A DNA stretch of 64,000 bases from Microcella putealis (GTDB taxonomy: Bacteria; Actinomycetota; Actinomycetes; Actinomycetales; Microbacteriaceae): NCBI RefSeq assembly GCF_004216575.1, contig NZ_SGWW01000006.1, positions 1 to 64,000 on the forward strand, given 5' to 3'. The notes below the pieces were generated by a model that made no database searches, was not told the DNA's origin, and was given only the letters and a program-made list of their open reading frames with translations. The number at the start of each line of letters is the position of its first letter. The stretch's first letter is position 1. This document shows, in pieces, positions 1-64,000 of the stretch. Made by a program: the position numbers and the translations under genes.

Positions 1-892
1 GCAGCAGCGCCCGGATCCGGTAGAGCGGATCGTCCTTCCTGCCCCGATGGCCCAGAGTTTCCTGCTGCACGCGCTGCCGACACTCGTCCAGCGCTTTCGC
101 GCCCAGTCGGACAACGTGGAACGCGTCCAGCACTGCCACGGCCTCGGGTAGCTCATCGCGGATCGCGTTCGCGTAACCGCGGAACGGATCCAGCGCTGCG
201 TGCTCGATCGCGGGCGCGAAGGCCTCGGGCGTGCTGCGTAGCCATGCCGCGTAGGCGGTGCCGGATCGGCCGGGCACGACATCCAGCAGCCTCGCCCGCA
301 CCCGCCCGTGCTCGTCGCGAGTCAGATCAACCATCGAAGTCACCGCCCTGTCAGCGCCTCGACAGGACGGTTTCCAGATGTGCTCATCGACCCCGAGCGA
401 GGTGACGCCTCCGAGCCGGGCAACATCACCGATCGCCTCCTGGGCGTGATGCTGGATCGCCCGCCAGAGCGTATGCCAGCCGACCCCGAGCCGACGCGCC
501 AGCGCGGCCACGGTCGTATCGTCGGTGCGCAGCATGCCGGTCGCCCAGCCGACCGCTCGCGCCGTCAGCCGCGCCCTTGGCTGCGCGAACGGATGCGTCT
601 CGGAGAACGATCGCACCGGACACTGCGCTTGAATGCACCGCCAGAGCCGCTTGGACCAACGCACTTGCACCGGCAACCCGAACGCCGGAGCGTCCGCCAG
701 CCGATGCAGGCGTCGCCCGCGACCCTCGGCCAGCACCCCGCAGGCCGGACAGCCCACCGTCACCGGATCGGTCTGCACCTCGAGGACGATCACGCCGCCG
801 CGATCCTCGATCGCGGTGACATGGAACCCGTCAACGGCGAACACGGCGCAAGCAGGCGCGCACGATGCGCACCCCGATCTAGGGTGGGACAC
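1..892 (-). CDS. ISL3-family transposase, 3' end outside the window
   Basis: DDE transposase of an ISL3-type insertion sequence. Read on the minus strand from a GTG at 892, about 297 codons are open to the window edge, where the family is usually 400 or more residues, so the C-terminus lies beyond base 1. The N-terminus holds a zinc-ribbon pattern (CPACG followed by a C-x5-C pair), then a helix-turn-helix stretch (TTVAALARRLGVGWHTLWRAI), then GVDEHIWK with the first acidic catalytic residue and AVLDAFHV with the second. The last visible part (ETLGHRGRKDDPLYRIRALL) is typical of the DDE_Tnp_ISL3 domain. The start is uncertain: a second in-frame GTG lies just before FAVDGFHV. The element lies directly beside a broken IS5-type gene, so it may have landed in older IS material. 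Confidence 0.85.
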   Translation of the reverse strand, partial: MSHPRSGCASCAPACAVFAVDGFHVTAIEDRGGVIVLEVQTDPVTVGCPACGVLAEGRGRRLHRLADAPAFGLPVQVRWSKRLWRCIQAQCPVRSFSETHPFAQPRARLTARAVGWATGMLRTDDTTVAALARRLGVGWHTLWRAIQHHAQEAIGDVARLGGVTSLGVDEHIWKPSCRGADRAVTSMVDLTRDEHGRVRARLLDVVPGRSGTAYAAWLRSTPEAFAPAIEHAALDPFRGYANAIRDELPEAVAVLDAFHVVRLGAKALDECRQRVQQETLGHRGRKDDPLYRIRALL

Positions 893-894
893 GA

Positions 895-942
895 GGGGCC
901 TTCCAGGTGGGGAGCGTAGGAACTTCCATCCTGGAAGGCCCC
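895..942. repeat. Inverted repeat at the right end of the ISL3 element
   Basis: A perfect 12-base inverted repeat (ggggccttccag at 895-906, ctggaaggcccc at 931-942) lies just upstream of the transposase start. Such a structure fits an IS terminus, or a hairpin that blocks read-through transcription into the transposase. Which base is the true element end cannot be decided, because the other end is outside the window. Confidence 0.5.
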
Positions 943-1005
943 GCCGCCTATCCCGCCACCGGCACGCCCGAACCACTCACCCCCGCTTCATGACGAAGAG
1001 CCGCT

Positions 1006-1547
1006 TTGTCGAACTACAAGAATCCGGCCGGTACGGAGCCGCCTGATCACGCAATAGGCCGGTCCCGCGGGGGTCTGACCACGAAAGTCCACCTTGCCGC
1101 GGACGGGCGGGGGCGTCCGCTGGCGGTGCTGGTCACGGCCGGCAACGTGAACGACACCACGATGATGGCCGCGGTGCTCGACCTGATCGCCGTGGCCAGG
1201 ACCGGCCCGGGCCGGCCGCGCACCCGACCCGACCGGGTGCTCGCGGACAAGGGCTACCCGTCGCGGGCGAACCGGCGCTACCTCGCCGCGCGCGGCATCC
1301 CGGCCACAATCCCGGAGAAGGCCGACCATGCCGCTGGCCGCCTCCGAAGGGGATCGCGGGGCGGGCGTCCGCCCGGGTTCGACCCGGCCGCCTATCGGCA
1401 GCGAAACACCGTCGAGCGGTGCTTCAACCGGCTCAAGCAGTGGCGCGGCATCGCGATGCGCTCCGACAAGACCGCACGCGCCTACCGGGCCGGAATCGCC
1501 CTCGCCGCCACCCTCGTCTGGATCAAGACAGACTTGATCAACACGGC

Positions 1548-1551
<4 letters not shown>
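1006..1551 (+). pseudogene. IS5-type transposase, 5'-truncated remnant
   Basis: C-terminal two thirds of a DDE transposase of the IS5 superfamily. Visible are DHAIGRSRGGLTTKVHLAAD, the second catalytic Asp in VLADKGYPS, and the YRQRNTVERCFNRLKQWRGI block with the third catalytic Glu. The N-terminal DUF4096-like domain and the first catalytic Asp, which should lie just upstream of NYKNPAGTEPPDHA, are missing, so the product cannot be active. The 5' break lies within about 70 bases of the ISL3 end. The reading frame stops with a TAG at 1549-1551 whose complement overlaps the stop codon of the thiF-like gene. No terminal inverted repeat is evident beyond the stop. Confidence 0.8.
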
Positions 1552-3769
<2,218 letters not shown>

Positions 3770-3777
<8 letters not shown>

Positions 3778-4996
3778 GGGTGTGCTCCTTCAGAGAGTGC
3801 GGCGAGAAACGGTCGGGGCGGAACCGGTGCCAACGAGGGTCGCCTGGGTTGTCGAACATCTCGACACAGATCTGTGCGGCAATGGGCGTCAAGAGCACCC
3901 CGTGCCTGAAAAAGCCGGTCGCGATGATCAGACCGGGGATGTCGGCGCCTCTCGCCCCGGACGACACGCGACCGAGTAGCGGGGCGTTGTCTGGCGTACC
4001 CGGCCGAGCGCGGGTGGTCACCTCAAGCAGCTCCAACTCCGCAATGGCGGGGACGAGGGCCTGGGCGTCACGGAGAAGCTGGTAGACACCGCCGATCGGC
4101 GCGACGTCGGTGCCGTGCTCGCGCTGGGTGGCGCCGAGCACCAATGTCCCATCTGACCGCGGCACCAGATACACAGAATTACCGCGGACCAACCCGCGGA
4201 TAGTCTCTGTCAGGAACGGCTGGAGGGGGCTGGGAATTCGCAGCCGCAGGATGTCTCCGAGGACGGGCCTCAGCGGCAATTCAAGCCCGCCTGGCAGACC
4301 ACCCAACGCACCGGCTGCCAGACCGTTCGCCACGACGACCTCATTCGCGGCCACCGTAGATCCGTCGTGAAGGGCGACCCCAGTCACGCGCGAATGCGAG
4401 TCGCTCGGCTTCTCGTGCAGCAGGCGCACCGCATTCTGCCTTATCGCTGGCTGGTGGACCCAACCGCTCCGCCTGGCGAGCTTGGCAAGCGCAGACTGAA
4501 GGCGGGCGGCGAGTAGCCGAGGGTCGACCTGGTGGTCTTGCGCGACGCGGTAAGCGGCCGAGATGTGGGCGCTGAGTAAGGGCTCGATTTCCCTTGCTTC
4601 ACGAACGAGCAGCGGGCTGGCATTCAAGCCGTGTGCGACCTGCAGCCCCCTTAAGTCGGCCAGAGTGTGGCGGTCTGCTGCATCGACGCCGACCACGAGG
4701 GTACCGGTCTCACGGTATCCGACCGTCGCGGCATCTACCCCGAGCGATTCAACAAATGAGGGATAGAGGGCGGCTGAGGTCAGGGTCAGCTCGAGAAGAT
4801 CTTCTTCCGGAAAGAGCAATTCGCTTACAGCGGCCAGCATGCCAGCTGCAGCAAACGTCGCACCACGTGCGGGAGCCGCGTCGATGACGGCGACCGTGCG
4901 ACCCGAGAGCGCTGCGGCCCACGCAATTCCCAGGCCGACGATGCCCGCCCCGATCACTGCCACGTCGACCGTGCGCCCATCGGTTGTGCCACTCAT
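3770..4996 (-). CDS. thiO: Glycine oxidase ThiO
   Basis: FAD-dependent oxidase that converts glycine to the dehydroglycine used by ThiG. Length is 408 aa. The N-terminus has the Rossmann FAD motif (VAVIGAGIVGLGIAWAAAL) and an ATFAAAGMLA segment; the C-terminal half contains RPVLGDILRLR and the conserved flavin-contact region IPGLIIATGFFRHGVLLTPI of the DAO superfamily. The ATG at 4996 is preferred because the frame upstream is arginine-rich and unlike the family. First gene of the thiO-thiS-thiG-thiF run and divergent from thiE. No THI-box is visible in the 160 bases between the divergent starts. Confidence 0.9.
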
Positions 4997-5157
4997 CGTG
5001 CCGTATCCCCAGGATGCCGCGCTGTCGCAAGAGCTCGAACAACGAAAACTCTCGAGCCCGATCGGTCTCTCTGGCGTAGCCCACGGCTCCGAGCCGACCG
5101 CGCGCCGCGGCGCACAGAGTTCTCCTCGCCCCGATGGCGGGCAAACAGGCACACCCT

Positions 5158-5814
5158 ATGGTTGAAGGCGTGACGAAGAACCTTGGCCGCCTCTACCTGT
5201 GCACTGACGCCAGGAAGAACAAGGGCGACTTCGCCGAATTCATTGACGCGGCGTTCGGTGGTGGAGTCGACATCATCCAGTTGAGAGATAAAACACTCGA
5301 GGCCCGCCACGAACTCGAACTCCTCGAAATTCTGCGCGACACAGCCGAACGACACGGGCGACTGTGGGCCGTGAACGATCGCGCCGATATCGCGATGCTT
5401 ACGCACACGCCGGTGTTCCATGTCGGCCAGAGCGACCTGCCGGTGGACTCGGCCCGGCGGCTTCTCGGCGACGACACAATAATCGGGTTGTCGAGCCACA
5501 CGCCCGGGCAAGTCGATGCGGCGATGTCGGCAGAAGCCCTCGACTACTTCTGTGTGGGCCCGGTATGGCCAACGCCGACAAAACCGGGGCGGGCACCGGT
5601 AGGGCTCGACTTGGTGCGCCATGCGGCCGCCCGCAGCGACAGCAAGCTCGGCCCGCCGCCGTGGTTCGCCATCGGCGGCATCGACCTCGACCACATCGAC
5701 GAGGTTGTTGACGCCGGGGCCAGCCGTGTGGTGGTCGTGCGGGCGATCACCGAAGCGGACGATCCGGCCGATGCGGCGAGGCGCCTGCTCGACAGGCTTC
5801 CTCAGCTGGCCTGA
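5158..5814 (+). CDS. thiE: Thiamine-phosphate synthase ThiE
   Basis: Joins HMP pyrophosphate to thiazole phosphate to give thiamine phosphate. About 218 aa, a TIM-barrel enzyme. Signature parts are [66 protein letters not shown], the [20 protein letters not shown] phosphate-binding loop and [28 protein letters not shown]. The start is ambiguous between ATG 5134, ATG 5158 and GTG 5170; a TATGGT at 5156-5161 could be a -10 element giving a leaderless message that starts at the GTG. Transcribed away from thiO and toward the thiD-tenA gene. Confidence 0.9.
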
Positions 5815-5824
5815 ACATCCCATC

Positions 5825-9265
<3,441 letters not shown>

Positions 9266-9272
9266 TAGAGGC

Positions 9273-9299
9273 ACGATAACATCTCTGGGGCTGGCGCAA
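9273..9299 (-). promoter_or_regulatory. Possible thiC promoter
   Basis: On the minus strand a TATCGT (9273-9278) lies about 10 bases upstream of the riboswitch 5' edge and is preceded, after 15 bases, by TTGCGC (9294-9299). The position suits a transcript that starts just before the aptamer. The spacer is short and the -35 is only partly like the consensus. Confidence 0.35.
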
Positions 9300-9426
9300 G
9301 CCAAGCAGCGCTTGCGGTCGCAAATCGTCTATCCGTAGCTGAACATGTAAGCGTGCCGCAGGTCGAATCAAAGCCCGGTCGCGCTGCAAGCACGATCGTG
9401 AAGACGCGCTGGTCGGTTTCCGACTC

Positions 9427-9458
9427 CCGGTCGCTATACCGGTCGCTATTCCGGTCGG
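9427..9458. repeat. Short tandem repeat (12-base unit)
   Basis: Two near-identical copies of ccggtcgctat(a/t) followed by a partial third (ccggtcggt) abut the 3' end of the tRNA-Arg gene. Bases 9266-9430, between the thiC leader and this repeat, show no gene or clear structure apart from the possible promoter. Confidence 0.6.
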
Positions 9459-9530
9459 TGCCCCTGGAGGGACTCGAACCCCCAACCCTCTCCTTAGGAC
9501 GGAGCTGCTCTTCCATTGAGCTACAGAGGC
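9459..9530 (-). tRNA. tRNA-Arg (anticodon CCT)
   Basis: A 72-base cloverleaf on the minus strand: acceptor GCCTCTG/CAGGGGC with discriminator A, D arm TAGCTCAATGGAAGAGC, anticodon loop GTCCTAA with CCT at 9496-9498, and T arm GGTTCGAGTCC. CCA is not encoded. The anticodon stem closes with a G-A mismatch at its outer pair. Reads the AGG codon, which is rare in such GC-rich genomes. The 3' end faces the thiamine cluster, the orientation in which integrative elements use tRNA genes as attachment sites. Confidence 0.93.
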
Positions 9531-9643
9531 AGGCGCCACCAGTCTAGGCGCGATGGACTGCCTGAGCGCCGCGTGGGAATGCCTTGCCGGGATGCACGGG
9601 GCGCTGGAATCGTGGCGGTTTCCGATCGAGAGGAGTTGCCACC

Positions 9644-10525
9644 ATGGCTGATACAACCGACCCCCGCGCCGCCCACCCCGACGAGTTCGAGGGCAACACG
9701 CAGCACAGCCAGCCCGGTCTCACGCACCAGATGAGTCCGCAGCCCGACCACGGCGAGAAGACCTACCGCGGCTCCGGCCAACTCGAGGGTCGGTGCGCCC
9801 TCATCTCGGGCGGTGACTCCGGCATCGGCCGCGCGGTCGCCATCGCCTACGCGCGCGAAGGCGCCGACGTCGCCCTCATCCACCTCCCCGAAGAAGAGCG
9901 CGACGCGATCGCCACGGCCGAGCTCGTGGCCGACGCCGGCCGCCGCGCGATCACCATCGCGGGAGACGTGCAAGACGAAGACTTCTGCCGCGACGCCGTC
10001 GCCCAGACAGTCGACACGTTCGGCGGCCTCGACATCCTCGTGCTGAACGCGGCCTACCAGCAGGACCGCGACGGCATCGAGACCATCTCCACCGCCGAGT
10101 GGGATCGCGTCATGCGCACAAACCTGTACTCGATGCTCTGGCTCACGTCGGCGGCACGCCCCCACCTGCACGCCGGGGCGTCCATCATCACGACCACGTC
10201 CATCCAGGCGTTCGACCCCTCCCCCGGCCTCATCGACTACGCGATGACGAAGGCCGCGCAGGTGGCGTTCACGAAGGCGCTCGCGCAAGACCTCGGCGAG
10301 GCGGGCATTCGCGTCAACGCGGTCGCGCCCGGCCCCATCTGGACGCCGCTGATTCCCGCCACCGACTGGCCCGCCGACAAGCTCGCCGAGTTCGGCCAAG
10401 ACACCCCGCTCGGTCGCGCCGGCCAACCCGCCGAACTCGCGCCCGCCTACGTCTACCTCGCCTCCGACGCGGCGAGCTACACCTCGGGCGCGATCCTGCC
10501 GGTGACGGGCGGCAAGCCGCTGTAG
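9644..10525 (+). CDS. SDR family oxidoreductase with N-terminal extension
   Basis: NAD(P)-dependent short-chain dehydrogenase of 293 aa; substrate unknown. About 45 residues precede the Rossmann fold (HPDEFEGNTQHSQPGLTHQM), as in the YhdF/YhxC-like subgroup often tied to general stress. The cofactor loop reads SGGDSGIGRAVA (residue about 55), NAAY follows strand 4, and the catalytic Tyr-x3-Lys is DYAMTKAA near residue 198, followed by the PGPIWTPLIP loop. ATG at 9644 is chosen because a GAGAGGAG site lies 8 bases upstream; the longer open frame lacks one. Stands alone between tRNA-Arg and the esterase gene. Confidence 0.85.
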   Translation: MADTTDPRAAHPDEFEGNTQHSQPGLTHQMSPQPDHGEKTYRGSGQLEGRCALISGGDSGIGRAVAIAYAREGADVALIHLPEEERDAIATAELVADAGRRAITIAGDVQDEDFCRDAVAQTVDTFGGLDILVLNAAYQQDRDGIETISTAEWDRVMRTNLYSMLWLTSAARPHLHAGASIITTTSIQAFDPSPGLIDYAMTKAAQVAFTKALAQDLGEAGIRVNAVAPGPIWTPLIPATDWPADKLAEFGQDTPLGRAGQPAELAPAYVYLASDAASYTSGAILPVTGGKPL

Positions 10526-10582
10526 AGCCGATTCAAAAAATCAGGATGCGCATCCGCGTTCGCGCGCCCGTACAGTGACGGA

Positions 10583-11500
10583 ATGGCCACCGGCACCGAC
10601 GCCTCCCCTTTCCACCCAGACCTGCGGCTCGCCCGCTTTCTGCCGCGCACGGCGGTCACGGCGGGCAACCGCCGGCTGGTGCGGGCGATGGGGAGCGTCG
10701 GGGCCGGACGCGCACCGCGTAAGGGCGAGCTCGTCACGCTGCCGTCGGGCGCGCGACTGCGGGTGCACTGGCCGAGCGGCGCGGCCGGGCCGCACCTGCC
10801 CGCCGTGCTGCACATCCACGGCGGCGGGCTCATCATCGGCTCAGCTCGCTCGGGCGACCGCGCCAACCGGCGCCTCGCCGACACGCTCGGCGCCGTCGTC
10901 GCGAGCGTCGACTACCGGCTGCCGCCCGAGCACCCCTACCCCGCCCCGCTCGACGACTGCGAGGCCGCACTCGCCTGGCTCGCCGAGCACCACCGCGTCG
11001 ACAGCACCCGCGTCGCCGTGACGGGCGAGAGCGCGGGAGGCGGGCTCGCGGCCGCCCTCACCGCGCGCACCGTCGACGCCGGTCGCATCACGCTCGCCGG
11101 GCAGGCACTGATGTACCCGATGCTCGACGACCGCACGGCGGCCGACCCCACGCAGCCCGACCCGCCGTACCTGCGCCTCTGGAACGGTGCGAGCAACCGC
11201 CTCGGCTGGGGCCTCTACCTGGGCGCGCAGGCCAGCACTCCGCCCGCCGACGCCGTTCCTGCGCGGCGCGACCACCTCAGCGGGTTCCCACCCACCTGGA
11301 TCGCCGTCGGCACCCTCGACCTCTTCCGCGACGAAGACCACGCCTTCGCCGAACGCCTGGCCGCCGCCGGGGTCGCGTGCGAGATCGTCACCGTGCCCGG
11401 CGCGTACCACGGCTTCGACGTCGCCGAGCCGCACGCATCCGTCTCGATCGACACCACCCGCCGGCTCACTGAGGCGCTGCGCGGCATGCTGAAAAGCTGA
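10583..11500 (+). CDS. Alpha/beta hydrolase, hormone-sensitive-lipase (family IV) esterase
   Basis: Predicted cytosolic carboxylesterase of 305 aa. The oxyanion-hole motif HGGG is at residue about 79 (HIHGGGLIIGS), the nucleophile elbow GESAGG near 148, the catalytic Asp in LDLFRDEDH near 247 and the His in YHGFDV near 275. VDYRLPPEHPYPAPLDDC is the classical HSL block. No signal peptide. Not obviously in an operon; 57 bases separate it from the SDR. Substrate cannot be told from sequence. Confidence 0.9.
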   Translation: MATGTDASPFHPDLRLARFLPRTAVTAGNRRLVRAMGSVGAGRAPRKGELVTLPSGARLRVHWPSGAAGPHLPAVLHIHGGGLIIGSARSGDRANRRLADTLGAVVASVDYRLPPEHPYPAPLDDCEAALAWLAEHHRVDSTRVAVTGESAGGGLAAALTARTVDAGRITLAGQALMYPMLDDRTAADPTQPDPPYLRLWNGASNRLGWGLYLGAQASTPPADAVPARRDHLSGFPPTWIAVGTLDLFRDEDHAFAERLAAAGVACEIVTVPGAYHGFDVAEPHASVSIDTTRRLTEALRGMLKS

Positions 11501-11551
11501 CGCTCCACAGCCTCAAATCTGACGATTCGTAGTGTTGCTAGTGTCGAGCGG

Positions 11552-13426
11552 GTGCGCCCCCGAGCATCCGCCACCGCCGTCTTCGCCCGCTTCGCCGCCG
11601 CGCTTATGGGCCTCGCGCTCGTCGCCGCGCCTCTCGCCCTCGCCGCCACGGCGAGCGCCCCGCCGGCGCACGCCGACACGAGCAACTTCACCTTCGATTC
11701 GTTCGACGCCGACTACACACTGAGCCGCGACGCCGACGGCACCTCCCGCCTCGAGGTGGTCGAGACGATCGTCGCCCGGTTCCCCGACTTTGATCAGTAC
11801 CGCGGCATCATCCGCGCCATCCCGACCGACTACGACGGGGTGCCGCTGTCGCCCGAGGTGACGAGCGTGACCGACGCGAGTGGCGCATCCGTGCCATTCG
11901 AGGCGGAGGACGCGGGCGAGTTTCTCGAGCTCGCGCTCGGCACCGACGACTTCGTGCGCGGCGTGCAGACCTACGTCATCAGCTACACGCTCGAGAACGT
12001 CGTGCGCTCGTTCGAGAACACGGGCAGCGACGAGCTGTACTGGGATGTGAACGGCACCGGCTGGGACCAGCCGTTCGGGCGCGTCAGCGTCACCCTGACC
12101 CTCACTGACGACGTCGCCGCGGCCCTCACGGGCAACGCCGCCTGCTACGTCGGCCCGCAGGGCTCGACCGAGCAGTGCCCGATCGACGCTGCCGCGAACC
12201 CGATCACGGCGAGCGCCACCGACCTCGGCCCCGGCGAAACGCTGAGCCTGGCCGTCGGCTTCACCGCCGGAACGTTCGCCACCCCCGAACCGACCGAGCC
12301 GCCGCTGGGCGAGCCCATCATCCCCCTGCCGCTTCCGACGTGGATGCTCGGTGCGAGCGCCGCAGTCGGCCTCGCCTCGATCGCGGCCCTCGTCGCCGGA
12401 ATCGTGGTGCGCATCCGGGCGCCGAGGGGCGCGCAGAGCCGGTTCGCGATCATTCCGCAGTACAGCGAGCCGCGCGGAATCGACATCCTGCAGGCGGCGC
12501 ACCTCGTGAAGCGCCCGGCGACCGGTATTCCGGCGACGCTCGTTCGGCTGGCCGTGCGCAAGAACATCCGCATCCTCGCCTACCAGGCGACCGCATCCAG
12601 CGCCCCGTACACGCTGCAGTACCGCTCCGACACCGGCGCCGACGACCTCGACCGCGCCGTCTTGACGGCCCTGTTCGGCGCCGACCGCGAGCAGGGCGCG
12701 CTGACGCCGTACGGCGAGTACGACGCCGCACTGACCAGCGCGCTCAACGGCATCGCAGCCGAGGCGAGCCGCGCGGTCACCGAGCAGGGCTGGAAGCGCC
12801 GCGCGCCACGGCAGGGAACGGGCGCCGTGATTGCCGCCCTCTCCTGGACCCTCTTCATCATCGCAATCACCGCGCTCATCGCCTCCGACGAGATCTACGG
12901 CCAGGTCTCACCGCTGCTCGCCATCGCCGCCGCGCTCGGCTTTTCGGGCTCGATCATCACCACGGTGCTCGCCGTGCGACCCCTGCAGCTCACCGAGCGC
13001 GGGCGCGAACTGACCGACCACCTCGAGGGCATGCGGCTCTACCTGACCGTCGCCGAAGAAGATCGCCTGCGCGCGCTGCAGAGCCCGCAGGGCGCCGAGC
13101 GCATCGACGTCGGCGACGGCCACCAACTTGTGAAGCTGTACGAAAAGCTGCTGCCCTGGGCGGTGCTCTGGGGCGTCGAAGACCAATGGATGCGCGAACT
13201 CGCCGTGCGCGCATCCGCCGCCGGCGAGACCCCCGACTTCTTCGTCGGCCCCGAGGGCTTCCAGGTCGCGCTGTTCGTCACGGCTCTGAACGGTTTCCAG
13301 AAGACCATGACCGACCCGGCGACCAGCGAGTGGTCGTCGAGCGGCACCGGCAGCATGATTGGCGGCTCGTTCGGCGGCGGCTTCGCCGGCGGTGGGGGTG
13401 GAGGCGGGGGCGGCGGAGGCCGCTAA
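11552..13426 (+). CDS. DUF2207 membrane protein with glycine-rich C-terminus
   Basis: A 624-aa predicted membrane protein of unknown function. GTG start, then a signal peptide ending near AHADT (residue about 42). Residues 43-250 are an extracytoplasmic beta-rich DUF2207 domain (FTFDSFDADYTLSRDADGTS, RGIIRAIPTDYDG). A first membrane helix lies at about 262-287 (WMLGASAAVGLASIAALVAG), then a cytosolic region, two more helices near 425-475, and a C-terminal cytosolic part ending in a run of about eleven glycines before the final Arg. The poly-Gly tail is a usual feature of the family. Possibly regulated surface or envelope function, but this is inference only. Confidence 0.88.
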   Translation: MRPRASATAVFARFAAALMGLALVAAPLALAATASAPPAHADTSNFTFDSFDADYTLSRDADGTSRLEVVETIVARFPDFDQYRGIIRAIPTDYDGVPLSPEVTSVTDASGASVPFEAEDAGEFLELALGTDDFVRGVQTYVISYTLENVVRSFENTGSDELYWDVNGTGWDQPFGRVSVTLTLTDDVAAALTGNAACYVGPQGSTEQCPIDAAANPITASATDLGPGETLSLAVGFTAGTFATPEPTEPPLGEPIIPLPLPTWMLGASAAVGLASIAALVAGIVVRIRAPRGAQSRFAIIPQYSEPRGIDILQAAHLVKRPATGIPATLVRLAVRKNIRILAYQATASSAPYTLQYRSDTGADDLDRAVLTALFGADREQGALTPYGEYDAALTSALNGIAAEASRAVTEQGWKRRAPRQGTGAVIAALSWTLFIIAITALIASDEIYGQVSPLLAIAAALGFSGSIITTVLAVRPLQLTERGRELTDHLEGMRLYLTVAEEDRLRALQSPQGAERIDVGDGHQLVKLYEKLLPWAVLWGVEDQWMRELAVRASAAGETPDFFVGPEGFQVALFVTALNGFQKTMTDPATSEWSSSGTGSMIGGSFGGGFAGGGGGGGGGGGR

Positions 13427-13445
13427 CCGCTCAGCCCGCAGGGCG

Positions 13446-14441
13446 CTATGGCGTGAGCACGTTCATGAGCATGCCGGTGACGACGGTGCCGACGACGGCG
13501 CCAACCACGGGCATCCAGAGCGGCGCGGTGAACAACACCGCGAGACCGACAAGGAACTTGAGCAAGCCGACACCGGCGGGTCGACCCGACTGACGACGAC
13601 TGCGCCCCGCGGGGCGGCGCCCTCCAGCGGGGGTCCGCCGGGACGGCATGGCCCTGGCCTTCGACGTCGGCGCGAGCACCACGGGGCCCTGTTTGTAGAC
13701 CTCGGCCTCCAAGCGATCGAAGCGCTGCATGACCCGCAACGTGTTCGCCGCGGAACGATCGATGTGCCACGTGATGGGCTCTTCACTCACGAGGCGAAGG
13801 TGCCCGAGCTCGGCGTCCGACAATCGTCGCGGCAGCTGTGTGAGCCAGGCGAGCAGGCCGCGAGATGAAACGACGATGGGGTCGTGTCGAGGACCCCGCC
13901 GACCATCAACGATCGACTGCTCGCCGACGAGAGCCAGCACCGACGTCACCGAGACGGGATAACCCGCCGCCGCAGTGAGCCTCCGCGACGCGTCCCGCGC
14001 ATCCGATCTCGCCGCGCGCAGATGCTGCGTGTTCGAGTTGTTGAGCCGCAAGACGTGATCGCCCACCCACACGCGCGCGTCGCGGTGATGCTTCGTGTTG
14101 ATGGCGAAGACGCCGGGCGGCCCGACGACGAGGTGGTCGACGTCTTTCGTTCCCGCGCCGATCGGTACGGCGTGCAACACGAGCCACTCAGGGCCCAACT
14201 TTGACAGGATCGTGCCGACGTGTCGCTCGCCCTGGGCCCCGATGAACCACGATCTCGCGTCGGGCGCGAGCACGGTGCGATGCTCGGTGCGAAGGGCCGG
14301 ATCGTGCGCTTCGGCCGCTGCCTGGACCTCGAGGCACTTCTGCGCGACGGCGTAGCCCGGCGCGCGGGACCGAAGAGCGAGGACTCCGTGAAGATTGGCG
14401 ACGCGCTCGACGGATTCGTCACTCAGCGGATCGCTCACCAT
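13446..14441 (-). CDS. NERD domain protein with C-terminal membrane segment
   Basis: A 331-aa protein whose residues about 68-180 match the nuclease-related NERD domain: WFIGAQGERHVGTILSKL, DVDHLVVGPPGVFAINTKHH (the Asp and the K of the NTKHH motif correspond to the predicted nuclease-like active site) and GVFAINTKHHRDARVWV. The central part is followed by a basic linker (RRTPAGGRRPAGRSRRQSG) and a hydrophobic C-terminal region that should anchor it in the membrane. Convergent with the DUF2207 gene (19 bases apart) and divergent from the sigma factor gene. Biological role not established. Confidence 0.82.
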   Translation of the reverse strand: MVSDPLSDESVERVANLHGVLALRSRAPGYAVAQKCLEVQAAAEAHDPALRTEHRTVLAPDARSWFIGAQGERHVGTILSKLGPEWLVLHAVPIGAGTKDVDHLVVGPPGVFAINTKHHRDARVWVGDHVLRLNNSNTQHLRAARSDARDASRRLTAAAGYPVSVTSVLALVGEQSIVDGRRGPRHDPIVVSSRGLLAWLTQLPRRLSDAELGHLRLVSEEPITWHIDRSAANTLRVMQRFDRLEAEVYKQGPVVLAPTSKARAMPSRRTPAGGRRPAGRSRRQSGRPAGVGLLKFLVGLAVLFTAPLWMPVVGAVVGTVVTGMLMNVLTP

Positions 14442-14599
14442 GCCGAGCGTAGAGTCTGAGTTCTGCTCGCACTACCCCTCGTTCGGGTCGCGTCGGGCTT
14501 CCCGCGAGTTCGTCGGCCGTTCCCAACGGGCATTTCGGCGTCCGGCGCGCCGAGGTGAAATCGGGAGCACGCATCCGGACATGGCGCAGTGTGGGAACC

Positions 14600-15169
14600 G
14601 TGACCGACACCGCGCGCGAGCACCGCATGCGCGAGCTGGTCGCGCTGGTCGGCGAGCCGGTGCGCCGCTACCTGCACCGCCGCACCGACGCGGCGACCGC
14701 CGACGACGTGTTCGGGGACGTGCTGCTCGTGTGCTGGCGACGGCTCGACGACGTTCCGGCCGAGCCGGAAAACGCCGTGCCGTGGGCGTTCGTCGTGGCG
14801 CGGCAGTGTCTGCAGAACGCGCAGCGCGCCGAGCGTCGACGCGGGCGGCTCGTCGGCCGCATTATCGCGATCGACCCGCCCCCGGCCGCTGCTGCCCCGC
14901 TCGGCGCGGAGGACCCCGACGACGACCCCCGCGCGGCCGCCGTCACCACAGCGCTGACCAGACTGCGGGCCGACGACGCCGAGGTGCTACGCCTCTGGGC
15001 GTGGGAAGAACTCGAGAGCCCGCAGATCGCCGTCGTGCTCGACATCTCGGCAAACGCCGCCGCCATTCGCCTGCACCGCGCGAAGGCGCGCCTGAAGGCC
15101 GAGCTCGAGAAATCTGCACCGCCACCCGGACATGTACGGCACGAGGAAGGGAGAACAACGAATGACTGA
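14600..15169 (+). CDS. ECF-type RNA polymerase sigma factor
   Basis: A 189-aa sigma-70 family protein. Region 2 is in ELVALVGEPVRRYLHRRTDAATADDVFGDVLLVCWRRLDDVP; region 4 is in LRADDAEVLRLWAWEELESPQIAVVLDISANAAAIRLHRAKARLKAEL, a clear helix-turn-helix for -35 binding. The GTG at 14600 is preferred; the frame is open to 14555. The stop overlaps the start of the next gene, whose product has a single membrane helix, so the pair is likely a sigma factor and a membrane regulator translated together. Target promoters cannot be told from this window. Confidence 0.85.
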   Translation: MTDTAREHRMRELVALVGEPVRRYLHRRTDAATADDVFGDVLLVCWRRLDDVPAEPENAVPWAFVVARQCLQNAQRAERRRGRLVGRIIAIDPPPAAAAPLGAEDPDDDPRAAAVTTALTRLRADDAEVLRLWAWEELESPQIAVVLDISANAAAIRLHRAKARLKAELEKSAPPPGHVRHEEGRTTND

Positions 15170-15773
15170 CGACGACAGCGAACTGCGCGCACAGCTGCGC
15201 TCGGCCGACCCGGCCCGCCGGCTCCCCGCCCTCGGCCCCGAGGGGCTCAACCGAGAGATGGAGCAGCTCATGTCCAACACCACCCACACCGCGCCCGCTG
15301 GCGCCGACACCGACAACGCCCGCCCGCGCATCCCCCGCTGGATGCCTTTGGCCGGCGTCGCGGCGGCCCTCGCGATCGCCGCCGCGATCGTCGCGCCGCT
15401 CGCACTCGGCGGCACTGAGCCGAGCGTCGAGGCCCTCGCCCCGCCGACCGGCGGCGACGTCGCCAGCGGCGGCTGCCTCGCGCTGGAGCCGGCGACCATC
15501 GCCGCGCAGGAGCAGGCGTTCGCCGCCACCGTCATCGCCGTCGAGGGCGACACCGTCACCCTGGACGTGACCGAAACCCTCGCTGGCGAGGTCGCCGACC
15601 GCGTCACGGTGACCCAGGTCGACGCGACGTCGTCCGACTTCTCGGGCGTGCCGTTTGTCGAGGGCAACGACTACCTGGTCGGCGCGCTCAACGGCGCCAT
15701 GACGGGCTGCGGCGTCACCGGAGAAGACACCCCCGAACTGCGCGCGCTGTACGACGCCGCGTTCGCTGGCTAG
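15162..15773 (+). CDS. Single-pass membrane protein, probable partner of the ECF sigma factor
   Basis: A 203-aa protein: about 50 cytosolic residues (MTDDDSELRAQLRSADPARR), one membrane helix (WMPLAGVAAALAIAAAIVAPLALGG), then an outer domain of about 110 residues containing two cysteines (GGCLALEP and TGCGVTG) that could form a disulfide. The ATG at 15162 sits inside the last codons of the sigma gene and has a GAAGGGAG site 8 bases upstream. Position and topology suggest an anti-sigma factor, but no zinc-binding ZAS motif (HxxxCxxC) is present, so this is inferred from context. Confidence 0.65.
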   Translation: MTDDDSELRAQLRSADPARRLPALGPEGLNREMEQLMSNTTHTAPAGADTDNARPRIPRWMPLAGVAAALAIAAAIVAPLALGGTEPSVEALAPPTGGDVASGGCLALEPATIAAQEQAFAATVIAVEGDTVTLDVTETLAGEVADRVTVTQVDATSSDFSGVPFVEGNDYLVGALNGAMTGCGVTGEDTPELRALYDAAFAG

Positions 15774-15776
15774 ACC

Positions 15777-16280
15777 CTAGGCCGCCACGGCCGGGGCGAG
15801 GTACTCGTCCCACTGCGGCTGAGGGCGTTCGATGCCCCGCACGAGCCACGCGGTTCCGTGCGGGGCTTTCGGCGTGACGCGCAACCGCCAGCCCATTTCG
15901 GCGGGCGTGCGGTCGCCCTTCACGTTGTTGCAGCGCAGGCAGCAGGCGACCAGGTTCTCCCACGAGTCGGCGCCGCCGCGCGAGCGTGGCTGCACGTGGT
16001 CGATCGTCGAGGCGAACGATGCGCAGTACGCGCAGCGGTTGCCGTCGCGCCGCAGTACGCCGCGGCGCGTGAGCGGCACCGAACGCGTGTGCGGAATCTT
16101 TACGTAGCGCCGCAGCACAATCACGCTCGGCCGGTCGAAGGCATCGGTGATGCCGAAAACCGGATGCTCGCCGTCGGCGGCAAGGATCGTCGCCTTCCCG
16201 TTCATCACGAGCACGAGGGCTCGGCGGAACGACACCACGGCGAGGGGTTCGTACCCGGCGTTCAAGACGAGTGTGCGCAC
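15777..16280 (-). CDS. HNH endonuclease family protein
   Basis: A 167-aa protein typical of actinobacteria. The N-terminal half (TLVLNAGYEPLAVVSFRRAL, VFGITDAFDRPSVIVLRRYV) is the usual family prefix. The C-terminal half is the nuclease core: NRCAYCASFASTIDHVQPRS with the first Cys pair and catalytic His, ENLVACC, and RCNNVKGDRT, giving an H-N-N triad and four zinc cysteines. The GTG at 16280 is chosen because AGGAG lies 5 bases upstream; an ATG at 16328 would add 16 unrelated residues. Preceded by a leader ORF and an intrinsic terminator, so its transcription is probably attenuated. Confidence 0.88.
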   Translation of the reverse strand: MRTLVLNAGYEPLAVVSFRRALVLVMNGKATILAADGEHPVFGITDAFDRPSVIVLRRYVKIPHTRSVPLTRRGVLRRDGNRCAYCASFASTIDHVQPRSRGGADSWENLVACCLRCNNVKGDRTPAEMGWRLRVTPKAPHGTAWLVRGIERPQPQWDEYLAPAVAA

Positions 16281-16390
16281 GGCTTCTCCTGTCGACTGGG
16301 CCCGCATGGCCTGCGGGCGGTCACTCATCGACGCCGGCTCCGGCTGCGAAGTGCGGTGTCTGCCGTTTTCTTGCGCCCGCGTGCGGGCAC

Positions 16391-16421
16391 AAAAAAAGCA
16401 CTGCCGTTAGACGACAGTGCT
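16391..16421 (-). terminator. Intrinsic terminator/attenuator before the HNH gene
   Basis: On the minus strand AGCACTGTCG pairs with CGGCAGTGCT (one G-U pair) around a TCTAA loop and is followed at once by seven T residues. This is a textbook rho-independent terminator. It lies 110 bases upstream of the HNH start and overlaps the last codons and stop of the leader ORF at 16407-16523, whose TAA falls in the hairpin loop. Confidence 0.9.
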
Positions 16422-16523
16422 GGTGTGCGCGCGAGCCTGACAGGGCAGGGCCGCGCTGACGCCGCTGACTATGCGAAAGATCGCGCGCGCATCCACGGTT
16501 TGGATGTCGCGTTGCCCTCGCAT
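16407..16523 (-). CDS. 38-codon leader ORF ending in the attenuator hairpin
   Basis: A short ORF read on the minus strand with a strong GAGGAG site 6 bases before its ATG. The product starts MRGQRDIQTVDARAIFRIVS and ends in ARAHTSTVV; it is not recognised. The stop codon TAA lies in the loop of the terminator at 16391-16421, so a ribosome finishing the ORF would cover the 5' arm of the hairpin. This geometry is that of a translation-coupled attenuator controlling the downstream HNH gene. It could instead be a small functional protein whose own terminator happens to touch its stop. Confidence 0.6.
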   Translation of the reverse strand: MRGQRDIQTVDARAIFRIVSGVSAALPCQARAHTSTVV

Positions 16524-16587
16524 GGTCGCTCCTCATCCGGTGCCGTACGGCGCCGATGAGCCTCAGGCTAACCCACGAAGATGAACG

Positions 16588-16606
16588 CGGGGCGACGAGC
16601 GCCCCG
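16588..16606 (-). terminator. GC hairpin after the NlpC/P60 gene
   Basis: CGGGGCG and CGCCCCG pair around a 5-base loop, 18 bases past the NlpC/P60 stop codon on the minus strand. There is no T run after it (GTTCATCTTC follows), so it is only a candidate terminator or transcript-end stabiliser. A TAGCCT that could serve as a -10 for the leader ORF lies just downstream. Confidence 0.4.
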
Positions 16607-16623
16607 CGGCGCGTCACGGCGGG

Positions 16624-17508
16624 CTAGATGCCGACGCGAACGATCCAGTAGTTGTCGGTCCAGATCGGGCGCAGGCTGACGGTCTTTCCGGCGCGAGGTG
16701 CGTCGATGATCATGCCGTTGCCGGCGTAAATGCCGTTGTGGCCGGGCATGATGACGAGGTCGCCCGGCAGAGCGTCTGCCTTCGAGATGCGCGTGCCCGC
16801 GGCGTCCTGCTGGGGCACCGTGCGCGGAAGGGCGATACCGAACTGCGCGTACACGTACTGCACGAAGCCCGAGCAGTCGAAGCCGGCGGGCGTCGTTCCG
16901 CCGAACAGGTACGGAACCCCTTGGTACTGCATGGCGACCTGGATGATCTGGTCGGGGCTGACCGTCGGGTACGGCGGGTTGGCGAGGAAGTCAGACACGC
17001 TCGGGCCGGAGGCGCGCGGAGCCGCCGCAGCAGCCGCGGCAGCTTCGGCAATGCGCGCTTGGCGCTCTTCGGCGGCGCGCGCGGCGACGAGCTCTTCCAT
17101 CGTCGTCGCGCTGAAGTCGTCGCGCAGGGCGGCGGTGGCGGCCAGCTGGCCGTCGATGGCGACCGACTGCGATTCGGTCGACTTGAGCTGGGCGAGTGCT
17201 TCAGCGTTGCCGGCGGTGATCGCGTTTTCGGCGTTCGCGGCGGGGTCGCTCAGCAGCGCGGTGCCCGGCAGTGCCATGGTGGCAATGAGACCGGTCGCCA
17301 CCGTGATGACGGCCATGTTGACGGCGGTGCGCTTGATTCCGGGGCGCGGTGCCGCGGCGACGGCCGGAGCGGTGGCGACGGCGAGCGGAGCCACGGGCGG
17401 GCGCACAACGAGCCCGGTGCGAGCGGTGCGGAGGTCGCGACGACGAAGGGCGGTGGGGTCTGCGGGCGCTGCGTCGCGCTCGGTCTCACCGGGGGTGCCT
17501 TGGATCAA
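16624..17508 (-). CDS. NlpC/P60 family peptidoglycan endopeptidase
   Basis: Secreted or membrane-anchored cell-wall hydrolase, 294 aa. A membrane-spanning signal anchor (AVNMAVITVATGLIATMALPG) follows a basic, Pro/Ala-rich N-terminus; residues about 105-170 are a helical Ala/Glu-rich segment probably forming a coiled coil; the C-terminal 110 residues are the NlpC/P60 domain with catalytic Cys in GGTTPAGFDCSGFVQYVYAQ, His in IMPGHNGIYAG and the polar third residue in the following strand. The start is a TTG at 17508 because GGAGG lies 7 bases upstream; the open frame upstream runs through the leader. MtrA-like repeats and a long leader suggest controlled expression. Confidence 0.87.
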   Translation of the reverse strand: MIQGTPGETERDAAPADPTALRRRDLRTARTGLVVRPPVAPLAVATAPAVAAAPRPGIKRTAVNMAVITVATGLIATMALPGTALLSDPAANAENAITAGNAEALAQLKSTESQSVAIDGQLAATAALRDDFSATTMEELVAARAAEERQARIAEAAAAAAAAPRASGPSVSDFLANPPYPTVSPDQIIQVAMQYQGVPYLFGGTTPAGFDCSGFVQYVYAQFGIALPRTVPQQDAAGTRISKADALPGDLVIMPGHNGIYAGNGMIIDAPRAGKTVSLRPIWTDNYWIVRVGI

Positions 17509-17658
17509 GAGGTAACCTCCTGCGCCTCGCCGCTCCTTGGTGCGGCCCGTCACTGTTTCGTGTATTCCACGGTCCGGGCAGGAGACGGGCGTGCGGGCGT
17601 CCTGCGTCGGAGCCGCCATGCCCTGGGTGTGGGCGGCGACCTCGCGAGTGTACGTGAG
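17509..17658 (-). promoter_or_regulatory. Long structured 5' leader of the NlpC/P60 gene
   Basis: About 150 bases of GC-rich leader lie between the probable promoter region and the TTG start. It contains pairing segments such as GCAGGA...TCCTGC and GTGGAATACAC. In many actinobacteria cell-wall hydrolase genes carry a ydaO/yuaA-type cyclic di-AMP riboswitch in this position. I cannot confirm the consensus by eye, so the identity of the structure is left open. Confidence 0.35.
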
Positions 17659-17674
17659 GTCACGGAACGGTTAC
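17659..17674 (-). promoter_or_regulatory. Possible MtrA binding repeat
   Basis: On the minus strand GTAAC (17670-17674) and GTGAC (17659-17663) are separated by 6 bases, giving an 11-base spacing of direct repeats. The MtrA response regulator of actinobacteria is known to bind GTAAC-N6-GTAAC-like repeats before cell-wall hydrolase genes such as NlpC/P60 and rpf. The second half site has one mismatch. Confidence 0.4.
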
Positions 17675-17711
17675 AACTCGAACCGCCCACACCACATGTA
17701 GTGGTTAATCC

Positions 17712-18401
17712 TCAGTCTGAAACGTAGATGTGCTGCGCGACCTCGGGCGGCAGCTCAATCGCCTCGGCGCGGCCCGTCACCTCGACCGAGATGTACCCGC
17801 CGTCACCGGGTCGGATGATCGCCTCGGCCCCCGGCATCACGCCCGCCTCGTGCAGCTGGTGCAGCACGTCGGGGTCGAACTGCACGGGCTCGGCCAGGCG
17901 CCGAATACTGCAGTGCCGCGTGCCGGCCGCCAGCGCGTGCGGCAGGGGAAGGACTCCGTCGAGGAACGGCTCTGCCTCGGGCAAGCCAAATTCTTCGAGC
18001 CCCGGAATCGGGTTGCCGTATGGCGACTCACTCGGGTTGTCGAGCATCGCGATGATGCGCCGCTCGACCTGCTCACTCATGACGTGCTCCCAGCGGCAGG
18101 CTTCGTCGTGCACGAGCGACCACTCGAGGCCGATGATGTCGTGCAGCAGACGCTCGGCGAGGCGGTGCTTGCGCATCACGGCTGTCGCCTTAGTGCGACC
18201 CTCAACGGTGAGCGCGAGGTGGCGGTCACCTTCGACGCTCACGAGCCCGTCGCGTTCCATACGGGCAACGGTCTGCGAGACGGTGGGGCCCGAGTGCCCA
18301 ATGCGTTCAGAGATACGCGCTCGCATGGGGACAATGCCCTCTTCTTCGAGGTCGAGGATCGTGCGCAGGTACATCTCCGTCGTGTCGACGAGATCGGTCA
18401 T
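17712..18401 (-). CDS. DtxR/IdeR-family metal-dependent transcriptional regulator
   Basis: Iron-responsive repressor of 229 aa. The N-terminal winged helix (TTEMYLRTILDLEEEGIVPMRARISERI, GPTVSQTVARMERDGLV) binds DNA; the dimerisation and metal domain holds KHRLAERLLHDI and VHDEACRWEHV, which keep the His, Cys, Glu and His of the primary and ancillary DtxR sites. The Cys in place of the MntR Glu favours an iron rather than manganese regulator. A C-terminal FeoA/SH3-like domain follows (GAEAIIRPGDGGYISVEV). Divergent from serC with 72 bases between. Likely controls the haem-uptake genes seen at 32282-34182, but no clear operator was found there. Confidence 0.9.
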   Translation of the reverse strand: MTDLVDTTEMYLRTILDLEEEGIVPMRARISERIGHSGPTVSQTVARMERDGLVSVEGDRHLALTVEGRTKATAVMRKHRLAERLLHDIIGLEWSLVHDEACRWEHVMSEQVERRIIAMLDNPSESPYGNPIPGLEEFGLPEAEPFLDGVLPLPHALAAGTRHCSIRRLAEPVQFDPDVLHQLHEAGVMPGAEAIIRPGDGGYISVEVTGRAEAIELPPEVAQHIYVSD

Positions 18402-18464
18402 ACCCAGCGCCTCCCCTTCTTCGCGTCGCCTCGCGGCGCACCCGTCCAGCCTAATCGCTCGTAG

Positions 18465-19589
<1,125 letters not shown>

Positions 19590-19594
19590 CGCCG

Positions 19595-19831
19595 ATGCGC
19601 CTCTGGGTGCCGCACGACGAGCGCCGGCCGCAGCCCGAGCCGCTCGCGACGAACGACCGGCAGGCCTACGTTGTGGGCATGGGCTTGTGGCTCATCGTCG
19701 CGATCGGCGTGGCGATTGCCGCGACTATGGGCATGCTGCGCGACCCGGCGTTTGCGACCGCGACCATCGCGATCGGCGTGGGCCTCGGCGTTCTGGGCGT
19801 GATCGTCGTCAGTCGTCCGCGTCGACGCTGA
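19595..19831 (+). CDS. DUF2530 small membrane protein
   Basis: A 78-aa protein with two predicted membrane helices (GMGLWLIVAIGVAIAATMG and FATATIAIGVGLGVLGVIVV) between a polar N-terminus and an RPRRR end. The layout matches the actinobacterial DUF2530 family, function unknown. Lies 5 bases after serC, so probably co-transcribed. Its 3' end overlaps the convergent DUF3027 gene by 23 bases. Confidence 0.8.
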   Translation: MRLWVPHDERRPQPEPLATNDRQAYVVGMGLWLIVAIGVAIAATMGMLRDPAFATATIAIGVGLGVLGVIVVSRPRRR

Positions 19832-20294
19832 CACCCTCGTCGGCGTGCGCGTCGATGTCGACGCCGTCGAACACGTCAGCGTCGTGGTCGTCGTGCAGGT
19901 CGTGCTCGTCGGCATCGTCGTCGTCTGAATCGTCGTCGTCCGCGTCGTCATCCGACTCGTCGTCGGCGCCCGCGGCGGCGAGCTCAGCCTGCTGCGCGAT
20001 GTACTCGTCAAGCCGGTCGGCCCACGGCACCCAGTCGGGTGCGAGCAGCGCGCCGTCGCCCGGCATGAGCTCGGTCTCGAGCACGCTGGGATTCGCCGGG
20101 TCGATGGTGCTGACCGCGACCGTCCAAACCCAGCCCGGGTAGCCACCCATCGTCGTCGAGTAGGTCAGCGTCACCACGCCATCGGTCGACGTGTCGACCT
20201 CGCGCAGTTGGCCGACCGTGCGCTCGGGCGTGACCTCGGCGAGCGCCGAACGACCGAGCGCCTCGAGGGTGTCCTTACCGGGTGCGTCAGGCAT
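19809..20294 (-). CDS. DUF3027 protein with very acidic C-terminal tail
   Basis: A 161-aa protein. Residues 1-100 (DTLEALGRSALAEVTPERTV, LTYSTTMGGYPGWVWTVAVS, WADRLDEYIAQQAELA) resemble the actinobacterial DUF3027 domain. The last 55 residues are low-complexity Asp/His/Glu (ADDESDDDADDDDSDDDDAD), which may bind metal or interact with basic partners. The ATG at 20294 lies inside the end of the cold-shock gene, so it is translated by coupling. Family members commonly sit next to a cold-shock gene; function unknown. Confidence 0.8.
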   Translation of the reverse strand: MPDAPGKDTLEALGRSALAEVTPERTVGQLREVDTSTDGVVTLTYSTTMGGYPGWVWTVAVSTIDPANPSVLETELMPGDGALLAPDWVPWADRLDEYIAQQAELAAAGADDESDDDADDDDSDDDDADEHDLHDDHDADVFDGVDIDAHADEGVSVDADD

Positions 20295-20667
20295 CCAGGT
20301 CGTCCGCGACCTTACGCAGCACGGCGGCCACCTTGCGACCCTGCTCGCGGTCGGGGTACCGACCCGCGCGGAGCTTGCCGCCGACGCCGTCGAGCAGCGT
20401 GATGAGGTCTTCGACGATGATCGCCATCTCGTCGGCCGGCTTGCGGTTGATCGCCGTGAGCGTGGGCTTCTGGTCGAGAATGCGCACCGACAGCGCCTGA
20501 GCGCCGCGCTTTCCGTCGGCAATGCCGAACTCGAGCCGCGTTCCCGGCTTGACGGTCGCTCCCGCGGGCAGCGCGGAGGCGTGCAGGAAGACCTCGTCGC
20601 CCTCATCGCTGGCGATGAAGCCGAAACCTTTGTCTTGGTCGTAGAACTTGACCTTGCCGGTGGGCAT
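20287..20667 (-). CDS. Cold-shock domain protein with C-terminal extension
   Basis: A 126-aa nucleic-acid-binding protein. Residues 1-65 are the OB-fold cold-shock domain with the RNP1-like KGFGFIASDEG and the RNP2-like EVFLHASAL motif. A further 60 residues (PTLTAINRKPADEMAIIVEDLITLLDGVGGKLRAGRYPDR) distinguish it from the 67-residue CspA type and are typical of an actinobacterial subgroup. Stop overlaps the start of the DUF3027 gene by 8 bases. Confidence 0.92.
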   Translation of the reverse strand: MPTGKVKFYDQDKGFGFIASDEGDEVFLHASALPAGATVKPGTRLEFGIADGKRGAQALSVRILDQKPTLTAINRKPADEMAIIVEDLITLLDGVGGKLRAGRYPDREQGRKVAAVLRKVADDLDA

Positions 20668-20796
20668 GCGCGTACTCCTGACGTGTCGTGAAGCGTCTGC
20701 TGAAGGATACCCGCCTGGCACTGCCCCCTGGAGCGGGGGTAGGCCCCGCTCAGCGCCCGGGCATATCCTTACGCCATGCCGGAGGAGTCGATCGTC

Positions 20797-21048
20797 ATGA
20801 GCAACCGCGTCGAACGCGTGCTCGCGTACGCGGTCGCCGTCGTCATCGTCGTGAGCCTCGCCTGCTTTGTCGCCCTGATGTCGGGCGTTTCGGCGGGTCT
20901 TGACCCGCGTGACTTCACCTCGGGCATCTGGGCGTGGGTCACCATGCTTCCGCTCATCAGCTTGCCGATCGGTTTCGGCCTCATCGTCGCCCTGCTCATT
21001 GTGAGCGCGGTGCGGCGGTCGCGCGCCGCGAAGCATGCCGGCGGCTAG
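20797..21048 (+). CDS. Small two-helix membrane protein
   Basis: An 83-aa protein with two membrane helices (VLAYAVAVVIVVSLACFVALMSGV and TMLPLISLPIGFGLIVALLIVSAV) and a basic C-terminus (RRSRAAKHAGG). The ATG at 20797 is preferred over 20776 because GGAGGAG lies 9 bases before it. Overlaps the helicase-associated gene by 14 bases, so the two are likely coupled. Function unknown. Confidence 0.7.
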   Translation: MSNRVERVLAYAVAVVIVVSLACFVALMSGVSAGLDPRDFTSGIWAWVTMLPLISLPIGFGLIVALLIVSAVRRSRAAKHAGG

Positions 21049-22957
21049 CCCCGCGTCCATCGCTCTCGCGGCTCGCCTGCGACAGTTCGACGAGGCAGAC
21101 CTCGCCGCGCTGATTCGTGCGCGCCGGGTCTCGCCCGCCCCGCTTGCAGACCTGTTCGATCTGGCCGAGGCGCTGCTCGATGACGGCGCGATCGAGCAGG
21201 CGCTCGCCGACCTGCCCCGCGCATCCCTCGCCGCGTTGGCGACGGCGGGTGAACGCGATCCGGAGGGGCGCGGCATCGCGATCGCTGAGCTCGCTGCCGC
21301 GCTTGATGCGCCTCCGGAAGCCGTTGTCGACGCCCTGCGTACGCCGCTTGATCGGATGCTCGCCATCGCCGACGGCGACGGCATCGCTCCTGAGGCGGTC
21401 ACCCAGCTCACCGTGCCCGCACCGGTCTCGGCGGCGCTTGCGCGCTGGCCGGGGCGCGGGCTGCCGTCGGCGGGCGCGCTGCGCGATGTGGCAGCGCCGA
21501 GCCCGCTGCGACCCGTGGACGTCGATGAGATTGCGCGGCTTGACCGGCAGTCGGCAGAGAACGCGTTCAGCGCGGCGGTGCGCATCGCCGAGTTGACGCG
21601 GGCGCTCGGGGCCGAGCCGGCCCGACTGCTGGCACGGGGCGGGGTTTCGCTGCCCGACGCGCGTCGCGTGGCGGCCGCGGCGGCGATTCCCGACGATCGT
21701 CTCGACGACCATCTCGCGCTGGCGCGGGCGCTCGGTCTTGTTGCCGACACGCGCGAGCACCTCATCGCCACCGACGCCGCGTCGGAGTGGCGCAGCCGCA
21801 CCGTCCTTGACCGGTGGGCGGCCCTCGCCGACGCGTGGCGCCACGCGCTGCCCGACGCCCTGCGTGAGGCGGTCGGTGGCCGCGCCGCGGCGGGTGCGGG
21901 CGACCGCTCGGCCGAGTTCATTGACTGGTTGTATCCCGCGGCCGACCAGGCCTTGCGCGCCCGCTTTGCCGCCCTCGCCCGCCAGTCGGAGGTGCTCGGC
22001 ATCACGGTCGATGGCCGGGTGACGACCGTCGGTGCCGCGGCGCTGCGCGACGGCGGTGCGGCGGCCACCGCAAGCTTGGCGCCCCTCGTTCCGCCCGACG
22101 TGCGCCAGGTGTACCTGCAGCACGACCTCACCGTGGTGTCGCCCGGCCCCCTCGCCGCCGACCTCGACGAAACGCTGCGCACGATGGCCGATGTCGAGGC
22201 CGCGGGCCTTGCGGGCCGCTACCGGCTGAGCGCTGACAGTGTGAGCCGCGCCATCGCTGCAGGCCACACGCCAGAGGCTCTCGTCGCCTTCCTCACTGAG
22301 CTGTCGTTGACCGGCGTTCCGCAGCCGGTCGCCTATCTGATCGACGAGACGGCGCGCCGCTACGGCGCCATCAGGGTCGGGATGCTGTTGGTCGACGAGG
22401 CGACGGATCTCGCCGCGACGACGAGCATCCGCAGCGACGACACGGTGCTCATCGACGCCCTCGCGGTCGACCCGACCCTCGGCCCGCTGAACCTCACGCG
22501 CACGGGCCTGCACCGGCTGGTCAGCCGCCTTGACCCCGGCATCGTGTTGGGGGCGCTCATTGACGGGCGTTACCCGGCGGCGCCGGAGGAGGGCGAGCAT
22601 CCGATCGTCGCGTCGCGCCCCGCGCGCAGCTCACGCGGACGCAGCCCGAGTCGACCTCCCGCGTCGGGCCCCGCCCCCGACCCCGTCGTGGAGGCCGCGC
22701 GACGCCTGCACGGCGCCACCTCGAGCGCCGACGCAGCGGGCGGCGACGCGTGGGTGGCGCGGCAGTGGGAACTCGCCCTGCGCGCAAAACTGCCTGTGCG
22801 CGCGACCGTGCGCCTGCCCGACGGCAGCGAGCGCACCTTCGAGCTCGAGCCGAGCGGCATCGCTGCGGGGCGCGTGCGCGGGCGCGACCTGGCGGCCGAC
22901 GTCGAGCGCACCCTGCCGATCGCGAGCATCACGGCGCTCGACGTTCCCGACGCCTGA
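21035..22957 (+). CDS. Helicase-associated domain protein (XPB partner)
   Basis: A 640-aa actinobacterial protein without helicase motifs of its own. It carries the helicase-associated (Helicase_C_3-type) domain near residues 340-550 (PPDVRQVYLQHDLTVVSPGP, YRLSADSVSRAIAAGHTPEA, YLIDETARRYGAIRVGMLLV). The N-terminal half consists of Ala/Leu-rich winged-helix-like repeats. It lies directly before the XPB-type helicase gene, a conserved pair in actinobacteria, so it probably works with that helicase in DNA repair or remodelling. The exact partnership is inferred. Confidence 0.82.
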   Translation: MPAASPASIALAARLRQFDEADLAALIRARRVSPAPLADLFDLAEALLDDGAIEQALADLPRASLAALATAGERDPEGRGIAIAELAAALDAPPEAVVDALRTPLDRMLAIADGDGIAPEAVTQLTVPAPVSAALARWPGRGLPSAGALRDVAAPSPLRPVDVDEIARLDRQSAENAFSAAVRIAELTRALGAEPARLLARGGVSLPDARRVAAAAAIPDDRLDDHLALARALGLVADTREHLIATDAASEWRSRTVLDRWAALADAWRHALPDALREAVGGRAAAGAGDRSAEFIDWLYPAADQALRARFAALARQSEVLGITVDGRVTTVGAAALRDGGAAATASLAPLVPPDVRQVYLQHDLTVVSPGPLAADLDETLRTMADVEAAGLAGRYRLSADSVSRAIAAGHTPEALVAFLTELSLTGVPQPVAYLIDETARRYGAIRVGMLLVDEATDLAATTSIRSDDTVLIDALAVDPTLGPLNLTRTGLHRLVSRLDPGIVLGALIDGRYPAAPEEGEHPIVASRPARSSRGRSPSRPPASGPAPDPVVEAARRLHGATSSADAAGGDAWVARQWELALRAKLPVRATVRLPDGSERTFELEPSGIAAGRVRGRDLAADVERTLPIASITALDVPDA

Positions 22958-23008
22958 CGCCCGCCCTCCGCGCGGAGCTCTCAGCCCGCGCACCTAGACT
23001 GACCCGTT

Positions 23009-24655
23009 ATGAATCCTGACGGCCCGCTCATCGTTCAGAGCGACCGAACCGTGCTGCTCGAGGTCGCGAATCCGCACGCCGACGACGCCCGTCACGCGCT
23101 GTCGGTCTTCGCCGAACTTGAGCGCGCACCCGAGCACGTGCACACCTACCGGATCACGCGGCTGGGCCTCTGGAACGCTCGCGCCGCCGGCCACGATGCC
23201 GACGAGATGCTGGCCGTGCTCGAGAAGTACTCCAAGTTTCCGGTGCCGCAGTCGGTGTCGATCGACATCGCCGAGACGGTCGGGCGCTACGGCCGGCTCG
23301 TCGTCGAGCGCGATGACGAGGGCCTCGTTCTGCGCTCGACCGATCGGGCCGTGCTCACCGAAATTGCGTCGAACAAGCGCATCGCGCCGCTGCTCGAGGG
23401 CCGCCTCGACGAGCACGCCTACCGCCTGCAGGCGTGGGCCCGCGGTCAGGTCAAGCAAGAGCTGGTGAAGATCGGCTGGCCCGCTGACGACCTCGCCGGT
23501 TACACGCCCGGCACCCCGCACCCCATCGACCTCGACACCACCGAGTGGGGGCTGCGCCCGTACCAGCAGCAGGCGATCGACCAGTTCTTCGTCGGCGGTT
23601 CGGGCGTCGTCGTGTTGCCCTGTGGCGCCGGCAAGACCCTCGTCGGGGCGGGCGCCATGGCCTCGGCGGCGACGACCACGCTGATCCTCGTAACCAACAC
23701 CGTCTCGGCGCGACAGTGGCGCGACGAGTTGCTGCGCCGCACCACCCTTACCGCCGACGAGATTGGCGAGTACTCGGGGCAGGTGAAAGAGGTGAAGCCG
23801 GTCACGATCGCGACGTACCAAATTCTCACCGCCAAGCGGAAGGGCGAGTACGCGCACCTGGCACTGCTTGACGCGCTCGACTGGGGTCTCATCGTCTACG
23901 ACGAGGTACACCTGCTGCCCGCTCCCGTGTTCAAGCTCACCGCCGAGTTGCAGGCGCGGCGCCGCCTCGGCCTCACCGCGACGCTCGTGCGCGAAGACGG
24001 CCGCGAGGGCGACGTGTTCAGCCTGATCGGCCCCAAGCGCTTTGATGCCCCCTGGAAGCAGATCGAGCAGCAGGGCTACATCTCCCCCGCCTCCTGCTAC
24101 GAGGTGCGCGTCGACCTCCCGCCGGATGAGCGTCTCGAGTACGCGGCGAGCGCCGACGACCAGCGCTACCGCCTCGCGGCGACCGCCCCGGCGAAGCGCG
24201 ACGTCGTGAAGCGGCTCGTCGAGCGGCACGCGGACGAGCGCATCCTGATCATTGGGCAGTATCTCGACCAGATCGACGAGCTTGCCGACGAGCTGGGCGT
24301 GCCGCAACTGACCGGCGCGACGCCGGTGGATGAACGTGAACGGCTTTTCCAGGAATTCCGCGACGGCACGACCCCGGTTCTCGTCGTCTCGAAGGTCGCC
24401 AACTTTTCGGTCGACCTGCCCGAGGCCACGGTCGCGATCCAGGTGTCGGGCTCATTCGGCTCGCGACAGGAGGAGGCGCAGCGCCTCGGCCGCCTGCTGC
24501 GGCCCAAGCAGAGCGGAATCCCTGCGAGCTTCTACACCCTCGTTGCACGCGACACCGTCGACCAGGATTTCGCGCAGAACCGGCAGCGGTTCTTGGCCGA
24601 GCAGGGCTACAGCTACGAGATTCTCGACGCGCACCGCCTCGACGACGCGGCATAG
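23009..24655 (+). CDS. XPB-type superfamily 2 DNA helicase
   Basis: A 548-aa DNA repair helicase of the bacterial XPB family. N-terminal damage-recognition-like part (DGPLIVQSDRTVLLEVANPH), then WGLRPYQQQAIDQFF, Walker A PCGAGKT near residue 203, Walker B DEVH near 297, LTATLVREDGREGDVF with motif III and the XPB-specific RED motif, and motif VI in SRQEEAQRLGRLLRP. The C-terminal FYTLVARDTVDQDFAQNRQRFLAEQGY is also typical. The mycobacterial homologue is a 3'-to-5' ATP-dependent helicase. Follows the helicase-associated gene by 51 bases. Confidence 0.94.
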   Translation: MNPDGPLIVQSDRTVLLEVANPHADDARHALSVFAELERAPEHVHTYRITRLGLWNARAAGHDADEMLAVLEKYSKFPVPQSVSIDIAETVGRYGRLVVERDDEGLVLRSTDRAVLTEIASNKRIAPLLEGRLDEHAYRLQAWARGQVKQELVKIGWPADDLAGYTPGTPHPIDLDTTEWGLRPYQQQAIDQFFVGGSGVVVLPCGAGKTLVGAGAMASAATTTLILVTNTVSARQWRDELLRRTTLTADEIGEYSGQVKEVKPVTIATYQILTAKRKGEYAHLALLDALDWGLIVYDEVHLLPAPVFKLTAELQARRRLGLTATLVREDGREGDVFSLIGPKRFDAPWKQIEQQGYISPASCYEVRVDLPPDERLEYAASADDQRYRLAATAPAKRDVVKRLVERHADERILIIGQYLDQIDELADELGVPQLTGATPVDERERLFQEFRDGTTPVLVVSKVANFSVDLPEATVAIQVSGSFGSRQEEAQRLGRLLRPKQSGIPASFYTLVARDTVDQDFAQNRQRFLAEQGYSYEILDAHRLDDAA

Positions 24656-24667
24656 GCAGGCGAGCCC

Positions 24668-25390
24668 CTAGCCCGCGTCGTTTCCGTCGAGGGCGCGCAG
24701 TATCGCCTCGGCCAGTTCGCCCGGCTTCGTCAGTTGCGGCCAGTGCCCCGTCGGGAGTTCGACGAACTGCAGTGCCTCGAGACGGGCCAGCTCGCCAGCC
24801 CACGCTGCACCCGCGCTGATGGCGCCCTGCAGATCCGAGGCGGGAAACTCGCACGCAATGATCGTGGCGGGGATGCTGTACCGCGCCTCATTCGACAGTC
24901 GAAGCGGATCACGGGCCACTCCCGCTGGTTCGGCGACGGCGATCTGCGCAAAGTGTGATCGCAGCGCATCGTCAAGGTCGCGCAGATCGGCCTCCTCGAA
25001 GACCTCCCACGCCGGCAGCGGCACCGAGTCGCCGCGCACCGGCAGCTCGTCGTTGACCACGCTGCCGTTGCCCAGGGGGAACGAGTCGACGAACACCAGG
25101 TGGGCGACGAGCTCGGGCCGGGCGTCTGCCACGCCCCACGCGATCGCCACTCCCCCACTGTGCCCCACAAGCGCGACCGGGGCCGCACCGCCTCGATCGA
25201 GCCCGTCGAGCACCGTCAGCACGGCGTCAATGTGGTCCTGCAGCCCGATGCCAGCGTGCGGCGCGGGCTCGGCTTCCTTGCCGGGAAGCGTGAGCGGGTG
25301 CACGCGATGGCCGGCGGCGATGAGCGGGGGCGTCACCGTGTTCCACGAATCCGCGTCGAGCCAGAATCCGGGAATGAGAACGATGTCCAT
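24668..25390 (-). CDS. Alpha/beta hydrolase
   Basis: A 240-aa soluble alpha/beta hydrolase. Strand beta-3 and the oxyanion loop read VLIPGFWLDADSW; the nucleophile elbow is VGHSGG near residue 100; the probable catalytic His is in LPTGHWPQLTKP near the C-terminus. The ATG at 25390 before DIVLIPGF is chosen; the frame is open another 16 codons. Convergent with the XPB gene. Substrate unknown; similar proteins include haloalkane dehalogenase-like and esterase enzymes. Confidence 0.82.
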   Translation of the reverse strand: MDIVLIPGFWLDADSWNTVTPPLIAAGHRVHPLTLPGKEAEPAPHAGIGLQDHIDAVLTVLDGLDRGGAAPVALVGHSGGVAIAWGVADARPELVAHLVFVDSFPLGNGSVVNDELPVRGDSVPLPAWEVFEEADLRDLDDALRSHFAQIAVAEPAGVARDPLRLSNEARYSIPATIIACEFPASDLQGAISAGAAWAGELARLEALQFVELPTGHWPQLTKPGELAEAILRALDGNDAG

Positions 25391-25528
25391 GACGGGACTG
25401 TAGAAGGGCGAACCGACATCGGCACGCGGGTCGCTCACAGCGTGTTCCGCCGCGAATCAGTTGCTCCGTTCCGAAACCATCGGCGCGGCGTTCAGGAAAC
25501 CCTCAGTGCACGCGCAGATACTGGCCGC

Positions 25529-26218
25529 ATGGCTGACGGACCCAAAATTCTCATCGTCGACGACGAGCCCAACATTCGCGACCTGCTGACGACGAGTCTG
25601 CGGTTCGCCGGTTTCGCCGTTCGCGCGGTGAGCAACGGCGCCCAGGCCATCTCGGCCGTGCTGGAAGAAGAGCCCGACCTCATCATCCTCGACGTGATGC
25701 TGCCCGACATCAACGGCTTCGGCGTTACCAAGCGTCTGCGCTCGAGCGGATACACGAGCCCCATCCTTTTCCTGACGGCGAAAGACGACACCGATGACAA
25801 GATCATGGGTCTCACCGTCGGCGGCGACGACTACGTCACCAAGCCGTTCAGCCTCGACGAAATTGTCGCGCGCATCAAGGCGATTCTTCGCCGCACGATG
25901 CAAGAAGAAGACGACGCGATCATCCGTGCTGGCGAACTCACGATGGACCAGGACACGCACGAGGTGACCGTCGGCGACGTCGTCATCGAGCTCAGCCCCA
26001 CCGAGTTCAAGCTGCTGCGCTACCTCATGCTGAACCCCAACCGCGTGCTGTCGAAGGCACAGATCCTCGACCACGTGTGGGAGTACGACTTCAACGGCGA
26101 CGCCGGCATCGTCGAGAGTTACATCTCGTACCTGCGCCGCAAGCTCGACCAGCATACGGACGAGCCGCTGATTCAGACCAAGCGCGGCTTCGGGTACATG
26201 CTCAAAGCGTCGAAGTAG
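25529..26218 (+). CDS. OmpR/PhoB-family response regulator
   Basis: A 229-aa two-component regulator. The receiver domain (LIVDDEPNIRDLL, phospho-acceptor Asp in LIILDVMLPDINGFG, LTAKDDTDDKIMGL, DDYVTKPFSLDEI with the conserved Lys) is followed by a winged-helix DNA-binding domain (LSPTEFKLLRYLMLNPNRVL, GIVESYISYLRRKLD, TKRGFGYML). Partner of the kinase gene that starts 33 bases downstream. Close in style to the TcrX/MprA group, target genes unknown. Confidence 0.95.
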   Translation: MADGPKILIVDDEPNIRDLLTTSLRFAGFAVRAVSNGAQAISAVLEEEPDLIILDVMLPDINGFGVTKRLRSSGYTSPILFLTAKDDTDDKIMGLTVGGDDYVTKPFSLDEIVARIKAILRRTMQEEDDAIIRAGELTMDQDTHEVTVGDVVIELSPTEFKLLRYLMLNPNRVLSKAQILDHVWEYDFNGDAGIVESYISYLRRKLDQHTDEPLIQTKRGFGYMLKASK

Positions 26219-26251
26219 TGGCGGGAGCGGCCGCAGTGAGCGCCGACCCTC

Positions 26252-27958
26252 ATGCATGAGCAGTTGAGCCAGTGGTGGGAGGGAATCTCCCTCCGCTCGA
26301 AGATCACCGGAGTCACGGTGCTCGTCGTGACCTTCGGATTGCTCGTCGTCGGCACCGGAACCCTCACCACCCTGCAGCGCACGCTCGTCGACGAGGTCGA
26401 CCGCGCGATCGCGACCGCTGCCGACGAGGTGACTGAGCTCTTGACGACCCCGGACGGTGAGCGGGCCCAGTTCTCTGCCGACCAATTCGACGACTTCTCC
26501 ACGTTGACCCCGTCGATCTTCTCGTCGCCGTTCTACTTCGGCGCGGTCGCCGCCGACGGCACGATCATTGACGACAACGTCGGCTCGGGTGGACGCGAAC
26601 AGGCGCCCGATGTCTCGCGACTGACGCTTCAATATGTCGCAACCCTCGACGGCGGCGTGACGCTGACGAGCGAAAACCGCACCACGCAATGGCGCGTGAC
26701 GACGTTCCCGCTGACCGTCGTCACCGAGGGCGATCCGGGAAGTCGCGCACAAGCGACTCTCGTTATCGGCGCCGATCTCAGCAACACCAACAGCGTGATC
26801 GGGTCGTTCGCCTCGATCTTCCTCGGCTTCGGTCTCGTCGTCGTGATCCTCTCCGCCGCCATCACGCGCCTGCTCGTGACGACCACCTTCCGACCGCTGC
26901 GCGAGGTCGAGGCCACCGCCGCGCGATTCGCCGGCGGAGACTTCAGCCAGCGCCTGTCGGGCGCCACCCCGAACACCGAGGTGGGCCGACTCAACCGCTC
27001 GCTCAACACGATGCTTTCGCGCATCGATCGCGCGTTCGCCGACCGCGCCGAAACCATCTCCCGGATGCGCCGCTTCGTCGGCGACGCGAGTCACGAATTG
27101 CGCACCCCGCTCGTCTCGCTTCGCGGCTATGCCGAGCTGTACCGCATGGGCGCGATCCAAAAAGAAGAAGACGTCGCGCAGGCCATGGAGCGCATCGAGA
27201 AAGAGGCGATGCGCATGAGCTCCCTCGTCTCCGACCTGCTCGAACTCGCCCGCCTCGACGAGCAGCGGCCGCTTGAGAAGTCACCGGTTGACCTCGTACC
27301 GCTCGCCCGCGACGCAGCGCTCGACGCCATGGCGGGCTCGCCCGACCGCGACGTGACGGTCGTCGTCGACGACCGCCGCGCATCCCCCAGTCTTGCGATG
27401 CCAGGCGACGATGACGTGGCCGATTCGCCCGCGACCACGCGCCGCCGGGCCAGTGCCGCGCTCGCGCGGCTGCGCCCGAAGCGCCGGAGCGCCGCGGCGT
27501 CAGCCAACGCGCCCGAGATTATCGGCAGACTCGAGGTGCCTGACCTGCCCCCGGTGAGTGCCGTGGTTGAGGGCGACGAAAACAAGCTGCGCCAGGTCGT
27601 CACGAACCTCATCGGCAACGCACTGCGATTCACCCCCGCGGGGAGCCCGATCGAACTCGCCGTCGGCGCCGATGAGGCGGCAGGGCTTGCGACCATTGCG
27701 GTGGTCGACCACGGCGAGGGAATCCCGGCGCAGCTTAAGGAGAAGATCTTCGATCGCTTCTTCCGCGCCGACTCGTCACGCAACCGCGACACGGGAGGGT
27801 CAGGGCTGGGCCTCGCCATCGTCTCGTCGATCGTGCAGAACCACGGCGGTCGTGTTGATGTGCTCGACACTCCGGGTGGCGGGGCGACCTTCCGGGTATC
27901 GCTGCCCCTCCTCCCCACCGCGCCTGCGCGTCGGGACGACGACACCTTCGAGGTCTAA
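26252..27958 (+). CDS. HAMP-domain sensor histidine kinase
   Basis: A 568-aa membrane kinase. First membrane helix at about 19-40 (ITGVTVLVVTFGLLVVGTGT), an outer sensor domain to about 180, second helix (FASIFLGFGLVVVILSAAITRLL), HAMP linker, then the phospho-acceptor in GDASHELRTPLVSLRGYAEL near residue 280. The HATPase part has an N box (LRQVVTNLIGNALRFTP near 450), VVDHGEGIP and GGSGLGLAIVSSIV. About 55 extra residues rich in Arg and Ala (residues 375-430) separate the H-box helix pair from the ATPase domain. Co-transcribed with the upstream response regulator. Confidence 0.93.
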   Translation: MHEQLSQWWEGISLRSKITGVTVLVVTFGLLVVGTGTLTTLQRTLVDEVDRAIATAADEVTELLTTPDGERAQFSADQFDDFSTLTPSIFSSPFYFGAVAADGTIIDDNVGSGGREQAPDVSRLTLQYVATLDGGVTLTSENRTTQWRVTTFPLTVVTEGDPGSRAQATLVIGADLSNTNSVIGSFASIFLGFGLVVVILSAAITRLLVTTTFRPLREVEATAARFAGGDFSQRLSGATPNTEVGRLNRSLNTMLSRIDRAFADRAETISRMRRFVGDASHELRTPLVSLRGYAELYRMGAIQKEEDVAQAMERIEKEAMRMSSLVSDLLELARLDEQRPLEKSPVDLVPLARDAALDAMAGSPDRDVTVVVDDRRASPSLAMPGDDDVADSPATTRRRASAALARLRPKRRSAAASANAPEIIGRLEVPDLPPVSAVVEGDENKLRQVVTNLIGNALRFTPAGSPIELAVGADEAAGLATIAVVDHGEGIPAQLKEKIFDRFFRADSSRNRDTGGSGLGLAIVSSIVQNHGGRVDVLDTPGGGATFRVSLPLLPTAPARRDDDTFEV

Positions 27959-28038
27959 GGCGCGAACGCCGATTCACCCGGCCGTACGGTCCTCCGCAGC
28001 GGCGCGCAGCGGGCGCGCCCGACGGGAGGAGAACCCCC

Positions 28039-28329
28039 ATGACCCGATACCAGGTCGACGCCGACGCACTGCTCAGCGCCACCTCGACGACCACCGCGAC
28101 GATCGGCCGACTGCAGGCTGAGTGTGCGGGCCTGACGAGCCAGCTGAACGCGCTGCAGGGCAGCTGGCAGGGCGGCGCCGCGAGCGCCTTTCAGACCCTG
28201 GTCGCCGAGTGGATGGCCACCTACTCGCGCCTTGAGCAGAACCTCGCCGCCCTCAACCACGCGCTCGGGCAGGCCGGCCGTCAGTACGCCGAGATCGAGC
28301 AGCAGGCCGCGGCGATGTTCGCTCGCTGA
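28039..28329 (+). CDS. WXG100-family (ESAT-6-like) protein
   Basis: A 96-aa helical hairpin protein. The central WXG motif reads as GSWQGGAASAF, and the two flanking helices (ATIGRLQAECAGLTSQLNALQ and YSRLEQNLAALNHALGQAGRQYAEI) are of normal length. GGGAGGAG lies 6 bases upstream of the ATG. Proteins of this family are substrates of ESX/type VII secretion, but no ESX ATPase or membrane component is nearby. Follows the kinase gene by 80 bases and ends at a shared terminator with groL. Confidence 0.9.
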   Translation: MTRYQVDADALLSATSTTTATIGRLQAECAGLTSQLNALQGSWQGGAASAFQTLVAEWMATYSRLEQNLAALNHALGQAGRQYAEIEQQAAAMFAR

Positions 28330-28345
28330 TTCACCGCGCACAACG

Positions 28346-28381
28346 AAACGGGGCGGCTCCCCGAAGGGAACCGCCCCGTTT
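28346..28381. terminator. Bidirectional terminator between the WXG100 gene and groL
   Basis: AAACGGGGCGG and CCGCCCCGTTT form an 11-bp stem around a 14-base loop. A-rich and T-rich flanks on the two sides suit use in both directions by the convergent genes. Confidence 0.85.
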
Positions 28382-28401
28382 GGTGCTGCTGTGTGCGGTG
28401 C

Positions 28402-30150
<1,749 letters not shown>

Positions 30151-31215
30151 TCAGCCGGCGGTGATGCTCGCGTCGCCGCTGGTCGGCACCAGCTCGACCC
30201 ACGTGTTGCCGGGGGCGAGGCGCACGGCGACACCCTGAGCGTCAAGGATGCGGATCGGGTCGGCCTGGCCCGCCTTCGACCACGTGACCGGGATCGTCTT
30301 CCCGCCTGAGGCGACGAAGCCCGTTCCTGACTCTCCCGCAAGGAACGTCGTCGGGATCGACTGAATCACTTCGACGCGCACGCGCAACACCACCACGTTT
30401 GTCGCGCTGAGACGTGCGCCGCTCGCAGCCACGTCGGGCGTGCCGCCCTGCAGGCGCAACCACGCGTTGTCGGCCGCGCTCCACTGCCAGCCCGACTGGC
30501 CGATCTGGCCGTATCGCAGATTGAGGGCGAATGCCGGGCTTCCGTCGCGCACGGCGGTCGCGTTCTCGACGCGGTCGGCAAACAGATACGGCTGCTGCGG
30601 CGCGGCGTCGCCGGCATAACGGTCAACGAGCTGTGAGACGCGCGCGATGACGTTGTGCGGGGCGGGGCGGGGAAGCCCTCGGTAGACGAGGTCGGCGTCG
30701 TCGCCGTAGTCGAAGATGATGTTGCGCACCGGGGTGTTGCGCATCGCGTCGATGAAGCGCTGCTGTGCGCCCGAGTACACGAGAATGCCGCCGAAGGGCG
30801 ACACGATGTCCGGGTCCATCGGTCGCACGGAGCGCACGGGCCCCACCTCCTCGGGCAGGTCGCTGTGCCACGACGCGGCGTAGCGAACCGACCCACCCTC
30901 GACCAGCTCGACGTGCACGATGTCGGCCCGGTCGAGGCCCACCTGGGGCCGGGCGAGCGGCGCGTTGTCGATCTTCGCCGACAACACCGGGCGATCGAGT
31001 GACCCGTCCGGCACGACCTCACCCGTGAGCGGCGCGATGACGGTCGCGGGCGGCGCCTCATAAGTCGACTCGTACGTCGGCTCATCCGGCTCTGCCGTTG
31101 GGCTCGGCGATGCCGAATCGACGGGGGCCGCCTCGGGCGTGCAGGCGGCGAGACCGGCGATCAGAACGGCCGACAGGGCAAGGGCCGCCGAGCGTCGACG
31201 AAGAGTACTGCGCAT
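30151..31215 (-). CDS. DUF3048 lipoprotein
   Basis: A 354-aa exported lipoprotein: a Sec signal peptide with lipobox LAAC (ALSAVLIAGLAACTPEAAP), a Ser/Pro/Thr-rich spacer, then the DUF3048 domain (PLTGEVVPDGSLDRPVLSAK, AKIDNAPLARPQVGLDRADI, VGPVRSVRPMDPDIVSPFGG). The family is found on the Gram-positive surface (YerB-like) and its function is not established. The ATG at 31215 gives a canonical signal peptide; the frame is open 8 codons further. A 72-base gap separates it from the LytR_C gene upstream. Confidence 0.88.
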   Translation of the reverse strand: MRSTLRRRSAALALSAVLIAGLAACTPEAAPVDSASPSPTAEPDEPTYESTYEAPPATVIAPLTGEVVPDGSLDRPVLSAKIDNAPLARPQVGLDRADIVHVELVEGGSVRYAASWHSDLPEEVGPVRSVRPMDPDIVSPFGGILVYSGAQQRFIDAMRNTPVRNIIFDYGDDADLVYRGLPRPAPHNVIARVSQLVDRYAGDAAPQQPYLFADRVENATAVRDGSPAFALNLRYGQIGQSGWQWSAADNAWLRLQGGTPDVAASGARLSATNVVVLRVRVEVIQSIPTTFLAGESGTGFVASGGKTIPVTWSKAGQADPIRILDAQGVAVRLAPGNTWVELVPTSGDASITAG

Positions 31216-31287
31216 GGCGAGAACCCTAACCCTCGGCACCCGCGCGCTGGCGCCGTGACGCGCGCTGTGTGCGAGACCGAACAGTGC

Positions 31288-31863
31288 TCAGGACGCGTTC
31301 GCGAGCTCGTAGTCGCTGCCGAGCACGATGGTGATCGGCGCACCGGGGAAGGCGTCTGACAGCTCGATGTCGGCGATGCCGCCCAACAGCTCGACCATGC
31401 CGCGGGCGACGCCCTCAAGCTCGGGGGTCGCGTAGTAGACAACCGTCTCGGCGATGTCGGTTTCGGCCGTCTGGGTGACCGTTCCGACGGGCCAGCCGCG
31501 CGCATCCAGAGCCTCTTGCGCCTGCGGCCCACGGCCGACCGATGCGGTGCCATCGAGGATCGTGATCGTGAACCCTTCCGGCAGCGCGGTCTCGGCCGGG
31601 TCAGTGATCGGGGGCACGTCGGGGGCAGCGGGTTCGGTGGGCTCGGCGGGCGGCGGGCCGGTGAGCGCGGGAATGTCGAGTTGCAGGCGGTCATCGATGA
31701 CCGCGAGCGCGACGAGCCCGCCGACCACCAGCAGACCGCTCATGAGAGCCGACACCCCCACGAGCCGCCAGGCCGACGCCCGAGTGCGCGGTGCTCGGTG
31801 GGCTCCGACGCGCCCGGCCACGGCGGGCACCTCGTCGAAACGGTCGGGCGGGAAGTCGGGCAT
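31288..31863 (-). CDS. Membrane-anchored LytR_C-domain protein
   Basis: A 191-aa protein with a 33-residue cytosolic N-terminus, one membrane helix (WRLVGVSALMSGLLVVGGLVAL), a Pro-rich stalk (GPPPAEPTEPAAPDVPP) and a C-terminal LytR_C domain of about 90 residues (FTITILDGTASVGRGPQAQE, GWPVGTVTQTAETDIAETVV, ITIVLGSDYE). The domain is found at the end of LytR-CpsA-Psr enzymes, but no catalytic LCP domain is present. Likely an envelope protein of unknown role. Lies downstream of the DUF3263 gene, 15 bases apart. Confidence 0.8.
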   Translation of the reverse strand: MPDFPPDRFDEVPAVAGRVGAHRAPRTRASAWRLVGVSALMSGLLVVGGLVALAVIDDRLQLDIPALTGPPPAEPTEPAAPDVPPITDPAETALPEGFTITILDGTASVGRGPQAQEALDARGWPVGTVTQTAETDIAETVVYYATPELEGVARGMVELLGGIADIELSDAFPGAPITIVLGSDYELANAS

Positions 31864-31878
31864 GCGGGCTTTCTCGGG

Positions 31879-32154
31879 TTAGGAGGCGGCGGCGGACGGA
31901 CGCCGCGTGCGACGCCGCTCGGCGCGGCTCTCGCGCACCTCGCGCAGCCGACCCACCAGCACGGGGTCGTGCTCGAGGGCGATCGGGTCGTCAACCACGG
32001 TGTTCAGCACCTGATAGTAGCGGGCCGGGCTCCAGCCGAACTCGCCGCGAATACTGCGCTCTTTCGCCGGCGAGTGGCCCCACCACTCGCGTTCGAACTC
32101 GAGCACTCGGCGCACGCGATCGCTCATCGCGGGGTCATCCGGGTGCTGTGCCAC
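31879..32154 (-). CDS. DUF3263 protein
   Basis: A 91-aa actinobacterial protein with the DUF3263 core (VLEFEREWWGHSPAKERSIR, FGWSPARYYQVLNTVVDDP, ALEHDPVLVGRLREVRE) followed by a basic tail. The helix-turn-helix look of the core suggests DNA binding, as often annotated, but the role is unknown. An alternative start at the ATG 32127 (before SDRVRR) is also possible. Confidence 0.85.
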   Translation of the reverse strand: MAQHPDDPAMSDRVRRVLEFEREWWGHSPAKERSIRGEFGWSPARYYQVLNTVVDDPIALEHDPVLVGRLREVRESRAERRRTRRPSAAAS

Positions 32155-32281
32155 CCCCTCATGTTAGGCCTGCTGAGGCGGCCGCCCCGGCGGCTCGCGG
32201 GTGCCAGCCAGACAGCGCGGCTAGCCTGAGACCGTCGTGACAGCGCGCTGCGTCGCGCCGCTATTTCTTCCGTGGAGCCCC

Positions 32282-33391
32282 ATGCTTTTTCGCGCCGCCC
32301 GCCTGCGCCTCGCCGCGATCGCCGCCGTCGGCATCGTCGCCGTGGTGGCCGGATGCACGGCCCCACCCACCGGCGCATCGGGCGCTCCTGAGGTGGCCGG
32401 GCCCCGCCCGCCGCTCGCCGAGATTGCACTGCTCGACAACCCGCGAACCGACGGCGCCGAGGCGACCGCCCTGATCGCGGATGCGGCGATCACCCCGGTC
32501 GCGGAGGACCCCGCGCAGACGCTTCCGGTCACCGTCACCTCGCGCGACCTCGACGGCGACCGCGAGGTCACGGTCGAGGCCACCGACCGCGTGCTCGCGC
32601 TCGACATAGCGGGCTCGATCGCGGCGACCACGTGGGCGCTCGGCTTCGGCGACCGGCTCGTCGGCCGCGACGTGTCGACGACCTTCCCCGGCACCGACGA
32701 GCTTCCACTCGTCACCAGCTCGGGGCACGCCGTCTCGAGCGAGGCGATCCTCGCGCTGCGCCCGGACCTCATCATCACGGACGGCACGGTCGGGCCAACC
32801 GACGTGCTCGTCCAACTTCGCGAGGCCGGAATCACCGTCGTGTACGTCGACGTCGAACCGGGGCTCGATGCGCCGGCGCAGCTCGCGCGCGACGTTGCCG
32901 CCGTATTCGGCGCCGCCGAGGCGGGCGAGTTGCTCGCCACCGAGCTCGACGCCGAGCTCGCCGCCACGGTGGCCGAGGTCGCCGCGATCGCGCCGAGCGC
33001 GCCCGACGAGCGCGTGCGCATCCTGTTTTTGTATCTGCGCGGCGCGAGCGGCGTCTACTACCTCTTCGGTGAGGAGTCGGGAGCCGACGAGCTGATTGAG
33101 GCGCTCGGTGGGGTCGACGTCGCCGGTGAGATCGGGTGGACGGGGCTCCGCCCCATGACCGACGAGGCGCTGATCGCCGCGAACCCCGACCTGATTCTCG
33201 TCATGTCGTCGGGGCTCGAGAGCGTCGGCGGCGTCGACGGACTGCTCGCCGAGAAGCCCGCGATCGCGCTGACGGAGGCCGGGCAGAATCGGCGCTTTGT
33301 CGACATGGCCGACGGCGAGGTGTTGAGCTTCGGGCCGCGCACGCCGCTCGCGATCGACGCCCTCGCTCGGGCGATCTACGGGGCCGACTGA
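32282..33391 (+). CDS. hmuT: HmuT-like haem/iron ABC transporter substrate-binding lipoprotein
   Basis: A 369-aa lipoprotein of the periplasmic-binding TroA/FepB class. Signal peptide with lipobox VAGC (VGIVAVVAGCTAPPTG), then RVLALDIAGSIAATTWALGF, AVSSEAILALRPDLIITDGT, VVYVDVEPGLDAPAQLARDV and a C-terminal lobe with GGVDVAGEIGWTGLRPMTDEAL. This layout matches HmuT of corynebacteria, which hands haem to HmuUV. The ATG at 32282 gives the best signal peptide; a GTG at 32237 adds 15 residues. No permease or ATPase gene follows, so they must be elsewhere. Overlaps the convergent htaA gene by 16 bases. Confidence 0.8.
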   Translation: MLFRAARLRLAAIAAVGIVAVVAGCTAPPTGASGAPEVAGPRPPLAEIALLDNPRTDGAEATALIADAAITPVAEDPAQTLPVTVTSRDLDGDREVTVEATDRVLALDIAGSIAATTWALGFGDRLVGRDVSTTFPGTDELPLVTSSGHAVSSEAILALRPDLIITDGTVGPTDVLVQLREAGITVVYVDVEPGLDAPAQLARDVAAVFGAAEAGELLATELDAELAATVAEVAAIAPSAPDERVRILFLYLRGASGVYYLFGEESGADELIEALGGVDVAGEIGWTGLRPMTDEALIAANPDLILVMSSGLESVGGVDGLLAEKPAIALTEAGQNRRFVDMADGEVLSFGPRTPLAIDALARAIYGAD

Positions 33392-34182
33392 GCGGGCGTC
33401 GAATCGACGCCTCGGCGCGGCCGCGTGGCCACGGCCGCGATGACGCCGACCACCGCCAGCAGCCCGGTGCCCGCGAGCGCGATGATGACCGCCGGGTCGA
33501 GCGCGGCTCGGTCGACGCCGGGAGCCACGGCACAGTCGTCGGCGAGCGCATAGCTCACGTCGACGGCGTCGAACGGCTCGCCCGCGGGATACGTGCCGAA
33601 GGCGTCAGCGCCCTCCTCGGTCAACTGCGCCGGGATGCCCGTCAGGGTCACCTGCCCCGCCTGCCGTAGTGCCGCCTCGGCCGCGGCCAGATCGAGCTCG
33701 ACGAAACGCACGTCAAACGCCTCGACTTCCTCGAAGTCTTGGCGTGTGCCCGTCACATCGGCGACGAGGCTCGCGTTGCCTGGGCCCGTCACGACGATGC
33801 GAGGGTTGGCGATCAGCGTGTCGAGCACGCCATCGTGCCCCGTGAAACGCATCGCACCCGCGAACGCGATCTCGGCCTCGCCGCTCGCCTCCTCGGCCGT
33901 GCCCGCGCCGCCGGCGAAGGTGAAGACGGGGGTCTCGTAGCGCGCGCCATCGAGCGCCTCCCACTCGCCGTTCGCGATCGAGCCGCTGATGTACGCCCGG
34001 AACGACTCTTTGAAGCCCCACACGAGCTCGGCGTCGGTGATCGCGCAGGCGCCTGGCGCGTCGCCTGGCGCAACGGCCGCCGCGGCCAATGCGGCCAATC
34101 CGACGGGCGCACTACCCATCGCTCCCCCGGCGACAAGCGCGGCCGCGACGACAGCGGCCGGCGCGCGCCCGCGCATCCTCAT
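33376..34182 (-). CDS. HtaA-domain haem-binding surface protein
   Basis: A 268-aa exported protein: signal peptide (APAAVVAAALVAGGAMGSAP), one HtaA domain (LVWGFKESFRAYISGSIANGEW, FTFAGGAGTAEEASGEAEIAF, MRFTGHDGVLDTLIANPRIV) and a C-terminal membrane helix (PAVIIALAGTGLLAVVGVIA) that anchors it. HtaA binds haem at the cell surface in corynebacteria and passes it to HmuT. Pairs here with the HmuT-like gene, convergent and slightly overlapping. Its ATG overlaps the stop of the GNAT gene by ATGA, so the two are translated together. Confidence 0.85.
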   Translation of the reverse strand: MRMRGRAPAAVVAAALVAGGAMGSAPVGLAALAAAAVAPGDAPGACAITDAELVWGFKESFRAYISGSIANGEWEALDGARYETPVFTFAGGAGTAEEASGEAEIAFAGAMRFTGHDGVLDTLIANPRIVVTGPGNASLVADVTGTRQDFEEVEAFDVRFVELDLAAAEAALRQAGQVTLTGIPAQLTEEGADAFGTYPAGEPFDAVDVSYALADDCAVAPGVDRAALDPAVIIALAGTGLLAVVGVIAAVATRPRRGVDSTPAQSAP

Positions 34183-34646
34183 CGACCGGCCCGCCGCACC
34201 ATCGTGACGTGCGGAATCCCGGCCTCCATGTACTCCTCGCCCACCGGCTCGAAGCCGGCGCGGGCGTACAGCGGCTGAATGTAGCTCTGCGAGTGCAGGG
34301 CGAGCGGCTCGTCGCCGAACTGGGCGATCACGTGCTCGACGAGACGCAGCGCGAGCCCGCGGCCACGCGCATCCGCTCGCGTGACGACGCGACCGATCAG
34401 GCGGCGGGCGCCTCCGTTCGAGGGCTCCGGATGCGCGTCCTCGATCACGCGCAGGTAGCTGACGACGCCGCGATCGTCGCGCAGCCAAACGTGCTGCGTG
34501 GTCGGCTCGCGGTCGCGCTCATCGAGTTCGGCCTCATCGATCTGCTGCTCGAGGTAGAAGACCTCGGTGCGCAGGGAGGCGATCTCGAAGAACTCGTCGG
34601 CCGAAATATGACTCCATGTTTTCTGTTCGATGGAAGGTTCCGGCAC
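34179..34646 (-). CDS. GNAT family N-acetyltransferase (ElaA-like)
   Basis: A 155-aa acetyltransferase. ElaA-like features are LRTEVFYLEQQIDEAELDER, the acetyl-CoA loop RVVTRADARGRGLALRLVEH, LHSQSYIQPLYARAGFEPVG and EEYMEAGIPHVTM. The GTG at 34646 is preferred over the open frame to 34727, which would overlap the start of msrB on the other strand. Substrate unknown. Coupled by an ATGA overlap to htaA, an unusual partner. Confidence 0.85.
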   Translation of the reverse strand: MPEPSIEQKTWSHISADEFFEIASLRTEVFYLEQQIDEAELDERDREPTTQHVWLRDDRGVVSYLRVIEDAHPEPSNGGARRLIGRVVTRADARGRGLALRLVEHVIAQFGDEPLALHSQSYIQPLYARAGFEPVGEEYMEAGIPHVTMVRRAGR

Positions 34647-34704
34647 GACCCCGAGTTTAATGGGGTGATACCTGGCGCCCCACGGCGCGAGGGGGAAGGT
34701 ACCC

Positions 34705-35136
34705 ATGAGCGACCAGAGCACCCGCAAGTACGCCGTCGAGAAGACCGAAGACGAGTGGCGCGCCGAACTCGGCGAAGAGCGCTACCAGGTGCTGCGGCAG
34801 GCCGGCACCGAGCGGGCCTGGACAGGCGAACTGCTCGACGAGAGCCGATCGGGCCTGTACACCTGCGGCGCCTGCAACGCCGAACTGTTCCAGGCCGGCA
34901 CGAAGTTCGACTCGGGCTGCGGCTGGCCGAGCTTCTACGAGTCGGTGCGCCCCGACGCGGTCGAGCTGATCGAAGACACCTCGCTCGGCATGGTGCGCAC
35001 CGAGGTGCGCTGCGCGAACTGCGGCTCGCACCTCGGCCACGTGTTCCCCGACGGCTTCGGCACCCCCACCGGTGACCGATACTGCATGAACTCGCTCGCC
35101 CTCAACTTCGCGCCCGAAGAGGGCGAGCAGGCCTAG
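34705..35136 (+). CDS. msrB: Peptide methionine-(R)-S-oxide reductase
   Basis: Reduces the R-epimer of methionine sulfoxide in proteins. Length is 143 aa. Zinc cysteines are in YTCGACNAELF and RCANCGSHLGH; GCGWPSFYE is the substrate pocket; the catalytic Cys is in GDRYCMNSLALNF. Divergent from the GNAT gene and convergent with the monooxygenase gene four bases away. Confidence 0.97.
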   Translation: MSDQSTRKYAVEKTEDEWRAELGEERYQVLRQAGTERAWTGELLDESRSGLYTCGACNAELFQAGTKFDSGCGWPSFYESVRPDAVELIEDTSLGMVRTEVRCANCGSHLGHVFPDGFGTPTGDRYCMNSLALNFAPEEGEQA

Positions 35137-35140
35137 TCAC

Positions 35141-36574
35141 TCACGCGCGGGCGGCCGGCACGAGTCGGTAGCCCGCGCCTCGGTGTTCGGCGGGCAGCCG
35201 GTCGCCGCGGCCGTGCAACTTCTCGCGCAGGGTGCCCTCGTCGTACGCGTCGGGGTACAGTCCCCGCTCGCGCAGCACTGGCACGACGTGCTCGACGACG
35301 TCGGCGAACGTGCCGGGGGTGACGGCGTAGGCGAGGTTGAACCCGTCGACGTCGGTCTCGTCGACCCACTGCTCGAGCTGGTCGGCGATCTCGACGCCTG
35401 AGCCCACGATGAGCGGCCCGAGCCCGCCGATGGCGCTGTGCCGGCCGATGTCGCCGACCGTGAACTCTTGGCCGTGCTCGGCGGCGGCCGCGAAGTTCGA
35501 CACGACCGACTGAATCGCGTTGCTCGGCACATTGCCGACCGGCTCATCGAGCGGGAACTGCGACAGGTCGATGCCCATCCACCCCGACATGAACACGAGC
35601 GCACCCTCGGGGTTCGCGTACGACAGGTAGTCGCGGTACTTCGCCTGCGCCGCCTCCGGCGTCGCGTCGGTGATGATCGTCAGCAGCGTGTAGATGCGCG
35701 CGGCGTAGCGATCGCGACCGGCCGCCTCCAGCGCATCCCGGATGCGCGTCACGGTTCCGCGCAGAACCTCCTTCGTCGGCGCCGCGACAAAGATGGCTTC
35801 GGCGTTGCCCGCCGCGAACGCGACGCCGCGCGGGCTCGCCCCCGCCTGGTAGATGACGGGCGTGCGCTGCGGGCTCGGCTCAGAGATGTGAATGCCCGGC
35901 ACCGTGAAGTGCGTGCCGTGGTGCCCGATCTCGTGCACCTTCTCGGGGTCGGTGTACACGCCGCGTTCGCGATCGCGCACGACGGCGTCGTCCTCCCATG
36001 AGCCCTCCCACAGCTTGTACAGCACCTCGAGGTACTCGTCGGCATGGTCGTAACGGTCATCGTGTTCGCGCTGGTCGTCGTGGCCCATGTTGCGGGCGGC
36101 GCTCGGCAGGTAGCCGGTCACGACATTCCAGCCGACGCGGCCCTTCGTCAGGTGATCGAGCGTTGTCATGCGCCGAGCAAAGGGGTACGGATGCTCGTAC
36201 GCGGTTCCGGCCGTCACCCCGAACCCGAGATGCTCGGTCACCGCCGCCATGGCCGACACCAGCAGAATCGGATCGTTGACCGGCACCTGCGCTCCGTGCC
36301 GAATCGCGGCCTCGTTGGTGCCGCCGTACACGTCGTAGGTGCCGAGCACGTCGGCGATGAAGATGCCGTCAAACGTGCCGCGCTCAAGAAGCTGGGCGAG
36401 CTCGGTCCAGTACGACAGCTCGGTGTAGCGGTGCGACTGGTCGCTCGGGTGACGCCAGAGGCCCGACGACTGGTGGGCCACGCAGTTCATGTCGAACGCG
36501 TTGAAGCGAATGCGGCGACGTGCGCCGGTGCTGCCGGGTTCCGGGGTGGAGGCCGTGTTCGTCATGCCGGTCAT
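35141..36574 (-). CDS. NtaA/DszA-type FMN-dependent monooxygenase (LLM class)
   Basis: A 477-aa flavin-dependent oxygenase of the NtaA/SnaA/DszA family. Core features are IRFNAFDMNCVAHQSSGLWR, FDGIFIADVLGTYDVYGG, FARRMTTLDHLTKGRVGWNV, VTGYLPSAARNMG, TPVIYQAGASPRGVAFAAGN and GLGPLIVGSGVEIADQLEQW. Such enzymes oxidise organosulfur, chelator or xenobiotic substrates with reduced FMN supplied by a separate reductase. A divergent FMN reductase gene lies 150 bases away, so the two probably form one two-component oxygenase. The substrate cannot be assigned. Confidence 0.88.
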   Translation of the reverse strand: MTGMTNTASTPEPGSTGARRRIRFNAFDMNCVAHQSSGLWRHPSDQSHRYTELSYWTELAQLLERGTFDGIFIADVLGTYDVYGGTNEAAIRHGAQVPVNDPILLVSAMAAVTEHLGFGVTAGTAYEHPYPFARRMTTLDHLTKGRVGWNVVTGYLPSAARNMGHDDQREHDDRYDHADEYLEVLYKLWEGSWEDDAVVRDRERGVYTDPEKVHEIGHHGTHFTVPGIHISEPSPQRTPVIYQAGASPRGVAFAAGNAEAIFVAAPTKEVLRGTVTRIRDALEAAGRDRYAARIYTLLTIITDATPEAAQAKYRDYLSYANPEGALVFMSGWMGIDLSQFPLDEPVGNVPSNAIQSVVSNFAAAAEHGQEFTVGDIGRHSAIGGLGPLIVGSGVEIADQLEQWVDETDVDGFNLAYAVTPGTFADVVEHVVPVLRERGLYPDAYDEGTLREKLHGRGDRLPAEHRGAGYRLVPAARA

Positions 36575-36727
36575 CGTGCCGTCGGGGCGTCATCGTGCGC
36601 ATCCCTCATGTCGTTTCGTGACCGCGGGTGTCGTTCTGCGACGTCGGGCGACGCCGCGTGACCTTCCGCGACGGCGCGTGACGCGCATCCTTGAAGAGGT
36701 TCCCATCGCGCGCCTACCGTGCCGGGC

Positions 36728-37336
36728 ATGACTGCCGCCACCAGCACCGCCCCGACATCCGTGCCCGACCGCAGCGAGCCCCTCGCCGTTGTCGGTGTCT
36801 CGGGTTCGACGCATGCGCCCTCGCGCACGACCGCGCTCGTCCACCGCATCGTCGACGCCATTGCCGAGCGCACCCCTGCCACGACGCACGTCATCGAAGT
36901 CGACACGGTTGGGCCCGCGCTCGCCGCCGCGCGCAGTCGAGACAGGGTGTCCGACGCTGCCGACGAAGCCCTGACGCGCATCGAAACCGCCGAGCTGCTG
37001 GTCGTCGCCAGCCCCGTGTATCGCGCGTCGTACACGGGGCTGTTCAAGCACGTGTTCGACTTCGTCGATCAACACGCGCTGGCCGGCACCCCCGTACTGC
37101 TGGCCGCGACCGGAGGCAGCGACCGGCACGGACTCATGATCGACCACCAGTTGCGGCCACTGTTCAGCTTCTTCCAATCACTGACGTTGCCGCACGGCAT
37201 CTACGCCGCTGATCGTGACTTCACCGACTACCAGGTGAGCGCGCCCGAACTGATCGAACGCATCGACCGCACGGTGTCTCGCGCCCTTCCGCTCATCGGG
37301 CGCGGGGCGCCCGAGGTGCGCTCGGCCTACTTCTGA
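36728..37336 (+). CDS. NAD(P)H-dependent FMN reductase (MsuE/SsuE-like)
   Basis: A flavodoxin-fold reductase of about 202 aa. The flavin phosphate loop is in VVGVSGSTHAPSRTTALVHR; LLVVASPVYRASYTGLFKHV and VLLAATGGSDRHGLMIDHQL are typical of the MsuE group. The ATG at 36728 is used; a GTG three codons upstream is an alternative. Probably supplies reduced FMN to the divergent monooxygenase. Its end overlaps the convergent transporter gene by ten bases. Confidence 0.88.
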   Translation: MTAATSTAPTSVPDRSEPLAVVGVSGSTHAPSRTTALVHRIVDAIAERTPATTHVIEVDTVGPALAAARSRDRVSDAADEALTRIETAELLVVASPVYRASYTGLFKHVFDFVDQHALAGTPVLLAATGGSDRHGLMIDHQLRPLFSFFQSLTLPHGIYAADRDFTDYQVSAPELIERIDRTVSRALPLIGRGAPEVRSAYF

Positions 37337-38334
37337 TCGGCGGGCGTGTCGGGCTCGGCTGGGCCGCGGGGACCTGTTTCCCGCTGAGAATGCCCTCGCC
37401 GCCAGCCGCCGGACGAGGCCACGACAATGCCGAGTGCGGTGAGCACAACGGCGGCGACGGTCTGCGGCGCGAGCGCCGGGCCGAGGGTGGCGACCGAATC
37501 GAAGACGACCGCTCCGAGCAGCTGCCCGAGCACGAGGCACATGCCCAGCAGCAGCACGCCGATGCGGCCGACGGTCGCCGCCTGCACCGCGATGAACACG
37601 ACGCCGACGATGCCGCCCGCGTAGAGGTACAGCTCGCTCGGCGGCGCGGCGGGCAGACCGCTCACGGCGAGGTGCACGGCGGTTACCACGACGAGCCCGG
37701 CCGTGCCCACCGTGAAGTTGACGAGGGTCGCGGCGAGCGGCGAGCCGCTCACCTGGCGCACGCGGCCGTTCATCGCCTGCTGAATGCCGATGCCGAGCCC
37801 CGCCAACAGCGGCAGTACGAGGGCCAGCCACGGGATGCTCGCGGCACCGTCTCCGACAACCGCGACGCCGACCGCGACGACCGTCATGGCCGCTCCGGCC
37901 AGCCGCGCGGGCGTCGGGGGCGTCCGCCGCGCGCCCGCGAAACCCCGCGCATCCGCCACCATGCCCATCAGGGTCTGGCCCGAGACGATCGCGACCGTGA
38001 AGACGGCGACGCCAAGAATGCCGGCGACGAGGCCCTGCGACAGCACGAAGAAGGCTCCCCCGGCGCCGCCGAGCAGCATCCACCACGGCAACTCGCCCGC
38101 GCGCATGGCCGCGGGAATGCGTGCGACGGCCGCGCGCCCGCGGGCCGTGCCGAGCACGATGAGCAGCAGCACGACCCAGCCCGACGAGAACGACACGAGC
38201 GCGGCCGTGAAGCCGTCGTCGAAGCGCTGACCCAGCTCGCCGTTGATGCGCGACTGAGTCGCCACCCCGACACCCGCCGCGACCGTCGCCGCCACCGCGA
38301 CGAGGGTGCGGCCGCGACCGGCATGCGCCGTCAC
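37327..38334 (-). CDS. YdcZ/DUF606-type DMT superfamily membrane protein
   Basis: A 335-aa protein with ten predicted membrane helices in two tandem DUF606 halves (for example TLVAVAATVAAGVGVATQSR and PWLALVLPLLAGLGIGIQQA each precede an RIN/RVR-type loop: SRINGELGQRF and NGRVRQVSGS). Probable small-solute exporter, substrate unknown. Starts with GTG at 38334 that overlaps the stop of the upstream cation-transporter gene (GTGA), so the two form an operon. Confidence 0.83.
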   Translation of the reverse strand: MTAHAGRGRTLVAVAATVAAGVGVATQSRINGELGQRFDDGFTAALVSFSSGWVVLLLIVLGTARGRAAVARIPAAMRAGELPWWMLLGGAGGAFFVLSQGLVAGILGVAVFTVAIVSGQTLMGMVADARGFAGARRTPPTPARLAGAAMTVVAVGVAVVGDGAASIPWLALVLPLLAGLGIGIQQAMNGRVRQVSGSPLAATLVNFTVGTAGLVVVTAVHLAVSGLPAAPPSELYLYAGGIVGVVFIAVQAATVGRIGVLLLGMCLVLGQLLGAVVFDSVATLGPALAPQTVAAVVLTALGIVVASSGGWRRGHSQRETGPRGPAEPDTPADQK

Positions 38335-38975
38335 GAGCGGTTCTCCGGCGCCGGATGCGCGGCTCGGCTGGCGCGCGCCGCCAGCGTTTCGTCGTGGGCG
38401 GCACGCCAAATGTGTGCGGCGGCCGACGCGTTCAGCGCGAGAATCAGCACGCCCAAGATGAGGTCGGGCCAGCCGCTGACCACCAGCAGGGTGATCAGGC
38501 CCATCGCGACAATCGCCACGTTGATCACCACATCGTTGCGGGCCACGAGCCAGGCGGCGCTGACCAGGGAACCGCCGACCCTGCGGTGCCGGGCCAACAG
38601 AACGGCGCAGAGCACGTTGACGAGCGCACCACCCGAGGCCGCGATGATGAGCGGCAGGGCGGCGGGCGCTTCGGGCTCTAGCGCTTTCGTGACGGCCTGC
38701 ACGAGGGCCACGACTGACGGCACGACGATGACGATGGCGAGCAGTCGGCCGAGGCGTGCCCGGGCAAGCAGCGACCAGCCGAGCGCCACTGCGATGAGCA
38801 GGTTGATCGCCGCATCCTCGAAGAAGTCAACAGAGTCAGCGAGCAGAGACACCGAGCTGATCGCCAGCGCCACGACCAATTCAACGACGAAATAGGCGGC
38901 GTTCAGCGCGGCAACCGTGAGCACGACGCGGCGCACGGCCCGCGTAGCGTCGCTCGACGAGGTGACCATGCGCAT
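38331..38975 (-). CDS. Cation-efflux-like membrane protein (CDF superfamily)
   Basis: A 214-aa protein with six predicted membrane helices. AAYFVVELVVALAISSVSLLADSVDFFEDA corresponds to the first metal-binding helix of cation-diffusion facilitators, though the usual HxxxD is replaced by a DxxxxED-type arrangement, and there is no C-terminal cytosolic domain. NVLCAVLLARHRR and LVARNDVVINVAIVAMGL follow as helices four and five. Likely metal efflux or a related transport, with lower certainty than for a full CDF. First gene of a two-gene operon. Confidence 0.72.
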   Translation of the reverse strand: MRMVTSSSDATRAVRRVVLTVAALNAAYFVVELVVALAISSVSLLADSVDFFEDAAINLLIAVALGWSLLARARLGRLLAIVIVVPSVVALVQAVTKALEPEAPAALPLIIAASGGALVNVLCAVLLARHRRVGGSLVSAAWLVARNDVVINVAIVAMGLITLLVVSGWPDLILGVLILALNASAAAHIWRAAHDETLAARASRAAHPAPENRS

Positions 38976-39010
38976 CCTCTCGATGGCTGATCATGCGCGA
39001 ACAGAAGAAG

Positions 39011-39086
39011 TGGGGCCGCCTGTGGGAATCGAACCCACGACCTATTCATTACGAGTGAATCGCTCTGCCGACTGAGCTAAGGCGGC
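39011..39086 (-). tRNA. tRNA-Thr (anticodon CGT)
   Basis: A 76-base cloverleaf on the minus strand with acceptor GCCGCCT/AGGCGGC, D arm TAGCTCAGTCGGCAGAGC, anticodon arm ATTCA-CTCGTAA-TGAAT with CGT at 39051-39053, T arm GGGTTCGATTCCC, and an encoded CCA. The discriminator reads C by this alignment. Confidence 0.95.
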
Positions 39087-39178
39087 GTGCGTCGGGCAAG
39101 CCCGGCACGGTGCAGAAGTCTAACCCAAACCGCGCGGCGCTGACGACGCGGCGACCGCTGCTGCGGCGCCGGGGTGCG

Positions 39179-40732
39179 CTACGCGTTGCACTGCGGGTCG
39201 GTCGCCGGAACTTCGCCCGTCAGCAGGTAGCTCTCGACCGCATCGCTCACGCACGGGTCACCCTCGTCGTACGCGATGTGCCCTTCACCGTTGTAGGTCA
39301 CGAGCACCCCGCTCTCGAGCTGCTCGGCGAGCTCGATCGCCCACTCGTAGGGCGTTGCCGGGTCGCCCGTCGTGCCGACGACCAGAATCGGCGCCGCGCC
39401 CTCGCCCGACACGGGCCCCAGCGCGCCCTCGAACTGGTGGGGCCAGTTCTGGCAGAGCACGTCGCCGACCGGCGACGGCGTCGCGGTGGTCGGCGCGACC
39501 TCAAGCAGGCGCTCGTTGTGGGCGGCGAGCACGGCGGGGTCCGTCTCGACGGGGTAGTCGAGGCAGTTGATCGCGACGAACGCCTCGAACGAGTTGTCGA
39601 GGTACTCGCCGTTCTCGCGGCCGTAGTAGAAGTCGGCGAGGAAGTAGCCGGTCGTGGGGTCGCCCGCGCGCAGCTCGGCAAACATCTGCGAGAGGAAGCT
39701 CCACGACTCTTCGTCGTACAGCGCGGTCGCAATCGCCGTCGAGAGCACGGCGCCATCGAACAGCCGCCCGTCGGCGGCGGGCAGCGGCGACTCGTCGAGC
39801 CGGTCAACGAGCTGACGCACGAGGCCAGCCGCCTCGTCGACGTCGGCGGGGAACGGGCACTCGCCGAGCGCCGGGCACGCGGCGAGGTACGAACGCAGGG
39901 CCTGCTCAAAGCCGGCCTGCTGGGCGATCACAACATCGAGCACGCCGAGCGACGGGTCGGTTGCGCCGTCGAGCACGAGACGGCCAACCCGCTCGGGGAA
40001 GGCGTCGGCGTAGCGGGCACCAATCTCGGTGCCGTAGGAGTACCCGAGGTAGTGCAGCTGCTCGTCACCGAGCACCGCGCGCAACAGGTCGAGATCGCGC
40101 ACGGTCGAGTCGGTGTCGACGTGGGCGAGCAGCTCACCGGTGTTCTCGGCGCAGGCCGCGGAGAACTCTTCGGCGGCGGCCGTCACTTCGGCGATCCAGC
40201 CGGCAGTGCCGACCTCGTTCTCGGGCACCCCGAACAGGAAGGCGTCCATGTCGGCGGCGTCTTCGTAACAGGTCACCGCGCTCGACCGGCCGACCCCGCG
40301 CGGATCCCAGCCGACGACGTCGTACGCCTCGCGCAGGGCGGGCCCGACTGCAAAGTCGACGCTGTCGCGAATGAAGTCAAAACCGCTCGCACCCGGCCCA
40401 CCCGGGTTCACGAACAGCGAGCCGATGCGGTCGCCGGTGGCCGAGTAGCGCACCAGCGCCAGTTCGACGTCGTCGCCCTCGCCCGGCGCATCCCAGTCGA
40501 GGGGCGCGAGCGCGGTGGCGCACTGGGCGCCGCCCCCGCAGTCGGTCCAGCTGACGCGCTGCTCGTAGTACGGGGCGAGAGCCTCGTCGACCTGCTCGCC
40601 CGTCGGGGTCGACTGTTCACCCTGCCCGAAAAGCTCGGCGATGCCACCCGGGGTGCAGGCCCCCAACAGCAGCACCGCGGCGAGGGCAGTGGCAGGAAGC
40701 GCGAGCAGGCGGTGGCGGCGACGGCGAATCAC
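39179..40732 (-). CDS. Secreted alpha/beta hydrolase, tripeptidyl-aminopeptidase-like lipoprotein
   Basis: A 517-aa exported lipoprotein of the prolyl/tripeptidyl aminopeptidase family. Lipobox LLGAC follows a twin-arginine-like basic start (RRRRHRLLALPATALAAVLL). The hydrolase fold shows FVNPGGPGASG (oxyanion hole), WDPRGVGRSS, nucleophile in LGYSYGTEIGARYADAFP, and the C-terminal TAP-like region with TGDPATPYEWA and the catalytic His in NGEGHIAYDEGD. Starts with GTG overlapping the holB stop. Likely releases N-terminal peptides outside the cell; substrate not known. Confidence 0.9.
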   Translation of the reverse strand: MIRRRRHRLLALPATALAAVLLLGACTPGGIAELFGQGEQSTPTGEQVDEALAPYYEQRVSWTDCGGGAQCATALAPLDWDAPGEGDDVELALVRYSATGDRIGSLFVNPGGPGASGFDFIRDSVDFAVGPALREAYDVVGWDPRGVGRSSAVTCYEDAADMDAFLFGVPENEVGTAGWIAEVTAAAEEFSAACAENTGELLAHVDTDSTVRDLDLLRAVLGDEQLHYLGYSYGTEIGARYADAFPERVGRLVLDGATDPSLGVLDVVIAQQAGFEQALRSYLAACPALGECPFPADVDEAAGLVRQLVDRLDESPLPAADGRLFDGAVLSTAIATALYDEESWSFLSQMFAELRAGDPTTGYFLADFYYGRENGEYLDNSFEAFVAINCLDYPVETDPAVLAAHNERLLEVAPTTATPSPVGDVLCQNWPHQFEGALGPVSGEGAAPILVVGTTGDPATPYEWAIELAEQLESGVLVTYNGEGHIAYDEGDPCVSDAVESYLLTGEVPATDPQCNA

Positions 40733-41880
40733 GCGGGCGAGCCTAACGCCGGCACCCTGCCGCTTGCCGTGATGAGCATCGCCTCGAGCGCCATCGCCGG
40801 CGGCATGTTTCCCTCGATCCGGCGGCGGGCCGTGGCGACCGCGTCAAGAGCGGCGAGCATCTGTTCGGGCCGGGATGCTCGCGCCGTCTGCTCGAGGCGC
40901 TCCCTGATCGCCTCGTTGACGAGCTCAACCCCCGCGCCTAGCTGCAGCGTCAGCACGTCGCGATATAGAGAGGTGAGGTCGACGAGCACGCGGTCGATTC
41001 CGTCACGGACGGAGCGCGTTGCGCGCCGCTTCTGGTCTTCTTCGAGCGCCTTGATCTGAGCCCGCAACGCCGGCGGCACGGTGCCGCCGGGTTCGATGCC
41101 GAGCGAGCGCAGGGCCGCCTCGCGTTCGAGCTGGTCGCGCTCGATCGTCAGCGCCTTCGCATCGTCGGTCGCGAGCGCGACGAGTCGTTCGGCGGCGAGC
41201 ACGGCCTGGGAGACCGAGCCGACCGCGAGCGCGATCTCGAGGCTGCGCGCGCGACGCTCGCGAGCATCCTGATCGGTGGCGAGGCGGTGAGCCATGCCGA
41301 TGTGGCTTTGCGCCTCGCGAGCCGCCCGCTCGGCGAGGGGCGTCGGCACGCCGTCGCGTCGTTCGAGGAGGGCGGCAACGTCGGCGACGGTCGGCACCCG
41401 CAGGCGCACGGTACGCACCCGCGAGCGGATCGTCGGGATCAGGTCGGCCGCGTTCGGGGCGCACAGAATCCAGACGGTGCGCGGGGGCGGCTCTTCGAGC
41501 GCCTTCAGCAGCACGTTCGAGGTGCGCTCGGTCATGCGGTCGGCGTCTTCGATCACGATCACGCGGTATGCCGCGACGGACGGTGAGAACTGGCTCTGTG
41601 AGACGAGGTGACGCACCTCATCGATCGAGATGATCACGCGGTCGGTGGCGAGCACGGCGAGGTCGGGGTGGCTGCGCGCGGCGACCTGGGCGGCCGTGCG
41701 CGCGTCGTCGGCGCCGCCGAGCAGCTCTGCCGCGAACGCGTAGGCGAGATTCGAGCGGCCCGAGCCGGGCGGGCCGGTGATGAGCCACGAGTGCGTCATC
41801 GCCTCAGAGCCCTCGCGGGCCGCGTCGCGCAGGAGCGCGATGGCGTCATCCTGGCCGGTGAGCTCGTCCCAGGCGGTCAT
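40729..41880 (-). CDS. holB: DNA polymerase III subunit delta'
   Basis: Clamp-loader subunit of 383 aa. WDELTGQDDAIALLRDAAR opens the AAA+ domain; the P-loop reads GPPGSGRS with Arg in place of Lys, as expected for a subunit that does not hydrolyse ATP; VIVIEDADRMTERTSNVLLKALEEPP and LCAPNAADLIPTIRSRVRTV are the Walker B-like and SRC-like blocks. The zinc-binding four-cysteine module usual after the P-loop is absent: the segment ELLGGADDARTAAQVAARSH has no cysteines. Lies ten bases after tmk and overlaps the peptidase gene, as in the conserved topA-tmk-holB order. Confidence 0.93.
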   Translation of the reverse strand: MTAWDELTGQDDAIALLRDAAREGSEAMTHSWLITGPPGSGRSNLAYAFAAELLGGADDARTAAQVAARSHPDLAVLATDRVIISIDEVRHLVSQSQFSPSVAAYRVIVIEDADRMTERTSNVLLKALEEPPPRTVWILCAPNAADLIPTIRSRVRTVRLRVPTVADVAALLERRDGVPTPLAERAAREAQSHIGMAHRLATDQDARERRARSLEIALAVGSVSQAVLAAERLVALATDDAKALTIERDQLEREAALRSLGIEPGGTVPPALRAQIKALEEDQKRRATRSVRDGIDRVLVDLTSLYRDVLTLQLGAGVELVNEAIRERLEQTARASRPEQMLAALDAVATARRRIEGNMPPAMALEAMLITASGRVPALGSPA

Positions 41881-41889
41881 GCGGTCACC

Positions 41890-42516
41890 CTAACTGAGCA
41901 GCTCCGACACGCGGTCGCGGATGCTCTGCTGCAGCTCGTCGACGGGTCGGCTCGCGTCGAGCACCAGGAAGCGTTTGGGTTCGGCCGCCGCCAGCGCCAG
42001 GTACGCGTCTCGCACACGGGTGTGGAAGTCGAGTTCTTCGGCCTCCAGCCGGTCGTAACGGGTGCGGCTGGCGTCGAGGCGTTCGCGGCCGACGGCAGGG
42101 TCAAGATCGAGCAGCACCGTGAGGTCGGGCAGCAGCCGCTCGGTGGCCCACAGCGACAGCTCGCGCACCTCGGTAGTCGACAGCACGCGGCCGGCACCCT
42201 GGTAGGCGACCGACGAATCGAGGTAGCGGTCTTGAATCACGACGTCACCGCGTTCGAGCGCGGGGCGCACGACGGTGGCGATGTTGTGCGCGCGGTCGGC
42301 GGCGTAGAGCAGCGCCTCGGCGCGCGGCGCGACGTAGCCCCGCCGGTGCATGACGATCTCGCGCACCTCGACGCCGAGCTCGGTGCCCCCGGGCTCGCGG
42401 GCGTGCACAATCGTGCGCCCGCGGCCGGTCAACCACTCGGTCAGCTGTGCCGACTGGGTGGTTTTGCCCGAACCGTCGCCGCCTTCGAACGTGATGAAGA
42501 GGCCGCGCTCGGTCAT
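41890..42516 (-). CDS. tmk: Thymidylate kinase
   Basis: Phosphorylates dTMP to dTDP. Length is 208 aa. P-loop FEGGDGSGKTTQ, AREPGGTELG, the DRY-type motif IQDRYLDSSVAYQGAGR, LLDLDPAVGRERLDASRTRYDRLE and a C-terminal helix. Start ATG overlaps the topA stop by ATGA, so it is the second gene of a topA-tmk-holB operon. Confidence 0.97.
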   Translation of the reverse strand: MTERGLFITFEGGDGSGKTTQSAQLTEWLTGRGRTIVHAREPGGTELGVEVREIVMHRRGYVAPRAEALLYAADRAHNIATVVRPALERGDVVIQDRYLDSSVAYQGAGRVLSTTEVRELSLWATERLLPDLTVLLDLDPAVGRERLDASRTRYDRLEAEELDFHTRVRDAYLALAAAEPKRFLVLDASRPVDELQQSIRDRVSELLS

Positions 42517-45359
42517 TCGGCGGCCGGCGGGGTCTTCTTCGCGGCGGTCGCGCGCGTGCTTGCCGACTTCGTGGCTGGCTTCTTCGCTGCCGGCTTCTTC
42601 GCGGTCGTCGCCTTCTTGGCGGCGGGCTTCTTCGCCGTTGTCGTCTTCTTCGCGGCGGGCTTGCGTGCGGCAGGCTTCTTGGCCGGCCCCTTGGCGCGCT
42701 TGTCGGCGATCAGCTGAACGGCCCGCTCGAAGTCGACCTCCATCGGGTCTTCCCCGCGGGGCACCGTCGCGTTCGTCTCACCGTCGGTGACGTACGGCCC
42801 GAAGCGGCCGTCTTTCAGCTTGATCGGCTTGCCGCTGACCGGGTCGGCGTCGAACTCTTTCAGCGCGCTCGACGCCTTGCGTGCGCCGTACTTCGGCTGC
42901 GCAAACTTCTCGAGCGCACCGGCGAGGTCGATGTCGAAGATCTGCGCCTCGCTGTCGAGCGAGCGCGTGTCGGTGCCCTTCTTGAGGTACGGGCCGTAGC
43001 GCCCGTTCTGCGCCGTGATCGGCTCGCCGCTTTCGGGGTCGTCGCCGACCGTGCGCGGCAGGTCGAGCAGGCGAATCGCCGTCTCGAGGTCAACCGTCTC
43101 GGGCGACATGTCTTTAAACAAGGATGCCGTGCGCGGCTTCTCGGCAGCGGCTTTCTTGCCGCGGGCGGGCGCCTTCGCGGGCGCCGGCGCCTCGACGACC
43201 TCACCCGTTGCGGGGTCGACCTGGGGCTCGGGAGCGGGGTCGACCTCGGTCACGTACGGCCCGAAACGGCCGTCCTTGGCGACGACCATCTTGCCGGTCA
43301 CCGGGTGCAGGCCGAGCTCGCGGTCGCCGATGACGGGGGCGTCGATCAGCTCTTGAGCGCGGGCCGGCGTCAGCTCGTCGGGAGCCATGTCCTGCGGGAG
43401 GTTGACCCGGCGCGGCGCTTCGCCACCCTCGTCGACCTCGAGGAAGGGGCCATACTTGCCGACGCGCAGCGTGATCGCGTCGGTGATGGGCATCGAGTTG
43501 ATGGCGCGGGCGTCGATCTCGCCGATGTTGTCGACGATGGGGCGCAGACCCGGCTGGCGGTCGTCACCGAAGTAAAACGCCTTCAGCCAGTCGGTGCGGT
43601 CGGCCTCGCCGCGGGCGATGCGGTCAAGGTCGGCCTCCATCTCAGCGGTGAAGTCGTATTCGACGAGGTCGCCAAAGTGCTGTTCGAGCAGCTTGACGAC
43701 GCTGAACGCGATCCAGCCGGGCACGAGTGACGAGCCGCGCGGCACGACGTAGCCGCGATCGATGATCACCGAGATGATCGAGGCGTACGTCGAGGGGCGG
43801 CCGATGCCGCGTTCTTCGAGCGCCTTGACCAGGCTCGCCTCGGTGTAGCGCGGGGGCGGGCTCGTCTCGTGGCCCTTCGGCTCGGTCTCGACGACGGCGA
43901 GCGCCTGCCCCTCGGTCAGCGGCGGCAGCGTCGCCTCTTTCGCCTCGCTCGGATCGGCGTTGCGCTCTTCGTCGCGACCCTCTTCGTAGGCCGCGAGGAA
44001 GCCGCGGAAGGTAATGACGGTGCCGCTGGCCGCGAATTCGGCAACCTGCCCCGCGACGCGCGCGTCCGAACCGGCGAGCGGGCTGGTAGCCATCGCGATC
44101 GACGCGGTCTGGCCACGGGCATCCGCCATCTGGCTGGCGACGGTGCGCTTCCAGATGAGGTCGTAGAGCTTCCAGTCGTTGCCGCGCAGCGTGCCCTCAA
44201 GCTCGCTGGGTGTGCGGAAGGTGTCGCCGGCGGGGCGCACCGCCTCGTGCGCCTCTTGCGCGTTCTTGCTCTTGCCGCTGTACACGCGCGGCGTTGCGGG
44301 AATCGAGTCGGCGCCGTACAGCGAGCTCGCCTGCGTGCGGGCAGCGTCAACGGCCTGCTGCGACAGCGTCACCGAGTCGGTGCGCATGTAGGTGATGTAC
44401 CCGTTTTCGTACAGCGACTGGGCGATCGACATCGTCTGCCGGGCGGTGAAGCGCAGCTTGCGGCCGGCCTCCTGCTGCAGCGTCGAGGTCGTGAAGGGCG
44501 CCGCCGGTCGGCGCGTGTACGGCTTCGATTCGACGCTCGTGACCGTGAGCCCAATGTCGGATGCGCGCAGCGCCTCGGCGAGGTGCGTCACGGTGGTCTC
44601 GTCGAGCGCCACCGCGTCTTTCGCGGTGAGCTCGCCGCGGTCGTTGAAGTCGCGACCGGTGGCGACCTTCTTGCCGCCGAGGCGCGACAGCCGCGCCGTG
44701 AACGGGGTCGTCTCGCCCGAGGGCGTGAGCGTGGTGTCGAGGTCCCAGTAGCTGGCCGCGACAAATGCCATGCGCTCGCGCTCGCGGTCGACGATGAGGC
44801 GGGTCGCCGCCGACTGCACGCGGCCGGCGCTGAGTCCCGGGCCGATACGACGCCACAGCACAGGGCTGACTTCGTAGCCGTACAGGCGGTCGAGGATGCG
44901 CCGCGTTTCTTGCGCGTCAACGAGCGCGGTGTCGAGGTCACGGGTCGCGTCGACGGCCTTCTGGATCGCCTCTTTGGTGATCTCGTGGAACACCATGCGC
45001 TTGACCGGAACCTTCGGCTTCAGCACCTCAAGCAGGTGCCAGGCGATGGCTTCACCCTCGCGGTCTTCATCGGTGGCGAGCCAGAGTTCGTCGGCGCCCT
45101 TGAGGGCCTTCTTGAGGTCGGCGACGGTGCGCTTCTTGTTGTCAGAGACGACGTAGTGCGGCTCGAAGTCATTGTCGACGTCGATGGCGAATTTGCCGAG
45201 CGGGCCCTTCTTCAGCTCGGCCGGCAGGTTCTTCGGCTCCATCAGGTCGCGCACGTGCCCGACCGAGGCCTGCACCTCGTAGTCGTCGCCGAGGTATCGC
45301 CCAATCGTCTTCGCCTTGGCAGGCGACTCAACGATCACGAGCTTTTTCGTACCGGGCAC
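42513..45359 (-). CDS. topA: DNA topoisomerase I
   Basis: Type IA topoisomerase of 948 aa that relaxes negative supercoils. TOPRIM domain KKLVIVESPAKAKTIGRYLG; catalytic Tyr in NGYITYMRTDSVTLS; LVKALEERGIGRPSTYASI; several C-terminal topo repeats (FGPYVTDGE and NGRYGPYLKKGTDT) replace the zinc fingers of E. coli. The last 60 residues are a Lys/Ala tail (AKKPAAKK repeated) seen in actinobacterial TopA and thought to aid DNA retention. The GTG at 45359 has AAGGAG 4 bases upstream; the open frame continues upstream without conserved sequence. Confidence 0.97.
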   Translation of the reverse strand: MPGTKKLVIVESPAKAKTIGRYLGDDYEVQASVGHVRDLMEPKNLPAELKKGPLGKFAIDVDNDFEPHYVVSDNKKRTVADLKKALKGADELWLATDEDREGEAIAWHLLEVLKPKVPVKRMVFHEITKEAIQKAVDATRDLDTALVDAQETRRILDRLYGYEVSPVLWRRIGPGLSAGRVQSAATRLIVDRERERMAFVAASYWDLDTTLTPSGETTPFTARLSRLGGKKVATGRDFNDRGELTAKDAVALDETTVTHLAEALRASDIGLTVTSVESKPYTRRPAAPFTTSTLQQEAGRKLRFTARQTMSIAQSLYENGYITYMRTDSVTLSQQAVDAARTQASSLYGADSIPATPRVYSGKSKNAQEAHEAVRPAGDTFRTPSELEGTLRGNDWKLYDLIWKRTVASQMADARGQTASIAMATSPLAGSDARVAGQVAEFAASGTVITFRGFLAAYEEGRDEERNADPSEAKEATLPPLTEGQALAVVETEPKGHETSPPPRYTEASLVKALEERGIGRPSTYASIISVIIDRGYVVPRGSSLVPGWIAFSVVKLLEQHFGDLVEYDFTAEMEADLDRIARGEADRTDWLKAFYFGDDRQPGLRPIVDNIGEIDARAINSMPITDAITLRVGKYGPFLEVDEGGEAPRRVNLPQDMAPDELTPARAQELIDAPVIGDRELGLHPVTGKMVVAKDGRFGPYVTEVDPAPEPQVDPATGEVVEAPAPAKAPARGKKAAAEKPRTASLFKDMSPETVDLETAIRLLDLPRTVGDDPESGEPITAQNGRYGPYLKKGTDTRSLDSEAQIFDIDLAGALEKFAQPKYGARKASSALKEFDADPVSGKPIKLKDGRFGPYVTDGETNATVPRGEDPMEVDFERAVQLIADKRAKGPAKKPAARKPAAKKTTTAKKPAAKKATTAKKPAAKKPATKSASTRATAAKKTPPAAE

Positions 45360-45511
45360 GGTGCTCCTTATATACGCGGATGGTGCGGTTCGACCGACGC
45401 TTCGGCGGGCAGCCGGGGTGGGCCGCGAGCGAGGTGGCGGAAGCGGGTCGCTCGACCGGTGACGATTCGCCCCGGTCACGGTCACCATACACAGGTGCTC
45501 CCGGGAGCCTC

Positions 45512-45871
45512 TCACCGAAGGTCGGGCGCACCGGCCCGCGCTGACCTCTCGACGGGCAACGCCAGGATGCTGCGGGTCACCGTCACGACGACGCTCAGCT
45601 CGTCGACGGTGCACCCCACCACGCGGGCGTCGTGGCGCTCGGCCAGCCGCTCGGCGACGGCACATGGCTCACCGGCGTGCCACCCCAGCAGGGTGTCGGC
45701 AGCGGCGAGGGCGGCGCTGTCGGCGGTGTGCCCGAGCCGGCTCGCGTCGGCAAGCGCCGCACCGATGCCGAGCAGCAGGGTTGCCAAGATCACCAGGGTC
45801 GCGATGAGCCCCACGGCGAGGGGCGTTGCGGCGCCGCGGTCGCCTCGACCCGTGCCGCGCACGCCCCTCAC
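45512..45871 (-). CDS. Pilus-assembly TadE-like protein (Rv3660c-neighbourhood type)
   Basis: A 119-aa protein with one N-terminal membrane helix (AATPLAVGLIATLVILATLLLGIG) after a short GDRG motif, followed by a secreted part with HTADSAALAAADTLLG and two cysteines (EPCAVA and VGCTV). Matches the secretion/helicase-neighbourhood TadE-like family of actinobacteria. GTG at 45871 overlaps the stop of the preceding tadE gene. Last gene of the tad cluster. Confidence 0.85.
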   Translation of the reverse strand: MRGVRGTGRGDRGAATPLAVGLIATLVILATLLLGIGAALADASRLGHTADSAALAAADTLLGWHAGEPCAVAERLAERHDARVVGCTVDELSVVVTVTRSILALPVERSARAGAPDLR

Positions 45872-46221
45872 CAGCCAGCGTCGAGCGCGCACGAGCGCGC
45901 ACTCACCGGCAGAGCCACGCCGACCACCCGGTGCGTGTGGGTGACGGTTGCGCACAGCAGGCCGCCGTCGTGCCCCACATCGAGGTGTGCCCCTGCGAGC
46001 GCGCGGCTGACGTGGTGTCGGGCATCGGCGTCGGGCGCCCCGCGCGCGAGCAGGCGAGCGGCAACGGTCGCGGCCTCGTGCGCTCGCGCCTGAGCCGTGG
46101 CAGCCGTGAGGCCGCCGAGGCACAGCGCGAGCAGCACGAGAACCGCCGGAACCGCCGCGACCAGCTCGGCACTCACCGCGCCCAGGTCGCCGCGGCGGCG
46201 GCCAGCGTCAACCCTGCTCAC
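45868..46221 (-). CDS. TadE family pseudopilin
   Basis: A 117-aa TadE-like protein. Short cytosolic GRRRGDLGAVSAE with the processing-site Glu, membrane helix (LVAAVPAVLVLLALCLGGLTAA), then a polar secreted part with one cysteine pair (LLCATV and RSCALDAGW). Starts with GTG overlapping the stop of the DUF4244 gene. Probably assembles with the other small pseudopilins of the cluster. Confidence 0.85.
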   Translation of the reverse strand: MSRVDAGRRRGDLGAVSAELVAAVPAVLVLLALCLGGLTAATAQARAHEAATVAARLLARGAPDADARHHVSRALAGAHLDVGHDGGLLCATVTHTHRVVGVALPVSARSCALDAGW

Positions 46222-46436
46222 CCGGCGAAGGTGAGGGCGTTGCGCACCATGTCGGTGAGAATCGTGCGCACCTCGTCGCTCTGCATGATGACGACCAGCA
46301 GGCCCGCAAACGCGACGGCTGCCATCGTGGCGATGGCGTACTCGGCGGTGGCTGCTCCGCGGTCGTCGGCGAGCGGGGCGAGGCGCCGGGCGCGCAGGCG
46401 GGCGGCGAGGGTGCGGGGGCGGGTGAGGGTCGACAT
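46218..46436 (-). CDS. DUF4244 Flp-type pilin
   Basis: A 72-aa protein of the DUF4244/Flp family: basic N-terminus (RTLAARLRARRLAPLADD), processing site RGAATAEYAIA with Glu at +5, and a hydrophobic helix (TMAAVAFAGLLVVIMQ). It is the probable major pilin of the tad system. About 100 bases without a gene separate it from the upstream tadBC gene. Confidence 0.9.
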   Translation of the reverse strand: MSTLTRPRTLAARLRARRLAPLADDRGAATAEYAIATMAAVAFAGLLVVIMQSDEVRTILTDMVRNALTFAG

Positions 46437-46537
46437 GGTGACTCCGGTTCTTCGCGATGGGTGGCACGAACGGGTTCAGTGTCGGCGGCAGGGCCACACC
46501 GCCGTCACGGGCCCCGAGTATCCGGGCCGTCGCTCGC

Positions 46538-47455
46538 TCAGCCGGCGAGTGTGGAGGAGATGATGCCGAGCAGAATCGGCACGACGCCGATGAGCAGGAA
46601 GGCCGGCAGGATGCACACTCCGAGCGGCAGCATCAGACGCACGCTCAGCCGCTCGGCGGTTCGCCGCGCAGCATCGCGGGCCGCCACCCGGGCCTCGAGC
46701 GCCTCGGCCCTCGCCAGGTCGCCCAGCGGCGCGCCGGCCCGACGCGAGAGCTGAACGAGCCCGGCGAGTTCAGCCCGCTCGGCCTCACTGGGCGCGCAAT
46801 CGGCAGTCTCGAGCTCGGCGATCACGAGCGCGAGAGCGGCCTCGGGCGGCCGAGCTCCCGCCGCGGCGACGGCGAGCAGTTCGTGGCCGAGACCGGCGGT
46901 CGGCGGCGGCGGCGCAGCCTCGGCCAGCAGACGCCCCGTCCACCGGCGCCCCGCGACGATGAGCGCGAGCCCCGCCCCCAGGCTCACGAGCCCGATCGGG
47001 TTCACCACGGTTGCCACCACGTCGACACCGATGATCAGCGCGAGCACGATGCCCGCCGCCGGAAGCCACAGAACCAGCCGCGCCGTCGCCCGGGGCGCCG
47101 CCAGAGCCACGGCGATCTCGCGCTGCGCCGCACGCCGATCACGTAGCGCGTCGGCAAACGAGCGCAACACCCCCGACAGCGGCGCCCCCACGATCGACGC
47201 GACGCGCCACGCGCATGTGAGCGCGCGCCACGCGGTGCTCGGCTCGGTGACGGACGCCATCGCGGCGGGCACGTCGTAGACGACGGCCGGATGCGCGGCC
47301 GTCGCCCGAACGTGCGATCCGGCGGGCGCTGCCTCCGCGGCGTGCCGCCACGCTGAGCCGGGGGTGAGACCCGCGCCGAGCAACACCGCCAGGCGGTGCA
47401 CCGTGCGGGGCAGCTCGTCGTCGTCGACCGCGGGCTCTGCCGTTCGACGCATCAC
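46538..47455 (-). CDS. Type II secretion F-domain protein, TadB-TadC-like fusion
   Basis: A 305-aa membrane platform protein of the tad pilus. It contains two F-type units: residues about 15-135 (VHRLAVLLGAGLTPGSAWRH, VGAPLSGVLRSFADALRDRR then a membrane pair) and about 185-300 (HELLAVAAAGARPPEAALAL, RAGAPLGDLARAEALEARVA then LMLPLGVCILPAFLLIGVVP). Two separate genes, tadB and tadC, usually supply these. Starts with GTG overlapping the tadA stop by GTGA. Confidence 0.82.
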   Translation of the reverse strand: MMRRTAEPAVDDDELPRTVHRLAVLLGAGLTPGSAWRHAAEAAPAGSHVRATAAHPAVVYDVPAAMASVTEPSTAWRALTCAWRVASIVGAPLSGVLRSFADALRDRRAAQREIAVALAAPRATARLVLWLPAAGIVLALIIGVDVVATVVNPIGLVSLGAGLALIVAGRRWTGRLLAEAAPPPPTAGLGHELLAVAAAGARPPEAALALVIAELETADCAPSEAERAELAGLVQLSRRAGAPLGDLARAEALEARVAARDAARRTAERLSVRLMLPLGVCILPAFLLIGVVPILLGIISSTLAG

Positions 47456-48513
47456 GGGGCGGCGACCTCGTCGGGGAGAAGCGGATGCGCGCGGAGCCGA
47501 TCACGCGCATCCACCTCGACACGCCCAAACGAGACCCGCCTCGCGCCGTCGGGGGTGCGGTCGAGGTGCGCGATGAGATCGATACCGCTGACGGCCTGGC
47601 GGGCGAGCGCCGTCGGCGCGAGGCCCGCAAGCATGCCGACCGCTTCGAGCCGGGCCGCCACGTCGGCGAGCCCGTTGGCGTGCAGGGTGCCTGCTCCCCC
47701 GCGGTGGCCGGTATTGAGCGCCGCCAAGAATTCGCGCACTTCGGCGCCACGGCACTCGCCCACGACAAGCCGATCGGGGCGCATGCGCAGCGCCTCGCGC
47801 ACGAGGCGGGCAAGGTCAACGCCGCCCGCTCCCTCGAGGTTCGGCTGGCGCGCCTCCAGCGCGACGACGTGCGGATGGTGGATGCGCGCCTCGGCGACGT
47901 CTTCCAGTACGACGATGCGGTCGCCCGGGTCGGCGGCCGACAGCCAGGCCGAGAGCAGGGTCGTCTTGCCGCTGCCCGTCGCGCCTGTGATGAGCATCGT
48001 CTGACGGGCCGCGAGTGCTCGCCGCAGTGCCGCCACCGCGTCGTCGGGCAGCGCCAGGTCATCGAGAGCGCCGATGTCGGGGCGCGGAAGGCGCAGCGAC
48101 AGCAGCGCGCCGCCCGCACTGATCGGCGGGAGGACGCCGTGTGCGCGCAGCCCGTCGCCGAGTCGCACGTCGCAGCAGGGCGACGCTTCGTCGATGTGCC
48201 GACCCCCGAGAGCGATGAGGTGCACGACGAGATCCTGCGCCGCCTCGGGCTCGAACCGCAGCCGCTCGATGGTGACCGCGCCGTGGCCGCGGTCGACGTG
48301 CACCCGACCATCGGCGGTAACAAAGATGTCGGTCACCCGGGCGTCGACAGCGAGGGGCGCCAGGGGCCCAAGGGCGTCGACCAGGGCGGCGTTGAGCTCA
48401 CGCCGCCGTCGGCTCAGACCCGCTGTGTCGCCGGCGTACCCGGGCACAAACGGGACGACACGGCCCGCATTCGACGCGGGCCCCGGCGACGGCGAAGCGG
48501 GAAGAGCGGTCAC
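47452..48513 (-). CDS. TadA/CpaF-type pilus assembly ATPase
   Basis: Secretion ATPase of 353 aa that powers pilus assembly. Walker A GATGSGKTT at residues 177-185, Asp box LEDVAEARIHHPHVV, Walker B LVVGECRGAEVREFLAAL, His box GTLHANGLADVAARLE. The N-terminal part (ALGPLAPLAVDARVTDIFVT) is the usual CpaF front. GTG at 48513 gives the normal length. First gene of the tad operon on the minus strand, with the 6C RNA just upstream. Confidence 0.93.
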   Translation of the reverse strand: MTALPASPSPGPASNAGRVVPFVPGYAGDTAGLSRRRRELNAALVDALGPLAPLAVDARVTDIFVTADGRVHVDRGHGAVTIERLRFEPEAAQDLVVHLIALGGRHIDEASPCCDVRLGDGLRAHGVLPPISAGGALLSLRLPRPDIGALDDLALPDDAVAALRRALAARQTMLITGATGSGKTTLLSAWLSAADPGDRIVVLEDVAEARIHHPHVVALEARQPNLEGAGGVDLARLVREALRMRPDRLVVGECRGAEVREFLAALNTGHRGGAGTLHANGLADVAARLEAVGMLAGLAPTALARQAVSGIDLIAHLDRTPDGARRVSFGRVEVDARDRLRAHPLLPDEVAAP

Positions 48514-48569
48514 GCGACGAGTGTCGGCGAGCCGACCGCGCGCATCCGCCCCTCGCCGACGGCGCCCCG

Positions 48570-48712
48570 GAAAGCAACAACGGCCCCTCCGTGTGGAGGA
48601 GCCGTTGCTGTACATCAGGGGCGGCGCCCACGTTGGGGGGGATAGGGCGCCGCCACAGCGACACGAGATTGGGGGGAATCATTCGCGCCGCTAAGTCAGT
48701 TTGCTGCTGACG
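48570..48712 (-). ncRNA. 6C small RNA
   Basis: A three-hairpin RNA on the minus strand. Hairpin 1: AGCGGCGCGA pairs with TCGTGTCGCT, inside it GATT pairs with AATC and leaves a loop of exactly six C. Hairpin 2: GGCGGCGCCC and GGGCGCCGCC pair perfectly and display seven C in the loop. Hairpin 3: AGCAACGGC...GCCGTTGTTGCT with TTTCC is a terminator. This is the layout of the actinobacterial 6C RNA (B11 in mycobacteria), also located beside the tad cluster there. Those RNAs act on G-rich ribosome binding sites. A strong promoter precedes it. Confidence 0.9.
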
Positions 48713-48718
48713 GGTCTC

Positions 48719-48746
48719 AGTCTACGACAGCGTGAGCCCTGGTCAA
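48719..48746 (-). promoter_or_regulatory. Promoter of the 6C RNA
   Basis: TTGACC (48741-48746), a 16-base spacer and TAGACT (48719-48724) on the minus strand form a strong housekeeping-type promoter. The predicted start, about 7 bases past the -10, falls near 48712, just before the first 6C hairpin. Confidence 0.75.
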
Positions 48747-48926
48747 GACATTTTTGCCCCCCATTTCGTCCCCTCAAGTGCGGACACCCGAATGGGGGAC
48801 ACGTGTTGCCTATGACGCACCGCGTCACGCCGGATGCGCGCACCCCGACGAAGGCCCTACGATGGCCTCTGTTCACGCACCGTCGCGGCAGACCAGGCCA
48901 GTCCGCACATCGACGAAAGTAGATGT

Positions 48927-50879
48927 ATGTCCTCGACATCGATCGACAGCCTCCTGCACGAAAACCGCCGATTCGCTCCCGAGCCGGCCTTCACGGCCCA
49001 GGCCAACGCGACGCCCGAGCTCTACGACGAGGCGAACGCCGACCGCCTGAAGTTCTGGGCCCGACAGGCGAGTGAGCTGCTGAACTGGCACACGCCGTTC
49101 ACCCAGACCCTCGACTGGTCGAACCCGCCCTTCGCGCGCTGGTTCCACGACGGCCGCATCAATGTGGCTTACAACTGCCTCGACCGCCACGTGGAGGCGG
49201 GCAACGGCGACCGCGTCGCGCTCTACTTCGAGGGCGAGCCGGGCGACACGCGCACCATCACCTACGCCGAGCTGACGGCCGAGGTGAAGAAGGCCGCCAA
49301 CATGCTGGCCTCGCTCGGCGTCACGCAGGGCGACCGCGTCGTGCTCTACATGCCGATGATTCCCGAGGCGATCGTCGCGATGCTCGCCATCGCCCGACTC
49401 GGAGCGATCCACTCGGTCGTATTCGGCGGCTTCGCGGCAGAAAGCCTGAAGGCGCGCATCGACGACGCTGGCGCGAAGCTCGTCATCACCGCTGACGGCG
49501 GCTACCGCAAGGGGCGCGTCTTCAACCTGAAGAACGCGGTGGATGCGGCGCTCGCCTCCGGCGCGGAATCGGTCGAGAACGTCGTGGTCGTTCGCCGCGG
49601 CGAGAACGAGGTCGACTGGAGTGATGGCCGCGACCTGTGGTGGCACGAGCTCATGGCCGACGCCGAGGCCGAGCACGAAGCGCAGGGGTTCGAGGCCGAA
49701 AACCCGCTGTTCATCCTGTACACGAGCGGCACGACGGGAAAGCCGAAGGGCATCCTGCACACCTCGGGCGGATACCTGACCCAGGCGGCCTTCACCCACA
49801 AGAACGTGTTCGACCTGAAGCCCGAGAGCGACGTGTACTGGTGCACCGCCGACGTGGGTTGGATCACCGGCCACAGCTACGTGGTCTACGGCCCGCTCGC
49901 GAACGGAGCCACGCAGGTCATCTACGAGGGAACCCCCGACAGCCCGCACCCCGGGCGCTGGTGGGAGATCATCGAAAAGTACGGCGTCTCGCTCTTCTAC
50001 ACGGCCCCGACGGCGATTCGCTCGTTCATGAAGATCGGGCGCGAGGTGCCGAACCAGTACAACCTCGCCACCCTCCGCGTGCTCGGCAGCGTCGGTGAGC
50101 CCATCAACCCTGAGGCGTGGATGTGGTACCGCCAGGTCATCGGCGGCGGCCGCACCCCCATCGTCGACACGTGGTGGCAGACCGAAACGGGCGCAATGAT
50201 GATCAGCGCCCTGCCCGGCATCACGACCGCGAAGCCCGGTTCGGCGCAGGTGCCGCTGCCCGGCATCAGCGTCGACGTGCTCGACGAGCAGGGCGTGCAC
50301 GTCGGCAAGGAGGCCGGCGGCCTGCTCGTGATCACCGAGCCCTGGCCGAGCATGCTGCGCGGCATCTGGGGCGACGAGCAGCGCTTCGTCGACACCTACT
50401 GGTCGGCCTTCGAGGGCAAGTACTTCGCCGGCGACGGCGCCCATCTCGACGAAGACGGCGACGTGTGGCTGCTCGGCCGCGTCGACGACGTCATGAACGT
50501 GTCGGGCCACCGCCTGTCGACCATGGAGATCGAGTCGGCGCTCGTGTCGCACGACATCGTCGCCGAGGCGGCCGTCGTCGGGGCAAGCGACGAGACGACC
50601 GGCCAGGCCGTCGTCGCGTTCGTCATCCTCAAGCAGCGCCACGTCGACTCGCTCACCCCCGAGGAGGCGAGCGATCAACTGCGCGCCCACGTCGCCCAGC
50701 AGATTGGGGCAATCGCCCGGCCGCGGCAGATCTTCGTCGTCGCCGAGCTGCCGAAGACCCGCTCGGGCAAGATCATGCGACGCCTGCTGCGCGACATCGC
50801 CGAGGGGCGCGAGATCGGCGACACGACCACTCTGACCGACACGAACGTCGTCGCGTCGATCAGCGCGTCGTTCCGGTAG
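48927..50879 (+). CDS. acs: Acetyl-CoA synthetase (AMP-forming)
   Basis: Activates acetate to acetyl-CoA via acetyl-AMP. Length is 650 aa. Core motifs are [20 protein letters not shown] near 263, [72 protein letters not shown] and the C-terminal [15 protein letters not shown] with the lysine that is acetylated in regulated Acs proteins. The ATG at 48927 is used; an upstream open frame is not conserved. Flanked by the 6C RNA gene (divergent) and a terminator. Confidence 0.97.
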
Positions 50880-50898
50880 ACGGCGCGCCGACAACGCA

Positions 50899-50939
50899 AA
50901 CGGGGCCGGGCATCCGAATGGTGGATGCCCGGCCCCGTT
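50899..50939. terminator. Bidirectional terminator between acs and ridA
   Basis: A perfect 17-bp stem (AACGGGGCCGGGCATCC with GGATGCCCGGCCCCGTT) around a 7-base loop, located between two convergent genes. T-rich ends on both strands support use in both directions. Confidence 0.88.
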
Positions 50940-50960
50940 CTCGTCGGATGACGCGTGAGC

Positions 50961-51422
50961 TCACGCGAACTCGACGATCAGCTCAACTTCGACCGGCGCA
51001 TCGAGCGGAAGCACCGCGACGCCGACGGCGCTGCGCGAATGCACACCGATGTCGCCGAAGATGTCGCCGAGCAGCGTGCTGGCGCCGTTCATGACGGCGG
51101 GCTGGCCCGAGAAGCTGGGGTCGGAGGCGACGAAGCCCGTGACTTTGACGATGCGGGTGACGCGGTCGAGCGAGCCGATCGCGCTCTTCACGGCGGCGAG
51201 TGCGTTCAGCACGGCGGTGCCAGCGAGTTCGGCGGCGCGCTCGGCGCTGACCTCGGCGCCGACCTTGCCCGTGGCGGGCAGGCTGCCGTCCACGAAAGGC
51301 AACTGGCCGGCCGTGAACACCCACTGACCCGAAACCGTCGCCGGCACGTAGGCGGCGACGGGGGCGGCCACCTCAGGAATGGTGATTCCGAGCTCGGCGA
51401 GGCGAGCATCCAGAGCGCTCAT
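50961..51422 (-). CDS. RidA family protein
   Basis: A 153-aa YjgF/RidA-fold protein, probably a deaminase of reactive enamine/imine intermediates. LAELGITIPEVAAPVAAYVP, FTAGQLPFVDGSLPATGKVG, TAVLNALAAVKSAIGSLDRV and PVEVELIVEFA fit the long actinobacterial form. The usual substrate Arg position is not clearly kept, so catalytic function is uncertain. ATG overlaps the stop of the small DUF4177 gene by one base (TGATG). Confidence 0.86.
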   Translation of the reverse strand: MSALDARLAELGITIPEVAAPVAAYVPATVSGQWVFTAGQLPFVDGSLPATGKVGAEVSAERAAELAGTAVLNALAAVKSAIGSLDRVTRIVKVTGFVASDPSFSGQPAVMNGASTLLGDIFGDIGVHSRSAVGVAVLPLDAPVEVELIVEFA

Positions 51423-51586
51423 CAGGCGGATTCGCCCGCGACCGGACGCTTGAAGTAGGCGACGAGGCCACCCTCGGGGCCGGTGACGATCTGCACCAGC
51501 TCCCACCCCTCGGAACCCCAGGTGTTCAAGATCGCGGTGGTGTTGTGGATCATGAGCGGGGTGGTGATGTACTCCCAGCGGGTCAT
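51422..51586 (-). CDS. Small DUF4177 protein
   Basis: A 54-aa ORF with GAGGAG 8 bases upstream of its ATG. The product begins MTRWEYITTPLMIHNTTAIL and continues NTWGSEGWELVQIVTGPEGG, the typical DUF4177 pattern (WEY...GWELV) seen beside ridA in actinobacteria. Stop and ridA start share a base, which supports real translation and coupling. Function unknown. Confidence 0.87.
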   Translation of the reverse strand: MTRWEYITTPLMIHNTTAILNTWGSEGWELVQIVTGPEGGLVAYFKRPVAGESA

Positions 51587-51661
51587 CGCGGGCTCCTCGA
51601 AATGTCAATAATGGATCACGTTCAGAGACGTCATAGCGCGCTCTGCCGTAGCCTTGAGTCT

Positions 51662-54286
51662 ATGTCTGCCCAGAAATCCACGCCCGCCGGCGCACTGGGG
51701 GCGTTCGCCGGCATGATCGGCCTCAGTGCCATCGTCGGATTGCTCGCCACCGTCATGGTGACCCCCGCACTCGCCGTCACCGGCATGGCCGCCAACAACA
51801 CGATTGGCATCTTCGACAGCCTGCCGGAATACATTCGCATCGACCCGCTGTCGCAGCGCAACGAGCTGTACGCCCAGAACACCGCGAACCCCGAAGACGG
51901 GTTCACGAAGATCGCCGACGTCTTTAGCGAGAACCGCGAAGAGGTTGCCTACGACCAGATTTCCCCGAACCTTGTCAATGCCGCCATCGCGGCGGAGGAC
52001 CGCCGTTTTTACACGCACGGCGGTGTCGACCCGCAGGGAATCATTCGTGCCGCGATTGGCAACGTGGCTGAGGGCGACATCACGGGTGGTGGCTCGACCC
52101 TCACCCAGCAGCTCGTCAAGAACATCCTGATCAACCAGGCGATTACGCAGTTCCCCCCGGGCGACGAGCGTGACAACGCGGTGCGCGAGGCGCAAGAGTC
52201 GACACTTGAGCGCAAGCTGAACGAGGCCAAGTTCGCGATTGCTCTGGAAAAGGAGTACACGAAGGACGAGATCATGCTCTCGTACCTCAACATCGCGGGC
52301 TTCGGCGGCATCACCTACGGCGTCGAGGCGGCAGCTCAGCAGTACTTCGGAGTGTCGGCGTCTGAGGTGTCGGTGGCGCAGGCCGCGAGCCTCATCGCGA
52401 TCGTGCAGCGACCGGGTACCCGATCGCTGCTCAGCCCCGACAACTACGAAAACAACCAAACGCGCCGCGACTTCATCATCCGCGCGATGGCGGAAGAGGG
52501 CTTCATCACGGCTGCTGAGCGGGATGAGGCGCTCGCTATCCCGGTCGATGAGAACTTCGTGACGCTGCAGGCGCCCCGGTCAGGCTGTATCGCGGCCGAG
52601 GCCTACTCGCAGTTCATGTGCGACTACGTCACGCGACTGATCCCCGAGCTCGAGACGCTCGGCTCGACGCCGGAGGAGCGCGAGGCGGCGTGGCGCCAGG
52701 GCGGCTACCAGGTCTACACGACGCTCGACCTGTCGCTGCAGCGCGTGGCTCAGGACGCTGTCTGGAACACGGTCGCGCCCGACATCGCTGAGCTCAACGC
52801 CGAGGGCGTGCCGGTGTACAACATCGGCGCGGCGACCACGTCGGTGCAGGCCGGCACGGGCCGCATCCTGACGATGGCGCAGAACAAGCGCTTCAACAAC
52901 TCGCTCGGCAATACCGACATTGGCTTCACCGCAGTGAACTACAACACCGACCGCGACTACGGCGGATCAATCGGCTTCCGTGTCGGTTCGACGTACAAGA
53001 TCTTCGGCCTCATCGAGTGGCTGCAAGAGGGTCGCGGTCTGCAGGAGTTCGTCGATGGCACGCCCCGGGTGTTCCAGCAGGCCGACTTCGTCGACAGCTG
53101 TAACGGCCCGTGGGGTGGCCCCTACGACCCGAAGAACTTCGCCGACGGTCGCGGCGGCGTGATGAACGTGCTCAACGCCACGGTCAACTCGGTGAACACC
53201 ACGTACGTCGCCATCGCACAGCAACTCGACCAGTGCGGCATTCGCGACGCTGCCGAGAGCCTGGGCGTGCACCGCGCCGACGGGGGCCCGCTGCAAACCA
53301 ACCCGTCGGCGATCCTCGGCACGAACGAGATCGCGCCCGTGACGATGGCCGCTGCCTTTGCCGCGATCCAGAGCGGCGGACTGTTCTGCGAGCCAATCGC
53401 GGTTGACCGTATCGTCGACCGCAACGGCAGCGAGTTGCCGGGACAGACCTCCGAGTGCCGCCAGGCAATCGACCCCGAGGTTGCGGCGGCGACAACGTTC
53501 GCGATGCGCGAGGTCGTGACCCGAGGCACCGGTCGGGCGTCGAACCCCGGCGGCGATGTTCCCGTCGTCGGCAAGACCGGTACCGCTGACGAGGCCCTGC
53601 ACACCTGGATGGTCGGCGGGTCGACGCGCGTTGCCACCGCCACATGGGTCGGTAACGTCGTCGGCACCCGAAACATCACGACGCTTCCGGGCGGTTCGAA
53701 CCTCCGGCACGAGATCACGCGCACGGTGTTCGGAGCGGCAAACGCGTCCTACGGCGGCGACGCCATTCCGGAGGCGCCCGAGCGTTTGCTGCGCGGTCAG
53801 GGCGTGACCCTGCCCGACCTGACCGGTCAGACGCCCGAGGTTGCGCGCGGCATCGTCGAGGGCCTCGGCTTCCGCTTCCGCGTTGAGGAGGCGCAGGTCG
53901 ACTCAACCCTTCCTGCCGGAATCATCGCGACTCAGTCGCCAGGACCCGGTGCCTTCGTCAGCCTCGGCACGCCGGTGCGGGTGCAGCTCAGCAACGGCAA
54001 CCTCATCGCGGTGCCCGACGTCTCGAGCGGTGGGCTGACGCCGAACGAGGCGAGAGACGTTCTGCGAGGAGCTGGCTTCACCAACATCAGCGAGAGGTGT
54101 CAAGCCGCGGCTCCCAGCCCGAGCCCCAGTATTCCGCCGGGCGACGACGACGACGCGCCCACTCCTCCCGGCAACTCGGGCGGAGGAGGCCCCGGTGTGG
54201 TGATCGGTCAAACACCGGGCGCCGGTGAGAACGCCACGCGGAACACGATCATTGAGATCACCGTCGAGCGAGACGTATGTCGATGA
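51662..54286 (+). CDS. Class A penicillin-binding protein with PASTA domains (PonA2-like)
   Basis: Bifunctional peptidoglycan synthase of 874 aa. Short cytosolic start and one membrane helix (GLSAIVGLLATVMVTPALAV), transglycosylase domain with EDRRFYTHGGVDPQGIIRA near 111 and GGSTLTQQLVKN, transpeptidase domain with active-site Ser in GSTYKIFG near 441, SVN in NSVNTTYVAI, KTG in VVGKTGTADEA near 637, then two PASTA repeats (LPDLTGQTPEVARGIVEGLG and VPDVSSGGLTPNEARDVLRG) and a Pro/Asp-rich tail. Stop overlaps the phosphoesterase start. Confidence 0.95.
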   Translation: MSAQKSTPAGALGAFAGMIGLSAIVGLLATVMVTPALAVTGMAANNTIGIFDSLPEYIRIDPLSQRNELYAQNTANPEDGFTKIADVFSENREEVAYDQISPNLVNAAIAAEDRRFYTHGGVDPQGIIRAAIGNVAEGDITGGGSTLTQQLVKNILINQAITQFPPGDERDNAVREAQESTLERKLNEAKFAIALEKEYTKDEIMLSYLNIAGFGGITYGVEAAAQQYFGVSASEVSVAQAASLIAIVQRPGTRSLLSPDNYENNQTRRDFIIRAMAEEGFITAAERDEALAIPVDENFVTLQAPRSGCIAAEAYSQFMCDYVTRLIPELETLGSTPEEREAAWRQGGYQVYTTLDLSLQRVAQDAVWNTVAPDIAELNAEGVPVYNIGAATTSVQAGTGRILTMAQNKRFNNSLGNTDIGFTAVNYNTDRDYGGSIGFRVGSTYKIFGLIEWLQEGRGLQEFVDGTPRVFQQADFVDSCNGPWGGPYDPKNFADGRGGVMNVLNATVNSVNTTYVAIAQQLDQCGIRDAAESLGVHRADGGPLQTNPSAILGTNEIAPVTMAAAFAAIQSGGLFCEPIAVDRIVDRNGSELPGQTSECRQAIDPEVAAATTFAMREVVTRGTGRASNPGGDVPVVGKTGTADEALHTWMVGGSTRVATATWVGNVVGTRNITTLPGGSNLRHEITRTVFGAANASYGGDAIPEAPERLLRGQGVTLPDLTGQTPEVARGIVEGLGFRFRVEEAQVDSTLPAGIIATQSPGPGAFVSLGTPVRVQLSNGNLIAVPDVSSGGLTPNEARDVLRGAGFTNISERCQAAAPSPSPSIPPGDDDDAPTPPGNSGGGGPGVVIGQTPGAGENATRNTIIEITVERDVCR

Positions 54287-55233
54287 CGCACCCCGTGCGC
54301 ACGGCGGCCGTCGCGAGCATCGCGCTCGCGGCGGCCGCCGCCGTGTACGCCGTCGCGATCGAACGGCGCGCGTACCGCGTACGCACCGAACTCATGCCGG
54401 TGCTCTCTCCCGGAGCCGAGCCCGTGCGCATCCTGCACCTCAGCGACCTGCACCTCGCCCCGTGGCAGCGCGATCGCATCGACTGGCTGCGGGGGCTCAC
54501 CGCACTGAAGCCCGATCTGATCATCACGACCGGTGACCTGATGGGCCACCGCGACGCCCTGCCCGCGCTGACCGAGGCGCTCATGCCGTTCGATGGCGTG
54601 CCCGGCGTCTTCGTGCACGGGTCGAACGACTACTTCGCGCCGCAGCTGAAGAACCCCTTCCGCTACTTCGCCGGCCCGTCGAAAGGCGACGGCGACGCGG
54701 TCGAGCGCCTCGACATCGATGCTCTTGAGCGACTGCTCGCCGACCGTCTCGGCTGGCGCTCGCTCAACAACGACGTCGCGCAGCTCGACGTCAACGGGTC
54801 AACGCTCGACTTCGTCGGCGTGAATGACGCCCACCGCGGATGGGACCGGCTCGACGCCCTGCCAGCGCTACTCGACGCCCTGCGTGAGCAAGACGACGAC
54901 GACAGCGACGACCCCGCCGTGACGATCGGCGTCACTCACGCCCCGTATCGCCGCGTGCTCGACACCTTCACGACGCAGGGCGCCGACGCGATCTTTGCCG
55001 GACACACGCACGGCGGCCAAGTCTGCTTGCCCGGCGGCCGGGCCCTCGTCACCAACTGCGACCTGCCGGCCGAGCAGGCGCGCGGCCTCAGCCTCTGGTA
55101 CCACGCACACCGGGCGGCCTACCTCAACGTGTCGGCTGGCTTGGGCCACTCGATCTACGCTCCCGTGCGCTTCGCCTGCCCGCCCGAGGCCGTCGTCGTG
55201 ACGCTGGTGGGCGACGATATCGGGTACGCTTGA
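54283..55233 (+). CDS. Membrane-anchored metallophosphoesterase
   Basis: A 316-aa calcineurin-like phosphoesterase with an N-terminal membrane helix (VRTAAVASIALAAAAAVYAV). Metal-binding motifs in order: LHLSDLHLAPW near 58, TTGDLMGHR near 87, VHGSNDYFAP, GVTHAPYRRV, GHTHGGQVCLPGG near 242. The ATG at 54283 overlaps the ponA stop (ATGA); an ATG at 54277 in the same frame is possible. Gene order ponA-phosphoesterase is conserved in actinobacteria. Substrate unknown, possibly cell-envelope or cyclic-nucleotide related. Confidence 0.92.
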   Translation: MTHPVRTAAVASIALAAAAAVYAVAIERRAYRVRTELMPVLSPGAEPVRILHLSDLHLAPWQRDRIDWLRGLTALKPDLIITTGDLMGHRDALPALTEALMPFDGVPGVFVHGSNDYFAPQLKNPFRYFAGPSKGDGDAVERLDIDALERLLADRLGWRSLNNDVAQLDVNGSTLDFVGVNDAHRGWDRLDALPALLDALREQDDDDSDDPAVTIGVTHAPYRRVLDTFTTQGADAIFAGHTHGGQVCLPGGRALVTNCDLPAEQARGLSLWYHAHRAAYLNVSAGLGHSIYAPVRFACPPEAVVVTLVGDDIGYA

Positions 55234-55263
55234 CGGGTTGCGGCCCCGGCCGCGATGACCTCA

Positions 55264-55337
55264 CGGGGTATGGCGCAGTTTGGTAGCGCGCGTCGTTCGG
55301 GACGACGAGGTCGCAGGTTCAAATCCTGTTACCCCGA
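55264..55337 (+). tRNA. tRNA-Pro (anticodon CGG)
   Basis: A 74-base cloverleaf: acceptor CGGGGTA/TACCCCG with discriminator A, anticodon arm CGTCG-TTCGGGA-CGACG with CGG at 55298-55300, T arm CAGGTTCAAATCCTG. CCA not encoded. Confidence 0.95.
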
Positions 55338-55361
55338 CGCGGTCCTCACACGAGGACGAAG

Positions 55362-55391
55362 AAAACCCTCGAGCATGGGCTCGAGGGTTTT
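55362..55391. terminator. Bidirectional terminator after tRNA-Pro
   Basis: Perfect hairpin AAAACCCTCGAG...CTCGAGGGTTTT with a 6-base loop, between the tRNA-Pro gene and the convergent tdk gene. T run at the end on both strands. Confidence 0.93.
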
Positions 55392-55441
55392 CGCGTCTCC
55401 GGGCGCGCACGACCCCGTGACCGGGCGCGCCCCCGCGGCCG

Positions 55442-56110
55442 CTACGCGAAGTCGGGGTCGGGCCCGAGCGTCTCGGGGTCGAGCGCGACCGGCGCGCGAC
55501 GCCCCGACGCGAGCGTGTCGCCCGACTCGTCGAGGTAGCAGGCCCCGCACAGCGACTCGTACGCGACGTCGACGCCGTCGATGGCGACCTGGTCCCCCGC
55601 AAAGACGAACCGCCCATCCACTGTTCTGCCGTTGAAGACGGCCTTGCGCCCGCAACGACAGATCGTCTTGAGCTCTTCCAGCGAGTGCGCGATCTCGAGA
55701 AGGCGACGGCTGCCGGGAAACGCGACCGTTTGAAAATCGGTGCGGATGCCGTAGGCGAGCACCGGAATACCCTCACGAATCGCGATGCGCAGCAGGTCGT
55801 CGACCTGCTCGGGGGTCAAGAACTGCGCCTCGTCGACCAGCAGGCACGATACGTCACGCTCCTCGTCGCGCAGTACCGCAGCGCGCTGACGCTGAAACAG
55901 CGTGTAGACGTCGTCGGTGAGGTCGATCGTGAAGTCGACCGGTCGCGTCACCCCGAGGCGCGACACGATCGTCTGGTCGCCCTTCGTGTCGATGCGCGGC
56001 TTCGCGAGAATGACCCGCTGCCCGCGCTCTTCGTAGTTGTACGCCGCCTGCAGCAGCGCGGTCGACTTGCCGCTGTTCATCGCGCCGTATCGGAAGTACA
56101 ACTTCGCCAT
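55442..56110 (-). CDS. tdk: Thymidine kinase
   Basis: Salvage kinase of type II, 222 aa. P-loop FRYGAMNSGKSTALLQ, the catalytic-base region LLVDEAQFLTPEQV, IAIREGIPVLAYGIRTDF (the lid), zinc cysteines in TICRCGRKAVFNG and LCGACYLDE. Start overlaps the stop of the response regulator by one base. The C-terminus has a 25-residue extension past the last zinc cysteine. Confidence 0.95.
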   Translation of the reverse strand: MAKLYFRYGAMNSGKSTALLQAAYNYEERGQRVILAKPRIDTKGDQTIVSRLGVTRPVDFTIDLTDDVYTLFQRQRAAVLRDEERDVSCLLVDEAQFLTPEQVDDLLRIAIREGIPVLAYGIRTDFQTVAFPGSRRLLEIAHSLEELKTICRCGRKAVFNGRTVDGRFVFAGDQVAIDGVDVAYESLCGACYLDESGDTLASGRRAPVALDPETLGPDPDFA

Positions 56111-56778
56111 TACTGCAGGTATCCGTCCTCGGCGGCTCGCCGGATCAGTTCCGATTTCGTCGACGCGGGTCGGCCGGCGCGGGCGTACTTCTCGCGCACC
56201 CGGCGCAGGTACGTCTTCGCCGTCTCGTACTGCACGTTCATCGACGTCGCGACCTCGGTCGTCGAGAGACCGCTCGCGTAGAGGGCGAGCGCCTCACCCT
56301 CGCTCTGCGAGAGCTTCGGGCGCGCGTGCCGCGTTGCCCCCGAGGGCAGCGGGCGCCAGTCGCGAACTGCCTCGCCGGAGGCCTCGATGCCCATCACGCG
56401 CCGCGCGGTGTCCATGACCTCGCCGAGCGGCATCGTCTTCGTCAGAAAGGCGGATGCTCCGGCATCGAACGCGCGCTGGCGGGCTTCGTCGGTGTCAAGG
56501 CTCGTGAGGATGATGACCTTCGCACCGGCCGCACGACACGTGCGCACCCGGGCCTCGATCGACACCGGCTCTTGCAGCTGAAAGTCGAGCAGCACGAGGT
56601 CGGTGGGGAACTGCTCGCTCTGCACCAGCTCGAACCACGTGGGCGCGGTGAGCACCAGATCGAAGTCGGGCGCGTTCGCGGCGATCCACGACGCCATGCT
56701 GTCGAGCAGCATCTCGTGATCATCGAGGATGGCCAGGCGCACCCGAGCGGGAGGGAACGCCCTAGTGTCCATACGCAA
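56110..56778 (-). CDS. NarL/LuxR-family response regulator
   Basis: A 222-aa regulator with a receiver domain (LAILDDHEMLLDSMASWI, phospho-acceptor Asp in LVLLDFQLQEP, KVIILTSLD, SAFLTKTMPLGE) and a C-terminal LuxR helix-turn-helix (LSQSEGEALALYASGLSTTEVATSMNV). It is the last gene of a three-gene two-component operon; its start overlaps the upstream membrane protein gene. An ATG two codons in is an alternative start. Translation of tdk is coupled to its end. Confidence 0.9.
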   Translation of the reverse strand: MRMDTRAFPPARVRLAILDDHEMLLDSMASWIAANAPDFDLVLTAPTWFELVQSEQFPTDLVLLDFQLQEPVSIEARVRTCRAAGAKVIILTSLDTDEARQRAFDAGASAFLTKTMPLGEVMDTARRVMGIEASGEAVRDWRPLPSGATRHARPKLSQSEGEALALYASGLSTTEVATSMNVQYETAKTYLRRVREKYARAGRPASTKSELIRRAAEDGYLQ

Positions 56779-57952
56779 ACTCTATGACGAGGGCGTCGTG
56801 AACCTCGACCACCGCGCAGTGCCGGGCGAGCCCCCGCGCCACGCCGATGAGGGGGCGCAGGGCCTCGCGGGCGACGCCCGGCGGCTCAACCCCACGCACC
56901 TCAATGCGCACGCTGGGGCCGCTGTGACGCGGGGATGCGGTGATCGCGAGGTGCACCGCACGTGTGCCCGGAGCATCCATGGCCGCCCCGACGATCGCGC
57001 GAATGAGCGTGCGCTGCTCGAGCGTCGCGGAGCGCGCGAGGTCGTCAGCGTCGGCGACGGTCATCGCCACTGCGAGCTCGGGTCGGCGCTCGATGAGGTC
57101 GTCGGCGAGTTCGCGCACCCAGCTGCGCCCGGCCGCCTCGACGAGGGTGCATCGGATGCTCGCGGCGCGTTCCGCCGCCTCGTCGCGGTCGGCCGTCGTC
57201 ACCGCATCGTTTTCGGCAACGCGCGCGAGCACGGGCAGCGCGTCGCGACCCACGCGGCTGATTTCGCGCTGGCGGACCGAGCGCGCGACCCCGTGTCGCG
57301 CCTCGCCCACGACCGCGACGGCGCGGGCCCAGGCGCGCTGCTCCCAGCGGAGGATCGAGGTGTTCATCGACTTCGCGTACGCGACGGCCGCCGCGCCGAT
57401 GATCAGCACCGCGACGCCACCCGAAATCGCGAACAGTGGTGCGGGCAGCAGCGTCGTGGCACTGCCCGCCTGAGCGACGCCGAGCGCCCCCGCCACCACG
57501 GTGTGCACGACCGTCCAGACCGCCAGCTCGCGGGCAGAGCGGTACGGGGTGAGGCAGAACAGCGCGAAGCCGACGACGAGCGGCGCCCAGTCGTCGCGCA
57601 CCGACGCGTTCGCCCCCGCGGTCGAGAGAGCACTCGCGACCATCATCGCGACCAGGGTCAGGTGAAACAGCACCGCTGAGCCGCGCGACCACGCCGGCCG
57701 GTCGACGCGGGTGCGGTCAATGAGCAGGGCCATGGCGCTGACGAGTGCCACCATCGTGACGATGAGCCACGACACCGAGGTCACCTGGGTCGCCTTCACG
57801 ATCGTGTCGAGGCCCGCGAGCGTCACCATCGCGAGGGCGAAGGTGACGGTGACCGGGCGCGCCGACGCGGCCGACAGGGGGTCAAGCCGATCGGTGCGCA
57901 GCGCCCACGGCCCGGGGCGACGCGGCGCGAGCGACGGGGCGGAGGCGCTCAT
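56762..57952 (-). CDS. Membrane protein with degenerate histidine-kinase-like C-terminus
   Basis: A 396-aa protein with six predicted membrane helices in residues 30-210 and a cytosolic C-terminal half. The C-terminal 180 residues look like a worn HATPase region: TLIRAIVGAAMDAPGTRAVH stands where an N box would be, but the Asn and the GLGL-type glycines are missing, and no phospho-acceptor HD motif is visible. Overlaps both the true kinase gene (ATGA) and the response regulator gene. Probably modulates the kinase or acts as the sensor part of the pair. Confidence 0.65.
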   Translation of the reverse strand: MSASAPSLAPRRPGPWALRTDRLDPLSAASARPVTVTFALAMVTLAGLDTIVKATQVTSVSWLIVTMVALVSAMALLIDRTRVDRPAWSRGSAVLFHLTLVAMMVASALSTAGANASVRDDWAPLVVGFALFCLTPYRSARELAVWTVVHTVVAGALGVAQAGSATTLLPAPLFAISGGVAVLIIGAAAVAYAKSMNTSILRWEQRAWARAVAVVGEARHGVARSVRQREISRVGRDALPVLARVAENDAVTTADRDEAAERAASIRCTLVEAAGRSWVRELADDLIERRPELAVAMTVADADDLARSATLEQRTLIRAIVGAAMDAPGTRAVHLAITASPRHSGPSVRIEVRGVEPPGVAREALRPLIGVARGLARHCAVVEVHDALVIEFAYGH

Positions 57953-59238
57953 GCGGTGACCTCCGGCGCCGACTGGGGGCGCGCATCCGGGCCGTCATCG
58001 ATGTCGAAGGGGTCGGGCGACACCGGTGGTGCGGCGAGCGGAAGCCGCAGCATCACCGTTGTTCCGCTGCCCACCCGCGACCAGAGCTGCGCCTCGCCGC
58101 CGATGGCCTCCAGACGGGCGACGATGCTGAGCCCCACGCCGAGCCGGCCCTCGACGCCGGGCGTCGGGTCGAATCCGCGACCGGCGTCGACCACCATCGC
58201 CGACACCTCGTCGTGCTGTGCACCGAGCACGACCTCCGCCTCGGTCACGCCCGCGTGCCGGCGCACGTTCACGAGCGCCTGGCCGATGGCCCGCAGAAAC
58301 TCGGCGCGCGCGTGACCGTCAACGCGATTGAGGATGCCCGGATCGCCGGCAACAACGACCGTCAGTTCTCCCGCGGTCGCGTCGGCGAGCATCCGCTCGA
58401 ACTCGGCGTGAGCCGAGCGCTCGGAGGGCGACGCCTCGTCGATGAGCCACTCCTCGCCCACGAGCGTCGCGAGGTCGGCACGGACGGCGTCGCCGATGCC
58501 CGGCCGCAGCGGCCCCTCGTCGTGCTGGGCGATCAGGGCCAAGTCGTTCAGCATCGTGTCGTGCACGAGGGCGGTGGCGCGGCGCTCGAAGCCGCGCCGC
58601 GTCTCGGCGAGCATCTCGTCGCGCGCGGCGCGATACAGGGCGGGAATCGCGGTGCGCGCCTGCAGACGCCGCAGCTGCAGCGACGCGAGCCCCAGCACGA
58701 GGAACACCCACAGCGTGATCGGCCCCGGGGCCGGACCCCACACGCCGCCGAGCGCGACGATCACGACAGCCGACGACGTCTCGGCGACGAGGAGGCCCGC
58801 CGTCGTCCACAGCACGCAGCGGGCGATACCCGGGCCCACGCCGACAATCAGAATGACCGCGGCCTTCAGCAAACCGACGGTGAAGTCGTCGTTGCGGGGC
58901 GTGACCTCGAGCTGCGCCGAGCCGATGACGGTGAACCAGGCGATGCAGGCTCCCCCGACGAGCAGGTAACCGACCGCAATGAACGTCGACGGCGTGCGCT
59001 CGAGCAGCACCAGCAGCCCGATCATGGGCACCAGCACGATGAGGGCGGGCCACACCGCAAGGTCGGGCAGGGTCGTCTGCAGGGTGAGCACCACGGCCAT
59101 GGCGGCCACCAGGCTTGCGGCCGCCGCTGCATGCCCCGCGCGAACCAGCGCCAGGGTCGTCGTCGACGACGCGAGGTGGGGCGGGAGCCCGAGCGGCACA
59201 GCGAGCCCCTTCCTGGTGAGCGGCGTTCTGCTTCGCAT
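57949..59238 (-). CDS. NarL-type sensor histidine kinase
   Basis: A 429-aa membrane kinase. Five or six membrane helices occupy residues 20-190; the dimerisation helix has the phospho-acceptor in RRATALVHDTMLNDLALIAQ; the HATPase domain has an N box in RAIGQALVNVRRHAG, VVDAGRGFDPTPG and RLGVGLSIVARLEAI. The ATG at 59238 has GCAGGAAATA upstream; the frame is open to 59394, which would overlap pxpA on the other strand. First of three overlapping genes with the degenerate partner and the response regulator. Confidence 0.88.
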   Translation of the reverse strand: MRSRTPLTRKGLAVPLGLPPHLASSTTTLALVRAGHAAAAASLVAAMAVVLTLQTTLPDLAVWPALIVLVPMIGLLVLLERTPSTFIAVGYLLVGGACIAWFTVIGSAQLEVTPRNDDFTVGLLKAAVILIVGVGPGIARCVLWTTAGLLVAETSSAVVIVALGGVWGPAPGPITLWVFLVLGLASLQLRRLQARTAIPALYRAARDEMLAETRRGFERRATALVHDTMLNDLALIAQHDEGPLRPGIGDAVRADLATLVGEEWLIDEASPSERSAHAEFERMLADATAGELTVVVAGDPGILNRVDGHARAEFLRAIGQALVNVRRHAGVTEAEVVLGAQHDEVSAMVVDAGRGFDPTPGVEGRLGVGLSIVARLEAIGGEAQLWSRVGSGTTVMLRLPLAAPPVSPDPFDIDDGPDARPQSAPEVTA

Positions 59239-59296
59239 TATTTCCTGCATTACGCGAAACGAGCATCCCCCCGACCGGGCGACGTAGGCTCGGGCC

Positions 59297-60067
59297 ATGG
59301 CGCGGCTCGACCTCAACAGTGACCTCGGCGAAGGCTGGGGCGGCGTTGCGGTGGCCGACGACGCCGCCATGCTGCGAGTCGTCACGAGCGCCAACCTCGC
59401 CTGCGGCGGGCACGGCGGCGATACGGATGCGCGCGATGCAGCCGTGCGCGCGGCCCTCGCCTCGCGCGTCGTGATCGGCGCGCACCCCTCATACGATGAC
59501 CGCGAAGGCTTCGGGCGACGCGCGATGGACGTGCCGGGGCCAGTGCTGGAGCGGCAACTGCGCGCGCAGCTCGAGACGCTGCTTGACAGCTGTGACCAGC
59601 ACGGCGCCCGCGTGTCCTACCTGAAGCCGCACGGCGCGCTCTACTCGCGCATCCTCGACGACGTCGACCAGGCTGACGCGGTGGCGCGTATTGCGGCAGA
59701 GTTTGGGCTGCCCGTGCTCGCCCTCGCGGGCGTGGACGGCTCGGCGATTCAGCGAGCGTGCGATCGGCGCTTCGTCGACGTGGTCGGGGAAGCGTTCGCG
59801 GATCGCGCATATGCCGCTGACGGCACGCTGGTGCCGCGCGGGGAGGCCGGGGCCGTTGTGCACGACGCGGCGGTCATCGCCGCTCGGGCCGTGCGGCTCG
59901 CGCACGACGGCGTGATCGACACGATCGGCGGGGGCAGCGTGCGCGTCTCCGCCCGCTCGCTCTGCGTCCACGGCGACACCCCCGGAGCTGTCGCGATCGC
60001 GAGCGCCGTTCGGGCGGCGCTCGAGCAGGCTGAGGTGCAGCTCGCGCCGTTCGCGCCGGCCGGGTGA
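59297..60067 (+). CDS. pxpA: 5-oxoprolinase subunit A
   Basis: LamB/YcsF-family subunit of the ATP-dependent PxpABC oxoprolinase, which opens 5-oxoproline to glutamate. Length is 256 aa. Signature segments: LDLNSDLGEGWG, SANLACGGHGGDTDARDAAV, VIGAHPSYDDREGFGRRAMD, YLKPHGALYSRI, GEAFADRAYAADGTLVPRGE and SLCVHGDTPGAVAIA. Divergent from the kinase gene. Stop overlaps the GTG of pxpBC. Confidence 0.96.
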   Translation: MARLDLNSDLGEGWGGVAVADDAAMLRVVTSANLACGGHGGDTDARDAAVRAALASRVVIGAHPSYDDREGFGRRAMDVPGPVLERQLRAQLETLLDSCDQHGARVSYLKPHGALYSRILDDVDQADAVARIAAEFGLPVLALAGVDGSAIQRACDRRFVDVVGEAFADRAYAADGTLVPRGEAGAVVHDAAVIAARAVRLAHDGVIDTIGGGSVRVSARSLCVHGDTPGAVAIASAVRAALEQAEVQLAPFAPAG

Positions 60068-61746
60068 GAGGCGTGCGCATCCTGCCCTTCGGCGACCGGG
60101 CCCTGCTCGTCGAATTCGCGGGTCTCACCGACACCATCGCGGCAACCGCGCTGCTCGAGCAGCACCCGATCGACGGCGTGATCGATGTGGTGCCCGGAGC
60201 ACGCACGGTGCTGGTGCGCCTCGGTGCCGGGCGCGGCGGGCTCACCGCACTCGAGCAGCGACTGGCACGCCTGTTCGCCGAGCTCGAGTCGCCGACGGTG
60301 GGCGCTGGTGAGGTGCCGGCGCCCGCGGACCGGGTGGTGCGCATCCCGGTCGCGTACGACGGGGAGGACCTCGCTGCCGTCGCCGAGGCGTGGGGGTGCT
60401 CCGTCGACGAGGTCGTGCGGCGGCACGCTGCAACCGAGTGGGTGTGCGCCTTCGTGGGCTTCGCGCCCGGGTTTCCGTACCTCGTGCCCATCGACGCAGA
60501 GCCGCTGCCAGCGGTGCCGCGGCGCGCGACGTCGCGGGCTCGGGTGCCCGCCGGAGCGGTGGCACTCGCCGCCGAATACTGCGGCGTGTATCCGCGCGAG
60601 TCGCCGGGTGGGTGGCAGGTGATCGGCCGCACCGACGCCCCGCTGTGGGATACGGGGCGGGCGACACCCGCGCTCATTACGGCCGGCACGCGCGTGCGCT
60701 TCACCCCGGTGATGGGCGGGGCTGGTGGTGCCCCCGGGCCCGCCGGGCGATCCGTTTCTCAGGAATCCAGCATCGCCACCCCCGGAAATTCGGGGCAGGA
60801 CAGCGGTGCGCGCACCTCTTTTCCTGAGAAACGTCACGCGCCCTCGACCCACGGCGCGGCGTCGCAGTCGGTGCGGGTGCTCGAGCCGGGGGCACTGACC
60901 CTGGTGCACGACCTCGGCCGGCCGGGCCTCGCACGCCTCGGCGTCGGCGCGAGCGGCGCCTTCGACCGCGCCGCCCACCGGTTCGCGAACCGTCTTGTCG
61001 GCAACGACGAGGGTGCTGCCGCGTTCGAAGTGCTGCTCGGCGGCGCGACGATCGCCCTGCCCGCGGGCGCGTGGCTCGCGGTGACAGGCGCCAGCGGCAC
61101 GGTCACCCTCGACGGGGTCGCGGTGCCGCCCGCCGTGGCGGTGCGCGCCGAACGTGAAGGCGCCGAGTTGCGTCTCGGGCCCGCGGGTCGAGGGGTGCGG
61201 TACTCGGTTGCGGTGCGGGGCGGGCTCGATGTTCCGGCCGAGCTGGGGTCACGCTCGCGCGACACTCTCGCGGCGCTCGGCCCCGCTCCGCTCGCCGCGG
61301 GCGACACCGTCACGCTCGCCAATGAGGTCGCGGGACCAATTCCCGCCGTCGATCTCTTCGCGACGGATGCCGTTCTCGCGTCCGCGACGGAGCTCACGGT
61401 GCGCCCCGGCCCCCGCCGCGACTGGTTCACTGACGCATCGTGGGAGCGCATGCTGCACGAGGCATGGACGGTGTCAGCACGCGCCGACCGCACGGGCATC
61501 CGCCTCGACGGCCCGAGCCTCGAGCGTCAGCCCGAGGCGGTCGGCCGAGAGCTGCCGAGCGAGGGCATGCTGACGGGCGCGCTCCAGGTCAGCCCCGACG
61601 GGGTGCCGACGATCCTCGGCCCCGACCACCCGGTGACGGGCGGCTACCCCGTGATCGCCGTCGTCACCGACGACGCCCGCGACCGCCTGGCCCAGCTGCG
61701 CCCCGGCGACCCGGTGCGCCTGCGGCTCGCGACGGGGCGACCCTGA
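60064..61746 (+). CDS. Fused 5-oxoprolinase subunits B and C (PxpBC)
   Basis: A 560-aa chain. Residues 1-215 are PxpB/KipI-like (LPFGDRALLVEFAG, FVGFAPGFPYLVPID, ESPGGWQVIGRTD); residues about 275-560 are PxpC/KipA-like (LTLVHDLGRPGLARLGVGAS, DRAAHRFANRLVGNDEGAAA, DRTGIRLDGPSLE, GYPVIAVVTDDARDRLAQLR). They are mostly separate genes, though fusions are known. The linker (residues about 230-258) is encoded by an 81-bp palindromic element that keeps the frame. GTG start overlaps the pxpA stop (GTGA). Confidence 0.92.
   Translation: MRGVRILPFGDRALLVEFAGLTDTIAATALLEQHPIDGVIDVVPGARTVLVRLGAGRGGLTALEQRLARLFAELESPTVGAGEVPAPADRVVRIPVAYDGEDLAAVAEAWGCSVDEVVRRHAATEWVCAFVGFAPGFPYLVPIDAEPLPAVPRRATSRARVPAGAVALAAEYCGVYPRESPGGWQVIGRTDAPLWDTGRATPALITAGTRVRFTPVMGGAGGAPGPAGRSVSQESSIATPGNSGQDSGARTSFPEKRHAPSTHGAASQSVRVLEPGALTLVHDLGRPGLARLGVGASGAFDRAAHRFANRLVGNDEGAAAFEVLLGGATIALPAGAWLAVTGASGTVTLDGVAVPPAVAVRAEREGAELRLGPAGRGVRYSVAVRGGLDVPAELGSRSRDTLAALGPAPLAAGDTVTLANEVAGPIPAVDLFATDAVLASATELTVRPGPRRDWFTDASWERMLHEAWTVSARADRTGIRLDGPSLERQPEAVGRELPSEGMLTGALQVSPDGVPTILGPDHPVTGGYPVIAVVTDDARDRLAQLRPGDPVRLRLATGRP
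60753..60833. repeat. 81-bp palindromic element inside the pxpBC linker
   Basis: Outer arms cgtttctcaggaa (60753-60765) and ttcctgagaaacg (60821-60833) are a perfect 13-base inverted repeat. Inside, gcatcgc pairs with gcggtgc and ccccg with cgggg, so the whole element can fold into one long interrupted hairpin. Its length, 81 bases, is a multiple of three. This looks like a REP/MITE-like mobile palindrome inserted between the two domains. Confidence 0.7.
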
Positions 61747-61754
61747 CGCGCGCC

Positions 61755-63464
61755 TCACAAGCGCAGCACCCGCCCCTCCCAGCGCGACCGCAGCCACCGG
61801 TCGTGCGAGGCCACGACCACCGCGCCCGGATACGTCCCCAGCGCCTCCTCCAACTCTCCCGCCAACTGCAGCGACAGATGGTTCGTGGGCTCGTCGAGCA
61901 GGAAGACGTGCGGGGGTTTTGCGATGACGAGCGCGAGGGCGAGGCGGCGCTGCTGGCCGACCGACAGCATCCCGACCGGGCGGTCGATGTCGCGGGGCGC
62001 GACGAGTCCGAGCCCCACGAGCGGAACCGTTTCGGCGCGACGCGCACCCGCCGCTCGCTCGTAGAGCGCGCGCGGTGTCGCGCCGAGGTCGGCGAAGCGC
62101 ACGTCTTGCGCAAGGGTCGCGACCCGCAGTCCGCGGCGCGTGTGGCGTCGGCCGGCGGCGGGCGCGAGCTCGCCGGCGAGCACCGAGATCAGCGTCGACT
62201 TGCCGGCCCCGTTGGCCCCGGTGACGAGCAGGCGGTCATTCCCCGCGAGGGCGAGCGAGACGGGTGCGAGTCGGCCGTCGACCGACACCTCGTCGAGGCT
62301 CACGAGGCGTTGATCGGCGGGTGCGACGGTTCCGCGCGGGATACCCGCGAACGTCAACGCCGCCGGCGGCGCATCGACGCGGTCGCGTTCGAAGGCGGCC
62401 AGGCGTTGCTCGGCATCGCGCAGGCGTCGCCGGGTCGCCGCGTCGCGTCGCGCACCTTTGAAGTGGACGATGAACTTGTCGTTGTCGCGTGGGGCCCGCG
62501 GTGCGCGACCGACGAGCGCCCTCGCCCCCGAACTGGCCGCCTCGCGCAGGCGGCGCTCCTCGCGGCGTTCGAGCTCGGCCCGCGCCTCCCAGCGCTCGCG
62601 TTCGAGGGCACGCTCGACGAGATAGTCGCTGAATCCGCCGCCGTAGCGGGTGGCCATGCCTCCGCCATTTTCGCCGGTCGCGCGGCGGCGACTCGGGTCG
62701 AGGTCGACGAGTTCTGTCGCCACCTCGTCGAGGAACGCCCGGTCGTGGCTGGCGAACAGCACCGGGCCCGGCCAGGCCCGAAGCTCGCGCACGAGCAGCG
62801 CGACCGCCGCGTCGTCGAGGTGGTTGCTCGGTTCGTCGAGCAGCAGCGTTGCCGGTCGGGCGAGCAGGAGGGCAAGCAACGCGATCCGGCTGCGCTGGCC
62901 GCCCGACACCTCACCGAGGGGTGTCGACAGCGGCACCGCAGCCAGCCCGAAACCGTCGAGCAGCGCGTCGCGGCGCGACTCCCACGACCACAGTTCGGCG
63001 GCTTCCGCGTCGGCGAGCGCGGCCGCATACTCGTCGCCCGCGCTCGGGTCGGTGCCCGCGGCGAGGGCGGAGGCGGCCGCCTCGAGGCGCCGTTCCAGTG
63101 CGCGAAGCGGCGCCCGCGCATCCTCGATCAACGAGGCGACGGGGGCAGAGCCGTGAACGGCGACCTCCTGAGGGAGGTATCCGACGGGGGCGGGAACCTC
63201 GATGGTGCCGCCGTCGGGCGCATCGACGCCGGCAAGCAGCCGCAGCAGCGTCGACTTGCCGGCGCCGTTCTCGCCGATGAGGCCGACGCGCGCGCCGGGC
63301 GGCACGACGAGGTCGACGCCGTCAATGACGGCGCGCCCGTCGAGGATGCGCGTCACGCCGCGCGCAACGAGAGGTCGCGTCGCCTTGGCGGTCGCGACGC
63401 TGGGAGAAGAAAGCAGGGTGTGCGCGGACGATGCCGCGCGCGACGACGCAGAAAAAGATCGCAA
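61755..63464 (-). CDS. ABC-F family ATPase
   Basis: A soluble protein of up to 569 aa with two ABC cassettes and no membrane part, the layout of ABC-F ribosome-acting proteins. Cassette 1: GENGAGKST, VSGGQRSR, LLLDEPSNHLDD. Cassette 2: GANGAGKST, LSVGQQRR, FLLDEPTNHLS. Between them lies a charged linker (ERERWEARAELERREERRLR). Members protect ribosomes from antibiotics or act in translation; which applies is not clear. The start is uncertain: TTG at 63464 lacks a good ribosome site and the first 35 residues are poorly conserved. Downstream of a leader with a tiny ORF. Confidence 0.86.
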   Translation of the reverse strand: MRSFSASSRAASSAHTLLSSPSVATAKATRPLVARGVTRILDGRAVIDGVDLVVPPGARVGLIGENGAGKSTLLRLLAGVDAPDGGTIEVPAPVGYLPQEVAVHGSAPVASLIEDARAPLRALERRLEAAASALAAGTDPSAGDEYAAALADAEAAELWSWESRRDALLDGFGLAAVPLSTPLGEVSGGQRSRIALLALLLARPATLLLDEPSNHLDDAAVALLVRELRAWPGPVLFASHDRAFLDEVATELVDLDPSRRRATGENGGGMATRYGGGFSDYLVERALERERWEARAELERREERRLREAASSGARALVGRAPRAPRDNDKFIVHFKGARRDAATRRRLRDAEQRLAAFERDRVDAPPAALTFAGIPRGTVAPADQRLVSLDEVSVDGRLAPVSLALAGNDRLLVTGANGAGKSTLISVLAGELAPAAGRRHTRRGLRVATLAQDVRFADLGATPRALYERAAGARRAETVPLVGLGLVAPRDIDRPVGMLSVGQQRRLALALVIAKPPHVFLLDEPTNHLSLQLAGELEEALGTYPGAVVVASHDRWLRSRWEGRVLRL

Positions 63465-63552
63465 GAGAGTGTGCCGTTCGGCTCGCAGGGTTCCCGCCGG
63501 GCAAAGCCTCGGGCGCGGGACGGAACTGCGTTATCTCTTCATAGCGGACACG

Positions 63553-63582
63553 AGAGTACGCCCGACCCCGCCCGCGGGTCAA
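63553..63582 (-). promoter_or_regulatory. Possible promoter of the ABC-F gene
   Basis: On the minus strand TTGACC (63577-63582), an 18-base spacer and TACTCT (63553-63558). The -35 lies in the loop of the folD terminator hairpin. The transcript would carry a leader of about 80 bases with an ATGAAGAGATAA mini-ORF. Confidence 0.4.
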
Positions 63583-63597
63583 GAGCCCGCGGGCGGG
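63567..63597 (-). terminator. GC-rich hairpin after folD
   Basis: CCCGCCCGCGGG and CCCGCGGGCGGG pair perfectly around a 7-base loop, 25 bases past the folD stop codon. There is no T run, so it is a terminator of the GC-stem type common in actinobacteria or an end stabiliser. Confidence 0.6.
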
Positions 63598-63622
63598 CGG
63601 CTCCGTGCCCTATGCGTGGGCG

Positions 63623-64000
63623 CTACACCTGGCGTTCGGCCGTCTCCACGACGTTCGCGAGCAGCAGCGCCCGCGTCATGGGCCCCACTCCCCCGGGGTT
63701 CGGCGACACCCAGGCAGCCACCTCGCGCACGTCGTCGGCGACGTCGCCGGCGATGCGCGACTTACCCGTCGCCTCGTCGGTCACGCGCGAGACGCCCACG
63801 TCGAGCACGATCGCGCCCGGCTTCACGTCGTCCGCCGAGACGATGCCCGGCACCCCGGCGGCGGCGACGATCACGTCAGCCCGGCGCAGGTGTGAGCCGA
63901 GGTCGCGGGTGCCCGTGTGGGTGAGCGTGACCGTCGCGTTAACCGCGCGGCGCGTGAGCAGCGAGCCAATCGGCCGACCGACGGTGACGCCGCGGCCGAT
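63623..64000 (-). CDS. folD: Methylenetetrahydrofolate dehydrogenase/cyclohydrolase, 5' end outside the window
   Basis: C-terminal 125 residues of FolD, which interconverts methylene-, methenyl- and formyl-tetrahydrofolate. Visible are the NADP-binding [77 protein letters not shown] and [18 protein letters not shown]. The start lies beyond base 64000. Ends before a GC-rich hairpin. Confidence 0.95.

Follow-up and report, generated by a model that had tools for sequence, protein, structure and literature searches.

A conserved leader with a short upstream ORF, an intrinsic terminator and two hairpins of common loop precedes a PLMP-HNH gene in Microbacteriaceae

The leader of an HNH gene of Microbacteriaceae combines a short upstream ORF (uORF) that is kept open in its own frame, an intrinsic terminator whose hairpin is tied to the stop codon of this ORF, and two covarying hairpins, P1 and P2, that have a common loop. 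The element is linked to this one gene, which encodes a protein of PLMP-HNH architecture. Taken as a whole, the leader suggests an undescribed gene-specific RNA switch. Our preferred reading, plausible though short of probable, is a gene-specific feedback leader made of a translation-coupled terminator and two operator hairpins, for which the PLMP-HNH protein would be the most likely ligand. The literature that we searched, a collection outside of which most subscription papers fall, contains no description of this leader, nor of the function of this HNH family.

We analyzed a window of 64,000 nucleotides of Microcella putealis (contig NZ_SGWW01000006.1, positions 1 to 64,000), in which the locus lies on the minus strand (Table 1). 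A sequence-only reading of this DNA had noted a 38-codon ORF with a GAGGAG site, a TAA at a hairpin, and seven T, all of which are present on the minus strand as described. It had overlooked the two hairpins with NNCCR loops and the PLMP domain, features that suggest that the input is a binding protein. The -10-like element is also discernible in the alignment of Microcella, and the pattern TTA..(.)T occurs 75 to 18 nt 5' of the uORF ATG in 75/96 of the leaders presented below, a raw count without shuffled control. An in-frame ATG at 16328 is placed 5' of hairpin P2 and is not the start of the HNH gene that is conserved in the genus. Rfam families have four gathering matches in the window, all outside the leader; a TPP riboswitch (9163-9270, minus strand) scores above gathering. 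The leaders of ten loci gave no match at gathering either, ctRNA_p42d reaching 22.1 bits over the terminator of L103 where 50 are needed. A gene for a DtxR-type iron-dependent repressor is found near the locus (17712-18401, minus strand).

Table 1. Features of the leader and of its neighborhood in the window.
Feature	Position	Strand	Basis or remark
-10-like element TAGCCT (TANNNT)	16565-16570	-	about 42 nt 5' of the uORF start; putative promoter
uORF Shine-Dalgarno GAGGAG	16529-16534	-	sequence; SD-like site before the ATG in the alignment of leaders
Leader uORF, 38 aa, MRGQRDIQTVDARAIFRIVSGVSAALPCQARAHTSTVV, stop TAA	16407-16523	-	ATG 16523-16521, TAA 16409-16407
Hairpin P1, CATCCA-AACCG-TGGATG	16490-16506	-	uORF codons 6-12; covariation
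uORF codon 18, ATA, rare Ile codon	16470-16472	-	codon counts across leaders
Intrinsic terminator hairpin AGCACTGTCGT-CTA-ACGGCAGTGCT	16397-16421	-	11 bp, uORF stop at the tip
T tract, 7 T	16391-16397	-	sequence
Hairpin P2, GCCCGCA-GGCCA-TGCGGGC	16300-16318	-	directly 5' of the HNH Shine-Dalgarno; covariation
HNH-gene Shine-Dalgarno AGGAG	16286-16290	-	sequence
PLMP-HNH gene, 167 aa	15777-16280	-	GTG start 16280-16278, conserved genus-wide with AGGAG 16290-16286; Pfam HNH 1.5e-12; residues 1-68 resemble PLMP
NlpC/P60 gene	16624-17619	-	upstream neighbor of the HNH gene; Pfam 3.3e-24
Sigma-70-like gene	14555-15169	+	convergent with the HNH gene

Members of the HNH family occur widely across Actinomycetota, with a match at E<=1e-20 in 103/149 genomes of the phylum. 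At E<=0.001, 80 of 99 relatives contain a homologue, and the match is strong in 53 of the 60 Microbacteriaceae genomes. The gene start was located at 148 loci, eight of which were set aside by hand (L018, L069, L126, L131, L137, L145, L146, and L147). An iterated ungapped matrix applied to the upstream DNA of the other 140 loci produced 96 distinct segments of 72 nt scoring at least 7. Outside these 96 are duplicates between collections and low scorers; 13 loci of the family are under the cut of the matrix (L027, L060, L070, L073, L086, L089, L090, L107, L114, L119, L129, L138, and L143). The 96 segments align without gaps over 72 columns and carry a start codon, a Shine-Dalgarno site, and the motif ATC-CAA-ACC-GTG-GAT-GCG-CGC. 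From their alignment we built the model R1, which covers the uORF start and P1.

The matches of R1 follow the HNH gene. At E<=0.01, the model matches 45 of the 99 relatives, all of them Microbacteriaceae, and 44 of these 45 matches share a contig with the HNH gene and are just 5' of it (in genome G015 the two are on different contigs). There is no match at E<=0.1 in the seven genomes of the family without a strong HNH match, and the model is unmatched in 8 of the 53 family genomes possessing the gene. Searching 396 genomes of the order gave 30 matches at E<=0.01, all in Microbacteriaceae and 27 of them new, with four family genomes listed without match. All 30 precede the HNH gene and have a terminator hairpin in between; P2 with an NNCCR loop is present in 24 and the stop codon is at or in the hairpin in 18 (P1 is partly built into the model, the HNH gene, the terminator, and P2 are not). 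The check proposed in the sequence-only reading, which concerned the ORF and the hairpin before homologous HNH genes in Microbacteriaceae, finds both conserved, in the R1 matches, the 96 leaders, and 30/30 order-level genomes.

The frame of the uORF is open from the ATG to 8 nt 5' of the terminator hairpin in 96/96 leaders, as compared with 46 and 65 for the other frames; past codon 20 the contrast is slight (96 versus 84 and 92). In this frame, 81/96 leaders have a stop codon that starts within the hairpin or in the 8 nt 5' of it, versus 21 and 14 in the others. When the leaders are grouped into 36 clusters at 75% identity, 26 have such a stop in the uORF frame, versus 6 and 7, and control windows give 0.21-0.42 per frame. 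The position of the stop varies between leaders: it is at the 5' base of the hairpin in 44, inside the hairpin in 35, and 7-8 nt before it in 2, while in 15 leaders the ORF runs through the hairpin and ends beyond. The placement of the stop in the loop, as first proposed, therefore describes Microcella and some genera but not the 44 and 15 leaders just mentioned. The proposed attenuator geometry is retained in so far as frame and stop are tied to the hairpin, and is not universal. In 12/30 of the order-level leaders (L259-L288), many of them of genus g254, the uORF continues through the terminator; several extend to the HNH start, which would couple the uORF directly to HNH translation.

The distance between the ATG and the hairpin is 94-104 nt in 80/96 leaders and is not confined to multiples of three, which implies that spacing and stop were both kept while the frame was re-set. 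The peptide itself seems under modest constraint. In 21 sequences of Microcella, pN/pS is 0.40 in the uORF frame, and the two shifted frames give 2.28 and 0.57. We discarded the peptide as a conserved product, since 0.40 is little below the 0.57 of a shifted frame and the C-terminal part is variable. Codon 18 encodes Ile in 67/96 leaders and is ATA in 67/67 of these, a codon that accounts for 9/654 Ile codons across the ORFs of the window, where ATC is usual. A role of the rare ATA as a general sensor was also rejected, because it is absent from the 27 new order-level genomes, the sole ATA in that set of leaders being the one of the window. A ribosome pausing at this ATA would just clear P1.

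In the window, the terminator stem has 11 pairs, including one G.U, and a loop of three; the first two bases of the TAA end the loop and its third base begins the 3' arm. The 10-bp hairpin with the stop in its loop, as originally described, is thus slightly longer, with the TAA nearly in the loop. Judged from this single sequence the terminator is weak evidence: the 9-kb stretch examined contains 6 sites that resemble terminators, versus 3.2 (sd 2.0) in shuffles. The leader fold has a z of -4.34 relative to shuffles, with 0/200 as good. It is the comparison with other genomes that raises the terminator above chance. An intrinsic terminator lies between the leader ORF and the HNH gene in 96/96 leaders, with a stem of at least 9 bp in 96/96 and at least 4 T within the next 8 nt in 92/96 (7 bp and 3 T were prerequisites of the search), and the core GCRYYGYC is present in the 5' arm in 82/96. 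Two Leifsonia loci (L089 and L107) retain the terminator alone, 37-64 nt 5' of the HNH gene, and P1 and P2 were not found there. The 96 leaders were also searched for an antiterminator, i.e., an upstream segment pairing with the 3' arm. The mean z was -0.37, with 14/96 below -1.5 and none beyond chance. We rejected this mechanism, as such pairing is on average no better than with shuffled letters.

P1 has a 6-bp stem and a 5-nt loop and spans 14-30 nt past the uORF start codon. It begins 17 nt downstream of that codon's A, a distance within or just past the footprint of an initiating ribosome. Over the 96 sequences, 93.4% of its cells are paired and 55 are changed on both sides, compared with 17.3 in shuffles, with ATC/GAT, GTC/GAC, and ACC/GGT as typical exchanges. 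Its covariation score is 0.394, versus 0.203 when shuffled (reached by 0/500 shuffles) and 0.020-0.077 for slid partners. The 3' end of P2 is 17-20 nt 5' of the HNH start codon in 77/86 leaders. Over 84 rows, P2 changes on both sides at 6/7 pairs and scores 0.439 versus 0.151 when shuffled; 97.8% of its cells are paired, partly by construction since these rows were preselected for a hairpin of at least 5 bp with an NNCCR loop. RNAalifold gives the same 7 pairs. An outer TCGAA/TTCGA stem seen by eye around P2 is outside the consensus fold and was dropped.

The two hairpins have the same kind of loop. It fits NNCCR in 91/96 leaders for P1 (CACCA in 37, AACCG in 28) and, taking the best hairpin, in 86/96 for P2 (AGCCG in 58, GGCCA in 18). 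An alternative count for P2, in which some genomes are entered twice, gives 112/132, and these two are the less biased counts for this hairpin. In loci L001-L110, hairpins with at least 6 bp and a loop of 5 nt fit NNCCR in 171/253 cases within the 290 nt before the gene versus 45/905 (5.0%) elsewhere. The window has 54 candidate start codons with a Shine-Dalgarno site, and just one of them, that of the HNH gene, has an NNCCR hairpin. Similarly, R2, the model of P2, has 42 matches at E<=1.5e-4 in the 99 relatives, all of which abut the HNH gene, and the first match elsewhere has an E of 9.4e-4.

Judging by the sequence comparisons, P2 is distributed more widely than the part formed by the uORF, P1, and the terminator, and P1 has the appearance of a duplicate of an older element. 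In a Streptomyces-like family, presumably Streptomycetaceae, the HNH gene is found in 61/61 genomes, and CGGCGCG-AGCCA-CGCGCCG precedes its Shine-Dalgarno in 30/30 loci, with compensated changes in L198 and L216. This family has two PLMP-HNH homologues in 60/61 genomes; the three second copies that we viewed (L162-L164) have no NNCCR hairpin. In family f6, presumably Micrococcaceae, an AGCCG hairpin of at least 6 bp is present in 8/30 loci, and P2 was found in 12/32. In 45 other loci, mostly of other families and classes, the one formal match to P2 is a terminator, and among the loci examined P2 was not found outside Actinomycetia.

The HNH domain of the 167-aa protein is recognized by Pfam (1.5e-12) and has a profile match to TbaIscB (1.4e-15). 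Sequence profiles did not detect PLMP in this protein. Modeled alone, residues 1-68 have a mean pLDDT of 85.3, and their nine best VIA rows are PLMP domains of IscB/IsrB (Z of 4.5-6.3, where values below 8 may reflect merely a common arrangement; rmsd of 2.4-3.8 over 49-55 residues). These are followed by N-terminal domains of IF3 (best Z 3.1), which the authors of the IsrB study name as a fold relative of PLMP in the accessible text of PMC9581776. The best Foldseek match of this segment has an E of 0.034. The coherence of the structural list argues strongly for a PLMP domain in residues 1-68. Pfam shows HNH families only and RuvC is absent, and on these models the protein is composed of PLMP and HNH, a relative of IscB without RuvC. 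The gene therefore belongs among nuclease genes with kinship to Cas9 ancestors. PLMP and HNH without RuvC is also the domain make-up of IshB, and it is the architecture that we find here. The accessible part of PMC12477157 mentions the name IshB and describes no leader regulation.

The following mechanism would account for these observations. Transcription would begin just 5' of the uORF, onto which ribosomes would load. A ribosome at the uORF stop, or crossing it, occupies the 5' arm, so that the simplest sign of the control is that translation means read-through: a ribosome finishing the uORF at, in, or beyond the terminator would cover this arm and allow transcription into the HNH gene, while a uORF free of ribosomes would let the terminator form. 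P1 and P2, each with an NNCCR pentaloop, would be duplicates of a single operator. Binding of a protein to P1 would halt translation of the uORF and lead to termination, and binding to P2 would prevent the HNH gene from being translated. Because the element is linked to that one gene, its product, the PLMP-HNH protein, would be the most likely binder, which would close a feedback loop. A precedent is IsrB, whose PLMP touches the omega-RNA hairpin carrying the Shine-Dalgarno of its own gene (PMC9581776), and another is the recognition of terminal hairpins by the PLMP of IscB (PMC9640706). Some results speak against this reading. The geometry of the stop is not universal in the sequences (the uORF runs past the terminator in 15/96 and 12/30), they reveal no conserved antiterminator (mean z -0.37), most HNH homologues outside Microbacteriaceae appear to be without P2, and R1 has no match in 8/53 family genomes with the gene. 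The PLMP contacts of IscB with its terminal hairpins are mainly sequence-independent, unlike those of a loop-specific operator.

A possible, though doubtful, alternative is a translation-stress attenuator without a dedicated binder, in which occupancy of the uORF under antibiotics, starvation, or rare-codon stalling would set read-through, termination would follow ribosome supply, and P1 and P2 would be structural helpers. The frame and stop geometry, the fixed spacing of 94-104 nt in 80/96 leaders, and the ATA at all 67 Ile codons of position 18 are in its favor, and so is whiB7/wblC of actinobacteria, which uses a uORF and an intrinsic terminator (PMC11550727). As far as the accessible text of PMC11550727 and PMC13236596 goes, whiB7/wblC resembles our leader in that a short uORF and then a Rho-independent terminator precede the regulated gene, and there translation of the uORF favors the terminator by way of a competing anti-terminator. 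In our leader, by contrast, the uORF ends on the terminator and we found no conserved anti-terminator, which predicts the opposite sign; two operator-like hairpins are present and the target is a nuclease gene. The ilvB-II uORF of Corynebacterium and the trp-type leader peptides are likewise cases of transcription attenuation by a leader peptide, in what PMC10272879 and PMC11550727 make accessible, but our leader has no conserved run of regulatory amino-acid codons and its target is not biosynthetic. The stress attenuator leaves unexplained why P1 and P2 have an identical NNCCR pentaloop, and this hairpin occurs without the uORF in the Streptomyces-like family. The ATA is missing from the 27 new genomes, and no antiterminator like that of whiB7 was found. 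We consider it extremely improbable that the arrangement is incidental, the hairpin terminating the upstream NlpC/P60 gene and the uORF being a chance ORF. The weak single-sequence statistics of the terminator would fit, but a separate terminator-like hairpin at 16608-16586 belongs to the NlpC/P60 gene, and the frame, the stop, the spacing, and the hairpins show both conservation and linkage to the HNH gene.

Other alternatives concern the partner of the hairpins. Twin hairpins with alike loops near the ribosome-binding site are known from the thrS operator and from mini-ykkC/guanidine-II, from which our leader differs by its NNCCR pentaloop, by the intrinsic terminator that the hairpins flank, and by the location of one of them within the uORF. 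The loop, read as N-NCC-R, resembles glycine anticodons followed by a purine, and thrS is a precedent for tRNA-like loops. Hence, P1 and P2 could be bound by another RNA-binding protein or RNA, such as a reader of tRNA-Gly-like anticodon loops, with the HNH gene as a target. This is very unlikely: U33 of the tRNA anticodon loop is not kept, and R1 and R2 are strong at the HNH gene only, so that a general factor would act on one target alone. It is also quite unlikely that the PLMP-HNH protein assembles with the leader into a ribonucleoprotein, the leader RNA being an omega-RNA-like partner or substrate and not merely a switch. The PLMP fold is close to that of IscB/IsrB and P2 is placed like the terminal hairpin of omega RNA, but the protein has no RuvC, and HEARO (RF02033) has no gathering match in the window or in its genome (G000) and is unlisted in a permissive scan of ten loci; 7/198 genomes of the phylum match. 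In the accessible text of PMC9581776, the PLMP of IsrB touches a terminal omega-RNA hairpin that contains the Shine-Dalgarno of the gene itself, as P2 here abuts that of the HNH gene, and according to the accessible text of PMC9640706 the PLMP of IscB recognizes the terminal hairpins of omega RNA by contacts that are mainly sequence-unspecific. Unlike these systems, the present locus lacks RuvC and HEARO RNA, has short hairpins instead of a scaffold of 200-400 nt, and includes a uORF and a terminator. No NNCCR match stood out in the terminal hairpins before the IscB/IsrB starts of 6/8 HEARO loci, where starts are uncertain.

The feedback leader allows a further conjecture, which we regard as rather unlikely. 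A stand-alone PLMP-HNH protein, kin to the putative HNH donors of IscB, would autoregulate through NNCCR hairpins of its own mRNA, one at the Shine-Dalgarno and a copy in the uORF that gates the terminator, and the terminal hairpin of omega RNA at the Shine-Dalgarno of IscB/IsrB would descend from such an operator or parallel it. If true, RNA-guided nucleases would originate in mRNA autoregulation. In any event, the conserved leader supplies the HNH family with a testable input. If PLMP-HNH binds the hairpins of its own mRNA, the meeting of PLMP and omega RNA at the Shine-Dalgarno would gain a simple ancestral explanation, and leader-peptide attenuation would gain a form in which an RNA-binding protein shuts off the leader peptide.
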